Positions 1 to 64,000 of a DNA stretch of 64,000 nt are shown one piece after another. The stretch spans positions 124,001-188,000 of the forward strand of contig NZ_JAENGP010000002.1 in the NCBI RefSeq assembly GCF_016595155.1, in the 5' to 3' direction. The notes beneath the pieces are model-generated. The model searched no databases and was not told the DNA's origin. It saw nothing but the letters and a program-made list of their open reading frames with translations. Origin of the DNA: Advenella mandrilli (GTDB lineage: Bacteria > Pseudomonadota > Gammaproteobacteria > Burkholderiales > Burkholderiaceae_B). The translations under genes and the position numbers were made by a program. Position 1 is the stretch's first letter; every line of letters starts with the position of its first letter.

Positions 1-395
1 CCATTCTGGTGTTTATCTGGACACTTTCATTGGGTGAGGGCGATGCCATTTATTTTGCGTTCATTTGCGCATTTTCCGGTTTTGCCGTGGGTGCCGATCT
101 GGCCCTGCCTGGCGCCATGCTTGCCGGCCTGATCCGCGCGCTGGGCCATGGCGGCAAGCATGAAGGCGCCTATCTGGGCTGGTGGAACTTCATGACCAAA
201 GCCAATCTGGCACTGGCGGCCGGCCTGACACTGCCTTTGCTTGAATGGCTGGGTTACACCCCAGGTATCCGGGATACGCAGGCATTGCAAATGCTCAGCC
301 TGGTTTATGCCGGCTTGCCCTGCCTGCTTAAATCTTTGGCTGCCTGGGCACTTTACCGTTTTTTCCAGGCACCACATTCACCTCAGGAGCTTTAA
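1..395 (+). CDS. MFS/GPH-type transporter, C-terminal fragment (5' end outside window)
   Basis: The reading frame is open from the window edge, so only about the last 130 residues of an inner-membrane transporter are visible. They contain three to four hydrophobic segments separated by a short polar loop with GGKHEGAYLGWW, a pattern I associate with MelB-like GPH (MFS_2) carriers. The substrate is not deducible. The stop lies 2 nt before the DUF3833 lipoprotein gene, so it belongs to the same operon. In other Proteobacteria this company (DUF3833, SDR, NTF2-like) is found with cyclopropane-fatty-acid-synthase clusters; that comparison is from memory. The apparent GTG at position 9 is only the first start-like codon in view, not the true start. 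Confidence 0.7.
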   Translation, partial: ILVFIWTLSLGEGDAIYFAFICAFSGFAVGADLALPGAMLAGLIRALGHGGKHEGAYLGWWNFMTKANLALAAGLTLPLLEWLGYTPGIRDTQALQMLSLVYAGLPCLLKSLAAWALYRFFQAPHSPQEL

Positions 396-397
396 CC

Positions 398-934
398 ATG
401 AAGAAACGTATTTTATTTTCAGCTACCGCCCTGCTTTCAGCACTTGCCCTGGTTGGCTGCACCGGGCAACAGCTTGCCGATTACCAAAACGAAACGCCCT
501 CCCTGGATCTGGCTACTTATTTTAATGGTCCGCTTGAGGCCCATGGCATTTTCCAGGACCGTAGCGGTAAGGTGGTCAAACGCTTCATTGTCAAAATGGA
601 AGGCCGCTGGACGGGTAACAAGGGGGTTCTGGATGAACATTTCACTTATTCTGACGGCACCAAAGAACGCCGGGTATGGCATCTTGAAAAACTCGCCGAT
701 GGCCGCTATACCGGCACCGCAGGTGATGTTGAAGGCCAGGCACAGGGGCAGATCTCGGGCAACGCCTTCAACTGGCAGTACACGCTGAAACTGCCGGTGG
801 ATGGCAAAACCTATTCTGTCCAGTTTGATGACTGGATGTACCTGATGGACGACCGGGTCATGCTGAACCGGGCCACCATGAGCAAATTCGGCATCAAGCT
901 GGGCGAAGTGACGTTGTCATTTTACAAATCATGA
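398..934 (+). CDS. DUF3833 family lipoprotein
   Basis: A 178-residue protein with a lipoprotein signal peptide: K2-K3-R4, a hydrophobic stretch, then ALVGC with the lipidated cysteine at C21. The mature part is rich in beta-prone, Gly/Asp-containing stretches (for example GRWTGNKGVLDE and DGRYTGTAGDVEGQAQG), matching the DUF3833 family. No enzymatic motif is evident. Position 22 is Thr, not Asp, so outer-membrane sorting is plausible. It starts 2 nt after the MFS gene and its stop overlaps the SDR start by 4 nt (ATGA), indicating translational coupling. The molecular function of the family is unknown; operon partners suggest an envelope-lipid role. Confidence 0.8.
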   Translation: MKKRILFSATALLSALALVGCTGQQLADYQNETPSLDLATYFNGPLEAHGIFQDRSGKVVKRFIVKMEGRWTGNKGVLDEHFTYSDGTKERRVWHLEKLADGRYTGTAGDVEGQAQGQISGNAFNWQYTLKLPVDGKTYSVQFDDWMYLMDDRVMLNRATMSKFGIKLGEVTLSFYKS

Positions 935-1707
935 TGAACCTGAATCCACCCATCACCCAGTGGCAAAACAAACGGGTATGGCTGATTGGTGCCTCTAGCG
1001 GCATCGGACTGGCCCTGGCTGAAAAACTGGCCGCCCAAAAAGCAAACGTGATTGTTTCGGCACGCAACCGTGCGGCACTGGATGCTTTTGTGGAAAAACA
1101 CCCCGGCTGCCAGGCCTTGCCATTGGATGTCAGCCAACCCGAAACCCTGGTTCAGGCGCTTGATACCCTGTGCAACACCAATGGCTGCCCAGACCTGGTG
1201 TGCTATTGTGCCGGCCATTACAAGCCGCTACGCGCCCCTGAATACGATCTGCAAGAGATGCTGCGTCATCAGCAAATCAACGTGACCGGCCTGCTTTATT
1301 TGCTGGACCGGCTACTTCCCCTGATGCTGGAAAAGGGCCAGGGCCATATCAGCCTGATCAGCAGCGTGGCCGGTTTTCGCGGTTTACCCAAAAGCCTGGC
1401 CTATGGCCCCACCAAGGCGGCCCTGATCAATCTGGCCGAGTGCCTGTATCTTGACTTGCATGACCGTGGGCTGGGGATCAGCCTGATAAATCCGGGATTT
1501 GTACAAACACCGCTCACCGCCCGGAATGATTTTGCCATGCCTGCCCTGATCACACCCGATCAGGCCGCCGACCATATCATTGCAGGCTGGGAGAGGGGCC
1601 GCTTCCACATTGATTTCCCGAAAAAATTCACGCTGTTTATGCGTTTGCTAAGAATCCTGCCATACCCGCTGTATTTTCGGCTTGTCCGCAAAATAACCGG
1701 TCTTTAA
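931..1707 (+). CDS. Short-chain dehydrogenase/reductase (SDR)
   Basis: A 258-residue classical SDR: cofactor motif GASSGIG at residues 20-26, the active-site serine region ISSV (S144/S145) and the catalytic pair Y158-x-x-x-K162 (YGPTK). NAD(P)-dependent oxidoreduction of an unknown, probably lipid-like, substrate. A basic and hydrophobic C-terminal tail (LFMRLLRILPYPLYFRLV) could associate with the membrane. It overlaps the preceding lipoprotein gene by 4 nt and is followed 28 nt later by the NTF2-like gene. SDRs of this type occur in clusters with DUF3833 and SnoaL/NTF2-like proteins. Confidence 0.85.
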   Translation: MMNLNPPITQWQNKRVWLIGASSGIGLALAEKLAAQKANVIVSARNRAALDAFVEKHPGCQALPLDVSQPETLVQALDTLCNTNGCPDLVCYCAGHYKPLRAPEYDLQEMLRHQQINVTGLLYLLDRLLPLMLEKGQGHISLISSVAGFRGLPKSLAYGPTKAALINLAECLYLDLHDRGLGISLINPGFVQTPLTARNDFAMPALITPDQAADHIIAGWERGRFHIDFPKKFTLFMRLLRILPYPLYFRLVRKITGL

Positions 1708-1735
1708 CCATCCCTCAAGCACAATAGAGAATGCC

Positions 1736-2188
1736 ATGACACCTGCCAACCCTGACATCACTGCCGCCGTCAAACGCCTTACCGGGCTTTACGCAACGCT
1801 TAATCCCGGCAATCTTGACCAGCTGGGGGCTATTTATGACGCTGAGGCAAGTTTCAAAGACCCTTTCAATGAAATACAGGGCCCGGTGCAAATCAGGAAA
1901 ATATTCGAGCATATGTTTAATGCTTTAAACAAACCGAAATTCACCATTTCAAAGTGTATTGCCCAGGACAATCATTGCTTTCTTATCTGGGATTTCACGT
2001 TTTATTTCAAAAGTCCCAAACCGACTATGCAGCAAACCATTCACGGCGCCAGCCATGTGATTTTCAATGAAAAAGGCATGGTCAGCTACCACCGCGACTA
2101 TTGGGATGTCGCCGAGGAACTGTATGAGAAATTCCCCCTGCTCGGCAGCCTGCTCAGATGGATCAAACGGCGTCTTGCCGTGAACTAA
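1736..2188 (+). CDS. NTF2/SnoaL-like protein
   Basis: A 150-residue protein with the pattern of the NTF2-like cone fold: an N-terminal helix with AAVKRLTGLYATLNPGNLDQL, then YDAEASFKDPFNEIQGPVQIRKIF, typical of SnoaL-like proteins in which the fold encloses a hydrophobic pocket. The catalytic role, if any, is unknown. It is the last gene of the plus-strand operon (ATG at 1736) and is convergent with livF 18 nt downstream. The other operon members suggest a role in lipid or envelope modification; this is inference. Confidence 0.75.
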   Translation: MTPANPDITAAVKRLTGLYATLNPGNLDQLGAIYDAEASFKDPFNEIQGPVQIRKIFEHMFNALNKPKFTISKCIAQDNHCFLIWDFTFYFKSPKPTMQQTIHGASHVIFNEKGMVSYHRDYWDVAEELYEKFPLLGSLLRWIKRRLAVN

Positions 2189-2206
2189 AGACACACTGAA
2201 ACCAGT

Positions 2207-2974
2207 TCAAACCGTCAGATACGCCCGTTTGACGTCTTCATTTGCCATCAGTGACTGTATGGAACCACTGTACTTGACTTGTCCCTTTTCAAGCACATAG
2301 GCCCGATCCGACACCAGTTCAGCAAAGTGCAGGTTCTGCTCAGACAGCAAAATACCAAGCCCTTTTTCTTTAAGGGCCAGTATCATGCGGGCCATTTGTT
2401 CCACCACCACCGGTGCCACCCCTTCCGAGGGCTCATCCAGCAGCACCATGAAAGGGTTGCCCATTAAGGTCCGGGCCACGCTAAGCATTTGCTGCTCGCC
2501 ACCGCTCATCTTGCCACCAGGCCGGTCCAGCATCTTGCCCAGATTGGGAAACAGGGAAAACAGGGATTCACGGGTCCAGACAACGGCTTCACGGCCATCG
2601 GGCCAATACCGCACGGGCTGGCGCCCCACGTCCAGATTCTCGGTCACGCTCAGGTCGGAAAACACCCGCCGGTCTTCGGGTACATAACCCAGGCCCTGCC
2701 GGGCAATCCGGTAAGGTTGCCAGCGTGAAATATCCTGGCCCATGAAAGTCACCTTGCCACTGGTGCGATCCAGCAGGCCCATGATGGATTTGAGGGTGGT
2801 TGATTTACCGGCGCCATTGCGCCCCATTAACGCCACCACTTCTCCCGGGCCTACCGTCAGGTTCACATCAAACAGGATATGTGCCCCGCCATACCAGGCA
2901 TTCAGGCCAGAAACCGTTAACAGGTCTACCTCACCCGCCCCCAGCGTTGATTTTTCCGGCAAGATCGCATTCAT
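2207..2974 (-). CDS. livF: Branched-chain-amino-acid-type ABC transporter, ATPase LivF
   Basis: A 255-residue cytoplasmic ATPase. Walker A is GRNGAGKST (residues 51-59), the signature is MSGGEQQM, and Walker B is VLLDEPSEGVAP, the SEG variant typical of LivF. It pairs with LivG to energise uptake. It is last in the minus-strand operon SBP-livHM-livG-livF; its ATG lies 1 nt beyond the livG stop. The N-terminus carries about 18 extra residues before the first beta strand (LLTVSGLNAWYGG). The substrate may be an amino acid, an amide or an aromatic acid, since this family is broad. Confidence 0.93.
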   Translation of the reverse strand: MNAILPEKSTLGAGEVDLLTVSGLNAWYGGAHILFDVNLTVGPGEVVALMGRNGAGKSTTLKSIMGLLDRTSGKVTFMGQDISRWQPYRIARQGLGYVPEDRRVFSDLSVTENLDVGRQPVRYWPDGREAVVWTRESLFSLFPNLGKMLDRPGGKMSGGEQQMLSVARTLMGNPFMVLLDEPSEGVAPVVVEQMARMILALKEKGLGILLSEQNLHFAELVSDRAYVLEKGQVKYSGSIQSLMANEDVKRAYLTV

Positions 2975-2975
2975 G

Positions 2976-3746
2976 TTATAACCCTTTTTTCAATGTTTCC
3001 AGGCCTATTCCCGAACCCAGGTACACCTCCCTGACCTGCGGATGGTTGCGGATTTCATCGGGTGAGCCTTCGGCAATCAGCCAACCCGCGGCCAGCACAA
3101 TAATCCGGTCGGCATAGGCAAACACCACATCCATGCTATGTTCGGTAAACAGGACACCCATATTGCGCTGCTTGGCCAGTTTGCGCGTCAGGGCCATCAA
3201 TTCATTACGTTCCTGGGGCGCCATGCCTGCCGTGGGTTCATCCATGAGCAATAAAACCGGCTCATTGGCCAGTGCCATGGCCAGCTCCACCCGCTTCACA
3301 TCACCATAGGCCAGTTCACTGCAGGGCCGGTCAGCCTGATCGGCCATGCCGACCTGCGCCAGCAAAGCCAAGGCCTGTTCCCGGTACTGCGCGGCGGCCG
3401 GCCTGAAAAACGAAAACATTTTCCGGTGAAAGGACAGCAGAGTCATTTGCACATTTTCCACCACAGTGAGCGATGCAAAAGTGGCGGCAATCTGGAAGGT
3501 GCGACCCACGCCCAGCTGCCAGATATCACGTGCCTGCATGCCCAGGATGGATTGGCCGTTCAGGCAAACCGTTCCCTGATTGGCCCTGGTTTGCCCGCCA
3601 ATCATGTTAAAAGTGGTTGACTTGCCTGCCCCGTTGGGGCCGATCAGGGCCAGCATTTCACCCTGATCAAGGCTAAAATCCACCCCCCGGACCGCCATGA
3701 AATCGCCATAGGCTTTATGAAGATCGGTAACCTGCAACAAACTCAT
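2976..3746 (-). CDS. livG: Branched-chain-amino-acid-type ABC transporter, ATPase LivG
   Basis: A 256-residue ATPase. Walker A is GPNGAGKST (about residues 37-45), Walker B is LLMDEPTAGMAP, and the H-loop is FTEHSMDVVF. The signature region reads LAYGDVKRVELA rather than the usual LSGGQ-like sequence; LivG/BraF proteins normally have LxYGxQRxLEIA, so this is a family trait. The C-terminal extension with NHPQVREVYLG is the typical LivG tail. Its start overlaps the stop of the fused permease by 4 nt, and livF follows after 1 nt. Confidence 0.93.
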   Translation of the reverse strand: MSLLQVTDLHKAYGDFMAVRGVDFSLDQGEMLALIGPNGAGKSTTFNMIGGQTRANQGTVCLNGQSILGMQARDIWQLGVGRTFQIAATFASLTVVENVQMTLLSFHRKMFSFFRPAAAQYREQALALLAQVGMADQADRPCSELAYGDVKRVELAMALANEPVLLLMDEPTAGMAPQERNELMALTRKLAKQRNMGVLFTEHSMDVVFAYADRIIVLAAGWLIAEGSPDEIRNHPQVREVYLGSGIGLETLKKGL

Positions 3747-5656
3747 GGCTGTCCTTTGGGAGCAATAGCCTGACGGGTTTGAAAACGCCTGCCCAGCTGG
3801 GCAAAAAACCCGGCAATACCCTGCGGAAACAATAAAACCAGCACCAGAATAACCAGGCCGAACAGGGCTTTCCAGTAATCCGTAATACCCACCACATAAT
3901 CATGCAGTACGGTATAGGAAAAGGCGCCGACAATGGGACCCAGCAAAGACTGCACACCCCCCAGCAACACCATGACCAGGCCATCTATAGACTTGCTGAT
4001 ATGCAATTCTTCAGGAGAAACACTGCCTTTGGAATACACATACAGCACCCCTGCCAGGCCGGCAAACAGGCCGGCGATCACAAAGGCCAGCCATTGGGTT
4101 TGTTTCACGTTAATGCCAATCGCATCACTGCGCAATACCGAATCGCGCCCGGCCCGCATGGCATAACCGAACGGTGAGAACAGCAGACGACGCAAGATCA
4201 GTACGCTGCCTGCAACGACAATAAGTGTAAAGTAATAGTAGGATTGCGGGCTGCTTAACCAGTCTGGCGGCCAGATCCCGATCAGGCCATTGGAACCGCC
4301 GGTAAAACTGTCCCACTGGAAGACGACCGACCAGGTAATTTGTGCAAACGCCAGGGTCAGCATGGCCAGGTAAATACCACTTAAGCGGACACAGAACCAG
4401 CCATACACCAGGGCGCCCAAGGCAGCAAACAGGGGGGCAATGAACAGGGTCGCCTCGATGGGCAGACCGGCTTTTTGCATCAGCAGCGCGGCAGCATAGG
4501 CCCCCAGGCCAAAATAAGCGGCATGACCAAAGGTATGCATGCCCGCCGGCCCGGCAATAAAATGCAGGCTGGTGGCAAACAGCACGGCAATCAGGGCATC
4601 CTGCATCAGGATCATCAGATAAGGAAAGGCGTCTTCAAGCAGCGGCACGCCCGCCAGTAACAGCAATACCAGGAAAGCGGCCACTTTCAGGAAACGGCCA
4701 GCCGGGCGAATGGGTGCCTCGATAGGTGCAGAATTGCGCGAAGCGGCCTGTTCCTTGCCCAACAGGCCCCACGGCCTGAAGACCAGTACCAGTGCCATAA
4801 TCAGGAACTCAACCACCATGGTCAGCTGGGAAAACTCAATCTGCAGGCCCGCCAGCTGTACCGTCCCCAGCCAGATACAGATGGCTTTCATTTCGGTAAT
4901 CAGCAACGCCGCCAGAAAAGCACCGGTAATGGAGCCCATGCCCCCCACGACCACCACGGCAAAGGCATCGCCAATAATACGCATGTCCAGACCCAGGCTG
5001 GCGGGTTCATTGGGCAATTCAAGCGCACCACCCAGACCGGCCAGAAAAGAACCCAGTGCAAACACGCTGGTAAACAGCCAGGCCTGGTTAACACCCAGCG
5101 CACCCAGCATTTCCTTGTCCTGGGTCGCCGCCCGCACAAACGTGCCCCAGCGGGTACGGTTCAGCAACCACCACAATAACAGCAAGACCAGGGGGCCAAT
5201 AATAATCAGGAAAATGTTATACGTTGGAAACATGCGTCCCAACACCGGTATGGCACCTTCCAGCCCCGGTGCCTGCATGCCCAGCAAGTCTTCAGGCCCC
5301 CATAACCAATGCACCGCATCACTGGCAATCAGTACCAGGGCAAAAGTGGCCAGCAACTGAAAAAGCTCTGGAGCCCGGTATATGCGCCTAAGCAGAAAAA
5401 TTTCAATGAGCACACCCAGTACCGCCACCACCAGCCCGGCCGCCAGCAGCCCCCCCCAGAATCCCAGTACCGTGCCGCCCAGCCATGAGGTAAGCGAATA
5501 GGCCATATAAATGCCCAGCATATACAGGGAACCATGGGCGAAGTTGATAATCCGGGTCACCCCGAAAATCAATGACAGCCCGGCAGCCACCAGAAACAGG
5601 GATGAGGTTCCCGCCAGCCCGTTCAGTAACTGAACAATTAAACCTGAGACTTCCAT
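3743..5656 (-). CDS. Fused LivH-LivM ABC permease
   Basis: A 637-residue inner-membrane protein in which both permease subunits are joined. Residues 1 to about 300 form a LivH-like half (GLSLIFGVTRIINFAHGSLYMLG; ending VFRPWGLLG). A polar linker of about 25 residues follows (EQAASRNSAPIEAPIRPAGR), then a LivM-like half (GPAGMHTFGHAAYFGLGAY; FARLSGIYLAML-like; AIGINVKQTQWLAFVIAG). The half ends at LFPQGIAGFF. Separate subunits are each about 290-330 residues, so the length fits a head-to-tail fusion with no loss. It starts 6 nt after the SBP stop and overlaps livG by 4 nt. Confidence 0.9.
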   Translation of the reverse strand: MEVSGLIVQLLNGLAGTSSLFLVAAGLSLIFGVTRIINFAHGSLYMLGIYMAYSLTSWLGGTVLGFWGGLLAAGLVVAVLGVLIEIFLLRRIYRAPELFQLLATFALVLIASDAVHWLWGPEDLLGMQAPGLEGAIPVLGRMFPTYNIFLIIIGPLVLLLLWWLLNRTRWGTFVRAATQDKEMLGALGVNQAWLFTSVFALGSFLAGLGGALELPNEPASLGLDMRIIGDAFAVVVVGGMGSITGAFLAALLITEMKAICIWLGTVQLAGLQIEFSQLTMVVEFLIMALVLVFRPWGLLGKEQAASRNSAPIEAPIRPAGRFLKVAAFLVLLLLAGVPLLEDAFPYLMILMQDALIAVLFATSLHFIAGPAGMHTFGHAAYFGLGAYAAALLMQKAGLPIEATLFIAPLFAALGALVYGWFCVRLSGIYLAMLTLAFAQITWSVVFQWDSFTGGSNGLIGIWPPDWLSSPQSYYYFTLIVVAGSVLILRRLLFSPFGYAMRAGRDSVLRSDAIGINVKQTQWLAFVIAGLFAGLAGVLYVYSKGSVSPEELHISKSIDGLVMVLLGGVQSLLGPIVGAFSYTVLHDYVVGITDYWKALFGLVILVLVLLFPQGIAGFFAQLGRRFQTRQAIAPKGQP

Positions 5657-5662
5657 GATGGT

Positions 5663-6880
5663 TTATTCGGCAGAACGCATTTTTTTCACTTCCTCGTCGG
5701 AAGGCTGCACATCTTTACCATCCACATAACGGATATCAGTCATGATACCCTTGCCGTCTTTAACATCCAGCCTGCCAACGTAGGCACCCATGGTTGACTG
5801 GTTGTCAATATCACGGTATTCAATTTCACCAAAGGGCGTGGGCACTTTCAGCCCCTTGAAGGCTTCAATCAGGGCTTCGGTATCGGTAGAACCGGCCTTC
5901 TTGATACCTTCGGCCAGTGACATGATCATGGCATAACCCACAATGGAACCGGCACGCGGATAATCGTTGAACTTGTCCTGGTAGGCCTTCAGGAACGCAT
6001 TGTGTTCGGGCGTGTCAATGGCGTACCAGGGGTAACCGGTCACGAACCAGCCTTTGGGCGTGTCTTCACCCAGCGGGTCCAGGTACTCCGGCTCGCCGGT
6101 TAACAGGCTGACCACTGGCAGGCCATCAAAGAACTGGCGGGTTTTACCCGCCCGCACAAATTTGGTCAGGTCGGTGCTGAACAGGACATTAAACAGCGCA
6201 TCGGGTTTGGCATCGGCCAGGGCCTGCACCACGTTACCTGCATCAATCTTGTTCAGGGTCACGGCTTGCTCGGCCACAAACTCCACATCGGGCTGCTGTT
6301 CTTTCAGCAGTTTCTTGAAAGACTCGATAGCCGACTGGCCATATTCATAGTTGGGATACACCAGGGCCCAGCGCTTTTTGTTCATCTTGACCGCTTCGGG
6401 AATCAGCATGGCCACCTTCATATAAGTGGAGTCTCGCAGGCGATAGGTATACCGGTTACCGTTTTCCCAAACGATTTTGTCGGTTAAGGGTTCTCCGGCC
6501 AGGAAGAACACTTTTTTCTGTTTGGCGAAGTCAGCCAGTGCCAGCCCGATATTGGACAGGAAACTGCCGGTTAATACATCAACTTTGTCACGGGTAATCA
6601 GTTGCTGAGCTTCACGAATGGCATTGCCCTGGTTGCCGGCATCATCCCGAATCAGGACCTCCACTTTTTTGCCATTCAGTCCACCCGCCTGGTTAATTTG
6701 CTCAACGGCCAGATCGATCCCTTTCTTATACGGTTCCAAAAAGGCCGGGATGGTTTTATAACTGTTAATTTCACCAATGCGGATCACATCCTGTGCATAT
6801 GCCGTTGCAGACACCGACACGGCAAGCAGTGAACCAGCACTCCATTGCCAGATTTTTCTGGAAAATGATTTCATAACCAT
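5663..6880 (-). CDS. Periplasmic substrate-binding protein of the Liv-type ABC system
   Basis: A type I periplasmic binding protein (Peripla_BP_6), about 405 residues, with N-terminal signal peptide ending AYAQ-DVIRIG. I place the start at the ATG at 6880, which has AGGGAG nine bases upstream; an earlier in-frame codon at 6913 has no ribosome-binding site. Typical features are GIDLAVEQINQAGGLNGKKVE, GNQGNAIREAQQLI and a C-terminal TPFGEIEYRDIDNQS region. It captures the substrate for the LivHM-LivG-LivF complex. The ligand cannot be told from sequence; Alcaligenaceae use many such systems for aromatic acids and amides as well as amino acids. Confidence 0.9.
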   Translation of the reverse strand: MVMKSFSRKIWQWSAGSLLAVSVSATAYAQDVIRIGEINSYKTIPAFLEPYKKGIDLAVEQINQAGGLNGKKVEVLIRDDAGNQGNAIREAQQLITRDKVDVLTGSFLSNIGLALADFAKQKKVFFLAGEPLTDKIVWENGNRYTYRLRDSTYMKVAMLIPEAVKMNKKRWALVYPNYEYGQSAIESFKKLLKEQQPDVEFVAEQAVTLNKIDAGNVVQALADAKPDALFNVLFSTDLTKFVRAGKTRQFFDGLPVVSLLTGEPEYLDPLGEDTPKGWFVTGYPWYAIDTPEHNAFLKAYQDKFNDYPRAGSIVGYAMIMSLAEGIKKAGSTDTEALIEAFKGLKVPTPFGEIEYRDIDNQSTMGAYVGRLDVKDGKGIMTDIRYVDGKDVQPSDEEVKKMRSAE

Positions 6881-7102
6881 ATTTGTAGACTCCCTGCCAC
6901 ACACGATAGACAAGCTGTTTATAAACTTATTACTGAATAATTGGAAAAAGGCGGTTTTAACCTGAAAAAAACGAATTTAGTAGTAATTTACTGCTTTTTG
7001 CTTAAATAAAAGAAGATTGTTTGATTATATTCAAGAAATGATTTTGCTTTCTTTTGTAGAATAACAGATTCTTTTTCAATAACTCCAACAGGTCAATCGT
7101 TT

Positions 7103-7879
7103 ATGGCTGCTGCTTTTCTTGAAGGCAAAGTATTAAGTGTCCACCACTGGACAGATCGCCTTTTCAGTTTCACTACTACCCGAGACCAGGCCCTGCGCTT
7201 CAGCAATGGCCATTTCACCATGATTGGCTTACCGGTTAATGGCAAACCGCTACTGCGTGCCTACAGTATTGCCAGCCCCAACTACGAAGAACATCTCGAA
7301 TTCCTCAGTATCAAGGTCCCCGACGGCCCGCTTACGTCACGTTTGCAGCACATCAAGGTTGGCGACAATATTATTATTGGCCGAAAACCTACCGGCACGC
7401 TACTAATAGATTATCTCTTGCCCGGCAAACGCCTGTACTTGCTGTCTACCGGTACCGGTCTGGCGCCTTACCTGAGCATTATCCGCGACCCTGAAACCTA
7501 TGAGCGTTTTGAAGAAGTCATCCTGGTTCATGGTGTCCGTTTCGTTAACGAACTGTGCTATCACGATTATTTCATTAACGAATTGCCCAACAACGAATTC
7601 CTGGGCGAAATGGTCAGCAATCAGCTTAAGTATTATCCTACCGTTACCCGCGAACCTTTCCGCAATGAAGGCCGCATTACCAACCTGATCAACAACGGAA
7701 AACTATTCAGCGACCTGGGTATACCCACCCTTAATGCCGAAGAAGACCGTATCATGATTTGCGGTAGCCCCGGCTTGCTACGCGACCTCAAACCCATGCT
7801 GGAAGAACGCGGTTTCGCAGAAGGCAGCACCTCTAAACCGGGTGCCTATGTGGTTGAACGCGCTTTCGTTGACCAATAA
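7103..7879 (+). CDS. fpr: Ferredoxin/flavodoxin--NADP+ reductase
   Basis: A 258-residue FAD enzyme moving electrons between NADPH and ferredoxin or flavodoxin. The FAD-binding RAYS motif is at residues 52-55, GTGLAP forms part of the NADP site, and CGSPGLL lies near the C-terminus. It ends VERAFVDQ, the extended C-terminus of bacterial FpR subclass I, which can use the cofactor in place of the aromatic C-terminal residue of plastid enzymes. It stands alone, divergent from the Liv-type operon across a 222-bp AT-rich spacer and convergent with the helicase gene. FpR is commonly used for oxidative-stress defence and Fe-S supply. Confidence 0.93.
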   Translation: MAAAFLEGKVLSVHHWTDRLFSFTTTRDQALRFSNGHFTMIGLPVNGKPLLRAYSIASPNYEEHLEFLSIKVPDGPLTSRLQHIKVGDNIIIGRKPTGTLLIDYLLPGKRLYLLSTGTGLAPYLSIIRDPETYERFEEVILVHGVRFVNELCYHDYFINELPNNEFLGEMVSNQLKYYPTVTREPFRNEGRITNLINNGKLFSDLGIPTLNAEEDRIMICGSPGLLRDLKPMLEERGFAEGSTSKPGAYVVERAFVDQ

Positions 7880-7909
7880 AACCGTCAGCAGCCAACTTGC
7901 GACAATGTA

Positions 7910-7987
7910 TACCGCCCGCGTGAAACTGCCACCTGTCATCCGCCCAAAAGCGATACTTTAAGGCTGACCTGCACAACGCGGGCGGTA
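7910..7987. repeat. Perfect 12-bp inverted repeat, 54-nt loop, in the fpr-helicase gap
   Basis: taccgcccgcgt at 7910-7921 is exactly repeated in inverse orientation at 7976-7987. It lies in the short gap between the convergent fpr and helicase genes, just before the bidirectional terminator. It could be part of a structured 3' UTR or a processed RNA; no function can be assigned. Confidence 0.5.
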
Positions 7988-7995
7988 AACACCAT

Positions 7996-8045
7996 AAAAT
8001 CGCTGTCAATCCCAGCTAACCGGCTAAAAGAAACAGCGATTTTTT
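7996..8045. terminator. Bidirectional Rho-independent terminator overlapping the helicase stop
   Basis: An 11-bp perfect inverted repeat (aaaatcgctgt at 7996-8006 and acagcgatttt at 8033-8043), loop 26 nt. On the plus strand it is followed by a T run, and on the minus strand by four Ts. The right arm lies inside the last codons of the minus-strand helicase gene, whose stop is at 8016-8018, so one hairpin probably serves both convergent genes. Confidence 0.7.
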
Positions 8046-9836
8046 CGCGCGGGTAATGGCCACATAAAAACGGTTGCGTTCTATCGCATCATCATTGCCC
8101 CGGATACTAAACCCCCCAAGCCGGGCGTTATAGACCAGTACCTCATCAAATTCTCGTCCCTTGGCTTCACTCACCGTATAAAACCGGATACCACCCCGTG
8201 TTTTCCAGCTTGCCAAAAGCCGGGCATACAGGGCCGGCCATTGCTCGATACTTGCCTGCCGGCCAGACAAAAACTGCAACAAGCCCTGCCATGAGCGCCA
8301 GGCCGTCTGTTCCAATACCCGGTTCTGGTTGGCTCCCAGGCTGAACACCCCCGACATCCGGGCAAAGGTTTCCAGCTCTGCCACCAGCCCGGCTTTTGAG
8401 TCTTTTTGTTCAAGCCACCACTGCAGGGCGTTTTTCATGTCATCGGAAAAGGCTTCTCCTTTCACCGAACCACCCCGCAAATGCAAATCCAGATACATGC
8501 GCAAACTGCCCGGTGTCGCCTTATGGGCAATTTCATGCTTGGCCTGCTCATCCAGCAAGCAATGCGGCAGGCTTAAAAACTGCAACACCGCCTCATCCAT
8601 TTTTTTAACCATGGGGGCCAGCCGGGGAAACCGTACCGAATATAAATAAACCAGCATGCTGGCGGCAAACGTATTCACCAACGGATAGGCCAATGCAGGG
8701 CTGCTGTCGCTACTATTGAACAGGTCGAAGGCGGCACTAACCCTGTCTGCCCCATTGCGGCAAACCACCACCAGATGCGACCAACGCGCAGGCTTGATCT
8801 GTGGCAGCAAATCGGCCATCGTCCCCGTGACGGCTGTCATCTCTGTTTTATGCCTTGCCATTGACTGCAATGACCGGCCTGTCAGCTTGCCGGCCAGCTC
8901 GGCCAGGGCATTGCCAAAACGGTACGTTTGCAGGGAATGAATAATACGGGCCGAATAATGCTGTACATAGGTATCAAACACCGCATCGGTATCGGTGCCG
9001 CGCCAGGCAAAAATATTCTGCATGCGATCGCCAACCGCCAGAATGCGCGCCTGCGGACTTAATATCCTGAACAGGAACGCCAGCTGCAAAGGGGTCGTAT
9101 CGTGAAACTCATCAATAAACACAAACCGGTAGCCACCCATAAAGCGCTCATCCAGAGTGTCGGACTCCAGCCGCTCCAGCAAGTCAAACACCGCTTCGGA
9201 AATAAGCCGGAACCCGAACACCCCGGTTCGTTGGGCGGGCGCCACGTAAGGATCCAGCAGAAGGCTTTCCGTGCCTGCCTCGGGCCCGGGCCAATGGGCA
9301 CGGTATGAGTCATAAGCATAAAAAACGCGTTGCACGAAACGGTAATCAAAATGAAGCTTGCCCTCGCAAATGAACTCGCAATCTTCGCTAGACTCGGCCT
9401 CCCAGGCCCGCGAGGCCCGGAAAAAATCCAGGTCCGCCATGAGCGCACTCATGTGTTCTTCATTAATCTGCGGTGCCGTGAATGCCCAGTCAAAACCCGC
9501 TTCACAGGCCTCTTCCACCAGTTGCGGCAACAAGTCCCGCACGACGGCAGCGCGGTCCAATACATAGCGTTCATCACCCAGACGGCGCAACAGCTGGTGC
9601 GCCAGGCCGTCAATCGTGCTAATGGTCAGATTGGGTTGTTCGGCCGACACCAGTCCCCGTTTTTGCATATAAGCACTTAATACATCGCGTCCGGCACGAC
9701 TGAATGTCATCAACAATGTCGGGGCTCCGGGCACACAGTGCCTGGCCTCTTCCGCAATCAGGGTAGATTTCCCGCTACCGGCCACGCCTTCGACCAGCAA
9801 GGCCTTTTCAGGATAATGATTGAACAGGTTTTGCAT
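8016..9836 (-). CDS. UvrD/Rep-like superfamily 1 helicase
   Basis: A 606-residue ATP-dependent DNA helicase-like protein. Walker A GVAGSGKST is at residues 17-25. Motif Ia/Ib-like TISTIDGLAHQLLRRL follows. Motif II is FIDEFHDTTPLQ at about residue 240, a DEFHD variant of the usual DEAQD. Motif III is AVGDRMQNIFAWRG, and motif VI, YVAITRAKKSLF, is near the C-terminus. The N-terminal Q-motif is shortened. It is smaller than UvrD (about 720 residues). No nuclease domain or partner gene is visible, so a role in repair or in mobile-element defence cannot be decided. Single-gene transcript, divergent from glcB. Confidence 0.8.
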   Translation of the reverse strand: MQNLFNHYPEKALLVEGVAGSGKSTLIAEEARHCVPGAPTLLMTFSRAGRDVLSAYMQKRGLVSAEQPNLTISTIDGLAHQLLRRLGDERYVLDRAAVVRDLLPQLVEEACEAGFDWAFTAPQINEEHMSALMADLDFFRASRAWEAESSEDCEFICEGKLHFDYRFVQRVFYAYDSYRAHWPGPEAGTESLLLDPYVAPAQRTGVFGFRLISEAVFDLLERLESDTLDERFMGGYRFVFIDEFHDTTPLQLAFLFRILSPQARILAVGDRMQNIFAWRGTDTDAVFDTYVQHYSARIIHSLQTYRFGNALAELAGKLTGRSLQSMARHKTEMTAVTGTMADLLPQIKPARWSHLVVVCRNGADRVSAAFDLFNSSDSSPALAYPLVNTFAASMLVYLYSVRFPRLAPMVKKMDEAVLQFLSLPHCLLDEQAKHEIAHKATPGSLRMYLDLHLRGGSVKGEAFSDDMKNALQWWLEQKDSKAGLVAELETFARMSGVFSLGANQNRVLEQTAWRSWQGLLQFLSGRQASIEQWPALYARLLASWKTRGGIRFYTVSEAKGREFDEVLVYNARLGGFSIRGNDDAIERNRFYVAITRAKKSLFLLAG

Positions 9837-9915
9837 GAATCAATGCTTCCGTTTATAAACTCAAAATAAATATTGCTTTTTACTAAAAGTAAAAACTATG
9901 TTTACCCCAACTATC

Positions 9916-9944
9916 TTGAGGCTTATACTGCATCGCGTCATAAT
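9916..9944 (+). promoter_or_regulatory. Candidate sigma-70 promoter for glcB
   Basis: TTGAGG (9916-9921) and CATAAT (9939-9944) are separated by 17 bp and lie about 50 bp before the malate synthase start. The fit to consensus is fair, and no other pair with good spacing was seen in this gap. Confidence 0.45.
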
Positions 9945-9997
9945 AGCATTGACGCATTATCCAACTATACTCGTGAATCATAATGATGGAGCCAAAC

Positions 9998-12169
9998 ATG
10001 ACCAACCGAATCCAATGCCACCGTTTGCAAGTTGCCACGGTACTGAAAGAATTTATTGATACCCGCGCACTGCCCGGAACCGGCGTCGATCCCGATGCGT
10101 TCTGGAAAGGCTTTGATGCCCTGATTCACGACCTGGCCCCTGAAAACAAGGCGCTGCTTGCCGAGCGCGACCGCATCCAGGCTGAATTTGACAGCTGGTA
10201 CCGCAAAAACCCCGGCCCCATTAAAAACATGGATGCCTACAAAAACTTCTTAAAAGAAATCGGTTACCTGAAAGACGTGCCGGCCGATTTCAAGGTCAGC
10301 ACCTCAAATATCGACTATGCCATTTCCGACCAGGGCGGCCCGCAGCTGGTGGTTCCCATTACCAATGTCCGCTATGCGCTGAATGCGGCCAATGCCCGCT
10401 GGGGCAGCCTGTATGACGCCCTATATGGCACCGATGCCATCAGTGAAGAAAACGGCGCCAGCCGCGAAGGCGGCTACAATCCGGTTCGTGGCGAAAAAGT
10501 CATTGCCTACGGCCGCGACTTCCTGGACCAAAGCATTCCCCTGGCCAAGGGTTCACATAAAGACGTCACGCAATATAGCGCAGACAACGGCGCGTTTACC
10601 GCCACCCTAAATGATGGTAGCCAAACCGGGCTGTCCGATCCCGATTGCTTCCTGGGCTATCGTGGTGATGTCGCCAACCCTGAAGCCATCATCCTGAGCC
10701 ATAACGGCCTGCACTTCGAAATCCAGATTGACCGCAACCACCCCATCGGCAAACAAGACCCGGCTGGTGTCAAAGACCTGCTGCTGGAAGCCGCCTTAAG
10801 TTCCATTATCGACTGCGAAGACTCCATTGCCGCCGTCGATGCCGACGACAAGGTACTGGCCTACAGCAACTGGCTGGGCTTAATGGATGGTACCCTGGCC
10901 GAAGAAATTACCAAGAACGGCAAAACCTTTACCCGGGTCCTCAACCCTGACCGTGTATTTACCGCCAAATCAGGTCAAACCCAGTCACTTTCCGGCCGCT
11001 CCATGATGTTCATCCGCAATGTGGGGCACCTCATGACCAACCCGGCCATCCTTGATGAAAACGGCAATGAAGTGCCCGAGGGCATTATGGATGCGGTCAT
11101 CACCAGTCTGGCAGCCATCCACGACCTTAAACGCAAAGAAGGCGGCAACTCGCGCACCGGTTCCATCTATATCGTGAAACCCAAAATGCATGGCCCCGAC
11201 GAAGTCGCTTTCGCCAACAAACTGTTTAACCGCACCGAGCAACTGCTGGGCCTGGCGCCCAACACCATCAAAATGGGTGTCATGGACGAAGAACGCCGGA
11301 CCAGTGTCAACCTGAAAGCCTGCGTTTTTGAAGCCAAAGAACGCATCGCCTTCATCAATACCGGTTTCCTTGATCGCACCGGCGACGAAATCCATACGTC
11401 CATGGAAGCCGGCCCCATGATCCGCAAGGGCGACATCAGGAAAACCGCCTGGATCGACGCCTACGAGCGTAATAACGTACAAACCGGGCTGGCCTGCGGC
11501 CTGGTGGGCAAGGCACAAATCGGCAAAGGCATGTGGGCCATGCCCGACTTAATGGCCGCCATGATTGAACAAAAAATCGGCCACCTGAAAGCCGGCGCCA
11601 ATACCGCCTGGGTACCCTCACCCACCGCCGCCACCCTGCATGCGCTACATTACCATCAAATCAATGTCAAAGAAGTCCAGAAAAGTCTGGAAGGCGACAC
11701 CACCAACTATCTGGATAACATCCTGACAATTCCCGTGGCTGAAAACACCAACTGGACCGATGCCGAGAAACAGGAAGAACTTGACAACAATGCCCAGGGT
11801 ATCCTGGGTTATGTGGTGCGCTGGGTTGATCAGGGTATTGGTTGCTCCAAAGTGCCCGATATCCACGATATCGGCTTAATGGAAGACCGGGCGACCCTGC
11901 GCATTTCCAGCCAGCACATTGCCAACTGGCTGCGCCATGGCATTGTGACCGAAAAACAGGTACGCGACACGCTTGAACGCATGGCCGCCGTGGTTGACAA
12001 GCAAAATGCAGGCGATCCGGCTTACCGGCCCATGGTTGGCAACTTTGATACCTCGCCCGCCTTCAGGGCAGCCAGTGACCTGATCTTCAAAGGGCTCACC
12101 CAGCCTAACGGTTATACCGAGCCCCTCTTGCACCACTGGCGTCAGGTCGCCAAGGCACAATACCGCTAA
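9998..12169 (+). CDS. glcB: Malate synthase G
   Basis: A 723-residue enzyme condensing glyoxylate with acetyl-CoA to malate and CoA, allowing growth on glycolate or two-carbon sources. The ATG at 9998 is preferred over 9983 because GGAG lies seven bases upstream and the resulting N-terminus ([16 protein letters not shown]) and length match the family. Diagnostic stretches are [16 protein letters not shown], the Arg-bearing [24 protein letters not shown] and [14 protein letters not shown]. It is monocistronic, with no glycolate oxidase genes or glc regulator nearby. A hairpin follows at 12188-12218. Confidence 0.96.
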
Positions 12170-12187
12170 CAGCACGCCCATTAATAA

Positions 12188-12218
12188 ACCCCATGCACTT
12201 GCCGCCAGGGCATGGGGT
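12188..12218 (+). terminator. Hairpin downstream of glcB (weak terminator)
   Basis: A perfect 9-bp stem (accccatgc / gcatggggt) with a 13-nt loop, 19 nt past the glcB stop. No T run follows, so it may protect the mRNA 3' end or act with Rho rather than terminate by itself. Confidence 0.45.
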
Positions 12219-12242
12219 GCGACCAAGGTTAAGTAACAAAAA

Positions 12243-12269
12243 GTCAATTTCATTTCCAATGAAATTGAC
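12243..12269. repeat. Perfect 12-bp palindrome with 3-nt loop
   Basis: gtcaatttcatt at 12243-12254 and its exact complement at 12258-12269 flank three bases (tcc). On the minus strand the stem is followed by five Ts. It lies between glcB and the PepSY-like gene. It may be a terminator read on the minus strand, or an operator for the downstream pair. Confidence 0.55.
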
Positions 12270-12420
12270 AGAACTTAAGCGAAAAACCATTAAAATCAAC
12301 GCTATTGCTTGCCTTATCTTTTTGAATGGTAGTAAACTCAAACGCTTAGGATCATCAAAACGTCGTTTTTCCCGCATGGGATTCCCAACCAGACACACCA
12401 CGTCACCCAGGATCAAGACG

Positions 12421-12957
12421 ATGGAAAAGGTCAATTCAGATACTAACATGCAAACCCCGAACACCCCCTATTCAGGGCAAACAAAAGGCGCCGCTGCCGG
12501 CATGCGCTGTCGCTGGTATTTTTATCTGGCCCTGCTGCTTATCCCGGTTCTTACCATTCTGGTCTGCAACGCCATTTCCAATTTCTACAATACCCATATC
12601 GACACTTGGGCCTACCATGACCGGTTTTATGTCGAAACGCAAAACCAGGATCTCATTCCTTCACAAATCCTCTACGAAGAAGCCCGCAAATATCTTCCCG
12701 CCAATGCCATTCTGGTCAGCGCACAACTGGATCAGGCCCCCGACCGCAGTGCCCATTTCAAATTCAAGGTAAACGGCCTTTATAACCAAAGTATCTTCCT
12801 TAACCCCTATACTGCCGAAGTGCTTGGCGTACTGGATGGCCAGCAATCCAATGCCCGGTTCTGGATAGGTACCGCCATTTACTGGCTGGCCCTGTTAGTA
12901 AGCTGCTGGCTGGCCTTATGGAGCGCACTCCGGATAGAACGTTGTCGATCTTCCTGA
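12421..12957 (+). CDS. PepSY-TM-like membrane protein
   Basis: About 178 residues with two membrane segments: WYFYLALLLIPVLTILVC near residue 35 and FWIGTAIYWLALLVSCWLALW near the C-terminus. Between them lies a periplasmic segment of about 90 residues. The segment with SQILYEEARKYLPANAILVSAQLDQAPDRSAHFKFKVNG and LNPYTAEVLGVL is built like a PepSY repeat. The frame is open from 12193, but the start at 12421 gives a sensible N-terminus and has AGGA upstream. The downstream glycosidase gene begins at the end of this one, so they are probably co-translated. The family assignment is by pattern only. Confidence 0.55.
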   Translation: MEKVNSDTNMQTPNTPYSGQTKGAAAGMRCRWYFYLALLLIPVLTILVCNAISNFYNTHIDTWAYHDRFYVETQNQDLIPSQILYEEARKYLPANAILVSAQLDQAPDRSAHFKFKVNGLYNQSIFLNPYTAEVLGVLDGQQSNARFWIGTAIYWLALLVSCWLALWSALRIERCRSS

Positions 12958-12959
12958 AC

Positions 12960-13742
12960 ATGCTTCATGTGTTCCTGCTCCGCCTCTTGCTGCCACTGGG
13001 CCTTTTGCTATCCGCCCAAGTACATGCCAATGAACCGGTCAGCCCATGCGTACAGTATGAAACGACAGACCAGAACCGGGTGCATATTGCCAAGGTAGAC
13101 CTGCACTGTCCCGGCATCCAGATCATTGGCACCCCCGTCAAGCAGTCCAGTCAAACCACGTCCAACTTTGCCTTTCCCAACAAAACAACCGTTGCCATCA
13201 ACGGGGCTTTTTTCGATGAAAAGAGCAAACCACAGGGCCTGAATGTGAGTAATGGCATCCGCTGGCCCGGCAGCTACGACACCATCCACCACTCTTTTCT
13301 GGCCTGCACTATTGAAAACCGCTGTTTTATAGAGGCCCCCAACCGCAAAACCGCCCATAATCCCGCCTGGCATACGGTTATCTCGGGCTGGCAAACCCTT
13401 AAAAATGGCCGTTATATCTGCCCGCGCGGTAGCCAGAAAATCTGCCATTCAAATGCCCGTGGCCAACACCCACGCACGGCGGTGGGCTTAAGTAACAACC
13501 ATCGCTATTTATATCTGGTCGTAGTGGAAGGCCGCAAAACCGATTTTCAGGGATACACCCTGAATCAGCTGGCACGCCTGTTTAAAAAGCTGGACGTAAA
13601 CAATGCCCTGAACCTGGATGGGGGCGGCAGCAGCACCATGATTATCAATCGCACCCGCGTTAATGAACTGCCCTCACGGCAGTTTTTCCTGGAGCGCAAT
13701 GTCGCCAACCATCTTGGCATTATCGACACCACACCCCATTAG
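12960..13742 (+). CDS. Phosphodiester glycosidase family (NAGPA/DUF2233) secreted protein
   Basis: About 260 residues. A signal peptide (LHVFLLRLLLPLGLLLSAQVHA) precedes a domain with the NAGPA hallmarks: TVAINGAFFDEKSKPQGL, RTAVGLSNNHRYLYLVVVEGR and the conserved LDGGGSSTM near the C-terminus. The human relative removes GlcNAc from a phosphodiester; bacterial members are exported and act on unknown phosphodiester-linked sugars. I choose ATG 12960, which gives a clean signal peptide; ATG 12918, overlapping the previous gene, is an alternative. Neither has a clear ribosome-binding site, which suits coupled translation. It ends 1 nt from the convergent pseudouridine synthase gene. Confidence 0.8.
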   Translation: MLHVFLLRLLLPLGLLLSAQVHANEPVSPCVQYETTDQNRVHIAKVDLHCPGIQIIGTPVKQSSQTTSNFAFPNKTTVAINGAFFDEKSKPQGLNVSNGIRWPGSYDTIHHSFLACTIENRCFIEAPNRKTAHNPAWHTVISGWQTLKNGRYICPRGSQKICHSNARGQHPRTAVGLSNNHRYLYLVVVEGRKTDFQGYTLNQLARLFKKLDVNNALNLDGGGSSTMIINRTRVNELPSRQFFLERNVANHLGIIDTTPH

Positions 13743-13743
13743 C

Positions 13744-14673
13744 CTATTCTTGGGTTTTGTTAATATCGGCCTGCATTTCCAGCGTTCGACGGCTTTCAAA
13801 AAAGCGGGTCTGCCCGGTGACCGGATCGGTAAAGCCAATTGAACGGGCCAGTAGCTGCAAGGGTTTATCAAAACGACCATCTTCACGGGCTGGCAACATG
13901 GCGGGATATGACGCATCATTGCAAATGGGCATGCCCAGGCCATTCATGTGTACCCGCAGCTGATGCTTTTTACCAGTCAGCGGTTCAAGCAAATAATGGC
14001 CCAATGTCCCGTTATGATTTAACAGGCTGATACGGGTACGGCTGTTGGGTGCCTCGGCAGATTCTTCCATGGTGAAATACTGCGCACTTTTACGAATATG
14101 GCTCTCGCGTATCAGGGGAAACGCCAGGCTGGCCCTGAAAGGAGCGATGGCCTCATAGGTTTTATGAACCTCACGCGTCTGGAACAATATCTGGTAGGCT
14201 CCCCGGTAACGCTGGTTGGTACAAAAAAGTAGCAAACCGGCCGTATCCCGATCAAGGCGGTGAATCGGACTGAGTTCGAAGTTATTCAACTGTTTGCGCA
14301 GGCGGATCAGGGCGGTTTCCTGCAAATAACGCCCCCCCGGAATGCTGGCCAGAAAATGCGGTTTGTCGGCGACCATCAGATATTCATCCTGGTACAGCAC
14401 CTCTAGCACAAAGGGTACATTCACTTCGGCAGGCACTTCACGGTAATACCACAGCCAGCTGTCCGCCACAAAAGGGCTGTCCAATCGCATGGGCACGCCA
14501 GTGGCATCCACCATATCCCCGCGAGCCAGGCGTTCACGCAAAATATCAGGGGGTATGTACGGAAACTTAAGCAGCAAAAAACTGAACAAATCAGGCCATT
14601 GCTGCGCTCGCGGCAAATACAGGCGGCTGGGTACAATACCATCGCGCACGGGCAAGGGAAAAGATTGAGACAT
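13744..14673 (-). CDS. RluA-family pseudouridine synthase
   Basis: A 309-residue enzyme isomerising uridine to pseudouridine in RNA. The catalytic motif HRLDRDTAG contains the nucleophile D141. VADKPHFLAS and the C-terminal LLEPLTGKKHQLRVHMNGLGMPICND are standard RluA-family motifs. The N-terminal 80 residues are S4-like only in part (LRERLARGDMVDATGVPM). Target rRNA or tRNA positions cannot be assigned. It begins about 60 bp downstream of the pntB stop, across a terminator, so it likely has its own promoter. Confidence 0.88.
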   Translation of the reverse strand: MSQSFPLPVRDGIVPSRLYLPRAQQWPDLFSFLLLKFPYIPPDILRERLARGDMVDATGVPMRLDSPFVADSWLWYYREVPAEVNVPFVLEVLYQDEYLMVADKPHFLASIPGGRYLQETALIRLRKQLNNFELSPIHRLDRDTAGLLLFCTNQRYRGAYQILFQTREVHKTYEAIAPFRASLAFPLIRESHIRKSAQYFTMEESAEAPNSRTRISLLNHNGTLGHYLLEPLTGKKHQLRVHMNGLGMPICNDASYPAMLPAREDGRFDKPLQLLARSIGFTDPVTGQTRFFESRRTLEMQADINKTQE

Positions 14674-14679
14674 GAAGAT

Positions 14680-14720
14680 AAAAACAGGGCTAAACCGTAA
14701 AAAAACGATTATAGCCCTGC
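14680..14720 (-). terminator. Rho-independent terminator of pntAB
   Basis: An 8-bp stem (cagggcta at 14685-14692 and tagccctg at 14712-14719). Read on the minus strand, it is followed by a run of five Ts. It lies between the pntB stop and the next minus-strand gene. Confidence 0.65.
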
Positions 14721-14734
14721 GGGTGCCATCTATA

Positions 14735-16129
14735 TTACAAAGCCCGTAATATGGACTCTACCGTGCCTTTCGCATCACCAAAACACATGAAACTGTTGTC
14801 TTTGAAGAACAGCGGGTTTTGCACACCGGCATAACCCGTATTCATGGAGCGCTTGAACACGATAACCTGTTGCGCTTTCCAGACTTCAAGAACCGGCATG
14901 CCGGCAATCGGGCTGGCCGGGTCTTCGTTGGCCGCGGGGTTCACGGTATCGTTGGCACCAATCACCAGCACCACATCGGTATCGGCAAAGTCCTCATTGA
15001 TTTCGTCCATTTCAAGCACGATATCGTAAGGCACCCTGGCTTCGGCCAACAGCACGTTCATGTGACCGGGCAGCCGACCCGCCACCGGATGAATGCCAAA
15101 ACGCACCTTAATCCCTTGATCACGCAAGTGCTGGGTAATTTCAGCTACCGGATACTGCGCCTGGGCCACGGCCATGCCATAGCCGGGGGTAATAATAACC
15201 GAGCTGGCGTTTTTCAGTATGTCTGCCACTTCTTCAGGCATCATCTCACGGTATTCGCCCATTTCCTCATTGCCACTGCTGGCAACGGCATCATTGCCAA
15301 AACCACCGGCAATGACCGAAATGAAAGACCGGTTCATGGCCTTGCACATGATGTAGGAAAGAATCGCCCCCGATGAACCCACCAAAGCGCCCGTCACAAT
15401 CAGCAGGTCGTTGGACAGCATGAAACCGGCAGCGGCCGCCGCCCAGCCCGAATAGGAGTTAAGCATGGATACCACCACCGGCATGTCGGCACCCCCGATG
15501 GAAGCCACCAGATGCCAGCCAAACGCAAGCGCGATGAAGGTCATGAGAATCAGGGCAAAGGTTGAACCACCCGAAGCAATAAATTGCCACATCAGCAGGA
15601 ATGACACCAGCAAGGCCAGCGCATTAAGCTTGTGACGATGTGGCAGCATTAAGGCCTTAGAGCTGATGGAACCGCGCAGTTTACCAAAAGCGACGATGGA
15701 GCCCGTAAAGGTTACCGCACCAATAAACACGCCCAGGAAGACTTCACCCAGGTGAATGTTCTGCATGGCAGCTGACACCGTACCATGGCTGTCGGCCGTG
15801 ATATAGCTGTTGTAGCCTACAAAAACCGCTGCCAGACCCACAAAGCAGTGCAACATGGCAATCAGCTCGGGCATTTGTGTCATTTCAACTTTTTGCGCCA
15901 GCCGCATCCCGATGGCACCACCAATAACCATGGCAACGATAATCCAAACCAGGCCTTCTACGTTCTGGCTGAAAATGGTGGCCAGCAAGGCAATCGCCAT
16001 CCCGGCGATCCCGAATGTATTGCCGTTGCGGGCGGTTTCCTGTTTTGACAAACCGGCCAAGCTGGCAATAAATAACAATGCGGCAATAATATATGCCGCC
16101 ATAACCAAACCTTGAGACATATTATTCAC
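14735..16129 (-). CDS. pntB: Proton-translocating NAD(P) transhydrogenase, beta subunit
   Basis: A 464-residue protein (family about 462). The N-terminal half has eight or nine membrane helices, including [25 protein letters not shown], which forms the proton channel. The C-terminal half is the NADP(H)-binding dIII domain with [19 protein letters not shown] and [12 protein letters not shown]. With PntA it uses the proton gradient to reduce NADP+ with NADH. Its start overlaps the pntA stop by 8 nt. Confidence 0.96.
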
Positions 16130-17663
16130 CCTTGTCTTTTCTGAACATTTTCAGCATGCGCTGTGTAACCAGGAAACCACCTGCGATATTAATACTGGCA
16201 ATCAGAATGCCAATAAATGCCAGCGCACTGACCAACCCGTTGCCATGACCAATTTGCAACAGGGCACCCACCACAATAATGCCGGAAATGGCATTGGTAA
16301 CCGACATAAGCGGTGTATGCAGGGAATGTGTTACGTTCCAGACCACGTAGTAACCCACCACGCAAGCCAGAACAAAGACAGTAAAGTGAGCCAGGAACTC
16401 GGGGGGTGACCAGGCACCGGCCAGGCCAAACAGCACAAGCAGTACGGCCAGTACCCCCAGCTTGAAACGGGCAGATTTCGGTTCAGCCTTTTTGACTGCG
16501 ACAACCGGCTTGGCGGCGGCAGGTGCTGCCGAGACACTGATGGCCGGGGGCGGAAAACTAATATCACCCTGGGTAATCACGCTCATGTTGCGCAACACCA
16601 CATCTTCCTGGTTGATATCAATCTGGCCGTCTTTTTCCTTGCACAGCAATTTGCTTAAATTGACCAGGTTGGTGGCGTACAGCTGCGAAGACTGGGCCGG
16701 CAAGCGGCCGGGTAAATCAGTGTAGCCCACTATCTTGACGCCGTTATCGGTCACGAAGACTTCGCCCGCACGGGTATATTCGCAATTACCGCCAGCAGCG
16801 GCAGCCATGTCCACAATGACTGAGCCCGGTTTCATGCTGTCCACCATATCACGGGTAATCAGCTTGGGCGCCGGTTTGCCGGGAATTAAGGCAGTGGTAA
16901 TAATGATATCCACTTCCTTGGCCTGTTCAGCAAACAGGGCCATTTCAGCACGGATGAATTCCTCGGACATGGTTTTGGCATAGCCGTCTGACGACGAGCC
17001 GCTTTCATCACCAAAATCCAGTTTCAGGAACTGCCCCCCCATGGATTCAATTTGCTCGGCCACTTCAAGGCGGGTATCAAAGGCACGTACAATGGCCCCC
17101 AAAGAACCGGCCGTACCAATCGCCGCCAGGCCAGCCACCCCGGCACCAATCACCAGCACCTTGGCGGGTGGCACCTTGCCGGCTGCCGTAATCTGGCCGG
17201 TAAAGAAACGGCCAAACTGGTGGGCCGCTTCAATAACAGCGCGATAACCGCCAATATTGGCCATGGAAGACAGGGCATCCAGGGACTGGGCCCGCGAAAT
17301 ACGTGGCACCATATCCATGGCCAGAACGTTAATCTTGTTGCCAGCCAGCTGTTGTACCAGTTCGGGATTTTGTGCCGGCCAGATAAAACTGACCAGCGTG
17401 CTGCCTTCCTGAAGCAGGGCTATTTCTTCATCGTTGGGGGCGTTGACCTTGTAAACCAGGTCTGAGCGCCAGACTTCTTGCCGTGCGCCTGTTTGTGCCC
17501 CGGCCTTTATATAAGCCTGATCATCAAAACTGGCCAACTGGCCAGCCGAATGCTCAATCATGACTTCAAAACCCAGCTTTTGCAGCTGCTCAACCGTTGC
17601 TGGCGTTGCCGCCACCCGGGTCTCCCCCTGCATGCTTTCTTTAGGTATACCAATACGCACCAC
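16122..17663 (-). CDS. pntA: Proton-translocating NAD(P) transhydrogenase, alpha subunit
   Basis: A 513-residue protein (family about 510). It starts [21 protein letters not shown] and includes the NAD-binding Rossmann motif [24 protein letters not shown]. An Ala/Pro-rich linker (around [16 protein letters not shown]) leads to four C-terminal membrane helices. It is a single-chain alpha subunit, as in enterobacteria, not the split PntAA/PntAB arrangement. pntA-pntB forms a two-gene operon, divergent from mdfA. Confidence 0.96.
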
Positions 17664-17965
17664 ATACCTCCTTATTGCTTATAAATAAAAAACGGTATCC
17701 ATCAATTTTTTGTTTTTTTTATGATTGATTTTTTTCTAACGTAACATACTAATGTTTAATCATGTATAGATTTTTTAACCTGACTGTTTAATAATCTGTT
17801 CATGCATTAATATAGGCAAAAAACATACAGCTCACTGTATTCAAGCTGCTATACTCCTTCCCGAAATACGCAATACCAAATAAATACCCAATACAAGGAT
17901 TGCGGCAATATTTGTCTTTCAAGCAAAATCCCTATCATTCACCAAACCCTTAGCTCCCCCCACTC
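17664..17965. promoter_or_regulatory. AT-rich divergent promoter region (pntA / mdfA)
   Basis: About 300 bp without a gene, notably AT-rich on the pntA side (T runs near 17700-17730). It must hold promoters for both divergent genes, but no promoter pair or operator stands out well enough to assign. Confidence 0.35.
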
Positions 17966-19189
17966 ATGACATCCGCCCACACTAAAAAACATCAACGGGA
18001 CCTGATCTGGTTTCCAGTGGCACTGGTTCTTTTTGAATTTGCGGTTTATATTGGCAATGACCTGGTGCAGCCGGCCATGCTCACCATTACGCAAGAATTC
18101 AAGGTGGATGACAGCTGGGTTGCTTCCTCAATGTCGCTATATATCCTGGGTGGTGCCCTCTTTATGTGGTTAATCGGCCCCCTGTCAGACCGGTATGGCC
18201 GGCGCCGGGTCATGCTGGCCGGCACCCTGTATTACGCCATCACCAATATCCTGATCCTGTTCAGTGTCAATATAGAAAGCTTCATGCTCATGCGCCTGCT
18301 ACAGGGCGTGTCACACTGTTTTATCGGGGCAGTGGGTTATGTCAGTATCCAGGAAGCCTTTCGGGAAAGCACAGCCATCAAAGTGATGGCACTCATGGCC
18401 AATATTGCACTCATCGCCCCCCTGCTGGGTCCGCTGGCCGGTGCTGCCCTCATCAGCTATGTGTCCTGGCACTGGGGCTTCATCCTGATTGCCGGCATTA
18501 GCTGCCTGAGCCTGATTGGCCTGTTCCGCCACATGCCGGAAACCGTCAACCTTGACGCCCCCAAAGAGTCCATCAGTACCGTCCTGAATCACTATAAAGC
18601 CACCTTGCGCAACCACAAATTCATGCAACTGGCCCTGTTCAGTCCCATTATCGGATTGCCGATGCTGGTCTGGATTGGACTGTCTCCGGTCTTTCTGGTC
18701 AAAGACCTGGGCCTGGACAACCTGGGCTATGCCAAATCTCAGCTTCCCATTTTTGCCTGCCTGATCCTGGGCAACCTGGCCCTGTCCCGCCTGTCTGGCA
18801 AAGTGCCGCTTGGCCAAACTGTCTACCATGCGCTACCACTGGTATTGCTAGGCGGGCTTAGCCTGCTGCTGGCCGGCCTGCTGCCTGCCTTTACCCTGAC
18901 CGGCCTGATTCTGGGCATGAGCCTGCTGTCTTTTGCCCAAGGCTTGAGTTTTGCGGTCTTGTACCGCCTTACCCTACTCTCCTCAACGGCCCCTAAAGGC
19001 GTGGTGGCCGGTGCCATGAGCCTGATCATGATGTTCATGTCCGCCATCAGCATCGAGGCGTTCAAATGGCTTTATGTCAGCACCCATTTATCCTGGCTCT
19101 GCCTTGCCTGCGCTGCCCTGGCGGGCATCTATGCCTTGCTGACCCGTCCGGTCATGCGCCTGGCCATGCAAAAAATCGATCAGGCCTAA
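17966..19189 (+). CDS. mdfA: MdfA-type multidrug exporter (MFS, DHA1)
   Basis: A 407-residue, 12-helix transporter very close in pattern to E. coli MdfA (410 residues). Helix 1 carries LFEFAVYIGNDLVQP, with E24 and D32 at the places of the MdfA proton/drug residues E26 and D34. Motif A reads GPLSDRYGRRRVMLAG. The RLLQGVSHCFIGAVGYVSIQE segment holds R110 (MdfA R112), and ALMANIALIAPLLGP matches motif C. It exports lipophilic cations or neutral drugs by proton antiport. It is followed after 82 nt by the opp genes. Confidence 0.85.
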   Translation: MTSAHTKKHQRDLIWFPVALVLFEFAVYIGNDLVQPAMLTITQEFKVDDSWVASSMSLYILGGALFMWLIGPLSDRYGRRRVMLAGTLYYAITNILILFSVNIESFMLMRLLQGVSHCFIGAVGYVSIQEAFRESTAIKVMALMANIALIAPLLGPLAGAALISYVSWHWGFILIAGISCLSLIGLFRHMPETVNLDAPKESISTVLNHYKATLRNHKFMQLALFSPIIGLPMLVWIGLSPVFLVKDLGLDNLGYAKSQLPIFACLILGNLALSRLSGKVPLGQTVYHALPLVLLGGLSLLLAGLLPAFTLTGLILGMSLLSFAQGLSFAVLYRLTLLSSTAPKGVVAGAMSLIMMFMSAISIEAFKWLYVSTHLSWLCLACAALAGIYALLTRPVMRLAMQKIDQA

Positions 19190-19271
19190 CCCTTACCCCT
19201 GCGCCAGACCATGGTTTACGCCAACATTGCTGTTAAAATCGTCCCAACAAGACTTTTTTCATTCCATTGTC

Positions 19272-20261
19272 ATGGCCATCCATAAGAACAATAAGCTGCC
19301 GCTGGTATCAGTCCAGGCACTCAAAAAACATTTCTTCCTCAACAAGCATCAAACCATCAAAGCCCTGAACGGTGTTTCGTTTGAGATCCATAAAGGGGAA
19401 ACCTTCGGTCTGGTGGGTGAGTCGGGCTGCGGCAAATCCACGGTTGGACGCACCATCATGGGCCTGTACCCGCCAACTGCGGGCCAGGTCTACATTCATG
19501 GCAAAGACATCCACCAAGCCAGCGCGCAAGAAAACAAAATCAGGCAGCGCCAGATCCAGATGATCTTCCAGGATCCTTACGCCTCGCTTAACCCACGCGC
19601 CACCATTTTTGAAATTATTGCCGAACCGCTGGAAATTCACCGGGTTCACAAAAACAAAAATGACCTGCGCCAACACATTGACAGCTTGCTTAAAGAAGTG
19701 GGCCTGAATCCCGCCCACGCCCATCGCTATCCGCATGAATTCTCGGGTGGGCAGCGCCAGCGGGTAGGCATTGCCCGTGCACTGGCCCTTGAACCGGACA
19801 TCATCATTGCCGATGAACCGATTTCAGCCCTGGACGTCTCAATCCAGGCCCAGATCGTGCTGCTGTTGCAACGCCTGCAACAGGATAAAAAACTAACCTA
19901 CCTGTTTATTGCGCATGACCTGGCCATGGTGAAATACTTGTCAGACCGGGTCGGCGTCATGTACCTGGGCCAGATGGCTGAACTGGCCAGCAGCCATGAG
20001 TTGTATACCAACCCCCTGCACCCTTATACACAGGCATTGCTTTCCGCTATTCCGGTTCCCGATCCCGACCTGGAAAAAAAACGCCAACGCATTTTGCTCA
20101 AGGGTGAACTACCCAGTGCCATCAACCCGCCCGCCGGCTGTGTGTTTCATACCCGCTGCCCGCAGGCACAGGCTATCTGCCGGCAACAGCTCCCTGTCTG
20201 GCAAGAACACGCGCCCGGTCATTTTGCCGCCTGCCACCTTATTGCCGAAAGAAATCGCTAA
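19272..20261 (+). CDS. oppF: Oligopeptide/dipeptide ABC transporter ATPase OppF/DppF
   Basis: A 330-residue ATPase: Walker [10 protein letters not shown], signature [15 protein letters not shown], Walker [13 protein letters not shown]-loop LFIAHDLAM. The C-terminal oligopeptide-transporter extension contains [16 protein letters not shown] and [12 protein letters not shown]; the cysteines of this region are Fe-S-like in some homologs. I use ATG 19272; the frame extends back to a TTG at 19227 without support. It is first in the plus-strand set oppF-oppB-oppC-oppD-oppA, 1 nt before oppB. Confidence 0.9.
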
Positions 20262-20262
20262 C

Positions 20263-21198
20263 ATGAAAAACTACGTCATCAAACGATTCCTGCTCATGAT
20301 TGGCACGATCTTTATCATCGCCTCGCTCACCTTTATCCTGATGCACCTGATTCCGGGCTCTCCCTTTGAGCAGGACCGGCAAACCAGCGCCGCCGTGCAA
20401 GAAAACCTGCGTGCCTTCCACCAGCTTGACCAGCCCCTGTACATCCAGTATTTCAGCTACCTGAAATCCATTGCCACCTTCAACTTCGGGCCCTCCATTG
20501 CCAGCCCTGACACCACCGTCAATGAATTAATTGGTCGCGGTTTTCCGGTTTCATTCGAACTGGGCTTATGGGCCATTGGCATTGCCCTGGTTTCCGGCCT
20601 GGTGCTGGGCGTCATGGCTGCGCTGCACCATAATGGCCTGCTTGACCACTTGTGCATGGGTATTGCCGTACTGGGCATTTCCATCCCCAATTTCGTGCTG
20701 TCCACCCTGCTGATCCAGGAATTTGCCGTCAATCTGGGCTGGTTTCCGGCCGCCACCTGGCGCACCCCCATGCATATGGTCTTGCCAGTGCTTGCATTGG
20801 CAACCGCCCCCATGGCTATTATTGCCCGGCTAATTCGTTCCAGCATGCTTGAAACGCTTACGCAAGACTACATCAAAATGGCCCGTGCCAAAGGCCTGTC
20901 ACCCATGCGGGTGGTTATCCGGCACGCCTTACGCAATGCCTTAATGCCGGTGGTTACCCTGCTGGGCACCCTGATGGCGTCTATCTTAACCGGCACGTTC
21001 GTGATCGAAAAGATTTTTGCCATTCCCGGCATGGGCCGCTATTTCATCGACTCCATCAGCACCCGGGACTATCCCGTTATTATGGGCACCACCGTTTTCT
21101 ACAGTACCATTCTGGTTTTCATGCTGTTTCTGGTTGACATGGCCTATTGCCTGCTAGACCCTCGCATACGGCTTCACCATCACAAGGGGCAAGCATGA
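20263..21198 (+). CDS. oppB: Oligopeptide ABC transporter permease OppB
   Basis: A 311-residue inner-membrane permease with six predicted helices. It opens MKNYVIKRFLLMIGTIFIIASLTFILMHLIPGSPF, diagnostic of OppB/DppB, and the EAA loop is DYIKMARAKGLSPMRVVIRHALRNALMPVVT. The start at 20263 follows the oppF stop by 1 nt with GAAAGAA upstream; a longer open frame from 19996 only overlaps oppF. Its stop overlaps the oppC start (ATGA). Confidence 0.93.
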   Translation: MKNYVIKRFLLMIGTIFIIASLTFILMHLIPGSPFEQDRQTSAAVQENLRAFHQLDQPLYIQYFSYLKSIATFNFGPSIASPDTTVNELIGRGFPVSFELGLWAIGIALVSGLVLGVMAALHHNGLLDHLCMGIAVLGISIPNFVLSTLLIQEFAVNLGWFPAATWRTPMHMVLPVLALATAPMAIIARLIRSSMLETLTQDYIKMARAKGLSPMRVVIRHALRNALMPVVTLLGTLMASILTGTFVIEKIFAIPGMGRYFIDSISTRDYPVIMGTTVFYSTILVFMLFLVDMAYCLLDPRIRLHHHKGQA

Positions 21199-22133
21199 AG
21201 CCGCACGAGCAAGACCTTTTCCCACCCGAATGGCTGCAACCGGCCATCAGGAATACCGGCGATCTCCACAATACGATTGAACGCCCTTATGTTTCCTACT
21301 GGCAGGATGCCTGGCAACGCCTGCGACGCAATAAACTGGCCATGCTTGGACTGGTATTTTTGCTGGCCCTGGTCAGCATGGCCATTTTTGCTCCCCTGTT
21401 CTCCCCGTATTCCGCCACCGCCCAGGACCTTAGAAACCAAAACCTGCCCCCTTCAGCCCTACATTGGTTTGGCACCGATGATCTGGGCCGCGATGTATTT
21501 ACACGAACCTGGCAGGGCGCCCGGATCTCCCTGTTTGTCGGATTCATGGCGGCCCTGATTGATTTTGTGATTGGAGTTGCATACGGTGGATACAGCGGCC
21601 TGAAAGGCGGCAAAACCGATGCCATCATGATGCGTATTGTCGAGATCCTGTATGGCCTACCCTATTTGCTGATGGTCATCCTGTTAATGGTGGTCATGAA
21701 GCCCAGCCTGTTAACCATTATTATTGCCCTGACTATTACCGGCTGGATCAGCATGGCACGCATTGTGCGCGGCCAGGTGCTGCAACTTAAAAACCTTGAG
21801 TTTGTCACCGCCTCACGAACCTTCGGTGCCAGCACCGGCCGCATTATCCGCAAGAACCTGCTGCCCAACACCATGGGCCCCATTATTGTGCAAATGACCC
21901 TAACCGTACCCAGCGCGATTTTTGCGGAAGCTTTTTTAAGCTTCCTGGGATTGGGTATACAAGCTCCCCATGCCAGCTGGGGCGTCATGACTAATGATGC
22001 CCTACCCGTTATTTTGTCGGGTGACTGGTGGCAATTGTTTTTCCCGGCCCTGTTCATTTCCCTCACCATGTTTGCCTTCAATGTGCTGGGCGATGGCCTG
22101 CAGGATGCCCTGGATCCAAAACTGAAGAAATAG
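21195..22133 (+). CDS. oppC: Oligopeptide ABC transporter permease OppC
   Basis: A 312-residue permease. The N-terminal OppC_N segment contains YVSYWQDAWQRLRRNKLAMLGLVFLLALV. HWFGTDDLGRDVFTRTWQGARISL is the conserved OppC/DppC signature, and the EAA loop is EFVTASRTFGASTGRIIRKNLLPNTMGPIIV. The start at 21195 overlaps the oppB stop by 4 nt and has AAGGGG upstream. Confidence 0.93.
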   Translation: MKPHEQDLFPPEWLQPAIRNTGDLHNTIERPYVSYWQDAWQRLRRNKLAMLGLVFLLALVSMAIFAPLFSPYSATAQDLRNQNLPPSALHWFGTDDLGRDVFTRTWQGARISLFVGFMAALIDFVIGVAYGGYSGLKGGKTDAIMMRIVEILYGLPYLLMVILLMVVMKPSLLTIIIALTITGWISMARIVRGQVLQLKNLEFVTASRTFGASTGRIIRKNLLPNTMGPIIVQMTLTVPSAIFAEAFLSFLGLGIQAPHASWGVMTNDALPVILSGDWWQLFFPALFISLTMFAFNVLGDGLQDALDPKLKK

Positions 22134-22135
22134 CC

Positions 22136-23140
22136 ATGAATACACTTCCCTTGCTTGAAGTTCGACATCTTTCAATCCAGTTCCGTACCCATGGTGGACA
22201 CATCCATGCCGTACGTGACCTGTCGCTGTCTGTGCACCCCGGCCAAACCCTGGCTATTGTGGGTGAATCAGGCTGCGGGAAATCGGTGACCTGCAACGCG
22301 ATCATGGGGCTGTTGCCCCGTCAAACCGCCACTATTACCCAGGGTGAAATCCTGTTTAAAGGGCAAAACCTGCTGGATCTGGATGCCAAAGCCATGCGCC
22401 AGTTGCAGGGCAACCGGATTTCCATGATCTTCCAGGATCCGATGACGGCACTCAATCCCACCCTGACCATCGGCGAGCAATTGACCGAAGGCGTTATCAA
22501 GCATCAAAACCTGACACCCGATGAGGCCAGGCGCAAAGCCGAACAAATGCTGTCCCTGGTGGGCATTGCCAATCCGCCAGAAAGGCTGGGTCAGTATCCG
22601 CACCAGTTATCGGGCGGCATGCGCCAGCGCGTGGTGATTGCCATTGCCTTAATGTGCGAACCCGAACTGCTGATTGCCGATGAACCCACCACCGCACTGG
22701 ACGTGACCATTCAGGCGCAAATCCTGGACTTGTTCAGCCAGATCCAGGCCGCCACCGGTATTGCCATCATCCTGATCACCCATGATCTGGGCGTGGTAGC
22801 GCAAATTGCCAATCAGGTAGCCGTCATGTATGCCGGGCAATGCGTAGAGTCGGGTTCCCAGCGGGACATTTTCTATCATCCGCAACACCCTTATACCCAG
22901 GGTCTGCTGCAATCTGTACCAAGACTGGACATGACGCGCGAAAGCCTGCGTCCCATTCCGGGCCAGCCGCCTGACCTGTTTTCACCCCCACCGGCCTGCA
23001 GTTTTTACCCGCGATGTCCCCATGCTCTGGTGGTTTGCAACAAAGTGCCCCCCAAACTGACTACAATCAGTCACACTCAACAAAGCCTGTGCTGGTTGCA
23101 AGACTTACGCACCCGTAGTAATTTATCAATCCAGCCGTAA
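22136..23140 (+). CDS. oppD: Oligopeptide ABC transporter ATPase OppD
   Basis: A 334-residue ATPase: Walker [10 protein letters not shown], signature [15 protein letters not shown], Walker [12 protein letters not shown]-loop [10 protein letters not shown]. The C-terminal domain contains [32 protein letters not shown] and [10 protein letters not shown]. The start at 22136 lies 2 nt after the oppC stop; the longer frame from 22028 lies inside oppC. It partners with OppF to drive peptide import. Confidence 0.93.
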
Positions 23141-23185
23141 AACAAAACGGGCCATCTCGCAACTGCTTATTGAAGGATTCTAGTT

Positions 23186-24769
23186 ATGAAACAAAAACTG
23201 TTGGCTGCCTGTCTGGTGACGGTTCTGGGTTTTGCCCTGTCTGGCCCCGCTTTTGCCGAAAAAGTGTTGCGCCTGAATAATACCGAAGAGCCCACCTCGC
23301 TGCATCCGGCCGCCGGTTTCAATCTGATTTCATGGGAGCCCCTTAACAATTTGGTTGAAGGCCTGGTCAGGCTGGATGACAAACATCTGGCCGCCCCGGC
23401 CACCGCCGAAAGCTGGCAAATTTCCAACGATGGCAAAACCTATACCTTCAAGTTGCGTGCCAATACCAAATGGTCCAATGGCGATCCGTTAACCGCCCAT
23501 GATTTTGTCTATGGCTGGACCCACATGCTCAATCCCGAAACCGCCTCTCCGGCCGCGTTTCTGGCTTATCCCATTGCCGGGGCCAAAGCCTTCAATGAAG
23601 GCAAAGGCAAAGGCCAGGACCTGGGCCTTAAAGCACTTGATGACCACACCCTGGAAGTCACGCTGGAAGCGCCCAATGTGTCATTCCTTAATATTATTAC
23701 CAACCCCAACTTTGCCCCCCTTAACCAAAAAGTGGCCAACGCCAACCCTAAATGGCATACCGAAGCCAAGACCTATGTGGGCAACGGGCCTTTTTTGCTG
23801 AAAAACTGGAAACATGCGCAAAGCATGCGTTTTGAAAAAAACCCGCATTATTGGGATGCTGGCAATGTGCACATTGATGCCATCGACTTTGCCATGGTCA
23901 ATGACCCGAATACCTCGTACCAAATGTACCGTACCGGCGAACTGGACATGACACCGTCCCCCTTGCCCTCTGCCCTGTATGACAAAGTCAAGGACCATAA
24001 AGACTTCAGGAATGTGCCGCAGGCAGGGGGTTATTTCTTCAGGTTCAATACCCAGATGCCGCCTTTCCAGAATACGGATATCCGCAAGGCATTTGCCCTG
24101 GCCATCAACCAGGATGACATTGTGAAATATGTCACCAAACAAGGACGCCAGGCCGCTTACGGTTTTGTGGCACCGGGTTTTACCGGCCCCAATGGCAACG
24201 ATTTCCGTGAAGAAAACGGTCATCTGCTAAATACCAATCCCGATGCCGCCAAACAGCATCTTGCCAAGGGGATGGCCGATGAAAACTACCGCACCCTGCC
24301 CCCTGTAACGCTTAGCTATATTAACAACCCCAGCGACCGGAAAATTGCCGAAACCATGCAAAACATGTACCGGGAAGTCCTTGGCGTGGATATCCAGCTG
24401 CAAAGCATCGAAAGCAAGGTTTTTTATGCCAAGCAACGCGGCCTTGAGCTGCAGTTTTCCCGCAGTTCTTTCGTTAATGATTATGCCGACCCTTACAATT
24501 CGCTGGAAAGCTTCCTGAGCGATTCGTCCATGAACCGTACCGGTTGGACAAACCCCGAATACGACAGGCTGGTTGGCCAGGCCAACACCGAACCGGATGC
24601 CCAAAAACGCTGGGACCTGCTTTTGCAGACTGAAAAGATCCTGTTTGACGAAATGCCCATTTTTCCGCTTTTTTTCTATAATCAAATTTATCTGCAAAAA
24701 GATAATATCAGTGGAATACTGCGTCATCCCGTTGGCTATATCGATTTGAAATACACCCAAATTAAATAA
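23186..24769 (+). CDS. oppA: Periplasmic oligopeptide-binding protein OppA/MppA
   Basis: A 527-residue SBP_bac_5 protein. The signal peptide (MKQKLLAACLVTVLGFALSG, then PAFA) is cut at about residue 24. The mature protein starts EKVLRLNNTEEPTSLHPAAGFN, and WSNGDPLTAHDFVYGW and VGNGPFLLKNWKHAQSM follow the OppA pattern. The gene lies last in the transporter set, 45 nt after oppD, rather than first as in the enterobacterial operon. It binds peptides for the OppBCDF complex. Confidence 0.93.
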   Translation: MKQKLLAACLVTVLGFALSGPAFAEKVLRLNNTEEPTSLHPAAGFNLISWEPLNNLVEGLVRLDDKHLAAPATAESWQISNDGKTYTFKLRANTKWSNGDPLTAHDFVYGWTHMLNPETASPAAFLAYPIAGAKAFNEGKGKGQDLGLKALDDHTLEVTLEAPNVSFLNIITNPNFAPLNQKVANANPKWHTEAKTYVGNGPFLLKNWKHAQSMRFEKNPHYWDAGNVHIDAIDFAMVNDPNTSYQMYRTGELDMTPSPLPSALYDKVKDHKDFRNVPQAGGYFFRFNTQMPPFQNTDIRKAFALAINQDDIVKYVTKQGRQAAYGFVAPGFTGPNGNDFREENGHLLNTNPDAAKQHLAKGMADENYRTLPPVTLSYINNPSDRKIAETMQNMYREVLGVDIQLQSIESKVFYAKQRGLELQFSRSSFVNDYADPYNSLESFLSDSSMNRTGWTNPEYDRLVGQANTEPDAQKRWDLLLQTEKILFDEMPIFPLFFYNQIYLQKDNISGILRHPVGYIDLKYTQIK

Positions 24770-24784
24770 AAGTAAGGAATACGC

Positions 24785-25273
24785 ATGATTGACCTCATTA
24801 TTGCCGATTTGGAAAACCCGGCTCACGCTGCGGCAATATTAACTGTCTTGAATGATTACGCCTCCAGCCCTACCGGTGGTGCACAGGAATTATCAGCCCA
24901 TGTACAGAAAAACCTGATTGCCTCCCTGAAAAAACGCAGCAATATTTACACGATTCTGGCCTTCCGCCAACAACAGCCGGCCGGTATTGCCCTTTGCATG
25001 GAAGGCTTTTCCACCTTTGCCTGTAAACCTCTGCTTAATATTCATGATTTTGCAGTATTAAGGCCTTACCGTGGCCAGGGTATTGGCAAACTTATGCTTG
25101 CCCGGGTCAAACAACTGGCCAAAAACCTGGGTTGTTGCAAAATTACCCTTGAAGTCCTGGAGGGCAATACCATCGCGCGCCAGTTATATGAGGAAGAAGG
25201 CTTCCTGGATAACCATCTTAACCCTTCCCTGGGGAAAGCGCTGTTCATGCAATTTCCCATGGAAACGGAATAA
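24785..25273 (+). CDS. GNAT family N-acetyltransferase
   Basis: A 162-residue acetyltransferase. The acetyl-CoA-binding motif A is VLRPYRGQGIGKLMLARVKQLAKNLGC, with the Q/RxxGxG/A signature RGQGIG. The segment ITLEVLEGNTIARQLYEEEGF gives motif B. The acceptor substrate is unknown. It starts 15 nt after oppA and may be read from the same transcript. Confidence 0.88.
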   Translation: MIDLIIADLENPAHAAAILTVLNDYASSPTGGAQELSAHVQKNLIASLKKRSNIYTILAFRQQQPAGIALCMEGFSTFACKPLLNIHDFAVLRPYRGQGIGKLMLARVKQLAKNLGCCKITLEVLEGNTIARQLYEEEGFLDNHLNPSLGKALFMQFPMETE

Positions 25274-25282
25274 TCGGCATAA

Positions 25283-25364
25283 TCAGCAACCCACTAATTT
25301 TTCTTGTTTTTTCAATAGGTTTCCAAAAAGCGTAATAGCCAAGTATGGAAACAACTGTTGCTGA
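25283..25364. repeat. Nested inverted repeats
   Basis: An outer 8-bp pair (tcagcaac at 25283-25290, gttgctga at 25357-25364) encloses an inner 7-bp pair (gtttcca at 25319-25325, tggaaac at 25346-25352). It lies between the GNAT gene and the lipoprotein gene. It could fold into an extended RNA stem and serve as an end-of-operon structure. No function assigned. Confidence 0.35.
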
Positions 25365-25435
25365 CAATAACAGTCTGGCACCCTTGCATTTGAGATGATC
25401 AACTTGACATGGTTTGACATTGCAAGGAGTTGATA

Positions 25436-25786
25436 ATGAACCTCAAAAGCCAAAGTCGCATTATTTTGATCGGTCTGTTTAGCCTCGCCATTACCGGATG
25501 TGCCGGATATGACCGTTATGGCTACAACGGTAACCAGCGTACAACCGCCACTATTGGTGGTGCCGCATTGGGTGGTGTGGCCGGTGCTGTTGTTTCTGAA
25601 GGAGATCCTTTGGTTACCGTCGGTGGCGCGGCCCTTGGTGGCCTCATTGGCAACCAGCTTTACCGCGATGATGACCGTTCATATCGCCGTAGCCGCGATC
25701 GTGATGATAGATACTACCGGCGCAGTTACGATAATGACCGCCGATACAGGGATAACCGAAGGTACTGGGACAACCGTCGTTACTGA
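25436..25786 (+). CDS. Glycine-zipper lipoprotein with Arg/Tyr/Asp tail
   Basis: A 116-residue outer-envelope lipoprotein. ATG 25436 is preceded by AGGAG at optimal spacing. The lipobox is AITGC, with C22 lipidated. A glycine-zipper segment follows (TIGGAALGGVAGAVV, then TVGGAALGGLIGNQL), then a tail of about 40 residues composed almost wholly of R, D, Y, N and S. The zipper resembles the 2TM glycine-zipper families; the charged tail probably interacts with peptidoglycan or nucleic acid, which is inference. Confidence 0.75.
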   Translation: MNLKSQSRIILIGLFSLAITGCAGYDRYGYNGNQRTTATIGGAALGGVAGAVVSEGDPLVTVGGAALGGLIGNQLYRDDDRSYRRSRDRDDRYYRRSYDNDRRYRDNRRYWDNRRY

Positions 25787-25912
25787 CATTAACTCGCCTG
25801 TTTTAGCAGTTAACCAAGGCAACAAACGGCCTGTACTGGCCTGAAAACGCCCTGCCACACGGACACCCGTCTGGTAACGGGGCGGTTTCATATTGTTCTA
25901 TTGACTGTTTTT

Positions 25913-26119
25913 TCAAACTACATCATAGCCAGCTTCTTCAATTGCTTCCCTGATTTGCGCCGGGTTAACCTGCCCGTTAGTACGGACTTTCACCTTTTTT
26001 TCTTCAAGGCTGACCAGGGCGGCCTCTACCCCGTTGATTTCCTCTACCGCCTTCTTGACATGCGCAACACAATTGCCACAAGTCATGCCCTCTACATTAA
26101 ATTCCAGTTCCTTTTCCAT
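25913..26119 (-). CDS. copZ: CopZ-like heavy-metal-associated chaperone
   Basis: A 68-residue HMA-domain protein: beta-alpha-beta-beta-alpha-beta pattern with the metal-binding loop GMTCGNC (C14 and C17). It is probably a Cu(I) chaperone that passes copper to a P-type ATPase. No copper ATPase or regulator is adjacent, so it is an orphan in this window. Metal specificity is inferred from the motif. Confidence 0.85.
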   Translation of the reverse strand: MEKELEFNVEGMTCGNCVAHVKKAVEEINGVEAALVSLEEKKVKVRTNGQVNPAQIREAIEEAGYDVV

Positions 26120-26285
26120 GATTGCTTCCTATTGCTTAAACAAGGTTGAACATACAGGCTTATCTTAAACCTTCCCATGGCTGTAGTGTCAAGGCAAAAA
26201 ATTGAAATAATCCTCAAACCATTATTTATCCTGGCCAGGCACTGCCCGCCTGCCAGCACCCGCCAGAAAAAGCCATTGCCGTGCA

Positions 26286-27032
26286 TTAACTGCCCACCGA
26301 TATCCTGGCCACCCGGTTTTCATGCTGCCCATCCATTTCACCGGGCCTTACGATGCGGCCATCAAGGGCCGTTACCCCCCGGTAACCCACTGAATAGGTG
26401 CGGAAACCCATACGGGCGTAATGAGCACTGTAATTGTAATTATCATGATGATGCCCATGAAAATGCGTCTGCACGCCCAAATGGCCGGCCAGACCATCCA
26501 GCACCTGAAAGCCGAAACGGTTACATGAAGGGGCCTCATGCGTCACCAATACATCGGCTTTTTCTTTTAATAGGGCTTCGTACTCGGAAGGAAAAATGCT
26601 GCTACGGTGCCGTAAATTCACGCCATTTCGCCAGGCTGCCCGAAAACCGCCTTTGGCGATAAATTCTTCAGGAGAGTAAAAATTCCACGCGGATTTGGCC
26701 GGGTCCCAGATTTTTCCGCGAAAAACACCCCCCAAACCGGCAATCCGCACGCCAGCCACCTCGCATACACGACCGCTTAAATTCCGGTGTTTCAGTTCGG
26801 AAAGAAACAGGTTATCGTATTGCTGTTCGGTATCGGTATCGTGATTGCCATGAATCCACCAGACTTCAGTCAGGTTGATGATATTGGCCAACTGCTCGTG
26901 AAACGGATACGGGGTTTGTATATCTCCCAGAAACACAATGGCCTGTGGTCTGATTTGCCTGACAATATCAGCGCAATGATCAAACCCACCGTGCGTATCT
27001 CCAAAGAAAAGAATTTTATTATCGGTACCCAT
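26286..27032 (-). CDS. Calcineurin-like metallophosphoesterase
   Basis: A 248-residue cytoplasmic enzyme with the phosphoesterase metal motifs in order: GDTHGG, GDIQTP (GDxx variant), GNHDTDTEQQ, VTHEAPS and HFHGHHHD. They support a two-metal active site hydrolysing a phosphate mono- or diester. The substrate is unknown. The AT-rich spacer upstream separates it from the divergent pro operon. Confidence 0.85.
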   Translation of the reverse strand: MGTDNKILFFGDTHGGFDHCADIVRQIRPQAIVFLGDIQTPYPFHEQLANIINLTEVWWIHGNHDTDTEQQYDNLFLSELKHRNLSGRVCEVAGVRIAGLGGVFRGKIWDPAKSAWNFYSPEEFIAKGGFRAAWRNGVNLRHRSSIFPSEYEALLKEKADVLVTHEAPSCNRFGFQVLDGLAGHLGVQTHFHGHHHDNYNYSAHYARMGFRTYSVGYRGVTALDGRIVRPGEMDGQHENRVARISVGS

Positions 27033-27604
27033 AAAATTTATTTGGCGTATGTTTGATTGATAAGAGCCGAAATCCGATTTTTCCCGTCCTCCTGCCCCCT
27101 AATCATAGCTTAATTTGGCTTTTTGTTAAGACCAATCCTGCCAGACACAAGCAGATACGATTCAGCCAATCACATTTCCCTTTTCTGGCGTAAACGGCAC
27201 TGCTGGCACCTGCAATTTGAAAAGTAAAATTTTTAATTGAAAAATTGACAGGAAAAACATTTTCCATAAGAAATTTGTCACATATTTATTCAATAAAAAA
27301 CCAATAAATAAAATAATTTTAAATATTAAATAATTATTCATTTACATATGAAATAAAAACTATCGCATGGAAACATTTGATAAATATGGTTATTTTTGTT
27401 AAACTAGCGGTCTTAATAAAAATTTATTTTTCAAATTGTGTTCATCATGTAAAAATCACATGATTTAACCTGTCAATGGGTAAATTTATTTCACCCTTCA
27501 ATTAATGTTGGTATGTATCGACGGCAGCGCCGTTTTCCGCACACCCTCTTTGGCAAGCACAGTTATTACTTAGTAACCTGCGACACTTAAGGAGGCTTAG
27601 CGCC
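27033..27604. promoter_or_regulatory. AT-rich intergenic region before proX
   Basis: About 570 bp without a gene. From roughly 27230 to 27450 it is very AT-rich. It must hold the promoter of the proXWV operon and probably that of the divergent phosphoesterase gene. I saw no clear riboswitch, repeat or small open frame. Its length suggests osmotic regulation over a curved AT-rich tract, as with proU; this is inference. Confidence 0.4.
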
Positions 27605-28612
27605 ATGCTTAAACCTAATAAATTCATCTCAGCAAGTATTTTTTCCCTGGCTATCCTGGGCCTGGCCCAATCTGCTCAGGCTGCTGACACCCCTCAATGT
27701 GAAGTTAACCGGCCTGTCAATATTGGTGGCATGACCTGGGAATCCAATCTCATATTGGCCGAAGTAGAAAGCTATATCTTGCAAAAAGGCTATGGTTGCA
27801 AAACCGATATCCTGCCTACCGAAACCCTGTCAGCCATTGCCGCCCTTGAGCGCGGTGATCTCGATATCAAACCCGAAATCTGGCTCAATAGCGAACGAGA
27901 CCCCTGGGAAAAAGCGGTAGCAAGCGGTAAAGTCAAAGCCATCGGTTCACTTTTCACGGGCGGTGAAGCCTGGTACATACCAAAATACACGGCAGAAAAA
28001 TACCCTGACATCAAAACCCCCACCGACCTGCTTAAATACAAAGACAAATTCAAAGACCCCGAAGACCCTTCCAAAGGCCGTATCTTTGGTTGCCCGGCCG
28101 GCTGGAGCTGCGAAGTGGTTACCAATAACCTGCATAAAGCCCTTAAGCTGAACAACGATTTCAATATGTATTCACCAGGCACGGGTGCCGCACAAAAAGC
28201 CGCCCTCATGTCTGCCTATAAACGCAAGCAGGATATTGCCTTCTACTACTGGTATCCAACCCCGCTGGTTGGTTCGCTTGACCTGGTAGAGCTTGAAATG
28301 CCTGTACACGATGAAAAAACATTCACTTGCCTAACGGCCATCGACTGTCCCGATCCGCAACCATCCGCCTACCCCACCACGCCTGTTTATACCGGTATTA
28401 ACGTAGAGTTTTCCAAACAGGCTCCTAAATTAGCCGAATTTCTCTCGAAAATAGCCCTGCCAGTTAACGTTCTTGATGCAGCGCTGGCACGTATGGAAGA
28501 AACGGGTGATGACGCCAGCGACATCGCCACATGGTTCCTGAAAAACCATGCCGAAACATGGACACAATGGGTTCCTGAAGACGTTGCAAAACGCGTTCAG
28601 GCTTCACTGTAA
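27605..28612 (+). CDS. proX: Glycine betaine/proline-binding protein ProX
   Basis: A 335-residue periplasmic OpuAC-type binding protein. The signal peptide ends AQSAQA (about residue 26). ERGDLDIKPEIWL and GCPAGWSCEVVTNNL fit the betaine-binding family, and aromatic residues such as W44 and those in FYYWYPTP would form the cation-pi box for quaternary ammonium. It is first in proX-proW-proV, inverse to E. coli's V-W-X order. A GGAGG-like site precedes the ATG. Confidence 0.9.
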   Translation: MLKPNKFISASIFSLAILGLAQSAQAADTPQCEVNRPVNIGGMTWESNLILAEVESYILQKGYGCKTDILPTETLSAIAALERGDLDIKPEIWLNSERDPWEKAVASGKVKAIGSLFTGGEAWYIPKYTAEKYPDIKTPTDLLKYKDKFKDPEDPSKGRIFGCPAGWSCEVVTNNLHKALKLNNDFNMYSPGTGAAQKAALMSAYKRKQDIAFYYWYPTPLVGSLDLVELEMPVHDEKTFTCLTAIDCPDPQPSAYPTTPVYTGINVEFSKQAPKLAEFLSKIALPVNVLDAALARMEETGDDASDIATWFLKNHAETWTQWVPEDVAKRVQASL

Positions 28613-28714
28613 TATAACCCGTCACAATAAAAACATGATAACGCCCGGCCTTTTTCCTCCACAGGAAAAAGGTTGCGGCTTGTCACATCATTAATTAGAA
28701 AAAACGGACCTTAT

Positions 28715-29572
28715 ATGTTCCCAGAAATCATTTCCTCACGCAGCGTTCGTGACAGTATCGACGGTTTTGTCGATTACCTGGTCATCAATTATGCCGATGG
28801 CCTGAACCGCATGTCCGAACCCATTCTGGCCGCCCTGGTATGGCTTGAGCAACTGTTACGTAACGCTCCCTGGTGGAGCATCATTATCCTCACCATGCTT
28901 CTTGCCTATGGCATGAGCCGTCGCATTGCATTCAGTTTTGGCATGGGTGCCCTGCTCTTTTTGCTGGGCGCCATGGGGCTATGGGATGCTGGCATGCAAA
29001 CCCTGTCACTCATGATTATGGCTACCGGCATTTCCATTATTATTGGCATTCCCATGGGTATTTTCATGGCCAAATTTAACCGTTTACGCTCGGTTATGCT
29101 GCCTATACTGGACATCATGCAAACCATGCCCAGCTTCGTCTACCTGATCCCGGTCGTGATGCTTTTTGGCCTGGGTAAAATTCCGGCCATTATTGCCACG
29201 GTTATTTATGCCGTGCCACCGGTTATCCGCTTAACCGATCTTGGCATTCGCCTGGTTGACGCCGAAGTGCTTGAAGCCTCGCGTGCCTTTGGCGCCTCCA
29301 GCACCCAACAGTTGTTTGGTGTGCAAATTCCCCTGGCCCTGCCCAATATCATGGCGGGCATTAACCAAACCACCATGATGGCACTTTCAATGGTGGTTAT
29401 TGCCTCCATGATTGGTGCCCGTGGCCTGGGGTATGAAGTCTTGCTGGGTATCAACCGCCTTGAAGTGGGACGCGGTTTACTGGCCGGTCTAGGTATTGTC
29501 ATTCTGGCTGTCATTTTTGACCGTATTACCCAATCTTATGGAAAACGCAAGCAAATCAGGGGTGTTCAATGA
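28715..29572 (+). CDS. proW: Glycine betaine/proline ABC permease ProW
   Basis: A 285-residue inner-membrane permease. It has an N-terminal region of about 60 residues, then helices. The EAA loop region is AEVLEASRAFGASSTQQLFGVQIPLALPNIMAGINQTTMMALSMVVIASMIGARGLG, diagnostic of ProW/OpuAB. ATG 28715 has a GGA upstream; an earlier TTG at 28673 is less likely. It overlaps proV by 4 nt. Confidence 0.92.
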   Translation: MFPEIISSRSVRDSIDGFVDYLVINYADGLNRMSEPILAALVWLEQLLRNAPWWSIIILTMLLAYGMSRRIAFSFGMGALLFLLGAMGLWDAGMQTLSLMIMATGISIIIGIPMGIFMAKFNRLRSVMLPILDIMQTMPSFVYLIPVVMLFGLGKIPAIIATVIYAVPPVIRLTDLGIRLVDAEVLEASRAFGASSTQQLFGVQIPLALPNIMAGINQTTMMALSMVVIASMIGARGLGYEVLLGINRLEVGRGLLAGLGIVILAVIFDRITQSYGKRKQIRGVQ

Positions 29573-30960
29573 GCAAAATAGAAATCAGGCATATTTACAA
29601 AATATTCGGCAAGCACCCTGAAAAATGGCTGGATGCCGTTAAACAGGGCATGAGCAAAGAAGAATTGCTGGCCAAAAGCCAGCATACCCTGGGCCTGAAA
29701 GATATTTCCCTGAATATTGAAGAAGGCAGCATTTATGTCATCATGGGCCTGTCAGGTTCTGGCAAGTCCACCCTGATCCGGCACTTTAACCGGCTCATCG
29801 AACCCACTTCGGGACAGATTCTGGTCGATGGCACCGATGTCACACAGCTGGGCAAAAAAGAGCTGGAAAAATTCCGTCAGAAAACCATGAGCATGGTGTT
29901 TCAGCGCTTCGGCCTGCTACCCCATAAAACCACTCTGGAAAACGCGGCTTACGGGCTGAATATCCAGGGTGTTAGCAAAGACAAGGCACAGGAAACCGCC
30001 CGTTACTGGCTTGAACAGGTTGGGCTGGCGGGTTTTGAAAATCAATACCCCAACCAGTTGTCGGGTGGTATGCAGCAACGGGTTGGTCTGGCCCGCGCCC
30101 TGGCCACCGATGCTGAAATTTTGCTCATGGACGAGGCTTTTTCGGCCCTTGACCCGCTGATTCGCCGTGAAATGCAAAACCAGCTACTGGAACTGCAATC
30201 ACGCCTGAACAAAACCATCGTGTTCATTACCCACGACCTGGATGAAGCATTGCGGCTGGGTAACCGGATTGCCATTTTAAAAGACGGTGAACTCATTCAG
30301 GAAGGCACCCCTGAAGATATCCTGCTGTCGCCCAACAATGAATATGTTGAAGCCTTCCTGCATGACGTCAACCGCAGCAAAATCCTGAATGCAGGGCATG
30401 CCGTTAATAAAACCCGCTTAACCTTAACCATGCGGACCCGTCCAGCGCTGGCACTGGAAAGAATGAAGCAGTATGACTACCAGTTCGCACCGGTCCTGGA
30501 TGGCAACCTGATTGCCGGTATCCTGCATTTTAGCGATACCGAACAGGCAGTCAAAAGCGGGCTGCGCGATATTTCCAGCATGGTCAAGGATATTATCAGT
30601 GTGCCGGCCAGTACCGGTCTGGATGCCGTGCTGACCCATATGCTACAGTCAACCCAGCCAGTTGCGGTTACCGATGAAAACGACCAATTTCTGGGCATGA
30701 TGTCACGGGCCAAAGTGGTGGAACTGGTATCCACCGATACACCCAATACTGAATCGCCAGATGAAGGCAAGCAGCCTATTTCAGCAACCCCTGAGGCCGG
30801 ACAAAGCGACAGTGGTAACACGGGCGGCACGGCCCCAGCAGAAACCGCGCCATCTACCGCCAACCCTGAAACCGTGGTAGCCCCGGAAGTGGACGTTGAT
30901 ACAGAAAAAATCAACGCAGAAAAACCGGCTTCTGAAGAGCCCAGGAAACCGGCTGCCTGA
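29569..30960 (+). CDS. proV: Glycine betaine/proline ABC ATPase ProV with extended C-terminus
   Basis: A 463-residue ATPase, longer than the usual 400. Walker A is GLSGSGKST, signature LSGGMQQRVGLARAL, Walker B LLMDEAFSALDP, H-loop FITHDLDEA. A pair of CBS domains occupies about residues 280-385 (RPALALERMKQYDYQFAPVLDGN; ISVPASTGLDAVLTHML), giving ionic-strength sensing. After the CBS pair comes a tail of about 70 residues rich in Thr, Ala, Pro, Glu and Ser, of low complexity and not part of the core family. A hairpin follows the stop. Confidence 0.93.
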   Translation: MSKIEIRHIYKIFGKHPEKWLDAVKQGMSKEELLAKSQHTLGLKDISLNIEEGSIYVIMGLSGSGKSTLIRHFNRLIEPTSGQILVDGTDVTQLGKKELEKFRQKTMSMVFQRFGLLPHKTTLENAAYGLNIQGVSKDKAQETARYWLEQVGLAGFENQYPNQLSGGMQQRVGLARALATDAEILLMDEAFSALDPLIRREMQNQLLELQSRLNKTIVFITHDLDEALRLGNRIAILKDGELIQEGTPEDILLSPNNEYVEAFLHDVNRSKILNAGHAVNKTRLTLTMRTRPALALERMKQYDYQFAPVLDGNLIAGILHFSDTEQAVKSGLRDISSMVKDIISVPASTGLDAVLTHMLQSTQPVAVTDENDQFLGMMSRAKVVELVSTDTPNTESPDEGKQPISATPEAGQSDSGNTGGTAPAETAPSTANPETVVAPEVDVDTEKINAEKPASEEPRKPAA

Positions 30961-30975
30961 GCGCTTAATACTCCC

Positions 30976-30995
30976 CCCGTCCAAGAAAGGACGGG
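30976..30995 (+). terminator. Hairpin after proV
   Basis: A 7-bp perfect stem (cccgtcc / ggacggg) with a 6-nt loop, 15 nt after the proV stop. No T run follows. It is part of a REP-like stretch that continues with cgttcccatgct. Confidence 0.45.
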
Positions 30996-30997
30996 TC

Positions 30998-31080
30998 CTC
31001 GTTCCCATGCTCTGAACTGACCCCAAAAAGTTGGACACCTATTTAACTTATTGGGGTCAGTTCACTCCAGCGTAGGAATG
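30998..31080. repeat. REP-like palindrome interrupted by a mini insertion element
   Basis: cgttcccatgctc (31000-31012) and ctccagcgtaggaatg (31065-31080) become one imperfect palindrome if the intervening 52-bp element plus one copy of CTC are removed. The joined sequence resembles a repeat that I recall as common in beta- and gammaproteobacteria. It lies between convergent proV and the yadH-like gene. Confidence 0.55.
31013..31064. mobile_element. 52-bp MITE-like remnant with IS3-type ends
   Basis: Perfect 14-bp terminal inverted repeats (tgaactgaccccaa at 31013-31026, inverse at 31051-31064) flank 24 bp, and the whole is bordered by a 3-bp direct repeat CTC (31010-31012 and 31065-31067). 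The left end continues aaagttggacacc, which resembles ends of IS3-family elements. No transposase is encoded. The hairpin may also act as a terminator for the two convergent operons. Confidence 0.6.
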
Positions 31081-31100
31081 CCTACCAGTGAACACCTATC

Positions 31101-31862
31101 CTACTGCTTAAGCTTGTATCCCGTCTTGAATATCCACGCGATAAATGCCGTGCATACAATTAAAAAAACGGCAATCATCGTCAAACTAATCACCGGGCTG
31201 ACATCAGACACCCCGTAAAAACTCCAGCGAAAACCGCTAATCAAATACACGACCGGGTTAAGCAAAGCAATCTTCTGCCAGACTTCGGGCAGCATATCAA
31301 TGGAATAAAACGCACCGCCCAAGAAGGTCAAGGGTGTAATCACCATGAGGGGAATAATTTGCAGTTTTTCAAAGCCATCGGCCCATAAGCCAATAATAAA
31401 GCCAAACATGCTAAACGTAACGGCGGTTAACACCAGAAAAAACAGCATCCAGACCGGATGCAAAACCTCATAATCAACAAACAGCCGGGCGGTTAGTAAA
31501 ATTAACAGGCCCAGTAAAATGGTTTTACTGGCGGCGGCACCCACATAACCCAGGATAACCTCTATAAACGACACCGGTGCCGACAGCACTTCATAAATGG
31601 TGCCAGACCAGCGCGGCATATAAATACCAAACGAGGCATTGGCAATGCTGGTACTTAACAAAGACATCATGACCAGACCGGGAATAATAAAAGCCCCGTA
31701 ACTGACGCCATCCACTTCACCCATACGGGAACCGATTGCCGCACCAAAAACAATAAAATACAGGGAGGTGGACAATACCGGTGAAACAATGCTTTGCGTT
31801 AAGGTACGCAGGGCCCGGGCCATTTCAAACAGATAAATGGATTTGATGGCGTACCAGTTCAT
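31101..31862 (-). CDS. ABC-2 type transporter permease (YadH-like)
   Basis: A 253-residue inner-membrane protein with six hydrophobic helices and an ABC-2 membrane pattern: [39 protein letters not shown] and [36 protein letters not shown]. Close in pattern to E. coli YadH (256 residues). It overlaps the ATPase gene by 4 nt. The exported substrate is unknown, probably a lipid- or polysaccharide-like molecule or a drug. Confidence 0.88.
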
Positions 31863-32803
31863 TTTGCCTCCCGAACCAGATTCACAAAAATTTCTTCCAG
31901 TGAGCTTTCTTTTGATTTCAGGTCAGAAAACTCAATCTTTAATTGATCCAGCCTTTTCATGAATGAAGCAATACCAAGCTGCTGGCCATGTTCTTGTTGC
32001 GTATCATAGGTATAAATCAGTGTTTTACCCTCATTAACCAGGCCCAATTGATAGCTTGCCAGTTCAGGCGGGATAAACATTAAGGCCTTGTCCAGCTGTA
32101 TATGCAATTCTTTTTTACCCAGCTGATGCATGAGTTTTTCCTTTTCTTCAATCAACATGATTTCACCCTGATTAATCACGGCGATACGGTCGGCCATATC
32201 TTCCGCTTCTTCAATATAGTGCGTGGTAAGAACGATGGTGACGCCATTTTCCTGTAACTTTCGCACCATGCGCCACATATCATGGCGCAGCTCAACATCA
32301 ACCCCGGCAGTGGGTTCATCAAGAAACAGCAAAACAGGCTCATGGGCCAGGGCCTTGGCAATTAATACCCGCCTTTTCATGCCACCCGACAGGCTCAGGA
32401 TTTTATTGTTACGTTTGTCCCACAACGATAAATCCCGCAATATTTTTTCAATCAGTTCCGGATTGGCAGGTTTGCCAAACAGGCCCCGGCTGAAGCTGAC
32501 CGTTGCCCATACCGTTTCAAATGAATCGGTCAGCAACTCTTGTGGCACCAGGCCAATTTTGGGCCTTATCTGCCTGAAATCACGGCCAATATCATAGCCG
32601 TCTACGGTCACCGAACCGCTGCTGGCATTCACCAGCCCCGTGATAATGCCAATCATGGTGGTTTTACCGGCACCATTGGGGCCCAGTAAAGCCAAAAGCT
32701 CACCTCGTTTAATATCCAGATCCACCCCTTTAAGGGCGCTGAAGCCATTTTTGTACGTTTTATTCAACTGCCTGACAGAAACGATTACATCTGCATCTTT
32801 CAT
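31859..32803 (-). CDS. ABC-2 type transporter ATPase (YadG-like)
   Basis: A 314-residue ATPase: Walker [10 protein letters not shown], signature [15 protein letters not shown], Walker [18 protein letters not shown]-loop [15 protein letters not shown]. Overall pattern and length fit E. coli YadG (308 residues). It is the first gene of a two-gene minus-strand operon, divergent from the methyltransferase gene. Confidence 0.9.
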
Positions 32804-32875
32804 GCTTTTCCCTGAGTTTTTAATACGCTATGATTATCCTATCTTTTTTAACATTCTTTATAGCACTTTACTATT

Positions 32876-33511
32876 ATGTCCCCTGTTCCCGGTACCCGTG
32901 GCTATGCACAAAGGCCTGAAAAATTTGCCAAAGACTACGAGAGCGTCAGCTTTGAAAAAGTTCACAAACCTGTCATACGCCATTATCCCATTCATGACAA
33001 ACTGGCCAGCATTCTGGATATTGGTGCCGGTACCGGTCGCGATGCAGCCGCTTTAGCACGGGCAGGCCACTTTGTAGATGCCGTGGAACCCACCGCTGGC
33101 ATGCGTGAAAACGGCCAACAATTACATGCCAATGAACAGATCAACTGGATTGACGACAACCTGCCGCATTTGCACAAGATTACCGCCAGCCACAAAAAAT
33201 ATGATCTGCTACTGCTAACCGCAGTATGGATGCACCTTACCCCCGCAGAAAGGGAAACCGCCATGACCACCTGCAAAAGCCTGTTGCTGCCCCAAGGCGT
33301 GATTTCCCTGTCCCTGCGCCACGGCCCGGTTCCACCCGACCGCCATATGTTTGATGTGCCCGATGAAGAAGTGATCGCACTGGGCAAGGCGCATGGCCTA
33401 CAGCTGCTGCACCATAGTGTCCATAAAGGCGACACCCTGGGGCGTAATGACATCCACTGGAGCTATGTCGTTTTTTCGGCAGATGCTTCCTCTCAACCCA
33501 ATCACCCATAA
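32876..33511 (+). CDS. Class I SAM-dependent methyltransferase
   Basis: A 211-residue methyltransferase. Motif I ILDIGAGTGR is at residues 46-55, the acidic residue of motif II lies in VDAVEPT, and YDLLLLTAVWMHL is the motif IV region. The substrate is unknown. A small gap (16 nt) separates it from nnrD, suggesting co-transcription. Confidence 0.85.
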   Translation: MSPVPGTRGYAQRPEKFAKDYESVSFEKVHKPVIRHYPIHDKLASILDIGAGTGRDAAALARAGHFVDAVEPTAGMRENGQQLHANEQINWIDDNLPHLHKITASHKKYDLLLLTAVWMHLTPAERETAMTTCKSLLLPQGVISLSLRHGPVPPDRHMFDVPDEEVIALGKAHGLQLLHHSVHKGDTLGRNDIHWSYVVFSADASSQPNHP

Positions 33512-33527
33512 TAAATTTTAACTTTAA

Positions 33528-34385
33528 ATGATTACTGAAATTGCCAGTTTTGCCCAACAACATTTTCCTGACCTGTGCCGTGCCCGCCCGCTTGACACCC
33601 ATAAAGGCACATTTGGCACGCTCGGCATTCTGGCCGGAGGCAAAAACATGGTGGGCGCCGCCCTGCTGGCAGCCCGGGCCGCCCTCAAGCAAGGAACCGG
33701 CCGGGTTCATATCGGGTTTTCACAAGAAAACCAGCCACTGGAAGCAGACCCGATACAGCCCGAATTAATGCTGAATACAGCCGGCAAACTGCTGGGTAAA
33801 GACGATATCACCGTATGGGTGGCCGGTTGTGGCATGGGCTTGACCCCCCTGGCACAAAACTGCCTGGCCACCCTGTTCAACCGTTACCCCAATGCCCCCA
33901 TCGTACTGGATGCCGATGCCTTAACCCTGCTGTCCGAACATGCTTTTTCGCTTTCCCATGAAAAAGCACCCCTGGTGCTAACACCCCATCCCAGCGAAGC
34001 CGCCAGGCTGCTGGGCTGCACGGCCGCTGACATTCAAAAAGACCGCCAGCAGGCTGCCCGCCAGATTTCTGCCAAATATGCGGCCTGGACGGTGTTAAAA
34101 GGTTATCAAACGGTTATCTGTACCCCTGCAAGTGAGATCACAGTTAATCATAGCGGCAACCCGGGTTTATCCACAGCCGGTACCGGTGATGTGCTGGCAG
34201 GCATGATTGGCGCCTGCCTGGCACAGGGCATTACGGCAGAACAGGCCATTGCCGGTGCCGTCTGGCTGCATGGTGCCGCTGCCGATTATCTGGTATCACA
34301 GGGTATTGGCCCCATTGGCATGACCGCAGGTGAAGTGCTGGAAGCCGCCAGAACGGTGCGCAACCTGATTACCATCCAGGCTTAA
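33528..34385 (+). CDS. nnrD: ADP-dependent (S)-NAD(P)H-hydrate dehydratase
   Basis: A 285-residue enzyme that repairs hydrated NAD(P)H. It equals the C-terminal half of the bifunctional YjeF/Nnr protein. Motifs are KGTFGTLGILAGGKNMVGAALLAARAAL (residues 26-53), LTPHPSEAARLL (151-162) and NPGLSTAGTGDVLAG, with D221 in the ribokinase-like active site. The epimerase half (NnrE) is not fused and is not in the window. It is followed by a strong terminator shared with ddh. Confidence 0.92.
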   Translation: MITEIASFAQQHFPDLCRARPLDTHKGTFGTLGILAGGKNMVGAALLAARAALKQGTGRVHIGFSQENQPLEADPIQPELMLNTAGKLLGKDDITVWVAGCGMGLTPLAQNCLATLFNRYPNAPIVLDADALTLLSEHAFSLSHEKAPLVLTPHPSEAARLLGCTAADIQKDRQQAARQISAKYAAWTVLKGYQTVICTPASEITVNHSGNPGLSTAGTGDVLAGMIGACLAQGITAEQAIAGAVWLHGAAADYLVSQGIGPIGMTAGEVLEAARTVRNLITIQA

Positions 34386-34394
34386 CTCAAAAAA

Positions 34395-34423
34395 AAAGCC
34401 CCGCCATTTACAGGCAGGGCTTT
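34395..34423. terminator. Rho-independent terminator between nnrD and ddh
   Basis: aaagccccgcc (34395-34405) pairs with ggcagggcttt (34413-34423) with one mismatch and a 7-nt loop. Read on the minus strand it is followed by a T run of at least eight, so it is a canonical terminator for ddh. Read on the plus strand the T run is short. Confidence 0.8.
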
Positions 34424-34455
34424 GATAAAATATATACTTTAAATATTAAATATTT

Positions 34456-35442
34456 TTACAGCAACTCTTTGCGCAACTGTGCCGCACTTTTGGGCGACAA
34501 CAGGCCGGGTGGCACATCAAAAGCGGTTTTCGCGCCAGTTTGCCCCATCTGGTTCAGCTTATAAGCCGCGCGGGCATACGCAACCAGCACACTGGAGGTA
34601 AATTCGGGGTTGCTATCCAGCGCCAGTGAATATTCCATCACCTGGTTAGTGCCGGCACCGGTTTTACCACTGCGAATCACAAACCCGCCATGCGGCATGG
34701 CGGCATGGTCACGCTTGAGTTCTTCTTCGGTAATAAAGCTAACCGTGGTATCGTAATCGGCAAAATAATCGGGCATGGTCACAATAGACTGTTCCACTTC
34801 GCTGGCACTGGCGCCTTCAGCCAACACCACATAACAATCACGCTTGTGTTTTTCACGGGTGCTTAAAACAGGCATGCTGCCACTGCGCACTTTGTCCATT
34901 GCCTCGGTAACCGGAATGGTGTATTGCACACCGGCCTTGACACCCGGCAAGCGGCGAATGGCATCAGAATGCCCCTGGCTTAAACCCTTGCCCCAAAACG
35001 TATAAGTGGCGCCCTCTGGCAAAATGGCCTCGCCAAACAGGCGATTAATTGAAAACAGGCCCGGGTCCCAACCAATGGCAATTAAAGAAGTATTGCCTGC
35101 CAGTTCGGCCGAATTGTTAACCGCTTCAAAATACTCGGGAATTTTGGCATGGGTGTCAAAACTGTCAACCGTATTGAACAAGGCAGAAAGGGCCGGCCCC
35201 TGTTCGGGCAAATCGCTTTTTGAACCACCACATAACACCAGAACATCTATTTTGTCCTGGAATTGGCCAATGTCATCCAGCTTGTAAACCGGCACATTTT
35301 GATTGACCAATGAAACACTTTCCGGGTCACGGCGTGTAAAAACAGCCACCAATTCCATATCGGGTGTTTTGGCAATGGCCAGTTCCGTACCACGGCCCAA
35401 ATTGCCGTAACCGGCAATACCCACTCTGATTTTTTCACTCAT
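34456..35442 (-). CDS. ddh: Meso-diaminopimelate D-dehydrogenase
   Basis: A 328-residue NADPH-dependent enzyme that interconverts tetrahydrodipicolinate and meso-diaminopimelate, a one-step shortcut to the cell-wall and lysine precursor. The Rossmann motif GYGNLGRG is at residues 11-18. VDSFDTHAKIPEYFE, IGWDPGLFSINRL, GKGLSQGHSDAIRR and MPHGGFVIRSGKTG are family hallmarks. Distribution of ddh is patchy and it usually coexists with the succinylase pathway; no other lysine genes are in the window. Single-gene transcript. Confidence 0.95.
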   Translation of the reverse strand: MSEKIRVGIAGYGNLGRGTELAIAKTPDMELVAVFTRRDPESVSLVNQNVPVYKLDDIGQFQDKIDVLVLCGGSKSDLPEQGPALSALFNTVDSFDTHAKIPEYFEAVNNSAELAGNTSLIAIGWDPGLFSINRLFGEAILPEGATYTFWGKGLSQGHSDAIRRLPGVKAGVQYTIPVTEAMDKVRSGSMPVLSTREKHKRDCYVVLAEGASASEVEQSIVTMPDYFADYDTTVSFITEEELKRDHAAMPHGGFVIRSGKTGAGTNQVMEYSLALDSNPEFTSSVLVAYARAAYKLNQMGQTGAKTAFDVPPGLLSPKSAAQLRKELL

Positions 35443-35567
35443 GCAATCGTTCTCCGTTTAAAGAAAACAATTTTAACCGCAATTGCGACCCGAGTTTTAC
35501 GCATGACAGATCACCAGCCATGTTAATGACCCCCTTACATCCACATTCAGGTCGCCACGACTGGATT

Positions 35568-36767
35568 TTACGTTTCGCAAGGCGGGCTGGATTCGGGCAA
35601 AAAACCCACTTCACGCAAGATTTCTTCGGTATGTTCGCCCAAATTGGGTGCATGCCGGTAAATACCGGGCGGCGTACGCGAATAATTACCCACTGGTGCC
35701 ACCGTACGCAAACTGCCTTCGGTGGGATGTTCCAGTTTTACTATTTGCCCCGTGGCCTGCAAATGTGGGTCAAGCAAAAGGTCTTCCACCGTGTTCAAGG
35801 GGGCAACCGGAATATCCACTGCCGAAAGGGCTTCAACCCAATAAGCAACGGTATTGCCCAACACCACATCGGCCAGAAAACCATACACCTGGTTCACATG
35901 CCGTGCCCGGGACTCTACCGACTCAAACACAGAACCAGCTACCAACAGGTCCTGTCGCCCTACCAGAGCCAGAAAACGCTGCCAGTGCCCATCGGTATGC
36001 ACAATCACGCACACATAGCCGTCAGCAGCCTGATAAGGCTTGCGAGGTTCCACCAGCAGACGGGAATAACCCATTTCACCTTTGGACGGCTCAAATGTGG
36101 CACCACCAAGATGGTCATTCAGGACAAACTGCGCCATGGTTTCAAACATGGGAATTTCAATTGATTGCCCCTGCCCCGATTGCCGGCTTTCCAGTACGCC
36201 TGCCAGGCAGGCAACGCCCGCCTGCAGGCCCACAATACGATCGGCTATAGTCAGGGGTACATAACGGGGTGGCAAGCCCGTATGCTGGCTGTACAGGGCT
36301 GGAATACCCGTCATGCCCTGGATAAGATCATCATAGGCCGGCCTGCCGGCATAAGGACCGTTATCGCTAAATCCGTAGGCACCCACATATACAATCTGCG
36401 GATTAACAGCCTTTACCGCCTCATAAGACAGCCCCAGACGCGCCATTGCCTGTGGGCGCACATTGTATAAAAAAACATCGGCGGTTTTGGCCAGCGCCAG
36501 GCAGGCCTCACGCCCTTCCTGTGTTTTAAGATCCAGCATGACCGAACGCTTGTTGCGGTTAAGGTGCAGGAAATTGGCGCCCATGCCTTTATGCTGCCAA
36601 TAACCCATATTCCGGGTGGTATCCCCGGCGGGCGACTCAACCTTGATAACATCCGCCCCCAGATCCGCCAGAATCTGCGTGCTGAAAGGCCCCATCACTA
36701 CCGATGTCAGGTCAATAATGCGGATACCTTTAAGGGGGCCGCGGGGTTCTGAAGCAAGCATAGTCAT
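35568..36767 (-). CDS. CaiB/BaiF family CoA transferase
   Basis: About 399 residues. LKGIRIIDLTSVVMGPFSTQILADLGADVIKVE is the CoA-transferase III N-terminus; RPAYDDLIQ carries the catalytic Asp (D146). VRPQAMARLGL, VGAYGFSDNGPYAGRP and PVAPLNTVEDLL follow. The open frame runs back to 36920 but that part overlaps the PrpD-like gene; I take the start near 36767, with 36800 possible. It moves CoA between acyl groups, activating an organic acid. It forms a minus-strand operon with the PrpD-like and enoyl-CoA hydratase genes. Confidence 0.85.
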   Translation of the reverse strand: MTMLASEPRGPLKGIRIIDLTSVVMGPFSTQILADLGADVIKVESPAGDTTRNMGYWQHKGMGANFLHLNRNKRSVMLDLKTQEGREACLALAKTADVFLYNVRPQAMARLGLSYEAVKAVNPQIVYVGAYGFSDNGPYAGRPAYDDLIQGMTGIPALYSQHTGLPPRYVPLTIADRIVGLQAGVACLAGVLESRQSGQGQSIEIPMFETMAQFVLNDHLGGATFEPSKGEMGYSRLLVEPRKPYQAADGYVCVIVHTDGHWQRFLALVGRQDLLVAGSVFESVESRARHVNQVYGFLADVVLGNTVAYWVEALSAVDIPVAPLNTVEDLLLDPHLQATGQIVKLEHPTEGSLRTVAPVGNYSRTPPGIYRHAPNLGEHTEEILREVGFLPESSPPCET

Positions 36768-36828
36768 AATCTCTTCATCATTAACAAACTTTCCGGACAT
36801 AACGGACAGGAGGTTGATCATGTCATAT

Positions 36829-38211
36829 TCAGGCAAAAATCCCGTCCAGGGTGACGCGAATATTGTCCTGCTGCTCCAGCCCGGACAGCGCCTTAAACAA
36901 GGGCTGGGCTTTGTCGGCAATACCCGTATGGTTGTGCCAGATCTGCAGGCAATCCATGAATTTGGCTTTCAGTGTTTCGGCATCAAGTGGTAAATTGGCA
37001 TGCCCAACCGGATAACGAATATCACCCGAATCAAAAACCTGGCCGTTTTTCAAGCTAATGACAATTCGGTCATGCAAGGCAAAGGCGGCATCCGCCGGAT
37101 CAAGCGCATCGGTAATAGCGATACTTATTTTGGGGTAAATAGCACGTAAATCCGCCCTTTTTACAAAATCATCACTTAATTCAGCCAGCCCCACTTTGCG
37201 CAGCAGCAAGGCACAGGCAATATCAAACTCCAGGCTGAATTTGGCCTCAAGCCCTGTTTCAGGGCAGGGATTCCTTAGCATGGACGCCTGTGGCTGACCA
37301 ATCGTGGCGACAATAGTGGCTATCTCTTCGAGATCAAAATTTTCTTTATTGATAATATCCAATGCACCGTCTATGACACGATGACCCGAATAACACACCG
37401 GGTATTGCTTGATATTCAGTCCCTGCTGAGCCAGACGCCAGGTTTTGCCCAATTCCGCCGGTTTATCCGTATCTACATTACCTGCCGGTGATATGGCTTT
37501 CAGAAAACCCGCTTTGTGCTCGAATACATCCGGACAAGCCGTCATGCCAGCCCGCGCCAGTTCTACCGCTTCTATAGCCATGCTGGCCGCGCGGCCAGCA
37601 TGAAAAGGTTTAGTCATGGTACCAAAGTTGGCTACCAGACCACTGGCCATACTGGCAGCAATACCCAATGCATTAAGCAGTTGCTCTTGAGGCAAACGGT
37701 TTAAATAAGCGTAAGCAGCGGCACCTGCAATAATGCCAAAAACAGCGGTCGGATGCCAACCCTTGATGTGATAAGGGTCTTTTTCACGGGTAAACAATTC
37801 AGCCCACACCTCATAACCCACCACATAGGCGTTTAACACCTCTTGCCCTGAGGCCGACATCTTGAACGCCCCCGTCATGACCACCGGCATTAATACCGTA
37901 CTGGGGTGGGCCGACATGGCCACATCGTCGTAGTCAAGTGCATGCGCTGCGGTTGCCCACAGGCAAGCCGCCTGCTCTAGCGGCAGTTTTTTTTGCCCCA
38001 GAAATGGCACAGCTACATCGGCTTGGCCATTACCTGCCTGCTGGCCAAAATGCCTTGCCAGAATTTGCACCACCGGCTCTTCACTACCCGCAAACATGCA
38101 AGCCATGCTGTCCATAATGCCCATTTTGGCCAGCCGATACGCCGCTGGATCTACCTTGTATTGATCAAACTGACTAATAAAATGAACAATATCCTGCGTC
38201 AAACTACTCAT
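36829..38211 (-). CDS. MmgE/PrpD family protein
   Basis: About 460 residues of the 2-methylcitrate dehydratase/cis-aconitate decarboxylase superfamily. Typical segments are WATAAHALDYDDV (substrate-binding loop; residues near 90), KGWHPTAVFGIIAGAAAYA, GTMTKPFHAGRAAS, and IKQYPVCYSGHRVIDG. The start at 38211 has AGGA eight bases upstream; 38220 has no site. The specific reaction is not clear. Its place between a CoA transferase and an enoyl-CoA hydratase indicates a tricarboxylate- or dicarboxylate-related pathway. Confidence 0.87.
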   Translation of the reverse strand: MSSLTQDIVHFISQFDQYKVDPAAYRLAKMGIMDSMACMFAGSEEPVVQILARHFGQQAGNGQADVAVPFLGQKKLPLEQAACLWATAAHALDYDDVAMSAHPSTVLMPVVMTGAFKMSASGQEVLNAYVVGYEVWAELFTREKDPYHIKGWHPTAVFGIIAGAAAYAYLNRLPQEQLLNALGIAASMASGLVANFGTMTKPFHAGRAASMAIEAVELARAGMTACPDVFEHKAGFLKAISPAGNVDTDKPAELGKTWRLAQQGLNIKQYPVCYSGHRVIDGALDIINKENFDLEEIATIVATIGQPQASMLRNPCPETGLEAKFSLEFDIACALLLRKVGLAELSDDFVKRADLRAIYPKISIAITDALDPADAAFALHDRIVISLKNGQVFDSGDIRYPVGHANLPLDAETLKAKFMDCLQIWHNHTGIADKAQPLFKALSGLEQQDNIRVTLDGIFA

Positions 38212-38237
38212 TTGTCTCATCCTGAATAAAATTATGT

Positions 38238-39041
38238 TTATTTACCCTTGAAGACCGGCTTGCGCTTTTCATTAAAAGCCAGCACGCCCTCGTAACGATC
38301 CTCGGTTTCAATCAAATGGTTGTAGGCTTCCACTTCAAAACGGTAAGCAGTACGCAATTCCATCTGACCGCCATAGCGAACTGATTTCTTGATTTGTTTA
38401 ACCGAAAGTGGCGCATTACCGGCAATCACCGTTGCCGTTTCCAGGGCTTCTTCAAACACTGAAGCCGGTGCACAAACCTGATTGACCAAGCCCCATTCAA
38501 GTGCCTGTTCGGCCGTAAAAGGTTTACCTGTCATGAGAATTTCTTTAGCACGCCGCTCACCAATGGCACGTGGCAGGTTTTGTGTTCCGCCCGCCCCTGG
38601 CATGATACCCAGTCCAACCTCGGGCAAGGCAAACCGGACATGGCTGCCAACATAAATAAAATCGCAGCTTAAGGCCATTTCAAAACCGCCCCCGTAGGCA
38701 TGACCGTTAACAGCCGCAATCACGGGAATCGGCAAATCAACCAGCGTCCAGTACATACGCTCAAACAGTTCATGCTGCTTTTGCCACTGTTCCCGGCTCA
38801 TGCCATTTCGTTCTTTAAGGTCGCCCCCGGCACAGAATATTTTTTCTTGTGCGCCGGTCAGAATCACGCAACGAACCGGACCGGCATCCGCCGTCAGGCG
38901 ATTCCATAAATCCAGTAAATCATGGCCCATTTGGGTATTTAAGGAATTGCCGGCAGACGGCCTGTTAAGCGTGACCACCAGAATATGCTCATTATGCAGT
39001 TCTGTTGTGATGGTTTCATATCCAGTTAAATCAAAAGCCAT
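38238..39041 (-). CDS. Enoyl-CoA hydratase/isomerase
   Basis: A 267-residue crotonase. The oxyanion-hole segment FCAGGDLKER is near residues 69-78. Two acidic catalytic positions are present: E121 in GGGFEMALSCD and E141 in PEVGLGIMPGAGGTQ, as in true hydratases. C-terminal segment TEDRYEGVLAFNEKRKPVFKGK is standard. It is the first gene of a minus-strand operon with the PrpD-like and CoA transferase genes, divergent from gntR. Confidence 0.9.
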   Translation of the reverse strand: MAFDLTGYETITTELHNEHILVVTLNRPSAGNSLNTQMGHDLLDLWNRLTADAGPVRCVILTGAQEKIFCAGGDLKERNGMSREQWQKQHELFERMYWTLVDLPIPVIAAVNGHAYGGGFEMALSCDFIYVGSHVRFALPEVGLGIMPGAGGTQNLPRAIGERRAKEILMTGKPFTAEQALEWGLVNQVCAPASVFEEALETATVIAGNAPLSVKQIKKSVRYGGQMELRTAYRFEVEAYNHLIETEDRYEGVLAFNEKRKPVFKGK

Positions 39042-39091
39042 GTTTGTCCCTATATAAATTTATTTTCACAGGCATTAATATTTACTATTCT

Positions 39092-39103
39092 TTGTACGTA
39101 CAT
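39092..39103. promoter_or_regulatory. Putative GntR operator, copy 1 (ttgtacgtacat)
   Basis: A near-palindromic 12-mer built on GTACGTAC, about 50 bp upstream of the enoyl-CoA hydratase start. A second copy lies 67 bp to the right, close to the start of the divergent gntR gene, so the pair would control both directions. Confidence 0.6.
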
Positions 39104-39158
39104 TATAAATAAAGTTTGATTAAATTCAATTAAATCAATTATCTTATACAATTTAAAA

Positions 39159-39170
39159 TTGTACGTATAT
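39159..39170. promoter_or_regulatory. Putative GntR operator, copy 2 (ttgtacgtatat)
   Basis: Differs from copy 1 at one position. It lies about 46 bp upstream of gntR and overlaps a possible -10 (tatatt). Operator spacing of 67 bp between equivalent positions would allow two dimers on the same region. Confidence 0.6.
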
Positions 39171-39215
39171 TAAAATAAATTCAGATCTTCCATCCAGATA
39201 ATCAAGAGCCCGGTC

Positions 39216-40004
39216 ATGCAACAAAAATCTGTTCCCCTAAAAAAGTCTCCTCCCAGGGAATCCGGCAACAAGCGGATGCCCCGCTATGCCTGGTTGCATC
39301 AAACTTTGCTCACAGATATTGAATCAGGTAAATATCCGGTAGGCAGTCATTTGCCAACCGAAGAACAATTGGGCACCCTATACGGTGTCAGCCGGCATAC
39401 GGTACGTGAGGCAACCCGTCGTCTGGCTGAAAAAGGGATGATTACCCGGTCTCCCAGCACCGGTACGGTGGTCAATTCGGCAACCCCCATACAAAACCAG
39501 TCCGTTTATGTGTCAACCTTTGGTTCCATGAATGACCTCATGCTGTATACCGCACAAACCCGGATTGAGCCATTTGCCCATGAAATCATTCAGGCCGATC
39601 AGGACATCGCACAACAACTGCTTATACCACTTAACGAAAAACTGCTCCGTTTACACGCCTATCGCAAACTGGTCAAGAATGATTTACTAATTTCCTATTC
39701 GCACATTTACCTGAATCCTGCTTTCAAAAGCCTTAAAAACCGCCTTAAAGGTAACCACCCCAGCATTTTTGAGCTTTTAAAAACAGAATTCAATCAGGAA
39801 ATCGTGAAAATTCACCAGGAAGTAGAGGCATGCCATATGCCCCATCAAGGCATACAGGCACTGCAACTCAAACCAGATTGCCTGGCTTTACGCATTACCC
39901 GTGTTTATTTTGACAAATCAAACCGCCTGCTGGCGGCTTCAGACAACTTCTATATTGAAAACAATTTCCGCCTGATTACCACGTGGCAGAAAGAAAATGA
40001 GTAA
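39216..40004 (+). CDS. GntR-family transcriptional regulator (HutC subfamily)
   Basis: A 262-residue regulator. The winged helix-turn-helix spans about residues 24-90: LPTEEQLGTLYGVSRHTVREATRRLAEKGMITRSPSTGT, a GntR signature. The C-terminal UTRA-like domain starts near residue 95 and would bind the effector, probably a pathway acid or CoA ester. It is divergent from the CoA-module operon, with two putative operators between, and is followed by the Bug gene 69 nt downstream. Confidence 0.88.
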   Translation: MQQKSVPLKKSPPRESGNKRMPRYAWLHQTLLTDIESGKYPVGSHLPTEEQLGTLYGVSRHTVREATRRLAEKGMITRSPSTGTVVNSATPIQNQSVYVSTFGSMNDLMLYTAQTRIEPFAHEIIQADQDIAQQLLIPLNEKLLRLHAYRKLVKNDLLISYSHIYLNPAFKSLKNRLKGNHPSIFELLKTEFNQEIVKIHQEVEACHMPHQGIQALQLKPDCLALRITRVYFDKSNRLLAASDNFYIENNFRLITTWQKENE

Positions 40005-40073
40005 ACCACAAGTTTAATTAAATAATGTTATTCAATATAAGAGCTCATTCATTCTTCCTTATGGAGACAATAT

Positions 40074-41042
40074 ATGAAAAAATTTATAGCTTCAGCCTTA
40101 CTTGGCTGCACACTTAGTACTGGTGCGGCATTAGCCGCTTACCCTGAAAAAAGCGTTCGTATTACCGTACCCTATCCAAGCGGTCAAACTACCGATGTGA
40201 TTGCCCGTTTGCTGGCAGAACAGTTTTCAAAAGAACTGGGCCAGCCTTTTGTGGTTGAAAACAAAGGCGGGGCCGGTGGCATTATTGGTGTGGAAGCCGC
40301 TAAACGTGACAAACCCGATGGTTATAATTTGCTTATTGCCGCATCGGGTCCACTGGGTATTAACCCATCTCTTTATACCAACCTGCCTTATGATCCCGTT
40401 AAGGATTTCACGGCCGTTGGGATGGTTTCCATGGTGCCTTTGTTTCTGGTTACCCGTAACGATTTTCCGGCAAATACGGTCCCCGAACTGATTGAGCATA
40501 TCAAAAAAAATCCGGACAAAATCAATTATGGTTCTGGCGGTATTGGCTTAACCAATCACTTAACCATGGAAATGTTCAAGCAAGCGACTGGTCTTAGCTT
40601 GCTGCACGTTCCCTACCGGGGTGCCACTGCTGCGGTTTCCGGTCTGGTAGGTGGCGATACCAGTGTCATGTTTGAAGCGGCTCCTGCTATTAAACCGCTG
40701 ATTCAGGATGGTCGCCTGAAAGTATTTGCCGTTGCCAATAAAAGTGGTGCCCAGGCTTTTGAAGGCGTACAGCCACTGGATAAACTGGGCGTACCCAACT
40801 TTGATGCCACTGCCTGGATCGCATTAATTGCGCCAACCGGTACACCCGATGAAGCCATTCAGACATTAAACAAAACTATGAGCAAAATTCTGCAGGATCC
40901 TGAACTTAACGCCAAACTGGCCACTATTGGCAATGAGGTTTTTATTGCCAGTCCGCAAGAAAGCCAGGCATTTATTGAAAAGGAAATTGAAAGTTGGGGG
41001 AAAGCGGCAAAAGCGGCGGGTGTTGAACCTGCAAAACTATAA
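40074..41042 (+). CDS. Bug-type tripartite tricarboxylate receptor
   Basis: A 322-residue periplasmic binding protein. The signal peptide ends ALA at residue 21; the mature protein begins AYPEKSVRITVPYPSGQTTDVIARLLAEQ, then VVENKGGAGGIIGVEAAKRDKPDGYNLL and PSLYTNLPYDPVKDFTAVGMV, diagnostic of the Bug/TctC family. No TctA or TctB membrane gene is present, a situation typical for the expanded Bug family in Alcaligenaceae. Location after gntR suggests it binds the acid consumed by the adjacent CoA module. Confidence 0.9.
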   Translation: MKKFIASALLGCTLSTGAALAAYPEKSVRITVPYPSGQTTDVIARLLAEQFSKELGQPFVVENKGGAGGIIGVEAAKRDKPDGYNLLIAASGPLGINPSLYTNLPYDPVKDFTAVGMVSMVPLFLVTRNDFPANTVPELIEHIKKNPDKINYGSGGIGLTNHLTMEMFKQATGLSLLHVPYRGATAAVSGLVGGDTSVMFEAAPAIKPLIQDGRLKVFAVANKSGAQAFEGVQPLDKLGVPNFDATAWIALIAPTGTPDEAIQTLNKTMSKILQDPELNAKLATIGNEVFIASPQESQAFIEKEIESWGKAAKAAGVEPAKL

Positions 41043-41093
41043 AAACAGGTTTTTCTTGTCTTAACAAACCATTTTTAATAGCAATATTTTTTC

Positions 41094-41147
41094 AAAGCTG
41101 TATTTATCGTTGGATTTATATTCCAAATCAATAAATACAGCTTTTTT
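41094..41147 (+). terminator. Rho-independent terminator after the Bug gene
   Basis: A 14-bp perfect outer stem (aaagctgtatttat at 41094-41107, inverse at 41131-41144) enclosing a 23-nt loop with a small inner stem, followed by T bases. It ends the Bug/gntR transcript. Confidence 0.75.
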
Positions 41148-41182
41148 ATTGATCAATTTTATATTTTTAAGATAATTTTAGA

Positions 41183-41223
41183 AAAAGCCGAAAAACAGGT
41201 GTTTATGCTGTTTTTCGGCTTTT
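41183..41223. terminator. Second strong terminator hairpin
   Basis: aaaagccgaaaaacag (41183-41198) is perfectly complementary to 41208-41223 with a 9-nt loop; the 16-bp stem has A/T runs on both outer arms. It lies 36 nt beyond the first terminator and would stop readthrough in both directions. Confidence 0.75.
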
Positions 41224-41275
41224 CTTTAATGTTATTAAACTTATTTATATATAAATGATTAATAGATAGATACTC

Positions 41276-41284
41276 TGTGGATAA
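41276..41284 (-). promoter_or_regulatory. DnaA box (perfect, TTATCCACA)
   Basis: tgtggataa on the plus strand, exact complement of the DnaA consensus box. First of three perfect copies in the AT-rich region. Confidence 0.6.
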
Positions 41285-41361
41285 GTCTGTTTACCCTATA
41301 ATTTCCTTTATTTTCAATGAATTGCAGTAAAATTTTGCTGTTTACTCCTGTTCTTTTTGAA

Positions 41362-41370
41362 TTTGGATAA
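41362..41370 (-). promoter_or_regulatory. DnaA box-like site, one mismatch (TTATCCAAA)
   Basis: tttggataa on the plus strand reads TTATCCAAA on the minus strand, one base off TTATCCACA. Confidence 0.4.
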
Positions 41371-41429
41371 AGTTGAACAAGTTGGCAGATTGATTTTCAC
41401 CTGTCGCTTATGAACTTTTCATACAAAAA

Positions 41430-41438
41430 TTATCCACA
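41430..41438 (+). promoter_or_regulatory. DnaA box (perfect, TTATCCACA)
   Basis: Exact nine-base consensus on the plus strand, 26 bp before the next perfect copy in the same orientation. Confidence 0.6.
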
Positions 41439-41455
41439 AGCTGCTTTCTTAGTAG

Positions 41456-41464
41456 TTATCCACA
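41456..41464 (+). promoter_or_regulatory. DnaA box (perfect, TTATCCACA)
   Basis: Exact nine-base consensus, followed by an A/T tract of about 55 bp that could be the unwinding region. Confidence 0.6.
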
Positions 41465-41583
41465 GGCTCTTTTTTATTTTATTCCCTCTTTTTTGATGAT
41501 TTTTTGAGCAAATTGATGGGTTTATCTAAAAAAATGATTTTAGGTATTTGAAAATGTGCCATGACGATTATTTATATCTATAC

Positions 41584-41602
41584 GTTTAAATATATTGATA
41601 TA
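41584..41602 (-). promoter_or_regulatory. SqrR/BigR operator, copy 1, at the SQR promoter
   Basis: Minus strand reads tatatcaatatatttaaac, matching 18 of 19 bases with the copy at 44741-44759. It overlaps the -35 (ttgata, 41595-41600) of the SQR promoter, whose -10 (tataat, 41618-41623) is 17 bp downstream. Binding of the repressor here would block RNA polymerase. Confidence 0.65.
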
Positions 41603-41623
41603 TTTTTTGTTACAACCTATAAT
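41595..41623 (+). promoter_or_regulatory. SQR promoter (sigma-70)
   Basis: TTGATA at 41595-41600 and TATAAT at 41618-41623 with a 17-bp spacer, about 50 bp upstream of the SQR start. Very close to consensus and overlapped by the putative SqrR operator. Confidence 0.7.
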
Positions 41624-41673
41624 ATTTGTGAATAGGTCTTTATGTTTTACATAAGCATCACCAAGGAGATAAT

Positions 41674-43014
41674 ATGGCTAACACCAAGACAGAGTTATCA
41701 ACAGCCAGAAGAAAATTTATTAAAATCATGGGAGCTTCCAGTCTTGGCATGTCTGGCATGGTTTCTACTACTCAACTTGCCTCTGCGCAAACAGTACTAG
41801 AGGCTAACGTCAGTATTGTGATCGCTGGCAGTGGCCTGGCAGGTCTGGCAGCTGCGCATCGTTTGCGCAAGCAGCTTCCCAATGCAAAAATCACCATCAT
41901 TGATGCCAAGAAAGAACATAATTACCAGCCGGGATATACTTTGCTGGCAACTGGTATCTGGCATTCAACCAATAGTGTTCGTGATCGCAATGAACGTTTA
42001 ATGCCACCCGGGGTTGATTGGGTGCAAGAAGCCGTTGCCAGTTTTGAGCCCGAACTGAACCAGGTCCAAACCGTCTCTGGCAAAAAATTTGATTATGATT
42101 ACTTGGTTGTCGCCACGGGGCTGGTTTTAAAATACGACGAAATTGAAGGCATGGATACGTCCATTATTGGCCAGGATGGTGTGGGCAGTGTTTATCATAG
42201 TCCCGATGCCGCCGCCAATACCTGGAGAGCTATGGATGCGTTTCGCCAGAAAGGCGGCCGCGCCGTCATGACACTGGCGCCAACATTCATGAAATGTGCT
42301 GGTGCGCCCCTGAAAATGACATTTATGGTGGCAGACTGGCTTAATGAGTCAGGCGTTAAAAACAATTCACAGGTTGATTTTTTTGCGCCATCCACCTCTA
42401 TTTTCAGTGTGAAAACGGTTAATGATCTGGTGTTAAAGCGCTGGACTGCCTTGCCGGTTACCACCAATGTCCATTTCCATCGGCAACTGACCGGGGTTGA
42501 TATTTCGGCCAAAACCGCCTACTTTACCGATCAGAACGGTGCGGTTCATAAAGAAGATTATGATTTCCTGCATGTGGTGCCTCCCATGTATGCCCCCGAT
42601 GCAGTAAGGCAAAGCAGCCTGGTAGTTCCCGATGGTGTGCAAAAAGGCTGGCTGGATGTTGATAAGGGAACCCTTCAGCACACCCGTTACCCGAATGTGT
42701 TCGGATTGGGTGATGTCAATGGTACGCCACGCGGAAAAACAGCGGCCACCATCAAGAAAAGTGCCCCCCTTATGGTGCATAACTTGTTGCAACAAATGCA
42801 AGGCAAACCGGCAGACCAGATATTTGATGGTTATACTTCGTGCCCCATGCTGATTCGTCGTGGTTCGGCCTGGCTGGTTGAATTCAACTATGCCGGAGAG
42901 CTGACCCCCACCATGCCACTTATTGATCCCTTAAAGGATAGTTACCTGGCCTGGTTCCTTGAAGATGAATTGTTAAAACCCGCTTATATGGCTGTCCTTA
43001 AAGGTAAGGCTTAG
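41674..43014 (+). CDS. Tat-exported sulfide:quinone oxidoreductase-like flavoprotein
   Basis: A 446-residue FAD-dependent enzyme that probably oxidises sulfide and reduces quinone. N-terminal Tat signal RRKFIKIMGASSLG, then the FAD-binding GSGLAGLAAAHRL. Redox-active cysteine candidates are C208 (FMKCAGAPLK) and C390 (YTSCPMLIRRG), as in SQR. VFGLGDVNGTPRGKTAATIKK is the second FAD motif. The C-terminal WFLEDELLKPAYMAVLKG matches SQR-type proteins. Tat export suggests a periplasmic location. The small membrane protein follows at 15 nt; SqrR-type operators lie upstream. Confidence 0.85.
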   Translation: MANTKTELSTARRKFIKIMGASSLGMSGMVSTTQLASAQTVLEANVSIVIAGSGLAGLAAAHRLRKQLPNAKITIIDAKKEHNYQPGYTLLATGIWHSTNSVRDRNERLMPPGVDWVQEAVASFEPELNQVQTVSGKKFDYDYLVVATGLVLKYDEIEGMDTSIIGQDGVGSVYHSPDAAANTWRAMDAFRQKGGRAVMTLAPTFMKCAGAPLKMTFMVADWLNESGVKNNSQVDFFAPSTSIFSVKTVNDLVLKRWTALPVTTNVHFHRQLTGVDISAKTAYFTDQNGAVHKEDYDFLHVVPPMYAPDAVRQSSLVVPDGVQKGWLDVDKGTLQHTRYPNVFGLGDVNGTPRGKTAATIKKSAPLMVHNLLQQMQGKPADQIFDGYTSCPMLIRRGSAWLVEFNYAGELTPTMPLIDPLKDSYLAWFLEDELLKPAYMAVLKGKA

Positions 43015-43028
43015 TTTAGGAGAACATA

Positions 43029-43364
43029 ATGACTGAATTGTTACTGGGCCTGAATATCCTGTATGAATGGTTTTTGTTAAGTCCTGTTTTGCCAACAGTG
43101 ATGGCCATTTTGTTAATTGTTGCTTATGTGTGGGCGGTGGCCAGGAAACCGCTTAACTGGAAAGGCAGCTGGCCACTAAGCTGGAAGGTGGGTTTGTTGG
43201 TGGCGATTGCAGCGTTTTTCGGAGTCCCTCTGTGGGTGGATTCTTCGGTGACCGAATTAAACTATCTTCCTGATTGGTTGTTTAATACATCAATGGCAAT
43301 AGGCATTGGTGCCTATGGGGCCTTGCTGGTATGGCCCTTGTTGGGCATGAAGCGAAAAGCTTAA
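43029..43364 (+). CDS. Small three-helix membrane protein downstream of SQR
   Basis: A 111-residue protein with three predicted membrane helices (roughly residues 15-38, 50-68 and 84-106) and few charged residues. A clear ribosome-binding site (TAGGAG) lies 7 nt before the ATG. It starts 15 nt after SQR, so the two are co-transcribed. I know no family for it; it may anchor SQR to the membrane or handle its quinone or sulfur product. This is inference from co-location. Confidence 0.65.
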   Translation: MTELLLGLNILYEWFLLSPVLPTVMAILLIVAYVWAVARKPLNWKGSWPLSWKVGLLVAIAAFFGVPLWVDSSVTELNYLPDWLFNTSMAIGIGAYGALLVWPLLGMKRKA

Positions 43365-43380
43365 GCGGTCATCTGGTCGA

Positions 43381-43401
43381 CCCCGTTTGTCTAAAACGGG
43401 G
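43381..43401 (+). terminator. Hairpin after the SQR operon
   Basis: ccccgttt (43381-43388) and aaacgggg (43394-43401) with a 5-nt loop, 16 nt past the stop of the small membrane protein. No T run. The following bases cgtacccatgct match the REP-like stretch after proV in 11 of 12 positions. Confidence 0.5.
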
Positions 43402-43444
43402 AATGAACGTACCCATGCTAAATAACTGATATTCAAGCTTATTG

Positions 43445-43458
43445 TTCCGCTAATGGAA
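43445..43458. promoter_or_regulatory. Putative LysR operator, copy A (ttccgctaatggaa)
   Basis: TTCC-N6-GGAA inverted repeat about 90 bp upstream of the SDR gene. It matches 12 of 14 positions with copy B at 46784-46797 in front of the LysR gene at 45866-46774. Confidence 0.5.
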
Positions 43459-43548
43459 TTGACAAGTTCATTTTATGGGGTTCTGTTTTGGGACAGGTTA
43501 CCCTAGAATGTTATTTCCACTAAGTATTAACAACAGAAAAGGATAATA

Positions 43549-44346
43549 ATGAATATCGATCTTACAGGTAAAACTGCCATTGTGACTGGCTCTACCGATG
43601 GTATTGGTTTGGCGATTGCCACTGGGCTTGCCCAAGCAGGAGCCAGCGTCATCATTACCGGGCGTACCCAATCACGTCTTGATGACGCATTGGAAAAAAT
43701 TCACGCTGCCGCTGCCAATGCACCTGAAGTGCTGGGTGTGCTTGCCAATATTGGTACTGCAGAAGGCTGCCAAACGTTAATCGCGGCCCAACCTCAGGCT
43801 GATATTCTGATTAATGCGCTAGGTATTTATGGCGGCAAAGAATTTTTTGATATTACTGATGCCGATTGGGAAGAAATTTACCAGGTTAATGTACTAAGTG
43901 GCATTCGTTTATCCCGTCATTATGCCCAAGGCATGAAAGAAAAAGGCTGGGGACGGATTCAGTTCATTTCCAGTGAATCAGCCCTTAATATTCCTGCTGA
44001 AATGGTTCATTATGGGGTAAGTAAAGCCGCTTTGCAGGGTGTTTCACGTGGGCTTGCCAAAGTATTGGCGGGTACAGGCGTAACCGTGAACACTGTTTTG
44101 CCAGGACCAACCCGAACAACAGGCGCCATCAATATGATGAAAAAAATGGCGGATGAGCGTGGTGTGTCTGCATTGGAAATGGAAAGTATTTTTTTGAAAG
44201 AAAACAGGCCTTCCACCTTGCTTAATCGTTTTGCCAACCCCGAGGAAGTGGCCAATATGTCCGTTTATATTGCGTCTGAACAGGCTAGCGCAACAACGGG
44301 CGCTGCTTTGCGTGTTGAAGGTGGTATTGTGGAAAGCATTGCTTAA
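43549..44346 (+). CDS. SDR family oxidoreductase
   Basis: A 265-residue SDR. The cofactor motif GSTDGIGLA starts near residue 14 (TGSTDGIG), the NAG-like motif is NALGIYGG, the serine is in FISSES, and YGVSK is the catalytic YxxxK. VNTVLPGPTRTTG follows. The substrate is unknown. It sits alone, with its own promoter region, and shares a LysR-like operator with the gene cluster at 45.9-48.7 kb. A role in aldehyde or ketone reduction under the control of that LysR is possible. Confidence 0.85.
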   Translation: MNIDLTGKTAIVTGSTDGIGLAIATGLAQAGASVIITGRTQSRLDDALEKIHAAAANAPEVLGVLANIGTAEGCQTLIAAQPQADILINALGIYGGKEFFDITDADWEEIYQVNVLSGIRLSRHYAQGMKEKGWGRIQFISSESALNIPAEMVHYGVSKAALQGVSRGLAKVLAGTGVTVNTVLPGPTRTTGAINMMKKMADERGVSALEMESIFLKENRPSTLLNRFANPEEVANMSVYIASEQASATTGAALRVEGGIVESIA

Positions 44347-44368
44347 GGCTATTGTCCTTAAACGGTAT

Positions 44369-44680
44369 TTATTTGTCCGTTTCAGCTTCAGGGCCGGAAC
44401 AGTAAATTTTGTACAGGGCGGCAATAATGGGTTCGGCGTTTGCCGTACTTAAGCGGTAGGTTAAGGTGCGCTGCTCGCGTGTGAAATCAACCACGTCTTC
44501 ACTGCGTAACCTGGCTAGATGATTGGACATGGATGTTTGGCTGATACCAACAATTTTGGTTAATTCTGTTACGTTACGCTCGCCCTCAAGAAGCGTGCAT
44601 AAAATTAGCAAGCGGTGAGGGTGGGCGATGAGCTTTAAAAAGCGGGCCGCTTTTTCGGCACTGGCAGCCATGTCTTGCAT
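44369..44680 (-). CDS. ArsR-family persulfide-sensing repressor (BigR/SqrR-like)
   Basis: A 103-residue winged-helix repressor. Two cysteines at C28 (LLILCTLLEGE) and C94 (KIYCSG) occupy the places of the BigR/SqrR redox pair that forms a tetrasulfide with persulfides and releases DNA. The helix-turn-helix is SQTSMSNHLARLRSEDVV. It lacks the metal ligands of true ArsR. It is divergent from the persulfide dioxygenase gene, with a promoter and operator of its own at 44710-44759. Probably represses SQR and Blh until sulfide appears. Confidence 0.85.
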   Translation of the reverse strand: MQDMAASAEKAARFLKLIAHPHRLLILCTLLEGERNVTELTKIVGISQTSMSNHLARLRSEDVVDFTREQRTLTYRLSTANAEPIIAALYKIYCSGPEAETDK

Positions 44681-44709
44681 AATGAGCTCGTATAATTAAA
44701 AATACTGTA

Positions 44710-44738
44710 ATTATAGACATTACCATAGCAATAATCAA
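44710..44738 (-). promoter_or_regulatory. Promoter of the SqrR-like gene
   Basis: Minus-strand TTGATT (44738-44733) and TATAAT (44715-44710) with a 17-bp spacer, about 30 bp before the repressor's start. The operator copy at 44741-44759 abuts its -35. Confidence 0.65.
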
Positions 44739-44740
44739 TA

Positions 44741-44759
44741 TATATCAGTATATTTAAAC
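44741..44759 (+). promoter_or_regulatory. SqrR/BigR operator, copy 2, between repressor and blh
   Basis: tatatcagtatatttaaac, an AT-rich imperfect palindrome matching the SQR copy in 18 of 19 bases. It lies next to the -35 of the repressor promoter and over the -35 region of the blh promoter, whose -10 is TATAAT at 44775-44780. Confidence 0.65.
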
Positions 44760-44816
44760 TTCATGATTTTTTGATATAATAATAAAAATATTACCTCATT
44801 ACAGGAGTGCTCCGCC

Positions 44817-45716
44817 ATGAATGATTTAAACATCCCGCAAGCTGATCAATTAATTAAACCAATTGTGACTGCTTTTTTTGATGAACAAACCAATACCTAT
44901 TCGTATATTGTACAAGACCCGCTTTCCAGGGCCTGCGCTATTGTAGACCCGGTTCTGGATTTTGATTCTCCATCCGGTACAACCAGTTATGAAGGGGCTG
45001 ATGCCATTATTGCCGCGGTTAAACAGCAGGATTTGCAAACAGAGTGGATTATTGAAACCCATGCCCATGCTGACCATCTTTCCGCCGCCCCTTATATCAA
45101 GCAGGCACTGGGTGGAAAAATCGCCATTGGTGAAAAAATAACCACCGTTCAGCAAACTTTTGGTGAATTATTTAACGATGGCCCGGCTTTGGCACGTGAT
45201 GGAAGCCAGTTCGACCACCTGTTCAAGGATAATGAAACCTATAAAATCGGTCATTTAACAGGTACTGCCCTATATACGCCGGGCCATACGCCTGCCTGCA
45301 TGAGTCATATTATTGGTGATGCTATTTTTGTGGGTGATACTATTTTCATGCCCGATGGCGGTACGGCCCGTGCCGATTTTCCGGGTGGTGACGCCGCTGA
45401 GCTTTATCGCTCGATTCATAAAATCTTAAGTCTGCCGGAAGATTACCGTATATTTGTGTGCCACGATTATGCGCCTAACGATCGGGAATATGTCTATGAA
45501 ACCACGGTGGCAGACCAGTTAACACATAATATTCATGTCAGGGAAGGTATTAGCCAGGAAGAATTTGTAGCAATGCGCCAGGCCCGTGACAAGACGCTTG
45601 GCATGCCACGCCTTATTTTGCCGTCACTGCAAGTTAATATCAGGGCAGGCAATATGCCAGAAGCCGAAGATAACGGGCTGGTTTATTTGAAATTGCCGGT
45701 GAATGCATTTAAATAA
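44817..45716 (+). CDS. Blh-type persulfide dioxygenase (MBL fold)
   Basis: A 299-residue metallo-beta-lactamase-fold protein of the ETHE1/Blh type. Metal-binding motif THAHADHLS (residues near 81-89), then TPGHTPACMSH, VGDTIFMPDGGTARADFPGGD and CHDYAPNDREY. The mononuclear iron enzyme oxidises glutathione or other persulfides to sulfite. No rhodanese domain is attached. Preceded by AGGAG and divergent from the SqrR-like repressor. It completes the sulfide detoxification path started by SQR. Confidence 0.88.
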   Translation: MNDLNIPQADQLIKPIVTAFFDEQTNTYSYIVQDPLSRACAIVDPVLDFDSPSGTTSYEGADAIIAAVKQQDLQTEWIIETHAHADHLSAAPYIKQALGGKIAIGEKITTVQQTFGELFNDGPALARDGSQFDHLFKDNETYKIGHLTGTALYTPGHTPACMSHIIGDAIFVGDTIFMPDGGTARADFPGGDAAELYRSIHKILSLPEDYRIFVCHDYAPNDREYVYETTVADQLTHNIHVREGISQEEFVAMRQARDKTLGMPRLILPSLQVNIRAGNMPEAEDNGLVYLKLPVNAFK

Positions 45717-45865
45717 AAATCGACTTTTCCTCGCTTTTAAATGCCCGGTTTCATATCAGGCAAGAACCGGTGTTCCACTAGCAGAATACCGGTTTATCTC
45801 ATTGTCTCATTGTCTTTAAGAATGAAGTAATAGCCAGGCAATAACAGCCTGTTCATTGGGTTTGT

Positions 45866-46774
45866 TCAGGTGTTTTGCATTTCCTGCCTGAACAAGTCAA
45901 TAAATGCCTGCGTCCGTGTGGGTAACAATCGTCTTCCGGGGGTTACGCACCAAACTGTATCGGTCGGCATGGACCATTCTGGCAAGATGCGAACCAGGCG
46001 GCCTTCTTTTTCATAGGCACGGGCAAACATTTCTGAAAGCCCCACAATGCCCATACCCTGAGCGGCCAGATCCTGGTGCAAACCTACCGAATTGGATGAA
46101 ATCCTGTGCAGGGGCAAGCCCACCCACTCATCTTTATAGCTGTTCAGTTTCCAGGGGATAAAATCACCCCGGCTGTTAATTAATACCATCCCTTGATGCT
46201 TAAGCAAATCTTCGGGTGAGCTAGGCGTACCGTGTTTTTTCAGATAAAACGGGTTGGCATAAAGACCATTGTTCAACACGGCTATTTTACGTGCCACTAA
46301 TGTGCTGTCATCGGGTAAAGAAGGCGCGATACGAATGGCAATATCAAAGCGTTCCACAATTAAGTCCACCCGTCTGGCTGAGAGGTCCAGTTCTACGGAA
46401 ACTTGTGGATATTCATGCGTAAATTTTTTTAGAAATGAAACCAGGGCAAATTCCTTGAACTCGGTGGGTAAGGAAACCCGTAATTTGCCCTGTGGGGTGG
46501 TTTGCCGGTTTTGGGCAAATGCGCTGGCCGCTTCGGTTTCTTCCAGCAAACGCCTGGCATGTTCCAGTACTCCTTCACCAAAATCGGTAATGGCCAGTTT
46601 GCGGGTACTGCGGGTAATGAGCTTTTCACCCAACTGGGTTTCCAGTTCACTGATACGCCGTGATAAGGTGGATTTTGGCAGGCCGGTTCTGTCAGAGGCG
46701 GCTGAAAAACTGCCTGCCTCCATGATATGCGCGAATAAAATCAAGTCATTGGCATTTAAAATCATGTGATTCAT
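45866..46774 (-). CDS. LysR-family regulator
   Basis: A 302-residue LysR protein. The N-terminal helix-turn-helix is FAHIMEAGSFSAASDRTGLPKSTLSRRISELETQLGEKL, followed by the substrate-binding domain from about residue 95. It belongs to the group whose N-terminus starts ANDLILFAHIMEAGSF. It is divergent from cytochrome b561 and YceI genes; operator copy B (46784-46797) lies between its start and theirs. Confidence 0.88.
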   Translation of the reverse strand: MNHMILNANDLILFAHIMEAGSFSAASDRTGLPKSTLSRRISELETQLGEKLITRSTRKLAITDFGEGVLEHARRLLEETEAASAFAQNRQTTPQGKLRVSLPTEFKEFALVSFLKKFTHEYPQVSVELDLSARRVDLIVERFDIAIRIAPSLPDDSTLVARKIAVLNNGLYANPFYLKKHGTPSSPEDLLKHQGMVLINSRGDFIPWKLNSYKDEWVGLPLHRISSNSVGLHQDLAAQGMGIVGLSEMFARAYEKEGRLVRILPEWSMPTDTVWCVTPGRRLLPTRTQAFIDLFRQEMQNT

Positions 46775-46783
46775 ACTTTATTA

Positions 46784-46797
46784 TTCTGTTAATGGAA
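46784..46797. promoter_or_regulatory. Putative LysR operator, copy B (ttctgttaatggaa)
   Basis: Ten bases upstream of the LysR start and about 100 bp from the cytochrome b561 start. It matches copy A upstream of the SDR gene at 43549 in 12 of 14 positions, including the TAATGGAA core. Together they suggest one regulon. Confidence 0.5.
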
Positions 46798-46826
46798 CAA
46801 TTATACCCGTTTTGAGGTCTTATGCT

Positions 46827-46854
46827 TTTAACAGTATTTCTATACACTGTTAAA
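46827..46854. promoter_or_regulatory. 9-bp inverted repeat before cytochrome b561
   Basis: tttaacagt (46827-46835) and actgttaaa (46846-46854) with 10 bp between. Half sites one helical turn or two apart suit a dimeric regulator. It lies 43 bp before the b561 start. Confidence 0.4.
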
Positions 46855-46896
46855 CATCAATTAATTAAATAAATTCATCAAGCGAAGAGATAAATT

Positions 46897-47439
46897 ATGA
46901 ATCAACCCTATACCCGTACAGCGATTACGCTTCACTGGTTAATGGCATTGGGTTTGACCGGTACGTTTGCATTGGGATTTTATATGCAGGACCTGCCGCT
47001 TTCTCCGGCCAAATTGCAATATTACGCATGGCATAAATGGGCAGGTATTGTCATGCTGTTACTGGTGCTGGTTCGGGTAGTCTGGCGCATAACGCATAAA
47101 GCGCCTGAATTACCAGAGTCCATGTCAGCCTTTATGCGTTTTATGGCCAATGCGGCACATTGGGTGCTTTATGCCTTAATGCTGGCGATCCCGCTCAGTG
47201 GCTGGTTAATGAGTTCTGCACAGGGGTTCCAGGTCGTCTGGTTTGGCGTATGGCCTTTGCCGGACCTGGTGGGTAAAAGCCAGGAATTGGGTGCGTTACT
47301 GAATACGGTTCACTGGGCATTGAACTATTTCCTGCTTGCCTTTGTCATTATCCATGCCTGTGCGGCCCTCAAACATCACTTTTTAGATAAGGATGATATT
47401 TTGACACGCATGGTCCCTGTTCTGGATAAAAAAAACTAA
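46897..47439 (+). CDS. Cytochrome b561
   Basis: A 180-residue four-helix di-heme membrane protein. His residues in HWLMALG (H13), WHKWAGI, HWVLYALML and HACAALKHH are the expected heme ligands. It may pass electrons between the quinone pool and a periplasmic partner. It is followed 22 nt later by a YceI gene; b561-YceI pairs are common and suggest quinone-linked or isoprenoid binding. Confidence 0.9.
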   Translation: MNQPYTRTAITLHWLMALGLTGTFALGFYMQDLPLSPAKLQYYAWHKWAGIVMLLLVLVRVVWRITHKAPELPESMSAFMRFMANAAHWVLYALMLAIPLSGWLMSSAQGFQVVWFGVWPLPDLVGKSQELGALLNTVHWALNYFLLAFVIIHACAALKHHFLDKDDILTRMVPVLDKKN

Positions 47440-47461
47440 CCGTAAAAAACTGGAAATTTTT

Positions 47462-48031
47462 ATGAAAAAGATAATACGCAATACCTTTGCAGCCGTTACG
47501 CTGGTAGCCGGAATGATGGGTAGCGCCCATGCCGCAGAATATAAAACCATTGACCCTTCAGCCAGTTCACTGTCTTTTGTTTATAGCCAGATGAACGTGA
47601 ATATGGATGGAAAATTTACCGAACTAACGGCATCCACATTCAGCTTTGATCCGGCGGCACCGGAACAGGCCAGTGTGCTTATTGAAATCCCGGTGTCCGG
47701 TATTGATGCCGGTTACGGTGAAGCCAACGAAGAATTGAAAAAAGCTGACTGGCTGGCCCCGTCAGATCACCCCCTGGCCAAATTTGAATCTGCCAAGGTT
47801 CAGGCACTGGGTGATAACAAGTTTCAGGTTGATGGAAAATTAACCATCAAAGGCAATACCCGTGATGTATCCGTGCCATTTACCTTTTCTGAGAAAGACG
47901 GCAAGGGTATTTTTGAAGGAATGTTTACTTTCCAACGCGCCGATTTTAGTGTGGGTGAAGGGATGTGGGCCGATTTTGGTATTGTTGCCAATGATATCCA
48001 GATCAAATTCAGTATTGCCGCAAACCAATAG
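47462..48031 (+). CDS. YceI family periplasmic protein 1
   Basis: A 189-residue protein. The signal peptide ends AHA (residue 21). The mature lipocalin-like fold starts EYKTIDPSASSLSFVYSQMNVNMDGKF, the YceI entry pattern, with LTIKGNTRDVSVPFTF and the final FGIVANDIQIKFSI. Family members bind polyprenyl or quinone-like lipids. It forms an operon with cytochrome b561 and a second YceI gene. Confidence 0.9.
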   Translation: MKKIIRNTFAAVTLVAGMMGSAHAAEYKTIDPSASSLSFVYSQMNVNMDGKFTELTASTFSFDPAAPEQASVLIEIPVSGIDAGYGEANEELKKADWLAPSDHPLAKFESAKVQALGDNKFQVDGKLTIKGNTRDVSVPFTFSEKDGKGIFEGMFTFQRADFSVGEGMWADFGIVANDIQIKFSIAANQ

Positions 48032-48102
48032 CAATATCTGAACCCCGGTTTCAAACCATTTATTAAATTTTAAATTTAAATTAACTTATTCAAGGAATTT
48101 TC

Positions 48103-48675
48103 ATGAAGAAAAAACTTATTGCCGCCGCTTTTGCCACATTGATTGCAACCCCTGCCCTGGCAGCACCTGCCACCTATGCGATTGACGCCAGCCACACATT
48201 CCCGCGTTTTTCTTATGACCATATGGGTATGTCCAAACAAATCCTGAGTTTCACAAAAACATCAGGTACAGTGGTACTGGACAAGGAAGCAAAAAACGCA
48301 TCGGTTGATGTCACTATTGATATGACGTCTGTCAATACCGGTTTTGAGCCGTTCAATGGTCACATTCAGGGTGAAGATTTCCTGAATACAGAGAAATACC
48401 CAACCGCAACCTTTAAATCCACCAAAGTGGTTTTTGAGGGTGACAAGCCCGTTAGCGTTGAAGGTGACCTGACCATTAAAGACGTGACCAAACCGGTTAC
48501 ATTGACGATCACTTCTTTTGTCAATATGCCTCACCCCATGTTAAATAAAGATGCTATTGGTGCCAATGCCACAACCGTGATCAAGCGTACCGAATTTAAC
48601 GCCGGTAAATTTGCGCCTGGCGTGGGTGATGAAGTGACACTGGATATTGCCCTGGAAGCGATTGTCCAGCAATAG
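48103..48675 (+). CDS. YceI family periplasmic protein 2
   Basis: A 190-residue protein with signal peptide ending ALA (residue 20). It starts YAIDASHTFPRFSYDHMGMSKQILSF, then VDVTIDMTSVNTGFEPFNGHIQGEDFLNTEKYPTATFKSTKV and DLTIKDVTKPVTLTIT. The family motif is the same as the preceding gene, but sequence identity is modest, so it is not a recent duplication. It ends a three-gene operon; a hairpin follows. Confidence 0.92.
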   Translation: MKKKLIAAAFATLIATPALAAPATYAIDASHTFPRFSYDHMGMSKQILSFTKTSGTVVLDKEAKNASVDVTIDMTSVNTGFEPFNGHIQGEDFLNTEKYPTATFKSTKVVFEGDKPVSVEGDLTIKDVTKPVTLTITSFVNMPHPMLNKDAIGANATTVIKRTEFNAGKFAPGVGDEVTLDIALEAIVQQ

Positions 48676-48754
48676 TCTTAAGGCTTACCGCCCTGGCCTG
48701 ATTGATGGCATTTGCCGCTCGGGCCAAATAGTACGGTATATTTGAGATACCGGA

Positions 48755-48785
48755 AGCTCCCCGCATATTTAGCGTGCGGGGAGTT
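48755..48785 (+). terminator. GC-rich hairpin before the GST gene
   Basis: ctccccgca (48757-48765) and tgcggggag (48775-48783) with a 9-nt loop. It lies 25 nt before the GST start and could terminate the YceI transcript or act in the GST leader. No T run. Confidence 0.45.
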
Positions 48786-48809
48786 ATCGTTAATGATCAA
48801 GGAGTTTTA

Positions 48810-49514
48810 ATGTCGGACTTATCTGCTTTTCAAATTACGCAGCGTTGGCCTGCCCAACAGCCTGAATTGCTTCAGCTTTACTCTCTGGCAACCCCCAATG
48901 GCGTTAAAGTTTCCATCATGCTGGAAGAAACCGGTTTGCCTTATGAAGCCCATTATGTGGATTTTGGCAAAAACGAAAGCCATACGCCCGAGTTTCTCTC
49001 TCTGAATCCTAACGGTAAAATTCCGGCCATCATAGACCCGGATGGCCCGGGTGGGAAAGCGCTGCCCCTGTTTGAGTCGGGTGCCATTTTGCAATACCTG
49101 GCCGAAAAAACCGGCAAGTTTTTACCGGCTGACCCTGCCTTGCGCTATGAAACCATTCAGTGGGTCCATTGGCAAATGGGTGGCATTGGCCCCATGTTTG
49201 GGCAGCTGGGCTTCTTTTACAAATTTGCCGGCAAAGCATACGAAGACAAACGTCCATTAGAGCGTTACCGTGCCGAATCCAAACGGTTGCTGGGTGTGTT
49301 AAATACCCGCCTGGAAGGTCGTGAATGGATGATGGGCAATGAGTACACGATTGCCGATATTGCCATTCTGGGTTGGGTTCGTAACCTGATTGGTTTTTAT
49401 GAAGCCAGGGAACTGGTGGATTTTGACAGTTTTACCCATGTCGCAAAATGGCTTGATCGTGGTCTTGCCAGACCGGCGGTTCAGCGTGGCCTGGAAATTC
49501 CTAAACAGCCCTGA
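48810..49514 (+). CDS. Glutathione S-transferase-like protein (YfcG/YghU type)
   Basis: A 234-residue thioredoxin-fold/helical protein. The ATG at 48810 has AAGGAG five bases upstream; the longer frame from 48774 is unsupported. LYSLATPNGVKVSIMLEETGLPYEAHYVDF and NPNGKIPAIIDPDG, with FESGAILQYLAEKTG, are the N-terminal GSH site of the nu-class (YfcG/YghU) disulfide-bond reductases. T and N in TPNG replace the usual catalytic Ser/Tyr. The C-terminal helical domain ends ARPAVQRGLEIP. Confidence 0.9.
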   Translation: MSDLSAFQITQRWPAQQPELLQLYSLATPNGVKVSIMLEETGLPYEAHYVDFGKNESHTPEFLSLNPNGKIPAIIDPDGPGGKALPLFESGAILQYLAEKTGKFLPADPALRYETIQWVHWQMGGIGPMFGQLGFFYKFAGKAYEDKRPLERYRAESKRLLGVLNTRLEGREWMMGNEYTIADIAILGWVRNLIGFYEARELVDFDSFTHVAKWLDRGLARPAVQRGLEIPKQP

Positions 49515-49570
49515 TGGTTGCTTTGTGAGTGCGCCATTTAATGCTAATTAAATGGCATAAAAAATGAAAT

Positions 49571-49609
49571 AAACCTCATCCGCTGCATATTTCCTGGCGG
49601 ATGAGGTTT
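49571..49609. terminator. Bidirectional terminator between GST and ompW
   Basis: A 13-bp perfect stem (aaacctcatccgc at 49571-49583, inverse at 49597-49609), 13-nt loop, T run following. It separates the convergent GST and OmpW genes. Confidence 0.85.
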
Positions 49610-49636
49610 TTTAAATTTACAGCATTAAGCGTTTAA

Positions 49637-50305
49637 CTAAAAACGGTAACCAACCCCTACCGTTGCAACCCATGGGTCAATTTTGGCAGTTCCGATACGT
49701 TTTCCGTCAAGTTTGACTTTGGAATCGATATCGATATAGCGTAAATCGGCATTCATGAACCAACGCTCGCTTAAGCGGATATCAACACCCACCTGTGCGG
49801 CAAGCCCCCATGAGTCTTCAAGTTTGAGTTTTTTGAAACCCAGGTCTTTAAGTGCGCCCTGGGGTTTGGTATCAAAAAACTTGGTATAGTTCAAACCCAC
49901 ACCCACATAAGGCTGGATGTCTGAATCTGGCAAGAAGTGCCATTGGACGCTAAGGGTAGGTGGCAAGTGTTTTGTTTTGCCAATTTTTCCGATATCGCCG
50001 CCAAAGTGTGAGGCATCGCCATAAATTTTATGACTGAATGGTGTTGCAGCCAGTAATTCTACGCCAACATTTTTGGTGGCCATATAGGTAAGACTGAAGC
50101 TGGGCTGCATGTTATTGTTAACGTCCAGCTTAATGCCCCCGGGGACCAGCCCCTTGCCTACGGTACCGTTATTGGACTTGGGCATGACACTGGTAGCGCC
50201 TACCTTGACAAGCCAATCACCGGCCTCGTGGGCCAGTGCGGGTGTGGTGGCCAGCACACTCATTGTTAATAAACAGCTGCCAATTATTTTAGATGTGAAC
50301 TGCAT
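49637..50305 (-). CDS. ompW: OmpW family outer membrane protein
   Basis: A 222-residue eight-stranded beta-barrel. The ATG at 50305 has AGGAGA upstream; a 20-residue extension to 50365 is unsupported. The signal peptide ends ALA (about residue 25), followed by HEAGDWLVKVGATSVMPKSNN. The barrel shows the OmpW signature LPPTLSVQWHFLPDSDIQPYVGVGLNYTKFF, and it ends WVATVGVGYRF with the C-terminal phenylalanine needed for Bam insertion. It would form a narrow hydrophobic channel. Confidence 0.9.
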   Translation of the reverse strand: MQFTSKIIGSCLLTMSVLATTPALAHEAGDWLVKVGATSVMPKSNNGTVGKGLVPGGIKLDVNNNMQPSFSLTYMATKNVGVELLAATPFSHKIYGDASHFGGDIGKIGKTKHLPPTLSVQWHFLPDSDIQPYVGVGLNYTKFFDTKPQGALKDLGFKKLKLEDSWGLAAQVGVDIRLSERWFMNADLRYIDIDSKVKLDGKRIGTAKIDPWVATVGVGYRF

Positions 50306-50441
50306 CACTCTTTCTCCTGAATAATAAAACGGGGTTAACCTGAAGAGTGATGCAAAGGGTAACATCTTGTATTGATTAATATCAACGACTGTAATAGGGT
50401 TGAAACAGACTTTTGTTTGAAATCAAACGTGCTTGATACTT

Positions 50442-52316
50442 TTATGGTTTCTGTTGTAAAAAATTCAGCATTTTTCCAACAGAGGGTGAGCCGGTCAACG
50501 CTTGTGTGCTGTATTCCGATTCAGGCAATCTTTTCAATTCTTCCTGTGATTGGGCAAATTTCAGGAATGCATCGGCATAGGCCAGAAAGGTATCTTCCCG
50601 CTGTTCACCGCTAATATCTGCAAAGGTATGGTAGCCGTCTTTTCCATCTGCCAGAAAGTCAATCGCAATTACCTGGTAAGTTGCGTCCGGGTCAAAAGAA
50701 ACCCAGCTTCCTTCTGTATTTTTCATCTGCAGCCCGGACAGGCGCTCATATTTTTGCGCAGACAGGTCAACATTCCAGCGTAGTGCGGCAGCATAAGGAT
50801 AAGAGCCGGTATTGCCGGCCAGAACAGAATCAATGGCTTCTTCAAGCACTTTTTTAATATCACTGCCTTTTATGGTGAGCCTGACCAGCGTATTCCGGAA
50901 CGGTAATACCGTATAGATATCACCCACCGTGACTGGCCCGTTTGCCAGGTCTGTACGTACCCCGCCCCCGTTTTGTATGGCAAAATCGGCACCGCCAAAA
51001 TGTTTGCCCTGCATCAGGAAAGCGTGGGCCACTAGTTGCTGGATATCACCACCGTGTGTATTGGGATGGGCCTGGTGGCTGCACCCCTCCAGTTTTGAAT
51101 TGCTGGCTCCCAGTATGCCCGGAAAGCGACGGCTGCATAATTCCTGGGTAACGGTACTGATTGGCTTGCTGGCAAAATCAGCCAGTTTTTTCTGGTAAGG
51201 CTCAAGCATATGGGTGGCTTTTACTGAAGGCTCAAGCTGCATAATTTCTTTTTGCCCGGCCAGATCTGCTTGAACCGCTGCCAGTTCTGTTGCATTAAGG
51301 GGGGTTCCCCTGCGATTGAAATCATGGCCAATCAAAATATGGGGTTGTCCGTTGCAGTGCGTAACATTGCCGTTTGAATCAAACCGGACCTGCAGCTCAC
51401 CCACAACCGCACTGTACTGCCAGGCCTGCACAATACACACGGGCTGCTTGCTGGCATCGTTGGTTTGGGCGGGATAGCGGCCGCTGGCCGTTAAACCATA
51501 GTCACTTAAGTGCTGGCTGCCCAGCAAGGTATGGGAATGTCCGCCTACAATTACATCAACACCGGATAACTGCTGGGCCAGCTGCAGGTCGGCCATATAA
51601 CCGATATGGGACAAAAGAATAATTTTATTAACCTGCAAGCCCGTAAGGCGGTCAATTTCACTTTGTACTGACTCAAGCTCATTGTCGAATACGGTGCCGG
51701 GGTCAGGCCGGGAAGCATTTTGTGTACTGTATGCCGTGGTGACACCAATAATGCCAATTTTATGGCCGTCCCGTTCAAGAATAACGGAAGGTCTAATGCG
51801 TTTACCCTGTAACGGTGATGGAAGGCCGGGAATAAAATTGGCTGAAAGTAGTGGTGTTTTGCAGGTGGGATGCTGCCACAGCATTTCCGTAAAGTTGAAC
51901 AGGGCCAGGTCACCCGAGTCAAACTCATGATTACCCAGCACCATGGCATCAAAACAGACGGTGTTCATTAAATCGGCATCTGCCTGACCGGCAAACAAAG
52001 TATGGTATAGCGTACCCGTGACGGCATCACCGGCATGCAATGTAAGGGTGTTCCTGTTTTTTTGTGCCAGTTTTTCAATCGCTGCCGTTACCCTGGCAAA
52101 ACCGCCCATACTGACAGAAACGCTTTCACGCTGTTCTTTACCCGTCTGAAGCAGTAAGCTGGCTTGATAATCATCCAGATTGGAATGATGGTCATTGATG
52201 TGCAGAATCGTTAACTCATAAGGTTCTGCTACCGGTTCCGTTGCCGCAAAAGAAAAGCCCGACCAAACAATGGCCAGGCTTGAGAAGAAGGAGTAAAAGC
52301 TGCGTTTACTGAACAT
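50442..52316 (-). CDS. Bifunctional metallophosphatase/5'-nucleotidase (UshA-like)
   Basis: A 624-residue secreted enzyme that hydrolyses nucleotides. Start at 52316 is preceded by AAGG; a TTG at 52331 is unlikely. The signal peptide ends SFAAT (about 25). Metal motifs run in order: NDHHSNLD, GDAVTGT, GNHEFD, SHIGYMADLQ, GGHSHTLL. The C-terminal 5_nucleotid_C domain has QNGGGVRTDLANGPVT and SYPYAAALRW. The spacing between halves fits UshA. It is monocistronic; a 12-bp inverted repeat lies upstream. Confidence 0.92.
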   Translation of the reverse strand: MFSKRSFYSFFSSLAIVWSGFSFAATEPVAEPYELTILHINDHHSNLDDYQASLLLQTGKEQRESVSVSMGGFARVTAAIEKLAQKNRNTLTLHAGDAVTGTLYHTLFAGQADADLMNTVCFDAMVLGNHEFDSGDLALFNFTEMLWQHPTCKTPLLSANFIPGLPSPLQGKRIRPSVILERDGHKIGIIGVTTAYSTQNASRPDPGTVFDNELESVQSEIDRLTGLQVNKIILLSHIGYMADLQLAQQLSGVDVIVGGHSHTLLGSQHLSDYGLTASGRYPAQTNDASKQPVCIVQAWQYSAVVGELQVRFDSNGNVTHCNGQPHILIGHDFNRRGTPLNATELAAVQADLAGQKEIMQLEPSVKATHMLEPYQKKLADFASKPISTVTQELCSRRFPGILGASNSKLEGCSHQAHPNTHGGDIQQLVAHAFLMQGKHFGGADFAIQNGGGVRTDLANGPVTVGDIYTVLPFRNTLVRLTIKGSDIKKVLEEAIDSVLAGNTGSYPYAAALRWNVDLSAQKYERLSGLQMKNTEGSWVSFDPDATYQVIAIDFLADGKDGYHTFADISGEQREDTFLAYADAFLKFAQSQEELKRLPESEYSTQALTGSPSVGKMLNFLQQKP

Positions 52317-52362
52317 AACACTGCCTTGCAAAAAAGAGGTTCTGGAGATGCTGGCAGTTTAG

Positions 52363-52404
52363 CCGTGAAAGAAAGTTGGGGCAAATCGTATTTTTCTTTC
52401 ACGG
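52363..52404. repeat. Perfect 12-bp inverted repeat upstream of the nucleotidase gene
   Basis: ccgtgaaagaaa (52363-52374) and its exact inverse at 52393-52404 with 18 bp between, 46-88 bp upstream of the nucleotidase start. It could be a regulator site or an RNA hairpin. No known consensus was recognised. Confidence 0.45.
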
Positions 52405-52584
52405 GTACCTATTATTAGGCACTGATGAATGTTCCGGCATGGTTCTGGCGGTAAGTGGCCAGTTTGCTGGGGGACAGCCCGGTTGTGCATGGTTAACCTG
52501 TTTGTATTCGCAGCCGGGTGGGTGATAAAAAAAGGGAATGTTATAATCTTGTTCATAAAGTAAATTTATTGAGAGTATCTGACA

Positions 52585-53382
52585 ATGAGCAGAAGAAGAG
52601 TTTCTATTAAAACGGAAGAAGAAATTGCCAAAGCGAGTGAAGCGGGCAAGCTGGCGGCAGAAGTTTTGCACATGATTACCCCTTATGTGCAGGCAGGTAT
52701 CACCACTGAAGAGCTGGACCGGATCTGTCACGATTATATTGTGGGTGTACAAAAAGCAATCCCGGCCAATGTGGGTTATTGTGGGTTTACCAAAACCATT
52801 TGTGCCTCTGTAAACCATGTCATTTGCCATGGCATTCCCTCATCAGGCAAGGTCCTTAAAAACGGTGACATTATTAATATTGACGTCGCCGTTATCAAGG
52901 ATGGCTGGTATGGTGACACCAGCCGCATGTATTTTGTAGGCCCACCAAGCACGTTGGCACGCCGTTTGGTGCATACCACTTACGAAGCCATGCGTGAAGG
53001 TATTATGCAGGTGCGTCCGGGTGCTACCCTGGGTGATGTTGGCCATGCCATTCAGACGGTTGCCCACCGTGAGGGGTTTAGTGTGGTGCGCGAATATTGC
53101 GGACATGGTATTGGAAAAATTTACCATGATGAGCCCCAGGTGCTTCATTATGGCACCCCAGGCCAGGGCCTGAAGCTGGAAAAAGGCATGATGTTTACCA
53201 TTGAGCCCATGATCAATGCCGGCAAACGGCATTGCAAACAATTGGCAGATGGCTGGACTGTGATCACCAAAGACCATTCACTGTCTGCCCAATGGGAACA
53301 TATGGTGGTGGTGACCGATGACGGCTTTGAGCTTTTGACACCATGGCCGGAAGAATCTACCGAGTATCCCTCCATTCCTTAA
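52585..53382 (+). CDS. map: Type I methionine aminopeptidase
   Basis: A 265-residue enzyme that removes the starting Met from proteins. The metal residues appear in the order expected: the substrate histidine in NHVICHGIPS, aspartates in NIDVAVIKDGWYGDTSRMY, the histidine in YCGHGIGKIYHDEP, and glutamates in TIEPMINAG and WEHMVVVTDDG. Normally map lies next to rpsB, but here it stands alone, so it may be a second copy. Its transcript ends at the terminator at 53408-53439. Confidence 0.94.
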   Translation: MSRRRVSIKTEEEIAKASEAGKLAAEVLHMITPYVQAGITTEELDRICHDYIVGVQKAIPANVGYCGFTKTICASVNHVICHGIPSSGKVLKNGDIINIDVAVIKDGWYGDTSRMYFVGPPSTLARRLVHTTYEAMREGIMQVRPGATLGDVGHAIQTVAHREGFSVVREYCGHGIGKIYHDEPQVLHYGTPGQGLKLEKGMMFTIEPMINAGKRHCKQLADGWTVITKDHSLSAQWEHMVVVTDDGFELLTPWPEESTEYPSIP

Positions 53383-53407
53383 GGTATGGCTGCGGCAGGT
53401 ATTAATT

Positions 53408-53439
53408 AAAACAGGGCAACTTTTTGGTTGCCCTGTTTT
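53408..53439. terminator. Bidirectional terminator between map and the globin fusion
   Basis: aaaacagggcaac (53408-53420) pairs perfectly with 53427-53439, 6-nt loop. The left arm begins with A residues and the right arm ends with T residues, so it can act in both directions. Confidence 0.85.
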
Positions 53440-53440
53440 A

Positions 53441-54124
53441 TTAATCGCGTTTTACATGATCTTTGGAACGGTAAAAATCAATCTGGAAACTGCCGCTCAG
53501 TTCAAACTGGACGTGATGGGGTACGTCGGGTTCAATCACAATCTGTTTGCCACTGGTCACGATATAGTCGGTTTGCGAGTGTTCAACCGTGAAACGTACA
53601 ATACCGCTAATAACCCGTAGCAGGCCGTAGGTGCCGGCTTTGGTGGTATGGGTTGCCTTGAGTTTTTCAGGCAGGGTTTCAGGGGTGAATACGGGCGACT
53701 GGCTATAGTACTCAAGCCCTGGCGGCAGGGTATCGGGTAATGTCATAACAGTTTGCTCCTTGTAAACTTGCCATAATTTGGCGGCGATCCGTTCTGCCAT
53801 CATATTCGCTTTATGTTGCAAATGTGGATTGCCAATATCATGTGTTATGGTACGGAAAATAGCCAGCCAGCGTTCAAACAGGGGCCAGCTTAAATCGGGC
53901 AGGGCCGCATGCTTGGGAATAGGCGCGCCCTTGAAGCGGCGTGTTCCCAGTATAAGCGCAGACCAGAAGTCTGTCAGTACCACCAGGTGTTCATCCCAGT
54001 CATGTACATTGGCCTCAAATATGGGCCCCAGATCCTTGTCCTGGCGGATCCTTTCATAAAACAGGGAAACCATTCCCGCGATATCGGCTTCTGAAATGTG
54101 TTCAGCGTGCAATGTATCAGTCAT
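53441..54124 (-). CDS. Truncated hemoglobin (group III) fused to DUF1971
   Basis: A 227-residue two-domain protein. Residues 1-122 are a group III truncated hemoglobin: FYERIRQDKDLGPIF, DFWSALILGTRRFKGAP and the proximal His in PKHAALPDL (H72). After a short linker, residues about 128-225 form a DUF1971 cupin-like domain (LPPGLEYYSQSPVFTPETLPEKL; HVQFELSGSFQIDFYRS), seen also in YeaR and TehB. YeaR is nitrate/NO-induced in E. coli, so NO or oxygen sensing or removal is likely. It lies downstream of a Dnr-like regulator gene with a plausible FNR-type site upstream. Confidence 0.87.
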   Translation of the reverse strand: MTDTLHAEHISEADIAGMVSLFYERIRQDKDLGPIFEANVHDWDEHLVVLTDFWSALILGTRRFKGAPIPKHAALPDLSWPLFERWLAIFRTITHDIGNPHLQHKANMMAERIAAKLWQVYKEQTVMTLPDTLPPGLEYYSQSPVFTPETLPEKLKATHTTKAGTYGLLRVISGIVRFTVEHSQTDYIVTSGKQIVIEPDVPHHVQFELSGSFQIDFYRSKDHVKRD

Positions 54125-54156
54125 GCCCTAAAAACCTTTGTTCCCAAAAATCTGAC

Positions 54157-54200
54157 ATTATTCTTATAAGCTGGCAGAATCGCCAATGACATTTGTCATT
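54157..54200 (-). promoter_or_regulatory. Candidate Dnr/FNR-type site and promoter of the globin fusion
   Basis: AATGACATTTGTCATT (54185-54200) is a palindrome of the layout TGAC-N4-GTCA. A minus-strand -10-like AATAAT lies at 54162-54157, placing the palindrome's centre about 41-42 bp upstream of the predicted transcription start, the class II activation spacing of this family. Confidence 0.5.
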
Positions 54201-54214
54201 ATAGCGGCTGATAC

Positions 54215-54928
54215 TCAGAAACTGCGTTTGGCCGCATTGGTCAGCATTTGCAGGAAAGCATTGTTATTGATATGCCATTCTTTCCGCTTGCCTGTGACAT
54301 AGCCTTTATGTTGCCATTCGTTAAGCAAACGGCTAAGGGTTTCAGCGCGTATGCCCAAATGGCTGGCCAGCTGGCGCTGATTCAACGGCAGCTCGACCTT
54401 ATTACCTTGTTTATGCTGTTGTTCAAGAAGATAGCTGGCCAGTCTCTCGGGTGCTGAACTGGCGGTTATCCATTCAACCTGGTTGATCTGACGATAAACA
54501 TTCAGGCTCATGCTGGCAAGCAGGCTCATGGCCAATTCAGGCCATTGATGACAGGCCCGGTGTAAAGCGTCTCTTTTCAGGTGGTACACCACACTATCGG
54601 TACGAACCCGGGCAGACATTGGGTAGCGGCCGTGTGGCATAAACATGGCTGTTTCGGCAAAAACCTGACTGGCATCAAAAATACTGAATACTCGCTCATC
54701 GCCATCCAGGGAGTAGCGAAAGACTTCGACCTGGCCTGATTCGATCAGGAAATAGCAGGCGGCCCGCTCACCTTCGTTAAACAGTTGCTGCTCGGGGCAA
54801 TATCGCTGCAGGTGTGCATTTTCCAGTACGGTTTCCATGATGCAAACCGGCAAACCGTTAAAAAGTCGGTGCTTGCCTAACAGGTCGGCCGCGTTTTCCA
54901 GCTTTGGGGAAAGATTGACTTTTATCAT
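54215..54928 (-). CDS. Crp/Fnr-family regulator (Dnr/NnrR-like)
   Basis: About 237 residues; the frame begins at 54961 and I place the start at 54928, but neither start has a good ribosome-binding site. An N-terminal cyclic-nucleotide-binding-like barrel contains LFNEGERAACYFLIESGQVEVFRYSLDGDERVFSIF. There is no N-terminal four-cysteine cluster, so it is not an oxygen-sensing Fnr. The helix-turn-helix QRQLASHLGIRAETLSRLLNEW contains E196, S199 and R200, equivalent to the FNR residues that read TTGAT. Together these point to a Dnr/NnrR-type NO-responsive factor. Confidence 0.85.
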   Translation of the reverse strand: MIKVNLSPKLENAADLLGKHRLFNGLPVCIMETVLENAHLQRYCPEQQLFNEGERAACYFLIESGQVEVFRYSLDGDERVFSIFDASQVFAETAMFMPHGRYPMSARVRTDSVVYHLKRDALHRACHQWPELAMSLLASMSLNVYRQINQVEWITASSAPERLASYLLEQQHKQGNKVELPLNQRQLASHLGIRAETLSRLLNEWQHKGYVTGKRKEWHINNNAFLQMLTNAAKRSF

Positions 54929-54996
54929 TTTGGATTTAAGAAAAGAATGGGATGATTTCATTATTAATAATAGTTCTTATTCTCATTGTATTCAAT

Positions 54997-55992
54997 ATGA
55001 ATGTTTTTTCATTATCAAAATTTATCGTCTTTTCCCGGTGTTTATTTTTATTTTTAATGCTATGGCAATTGCCGGCCCATGCCGCCCCCGCTTATAAAAA
55101 ATTAACGCTGGGTGGTCCGGCAGCTGTTGTCAGTTACCCTTTGCTGCATATGCTTGAAACCAATGCTCTGCAAGATTACACCGAAGTACTGTCCTTCAGG
55201 TTGTGGCAATCACCGGACCAATTACGTGCCCTGTTAACCCGCAAGGAAATTGATTTGACGGCGGCGCCCGTCAATTTGCCAGCGCTCATGTTTAATCTGG
55301 GTGAAAAAGTCAAACTGCTGAATATTTCAGTATGGGGAATTTTGTGGCTGGTCAGCAGTGATCCGGACGTCAAAGGGTTTGATGATCTTAAAGGCAAAGA
55401 GTTGCTGGTGCCCTTCCAGCGTGATCTGCCTTCCGTGTTGCTGGATACCTTGCTGGCAGCCAGAAACACAGGCCAGGAAACCGTCAAGCTGCGCCCCGTG
55501 CGGGATGCACAAGATGCCATTACCTTGATGTTGTCGGGCAAGGGGCAACATGCCTTGCTGGTGGAACCCATGGCGGCCATGCTGCTATGGCGCAACCGGC
55601 AACAGGGTGAACGGGAACTGTTCCGGGTACAGAGCCTGGAAGAAGCCTGGCGCGAAACCTTCCCGAACAAGGCTGAATTGCCCCAGGCCGGCCTGATGGC
55701 CAATTCGAATGTGGCCCAGGATACGGAATTGCTTAAGGCCGTGGACAAGGCGTATGCCGAATCGGCCAGGTGGTGCAAATCCAATACCCTGGCATGTGCG
55801 GAAATGGTGAACCGGCATATCCCGCATCTGCCTGTTCCTGCCGTAGAAGAAGCCATTCGTGTTACCCGTCTGGAAAGCCTGTCTGCCAACCAGATCCGTC
55901 CGCAACTGGAAAATCTGTATGGTTTGCTGGGTAAGCGTTTTCCCAAGGCAGTGGGTAACAAAATGCCTGCAGTGGAATTTTACGGACCATGA
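54997..55992 (+). CDS. ABC transporter substrate-binding protein (NMT1/SsuA-like)
   Basis: About 331 residues with an N-terminal hydrophobic signal (FSLSKFIVFSRCLFLFLMLWQLPAHA). The mature part shows the SsuA/TauA-like type II pattern LTLGGPAAVVSYPLLHMLETNAL and WLVSSDPDVKGFDDLKGKELLVPFQRDLPSVLL. The start is uncertain: the open frame begins at 54952 and a second ATG, preferred, is at 54997. Ligand unknown. It opens an operon with permease, ATPase and TonB-dependent receptor; its stop overlaps the permease start. Confidence 0.75.
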   Translation: MNVFSLSKFIVFSRCLFLFLMLWQLPAHAAPAYKKLTLGGPAAVVSYPLLHMLETNALQDYTEVLSFRLWQSPDQLRALLTRKEIDLTAAPVNLPALMFNLGEKVKLLNISVWGILWLVSSDPDVKGFDDLKGKELLVPFQRDLPSVLLDTLLAARNTGQETVKLRPVRDAQDAITLMLSGKGQHALLVEPMAAMLLWRNRQQGERELFRVQSLEEAWRETFPNKAELPQAGLMANSNVAQDTELLKAVDKAYAESARWCKSNTLACAEMVNRHIPHLPVPAVEEAIRVTRLESLSANQIRPQLENLYGLLGKRFPKAVGNKMPAVEFYGP

Positions 55993-56771
55993 AAACAGTC
56001 ATGCAGAAACAGACCGGGCCAACCTCCCGTTTATGGTCATGCATTGGCGTATTGCTCATACTGGCCGGCTGGCAAATAGCGGCCATGTATCTGGGCCCCA
56101 TGCTTATGGCCTCACCCCTGGATACCTTTAAAAATCTGGTACCCATGCTAACAAGTACGCATTTTCTGGACAATGCCAGTGTCAGCCTGTGGCGCATCGG
56201 TGTTGGGGTCGGGTGCGGTTGTCTTATTGGTTTTATCCTGGGTGTGCTGGCCGGACATAATGCTTGCCTGCGTGGCCTGCTTGAACCATTGCGCTGGGTA
56301 TTAATGGCGATGCCGCCGGTAGTAGTGGTGATGCTATCCATGCTGTGGTTTGGTCTGGGTTCACCCATGGTGATTTTCATGACCGTACTTATGATGGCGC
56401 CAGGCATGTATGTGAATACGGTTAAGGGCATGTTGCAGGTGGATCGCAATCTGGTTGAAATGACGCATGTATACCGTTTCGGACGCTGGCGCAAGTTGTT
56501 GCATTTATATTTGCCTGCCTTGACTGCCCCTCTGACCGCTGCGTTGCTGATTGCTGCCTGCGGTGGTGTCCGGATGGTGGTAATGGCAGAGGTATTGGGT
56601 GCGGAAAGCGGGGTGGGTTATGCCCTGGCCAATGCCCAGAGTGTTTTTGACAATACCGAGATATTTACCTGGATCATTCTGGTTTTGTTACTGGTTGCCG
56701 TGATTGAGTTTGTCCTGCTGCAACCCTTGCAGCGCCGCATGCGTCAATGGCAGGAGAATGACCATGTTTGA
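55989..56771 (+). CDS. ABC transporter permease (SsuC/NrtB-like)
   Basis: A 260-residue inner-membrane permease with six predicted helices. Motif LEPLRWVLMAMPPVVVVMLSMLWFGLGSPMVIFMTVLMMAPGMYVNTVKGML is a BPD_transp_1 pattern of the nitrate/sulfonate/taurine family; the EAA loop is in LVEMTHVYRFGRWRKLLHLYLPALTAPLTAALLIA. It overlaps the SBP gene by 4 nt and the ATPase by 8 nt. Confidence 0.88.
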   Translation: MKTVMQKQTGPTSRLWSCIGVLLILAGWQIAAMYLGPMLMASPLDTFKNLVPMLTSTHFLDNASVSLWRIGVGVGCGCLIGFILGVLAGHNACLRGLLEPLRWVLMAMPPVVVVMLSMLWFGLGSPMVIFMTVLMMAPGMYVNTVKGMLQVDRNLVEMTHVYRFGRWRKLLHLYLPALTAPLTAALLIAACGGVRMVVMAEVLGAESGVGYALANAQSVFDNTEIFTWIILVLLLVAVIEFVLLQPLQRRMRQWQENDHV

Positions 56772-57447
56772 ATTGGACAATGTCTCAGTAAGGTTTGGCT
56801 GCAAAACCGTTCTGGACAATATCAGTTTTTCCCTGGCATCGGGTGAGCAGGTTGGTTTGCTGGGGGTTAGCGGCGCCGGCAAAAGTACCCTGTTGCGCCT
56901 GGCTGCCGGTTTGTTGCAGCCGGATTCTGGCCGTTTAAGCAATACCTTTCTGAATCCCATACTGGTTTTTCAGGAGCCCAGATTATTGTCCTGGCGCCCG
57001 GTCATAGAAAATATCTGCATTCCCTTGCGTGCCAAGGGAATGGCCAAAAATCAGGCACGGGAATGTGCTGGATACTGGTTGGAAAAAGTGGGTTTACGGG
57101 ATGCTGCCGGGCAATGGCCGGGACAGCTGTCGGGCGGTATGGCCCAGCGTGTGGCACTGGCACGGGCATTTGCCATGGAACCGGATTTATTGTTGCTGGA
57201 TGAACCTTTCAGTGCGCTTGACCCGGGCCTGCGGGCCAGCCTGGGCCAGCTATGCAGTGAGTATCTGGAGCAGAACCGTGTTGCCATGCTATGCATCAGT
57301 CACAATCCGCACGAACTGGTGGAAATAACGGATCGTTGTGTACTGGTTGAGCAGGGTCGTTTAAGACCATTTGAACCCGATCACTTGCAGGACGATGAAG
57401 CAAGAAAAAAAATGGCCGATTTACTTTATCAAACGTTGTTAGGATAG
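56764..57447 (+). CDS. ABC transporter ATPase (SsuB/NrtD-like)
   Basis: A 227-residue ATPase: Walker A GVSGAGKST, Q-loop LVFQEPRLLSWRPV, signature LSGGMAQRVALARAF, Walker B LLLLDEPFSALDP, H-loop CISHNPHELVEI. The start at 56764 has AGGAG seven bases upstream, overlapping the permease stop by 8 nt. It is relatively short, lacking C-terminal extensions. It powers the SsuC-like permease; TonB-dependent receptor gene follows in 8 nt. Confidence 0.9.
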   Translation: MFELDNVSVRFGCKTVLDNISFSLASGEQVGLLGVSGAGKSTLLRLAAGLLQPDSGRLSNTFLNPILVFQEPRLLSWRPVIENICIPLRAKGMAKNQARECAGYWLEKVGLRDAAGQWPGQLSGGMAQRVALARAFAMEPDLLLLDEPFSALDPGLRASLGQLCSEYLEQNRVAMLCISHNPHELVEITDRCVLVEQGRLRPFEPDHLQDDEARKKMADLLYQTLLG

Positions 57448-57455
57448 TCCTTATC

Positions 57456-59558
57456 ATGTCAGTTCCCCATCAATTCAACAAACTTAAACTTATTGTTGTA
57501 TTAAGTGCTGTCTGGGCCAATAGTGCAATTGCCCAGGAAACCGTTACTTTACCCGCCATCAGAGCCACCTTGGAAAACCCTTCTTCGTTGCGTGTGGACA
57601 CGGATCGTGAACAGGCCAGGCTTAACCAGGTACCGGGTGGCACCAATCTTGTCAAACCACAGGAACATATCCGCCTGAATGTATTGCGTGATGCACTGGA
57701 CCATCAGCCGGGTATTATTGTGCAGGATTTCTTCGGGGGTATTGACCAGCCCCGCCTGAATATTCGTGGTTCAGGCATTCAAAGCAATCCGGTCAATCGA
57801 GGCGTACTGCTCATGCAGGATGGCCTGCCACTGAATGAAGCGGATGGTTCATTTGTGATTGGTTTTCTGGAACCCCGCAACAGTGGCCTGATTAGTGTAC
57901 GCCGTGGTGCCAACGCCATTTCACCCTCCGCCACTACCCTGGGTGGCGAGCTTGACTTTCAGTCATTGACTGGTACGGAAGGCAACCAGATTGGTATCGG
58001 TTTGGGCAGTTTTGGTTATTGGGGCGTGAATGGGGAGATTGGCCTGGAGGGTGACACGTTTGACGGGCGTATTAGTTTCAGCCATGACAAATCGAATGGA
58101 TATCGCCACCATTCAAGCTCCAGACGAAGCAGTTTCAATGCCAATCTGGGCTTCAGACGGGATAATTTTGAGAACAGAACCTATCTGTCCTATACCGATC
58201 TCAAATTTGATATTCCCAACGTTATTCCCAAAGCCCGCATGTATGACGATCCGCGCAGTGTATTGGGTGACTATAACGAACAGTTTGACCGGGTCAATAA
58301 TATTTATTTGCGGGACCCGAATCGCAAATCATCGCAATTCAGGGTGGCCAATCAAAGTTATTGGGGCACCGAGGCACTGAACCAGACTTTTGGGCTGTAC
58401 TGGCAAACGATTGATGACACTTTCACCAGTCCGCTGGTTTCCACGCCAACCGACGGGCATACCTATGGAGCCCAGTGGCAACTTGCTGGCCAGGCCGGAT
58501 CCGTTGATTACCGTGTGGCCCTGAACTGGTCACGCAGTGATATGGACCGTGACCTGTACGCTGTTAATCCGGCCAATGGCAGCCGCATGCAACGCTTTGG
58601 CAGCTATTCAATGAAGGCTGAAAACCGTAATGCCCTATTGGGCCTGAACTGGCATTTTGCCCCCGACTGGAGTGCGGTGGCAGATATCAAATTCAGCCAG
58701 GCAATCCGTAATGTTGATGGCCGTCATGGCAGTGCCAACCTGAACCAGGATTGGTCTTATACCAGCCCCAGAATCGGCTTGATATGGAAACCCTCGGACA
58801 GCTTAAGACTGTATGCCAACATCAGCCGCAGTAATGAGGCACCCACTTACTGGGAAATTATTAACGGTGATGTTCCCAACCCCATGAACCCGGCATCAGC
58901 CACCACCTCATTGAGCAAGCTTGACCTGCAACGGGCCCTGACTTATGAAATAGGTGCAGATGGCCGTTTTGGCAGTGAGCAGTATGCCATGAACTGGTCG
59001 CTGTCCCTTTACCATAGCAAGGTGAAAGATGAACTGATGTCTGTCAGCACTGAAAACGGAACGGCAGCAGGAACCTTCAACTATCGTGGAAAAACCCGAC
59101 ACCAGGGTATAGAAGCCGGTATTAATGGTGTTCTGCCGGGGTTTGGCAATGGGTTGTTTGATTACCGGCTGGCCTATACCTTAAGTGATTTCCGCTTCCG
59201 TGGCGGTGAATTTGCCGGTAACCAGATTGCCGGTGTGCCCAAGCATATGCTGAGCGCTGAACTGATGTACCGCACGGGCGGCTGGCGTTTTGGCCCCAAT
59301 GTGCGCTGGATGGCATCCAAAACACCTACCAACCATGCCAATATAGACGGGACAGAACAAGATTCCTATGCCCTGCTGGGATTTAAGATCGCGTATGAGC
59401 ATAACAAACACTGGAGTGCCTATATTGCAGCCGATAACCTGACCGACAACACCTATGCCAGTAGTTATGTCATTCGCAATACCGCCACGGCCATGATGCC
59501 CACCTTTCTGACGGGCAATGGCAGGAGCGTGTCGGGGGGTATCAGCTTCAAATTTTGA
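57456..59558 (+). CDS. TonB-dependent outer membrane receptor
   Basis: A 700-residue receptor. The signal peptide ends IAQ (about residue 26) and a TonB-box-like segment ETVTLPAIRATLEN follows. The plug domain shows DALDHQPGIIVQDFFGGIDQPRLNIRGSG and QDGLPLNEADGSF, GFLEPRNSGLISVRRGANAISPSATTLGGELDFQSL. The barrel runs to the C-terminal SVSGGISFKF. The pattern resembles the YncD type. Adjacent ABC genes suggest an uptake path across both membranes. The ligand could be a metal chelate or a small organic molecule. Confidence 0.9.
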   Translation: MSVPHQFNKLKLIVVLSAVWANSAIAQETVTLPAIRATLENPSSLRVDTDREQARLNQVPGGTNLVKPQEHIRLNVLRDALDHQPGIIVQDFFGGIDQPRLNIRGSGIQSNPVNRGVLLMQDGLPLNEADGSFVIGFLEPRNSGLISVRRGANAISPSATTLGGELDFQSLTGTEGNQIGIGLGSFGYWGVNGEIGLEGDTFDGRISFSHDKSNGYRHHSSSRRSSFNANLGFRRDNFENRTYLSYTDLKFDIPNVIPKARMYDDPRSVLGDYNEQFDRVNNIYLRDPNRKSSQFRVANQSYWGTEALNQTFGLYWQTIDDTFTSPLVSTPTDGHTYGAQWQLAGQAGSVDYRVALNWSRSDMDRDLYAVNPANGSRMQRFGSYSMKAENRNALLGLNWHFAPDWSAVADIKFSQAIRNVDGRHGSANLNQDWSYTSPRIGLIWKPSDSLRLYANISRSNEAPTYWEIINGDVPNPMNPASATTSLSKLDLQRALTYEIGADGRFGSEQYAMNWSLSLYHSKVKDELMSVSTENGTAAGTFNYRGKTRHQGIEAGINGVLPGFGNGLFDYRLAYTLSDFRFRGGEFAGNQIAGVPKHMLSAELMYRTGGWRFGPNVRWMASKTPTNHANIDGTEQDSYALLGFKIAYEHNKHWSAYIAADNLTDNTYASSYVIRNTATAMMPTFLTGNGRSVSGGISFKF

Positions 59559-59601
59559 GTAATTCAGAATTATTGTAGTAGTCAGGAGACCATCGGGAAA
59601 A

Positions 59602-60504
59602 TTATGATGATGTTTCCGGGTTCAGGGAAAATGTTGATTTCAATAAATCAATCAGGGTTAGTGCGGCAACGGATTGCGCATTTTCCCTGACCCTGACCAG
59701 GCTGATAATCCGGTTCGGGATAGCCAGTTCAAGAGGAATCGCCCGGATGGATGGTTTGATGAATGGAAACAGTGCCATTTCCGGAATAATTGATATGCCA
59801 ATATTGTTTTCGACCAGGCCGGCAACGGTGGACAGGTTGAAAACCTCCATATCAGAAACTAGTTTTTCCGGATAGAAAGAGGCATCCAGATGCTGCCGTA
59901 TACTGGTGGATTTGGCAAACTGGATAATCGGATATTTCATCACTTCTTTATGTGTCAGTTTCTTTCTGGACGCCAGGGAATGGTTTTTTGAACATACCAG
60001 GAAAAATGAATCTGAACATAATTTCTCACAGGACAATTGCGGGTGCAGTGACACGACGGAAGTCAGGGCAAAATCAACTTTCTTTTCATTGACCAGGCGC
60101 AGGCATTCATCTGCACTGACGTCAAACAGGGAAACACTGATGCCCGGATACTCTTGCCGGAATTTGGCCACAACAGGAATCAGGCAGCCTACGGAAACGG
60201 ATGGCAAGGCTGCCACTGAAACCTGGCCGGTTTGTCTGGAAACATGCTGTTTGAGCTCGGTAAAGGCATTTTCAAAGTTTTGCAACAATTCATCTGCAAT
60301 GGCTTCAAATAACAGGCCTTCCGGTGTCAATACAACATTACGTGTATTTCTGATAAACAACTTTGTACCAACCAGCTGCTCCAGGTTTTGAATAAGGACA
60401 CTTAAGGCTGGCTGGGTTAAATGACAGAGATTGGCAGCCTTTGTAAAGTTCTTTTCAGCTGCCAATACCCTGAACGCTTTCAGGTGTTTGGTTGAGATAT
60501 CCAT
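59602..60504 (-). CDS. LysR-family regulator of the AtuA/Bug cluster
   Basis: A 300-residue LysR protein: HTH FRVLAAEKNFTKAANLCHLTQPALSVLIQNLEQLVGTKLF, then an effector domain beginning near residue 90 (VSVAALPSVSVGCLIPVVAKFRQEYPGISVSLFDVSADEC). It is downstream of the Bug gene (22 nt) and so is the last gene of the AtuA operon, probably autoregulating it. The effector is unknown. Confidence 0.88.
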   Translation of the reverse strand: MDISTKHLKAFRVLAAEKNFTKAANLCHLTQPALSVLIQNLEQLVGTKLFIRNTRNVVLTPEGLLFEAIADELLQNFENAFTELKQHVSRQTGQVSVAALPSVSVGCLIPVVAKFRQEYPGISVSLFDVSADECLRLVNEKKVDFALTSVVSLHPQLSCEKLCSDSFFLVCSKNHSLASRKKLTHKEVMKYPIIQFAKSTSIRQHLDASFYPEKLVSDMEVFNLSTVAGLVENNIGISIIPEMALFPFIKPSIRAIPLELAIPNRIISLVRVRENAQSVAALTLIDLLKSTFSLNPETSS

Positions 60505-60525
60505 ATAAAAGCGTTTAAATAAATA

Positions 60526-61497
60526 TTATTGAACAGTAACCCCTGCCTTGGCAACAATATCCTGCCACTTTTCGGTTTCATTCCGCTGGAATTCGGCCAG
60601 TGCCTCAGGCGTACTGGACTCAGCCACAATACCCATTGTCAGGAAGTTCTGTTTGGTTGCCGGATCATTCAGGATTCGGTTGAATTCCTGATTAAGTTTA
60701 TCCACAACGGGTTTGGGTGTACCTGCCGGTACATAGGAAGCAAACCAGCCAACCATTTCATATCCCTTCAGGCCGGATTCGTCAAGTGTAGGTAAATCCG
60801 GAGCAACCTCCGTTCTTTCACGAGTTGAAACAGCCAATGCAGTTAGCTTGCCCTCACGTGCCAGGGGTAATGTAGTGGCTACATCGGCAATCATCATGTG
60901 AACCTGTCCTCCAACAGTATCAACAACGGCCTGGGGATTACTTTTATATTCAACATTACTTATTTGTACATTTCCCATAATCTTGAGCAATTCCCCACTC
61001 ATTCGGGCTGACGTACTGCCACTGCCAAAAAAGAATTTATTGGGATTATCTTTCAGGTATTGAATAAATTCAGGGACGGTTTTGGCTGGAATACTGGCAG
61101 GATTGACAACCAATGCCATGGGAATCGTACCCAGTTTTGAAACGGGTTCAAAATCTTTGACCGGATCATATGGCAGGCTTTTAAATAAGGCGGAGTTACT
61201 GGCATGAGTCGTGTTTGACGTAATAAATACCTTATAGCCATCGGGCGCCGCTCTGACAACGTCTTGCGCGGCAATGAATCCACTTGCCCCCGCCTTGTTT
61301 TCCACGACAACACTTTGTCCCCATGATTTTGCCATCTCGCCGGCCAATACACGTGCCAGTTTATCGGTTGCACTGCCCGCTGTAAACGGAACTACGAATG
61401 TTATGGGTTTTTCGGGATAGGTGTTAGCTATTACCGGGCTGGAAAAAACAGTAAAACCCAGTACTGATACGGTAAGCAGTTTATTGAATTTATTCAT
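60526..61497 (-). CDS. Bug-type tripartite tricarboxylate receptor 2
   Basis: A 323-residue periplasmic binding protein. The ATG at 61497 has AGGAGA seven bases upstream; the frame extends back to 61578 without support. The signal peptide ends IAN, then TYPEKPITFVVPFTAGSATDKLARVLAGEM, VVENKAGASGFIAAQDVVRAAPDGYKVFI, and SLPYDPVKDFEPVSKLG. Same family as the Bug gene at 40074. It lies between AtuA-like genes and LysR, so its ligand is likely the carboxylate handled by AtuA. Confidence 0.92.
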   Translation of the reverse strand: MNKFNKLLTVSVLGFTVFSSPVIANTYPEKPITFVVPFTAGSATDKLARVLAGEMAKSWGQSVVVENKAGASGFIAAQDVVRAAPDGYKVFITSNTTHASNSALFKSLPYDPVKDFEPVSKLGTIPMALVVNPASIPAKTVPEFIQYLKDNPNKFFFGSGSTSARMSGELLKIMGNVQISNVEYKSNPQAVVDTVGGQVHMMIADVATTLPLAREGKLTALAVSTRERTEVAPDLPTLDESGLKGYEMVGWFASYVPAGTPKPVVDKLNQEFNRILNDPATKQNFLTMGIVAESSTPEALAEFQRNETEKWQDIVAKAGVTVQ

Positions 61498-61528
61498 TTT
61501 GTCTCCTGTGTCTTTTTTTAAATGATTT

Positions 61529-61849
61529 TTAAATAGTAACTTCCAAATCAAGTAATCTGAAAGAATTGGATTTGCCATGCTTATCCAGATTCAGACTTGA
61601 ATTCACACCTCCTTCCAATACATTGTCAATCACAAAATTCAATGCTTTTAAATTATGTAACTCATATCGCTGAACATGGGTTGCCCCGCGATGCATAAAA
61701 CATTGATGTACTTTTTCTGCAGTGATTTGCTCCAGCAGAGCTGGCCAATGCGTGCCATCATAGGGAATCAGGCTAATGTTCAAACGGTTGCCCTTGTCGC
61801 CCGCCCGGGCATGGGCAATATCATGCAATTTAACGATAAGGTTCGCCAT
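61529..61849 (-). CDS. AtuA-like C-terminal domain protein (separate small subunit)
   Basis: A 106-residue protein that matches the C-terminal ferredoxin-fold-like region of AtuA-type proteins: LHDIAHARAGDKGNRLNISLIPYD and YELHNLKALNFVIDNVLEGGVNSSLNLDKHGKS. In Pseudomonas AtuA both regions are in one chain. Here it starts directly after the stop of the large gene with an AGGAG-like site, so the two parts form a pair. Function: unknown part of an acyl-CoA-type or terpene carboxylation pathway. Confidence 0.8.
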   Translation of the reverse strand: MANLIVKLHDIAHARAGDKGNRLNISLIPYDGTHWPALLEQITAEKVHQCFMHRGATHVQRYELHNLKALNFVIDNVLEGGVNSSLNLDKHGKSNSFRLLDLEVTI

Positions 61850-63220
61850 TCAATTCTCCTGTATAAAATGAAAATGAGTTGAGATCAATGACCGTGGCAC
61901 CAGATAAGATACGGTCCTGACACTGCTTTTCACACTGGTGCGTACCCCACCTCCCCCAGCAGGACCGCAGCAATACAGGGCATTAACTTCATTCATCAAG
62001 CGTTCCACATTTTTTTTATCTGCGCCGTTAACCGCCATGCGTACCCGTACATCAGTCAATTGGTTTAACGGCATGGAAGCAAGCAAATCCGCTTTATTGG
62101 AATCAAGCACACTTACGGCTCCAATCAAATCAAGCCGATAGTCAAACCTAGCATCAAGTTTATCGGCCCGTTCTTTTAGTACGTTTGCAGCCAGTTTTGC
62201 CCTGTTACCCGCATTCTGGCCAGCATAAGAGATTTCGCCTTCACCAAACCAGCTACCCATAAAGGACACGGTAGCTTTCAGGGTATCAGGTCGTGGTTTT
62301 CCTTTGGCCCCGGTGAGCTCAACCTGATTGTGGCCTGTTTCTGTTAACGCTACCTGAGTAATATCCAGGATGACATCAGGTGTATAGTAATTGGCAGGAT
62401 CGTGAATTTCATAGAGCAGCTGTTCCTTGACGGTCTGTATGCTTACCAGGCCACCGGTATTATCTGCCTTGCTGATAATAACCCGTCCGTCTTCAAAAAT
62501 TTCGGCAATTGGAAAACCGACATTGGCCAGATCGGGTACGTCTTTATAACCCGGGTCGGCAAAATAACCCCCGGTTACCTGCGAACCACATTCAAGTAAA
62601 TGCCCTGCCATGGTAGCAGCGGCAATCTTGTCCCAATCCTGCCAACCCCAGTCGAAATGCTCAACTACTGGTCCAACGGTTAAAGCAGGATCAGCCACCC
62701 TGCCGGTCACTACTATTTGAGCGCCCTGTGTCAGGGCCTGGGCAATGGATTCAGCACCGATATAAACATTTGCGGCAATCGGATCATCGGCAGATATGGA
62801 AAGCTCAAGATCTCCTTCCCATATTTGTAATTCGGACAGATTTATTTTATTGAGAATATCATCACCTTCAATGACAGCAATTTTCAGGTGATGAATATCT
62901 TGTTCTTTTGCCAATTTCTGGATGAGGCGGGCAGCGCCTGATGGGTTTGCAGCACCAAAATTGCTGACAATCGGAATATGATGCGCTACACAGTCTTTTA
63001 AAATCGGAGTGAGAATATCTTCCAGCAGGGGTTCATAACCCAGTTGGGCATTCTGGTTCTTTGCCAATTGTCCCAATGCAAGCGTTCTTTCAGCCAGCAT
63101 TTCAAAAATAAGCACGCTTTTTTTCTGTCGTGATATTAATGTTTTAACAATAGCCTGTGCTGCATCTACCCGATCACCAGAAAAACCGGCACCACAGCCT
63201 ATCAAAATACTTTCTGCCAT
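61850..63220 (-). CDS. AtuA family protein (DUF1446)
   Basis: A 456-residue protein of the acyclic terpene utilisation AtuA family. The start at 63220 has AGGAGA seven bases upstream; 63238 is less likely. GCGAGFSGDRVDAAQAIV near the N-terminus, then IPIVSNFGAANPSGAARLI, GRVADPALTVGPVVEHFDW and VTGGYFADPGYKDVPDLANVGFPIAEI are family patterns. CGPAGGGGVRTSV lies near the C-terminus. First gene of the operon AtuA, small partner, Bug and LysR. The enzyme activity is not defined for the family. Confidence 0.88.
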   Translation of the reverse strand: MAESILIGCGAGFSGDRVDAAQAIVKTLISRQKKSVLIFEMLAERTLALGQLAKNQNAQLGYEPLLEDILTPILKDCVAHHIPIVSNFGAANPSGAARLIQKLAKEQDIHHLKIAVIEGDDILNKINLSELQIWEGDLELSISADDPIAANVYIGAESIAQALTQGAQIVVTGRVADPALTVGPVVEHFDWGWQDWDKIAAATMAGHLLECGSQVTGGYFADPGYKDVPDLANVGFPIAEIFEDGRVIISKADNTGGLVSIQTVKEQLLYEIHDPANYYTPDVILDITQVALTETGHNQVELTGAKGKPRPDTLKATVSFMGSWFGEGEISYAGQNAGNRAKLAANVLKERADKLDARFDYRLDLIGAVSVLDSNKADLLASMPLNQLTDVRVRMAVNGADKKNVERLMNEVNALYCCGPAGGGGVRTSVKSSVRTVSYLVPRSLISTHFHFIQEN

Positions 63221-63508
63221 TTTGTCTCCTGTATACATTGTTATTAAATTTATATGATCTATTCTATTGTTAATTGATTAAGAATATAAATTAATTATTT
63301 ATATCAAATAATAAATAAATTATATAAATCAAGATATATAGGTAGGGATCAATTGATGATGAGTAGCTTGTGAAGCAATAAGTTTTACAACAATCTGATA
63401 AGTAGTGACTCATTAAAAAAACCCCTCAAGCGGAAAGGGAAATTCCGCTTGAGGGGGTTATAGGCTGGCAAACGGTTTGGTTTGCCTTAAGCCTGGTTCA
63501 GCAGGTGC
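63221..63508. promoter_or_regulatory. AT-rich promoter region upstream of the AtuA operon
   Basis: About 290 bp without a gene. The first 150 bp are very AT-rich and hold the AtuA operon promoter; the last 100 bp hold the katA terminator. No operator was assigned. Confidence 0.45.
63421..63457 (-). terminator. Rho-independent terminator of katA
   Basis: cccctcaagcggaa (63422-63435) and its exact inverse (63443-63456), 7-nt loop. On the minus strand the stem is followed by seven Ts, so it terminates the catalase gene. Confidence 0.85.
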
Positions 63509-64000
63509 TTACAGAAAACCACGCTGGCCTTTGGCCGGGTCGGTTTCACGGGCAGCCTGGGCATCGGCAACCGTCATGCCCAGTGCTTTGGCCACGCCTT
63601 CACCATAAGCCGGGTCACAGGCATAGCAGTTACGGATATGACGGTACTTAATGAAATCAAGTGCGTCACCCATGGCACCCGCCGTGTTGTTGAACAGGGC
63701 CTGTTTCTGTTCGTCACTCATTAAATTGAACAGCGCACGGGGCTGGCTGAAGTAATCTGCGTCATCCTGGCGGTAATCCCAAAAATCGGCATCACCGGTA
63801 ATTTTCAATGGTGGTTCTTTGTACTCGGGCTGAGCCTGCCATTGATGGAAGCTGTTTGGTTCGTAGTGTGGCAAACCACCGTAGTTACCATCAACACGGC
63901 CAATCCCGTCACGGTGGTTGGAATATACCGGGCAACGTGCCTGGTTTACCGGAATTTGCTGATAGTTGGTTCCCAAACGGTAACGCTGGGCATCGGCATA
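63509..64000 (-). CDS. katA: Catalase, C-terminal part (5' end outside window)
   Basis: The last 164 residues or so of a monofunctional heme catalase; the frame continues to the window edge. [19 protein letters not shown] is the proximal heme region: the tyrosine ligand motif RxxxYxxxxxYR lies just beyond or at the edge. [27 protein letters not shown], then a C-terminal helical region ending KGQRGFL. It disproportionates hydrogen peroxide. A terminator lies downstream. Confidence 0.9.

Follow-up and report, generated by a model that had tools for sequence, protein, structure and literature searches.

The interval between a TctC/Bug receptor gene and an SQR-like oxidoreductase gene in this DNA almost certainly contains a genuine second oriC, an additional copy of the Advenella origin. 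This copy, ori1, occupies positions 41222-41468 (plus strand) of the window, by which we mean the whole 64,000-nt stretch that was analyzed (C23:124001-188000 in G000, a draft genome of 3.28 Mb and 38 contigs). The canonical oriC, ori2, lies outside the window on the same contig (C23:238452-238694), 73 kb away and inverted relative to ori1. It is likely, judging from sequence, that ori1 is used in vivo together with ori2, which would place two working DnaA origins on one chromosome. This reading is based on homology, layout, conservation, a position shared by four genomes, skew turns and an asymmetry of substitutions. A more far-reaching interpretation, which we also think probable but hold less firmly, is that two paralogous DnaA-dependent oriCs have been kept across several species and both fire in the same round, with an additional termination zone between the origins, on the side of dnaA that faces ori1. 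In other words, this would be multi-origin replication in the archaeal style. To our knowledge, bacteria are generally regarded as having a single origin on each chromosome.

The ori1 interval

The left neighbor of the interval encodes a TctC/Bug periplasmic receptor (40074-41042, plus strand; PF03401, 2.7e-74) and the right neighbor an SQR/FCSD-like FAD/NAD(P) oxidoreductase (41674-43014, plus strand; PF07992, 7.1e-14). A preliminary description of this DNA had remarked that these are not genes usually found around oriC, and this is correct. The usual neighbors gidA, dnaA and parAB, which are customary rather than defining, are absent beside ori1. It is also true, as had been stated, that the interval is distant from dnaA. 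The dnaA domain is at C23:200350-200832, ~35 kb from ori1 and between ori1 and ori2 (the genes adjoining it are presumably dnaN and gyrB, from their order and size). This distance is not in itself unusual because oriC and dnaA are ~39-51 kb apart in G001, G003, G005, and G009, the congeners in which it can be measured on one contig. The GC content is ~0.52 left of ori1 (window ~1-39000) and ~0.47 right of it (41000-64000). A search of the window with Rfam at the gathering threshold gave no match, and there is no tRNA within it.

Three exact TTATCCACA boxes in two orientations and a fourth with one mismatch had been described, and all four are present. The exact boxes are R1 (41276-41284, minus strand), an R2-like box (41430-41438, plus strand) and an R4-like box (41456-41464, plus strand). 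The weak box found by the box scan, TTATCCAAA, is at 41362-41370 (minus strand), followed by a central origin motif, TTGAACAAGTT (41373-41383, plus strand), with TGAACAA invariant in 14/14 aligned origins. A long AT tract had been noted after the third box. It exists as a T-rich tract (41467-41560), but it is poorly conserved (53% identity in three species) and the likelier unwinding element precedes the first box. This putative DUE (41222-41271) lies beside R1, includes ATATATAA, which is invariant in 14/14 aligned origins, and has the weakest helix of any 50 bp in the interval (99.94th percentile on C23). The corresponding AT-rich weak element of ori2 is at the 99.91st percentile. Two terminators had been proposed as well. 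The stem-loops themselves fold well, one being the probable terminator of the Bug gene (41094-41144, plus strand; -20.5 kcal/mol, z -7.6) and the other terminator-like (41180-41225; -22.4 kcal/mol, z -6.9), but a terminator scan restricted to loops of 3-8 reported neither. Beyond the T-rich tract is the promoter region of the SQR-like gene (41561-41640, plus strand), which is 81% identical in three species and has a sigma-70 match of 11/12.

Could the boxes be there by chance? The shuffle test and a cluster scan of C23 reject this. The window has five exact boxes, where shuffled sequence has 0.56 on average (0/100 shuffles reach 5), and three within 189 bp would be expected ~5e-5 times per genome, by arithmetic from the genome-wide count. 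The box count that had been proposed as a check gives a mixed answer. Exact boxes are hardly enriched across the genome, with 31 against 24 for a reversed control pattern, but at least three TTAT[ACT]CACA boxes per 300 bp occur at only two places on C23, ori1 and C23:238454.

The layout is that of an oriC. All 14 aligned origins have an AT-rich element with ATATATAA, then AGAT, CTCTGTG.ATA (R1), ~85 nt, TGAACAA, and R2. An R4 box, TTATCCACAG, follows R2 by ~17 nt in 13/14 and is missing from copy 1 of G004, the MAG Alcaligenaceae AS09scLD_384. TTATCCAGA occupies the weak-box position in both G004 copies. Copy 1 of G008 (Advenella alkanexedens LAM0050), of G002 (A. faeciporci KCTC 23732) and of G004 has an extra exact box centrally, and there are three IHF-like sites at one mismatch in ori1 and none in ori2. 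The E. coli oriC is ~245 bp long, with the DUE next to R1 and R4 at the opposite end. Its layout resembles that of the Advenella copies, but E. coli has one copy per chromosome.

Conservation was compared, like skew and substitutions below, in the three species G000, G008, and G002. Within the ori1 core (41223-41466), 82% of positions are identical in all three, compared with 67% on the Bug side, 53% beyond R4 and 57.6% for third codon positions in the vicinity (n = 6190). The R1, R2, and R4 boxes are 100% identical, as is the 14-nt R1 context CTCTGTGGATAAGT. At ori1, then, a box cluster beyond chance adjoins a weak-helix, AT-rich DUE, within DNA homologous to the oriC of the lineage and at a strand-skew minimum in the three species. 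The suggestion that this is a candidate origin is well supported by full-length homology to the genus oriC, the DUE, the conserved boxes and a skew turn within 1 kb.

A conserved DnaA-box cluster with no parS-like site nearby might also be a titration or regulatory site resembling datA or DARS, which would tune initiation at ori2 without firing. Sites of that type bind DnaA without a DUE or initiation, and ori1 has a DUE-like element. Not only the boxes but also the DUE and the entire oriC layout are retained at ori1, and the skew turns there. We consider a regulatory role of this kind improbable.

Two copies in the small-genome Advenella

A blastn search with the interval against the genome of the window and 40 relatives identified ori2, which has ~68-69% identity with ori1 and is homologous to it end to end (blastn 69% at C23:238452-238687, 14-origin alignment, model match of 162 bits). 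The two have the same 245-bp DUE-R1-TGAACAA-R2-R4 layout. Where they differ is in setting. ori1 has the opposite orientation, is between the Bug and SQR-like genes and lacks gidA, parAB, and parS-like sites. The two paralogous copies share a contig in G000, G002, and G008 and lie on separate contigs in the MAG G004; all four genomes are drafts. ori1 occupies the same Bug/SQR interval in all four of these small-genome Advenella-type genomes, the MAG included. The six larger congeners (4.3-4.9 Mb) have a single copy by blastn: G001 (A. incenata DSM 23814), G009 (Advenella sp. S44), G003, G005, G006, and G007. Four of the six have one match each in the model search described at the end, among the matches listed. 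Outside the genus, blastn found one weak match (G016), to the SQR promoter part and not to the origin. A pattern scan of a genome-contig collection found 15 stretches, nine from Advenella or the AS09 MAG and six from unrelated MAGs.

ori2 is taken as the oriC of the genus from its gidA/parAB synteny, its parS-like sites, and the skew rather than from experiment. Its neighbors are gidA and parAB (domains checked), and in a gene-by-gene comparison of G003, G009, and G001 the single copy adjoins gidA and the parA/parB orthologs. The genome has four exact parS-like sites, all of them at ori2 (C23 232.9-242.4 kb), and the genome-wide scan found none near ori1. Two earlier ideas about ori1 find no support in this. 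It had been called a possible relocated origin, but the canonical oriC is still at its conserved gidA-parAB place with its parS-like sites, 73 kb away. It had alternatively been attributed to a secondary replicon, but it shares a contig with the canonical oriC. A plasmid or secondary replicon is rejected because C23 carries dnaA, gidA, and parAB. The 5 kb around ori1 has only two short matches in PLSDB, both in an SDR-like gene (window 43549-43685). On the gidA side of ori2, across an aminotransferase gene, there is a looser group of DnaA boxes (C23:239855-240006) in 10/10 congeners scanned. Given this group, the canonical oriC may be bipartite.

When did the duplication occur? Most simply, it would have been in the ancestor of the small-genome Advenella clade, a date that the trees leave uncertain. 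When the 14 cores are placed in a tree, copy 1 of G000, G008, and G002 splits from the rest (82), whereas copy 1 of G004 joins copy 2 (50; whole group 89). The Advenella origins form one group (74) in the midpoint-rooted family tree, with the single-copy origins nested in copy 1 (54-81). This placement would date the duplication to before the small-genome clade. Pairwise identities favor the younger date because they are ~0.64-0.76 between copy 1 and copy 2 and 0.53-0.63 between either copy and the single-copy origins. In A. faeciporci (L026/L035) the initial part of the R2-R4 spacer is identical in both copies and unlike copy 2 of the sister species. This suggests gene conversion between the two origins.

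Strand asymmetry and probable firing of both origins

Cumulative skew of the full genome had been named as a check on the candidate. Along C23, GC skew turns from negative to positive at window 40250-41500, where an unsupervised change point is at C23:164250 (window 40250). On C23 the skew is negative from 1 to 164 kb, positive from 164 to 196 kb, negative from 196 to 240 kb and then positive. The exceptions are a weak stretch at 72-92 kb (one block positive) and one negative 4-kb block within 164-196 kb. The segmentation was made without reference to DnaA boxes. It placed change points at 164250, 194500, and 239250 in G000, at 214250, 229750, and 283750 in G008 and at 89500, 107250, and 180250 in G002. 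Model matches to ori1 start at 165225, 214884, and 90090, and those to ori2 end at 238694, 282460, and 178847, respectively. The change points are thus 0.6-1.0 kb from ori1 and 0.6-1.4 kb from ori2 in the three species. All three have a W-shaped skew with opposite signs in the two segments between the origins, and the flip is present in genes of both orientations taken together and also outside ORFs. The strand effect at third positions is +0.05 to +0.09 and -0.05 to -0.08 between the origins (outliers: a G002 piece at 110-134 kb with -0.12 and a G000 piece at 180-195 kb with only +0.02) and 0.10-0.19 outside. On the short contigs of G004, skew goes from -0.07 to +0.02 across ori1, a weak turn, and from -0.02 to +0.10 across ori2. 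The single-origin genomes G003 and G001 have a roughly simple V at the gidA origin. Besides its V, G009 has a skew-reversed patch (G009:C16:385-425 kb) where no origin copy is reported, probably an inversion. The patch is a caution that an inversion by itself may turn the skew around.

This last point matters for the main rival explanation. Perhaps ori1 is a silent duplicate, or a former origin, beside a block that was inverted or moved from the other replichore, and the W-shape reflects rearrangement instead of firing. The positive-skew block is indeed not collinear with relatives, a conserved gene within it is inverted with respect to dnaA and the G009 patch without an origin copy shows that such patches occur. 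The part at 144-195 kb has no collinear counterpart in the stretches around dnaA of G003, G009, and G001, and 12.6 kb of it searched genome-wide in four relatives gave scattered matches. In G000 the far end of the block falls at a break in synteny beside dnaA. The duplication was therefore accompanied or followed by rearrangement. Collinearity with the gidA arm holds for most of a query from right of ori2 (288-308 kb). The 20-kb queries from the left arm (C23:80-100 and 124-144 kb) map partly to the dnaA arm, ~290-410 kb beyond dnaA, in three relatives and partly elsewhere. A single inversion that displaced half of a tandem pair is unsupported, since dnaA to ori2 keeps the orientation of the relatives. 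Between the origins, window 54215-63240 (C23:178215-187240) is a gene block without close matches at the corresponding place of G008 and G002.

Nevertheless, several observations do not fit a silent ori1. Its core is conserved above its surroundings, the change points are within 1 kb of it in three species and another block that is inverted relative to three relatives, at C23 ~131-142 kb, keeps a normal negative skew. The most direct argument comes from recent substitutions. If the block had only been moved, it should now be acquiring changes of the leftward type, but its third positions show otherwise. G008 and G002 are sisters (92% identity in aligned positions) with G000 outside (86-87%), and substitutions on their terminal branches were polarized with G000. 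The measure compares C>T per C with G>A per G at third positions, as a log2 ratio, and takes the mean of the gene orientations. It is -0.53 in the left arm of ori1 (54 genes), +0.51 from ori1 to 178.4 kb, 13 kb to its right (11 genes), and -0.49 between the dnaA region and ori2 (16 genes). In direction, the block right of ori1 is thus opposite to both neighbors (genes permuted, one-sided: p = 0.0003, the smallest value possible with 3000 permutations, and p = 0.003). Adding the gene at 187-195 kb keeps the main contrast (p = 0.0003 and 0.005), and each branch alone has the same signs in the three main regions. This asymmetry agrees with one fork moving rightward from ori1 and another moving leftward from ori2. 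With these recent changes in the block of the rightward-fork type, unlike those of both neighbors, we consider a silent ori1 unlikely.

The signal is not universal. It is carried by only 11 block genes, whose bootstrap gives zero or less in 14% of draws. The value for the block with all sites included is +0.37 [-0.18, 0.77], its sites outside ORFs have no signal (0.00 [-1.66, 1.25]) and 187-195 kb, with 2 kb alignable, goes in the reverse direction (-0.94 [-1.46, 0.03]). All of these count against the reading that both origins fire. Right of ori2 the third-position value is -0.39 in six genes, which is uninformative because only one of them is on the minus strand; all sites there give +0.28 [-0.25, 0.76]. 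The A>G/T>C ratio separates the block (-0.30) only from the part between dnaA and ori2 (+0.41), not from the left arm (-0.05, -0.18), which likewise counts against firing of both origins.

If both origins fire, ATP-DnaA would assemble on R1, the weak box, R2, and R4 of ori1, melt the AT-rich DUE beside R1 and load DnaB, and two forks would depart. The leftward fork would copy the left arm. The rightward fork and the fork coming left from ori2 would meet at some point between ori1 and the dnaA region. Skew is weaker between the origins than outside, which suggests that in some rounds only one origin fires and the interval is copied passively. On a model-dependent assumption, namely that skew is at equilibrium and scales with net fork direction, the net rightward copying to the right of ori1 and the net leftward copying to the left of ori2 add up to double the fraction of rounds with both origins firing. 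This yields a co-firing fraction of 0.43 [0.22-0.67] for G000 and 0.40 [0.18-0.63] for G008, and the estimate from substitutions, 0.92 [-0.10, 2.02], is too wide for use. ori2 is probably the stronger or earlier origin, because all of the parS-like sites are there and the internal skew switch is nearer to ori1 than the midpoint in G008 (229.75 kb) and G002 (107.25 kb). The off-center switch, the restriction of parS-like sites to ori2, the loss of R4 from ori1 of G004 and the weak skew turn there, the rearrangement of the positive-skew block and the draft state of all four double-copy genomes also count against both origins firing.

The weaker skew between the origins has another possible source, an origin switch in progress. 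In this scenario ori1 would be the sole active origin now and the skew at ori2 a relic, or the reverse. Yet recent substitutions are of the rightward type right of ori1 and of the leftward type left of ori2, which requires both, and in G000, G002, and G008 neither copy has more than one mismatch in any of R1, R2, and R4. A switch is very improbable.

Comparison with known origins

Other chromosomes with two origins are known or proposed. Gao (2015) poses the question of multiple bacterial origins and lists candidates, putative double origins that were likewise predicted from boxes and skew on one chromosome (PMC4403523). Each case in that table is one strain with boxes, neighbor genes and skew, whereas in Advenella there is a conserved duplicate in four genomes together with substitution evidence. 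Pseudomonas aeruginosa has two putative chromosomal origins, and both elements are capable of autonomous replication (PMC4403523). One alone is essential in laboratory growth there; the Advenella copies are known from their sequence alone. Bipartite origins such as those of B. subtilis and H. pylori (PMC4403523) also have two box clusters on one chromosome, with the halves close together. ori1 and ori2 are instead two complete origins, inverted and 73 kb apart, each with its own AT-rich weak element, and they do not share one unwinding region.

Vibrio cholerae NSCV1 likewise has two origins on one natural chromosome. Both are reported to be active in this natural fusion, and ori2 to be silenced in NSCV2 (Bruhn, 2018; PMC6284228). 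NSCV1 is a fusion of oriC and plasmid-type ori2 replicons, whereas the Advenella origins are paralogous oriCs common to several species and the second is not from another replicon. Further work includes engineered two- and three-origin E. coli alongside the statement that bacteria consistently use one origin (PMC7174701), a summary of support for multiple oriCs (PMC10225481) and fused dicentric Agrobacterium chromosomes (PMC12153318). No report of a duplicated oriC in Advenella was found among the matches listed from open-access titles and abstract openings, and no paper on Advenella and a replication origin was found in the open-access literature. A duplicated oriC kept in several species, including at least two named strains, would make the question of why there is only one origin directly testable in nature. 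How are two similar initiator targets 73 kb apart kept in synchrony, and how do they share DnaA? How do forks fuse away from the terminus, and how does segregation proceed when one origin alone has parS sites?

A wider survey of 151 family genomes used a sequence-only model built from the 14 origin cores, with strict filters. It matches 115/151. G004, G007, and G009 are not among the genomes it lists. Distant inverted pairs (67-88 kb; 67 kb in G008 and 88 kb in G002) occur only in G000, G002, and G008, among the matches listed. Two matches are also found in 40 genomes outside Advenella, and in all 35 of these for which both places are listed they are tandem, on the same strand and within 4.3 kb of each other. 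Examples of such tandem oriC-like modules are G149:C33:8682/10938, G053:C4:359814/362477, and G155:C1:6129228/6133478. The weak family tree groups some tandem pairs within one genome, hinting at repeated duplication or concerted evolution in other genera.
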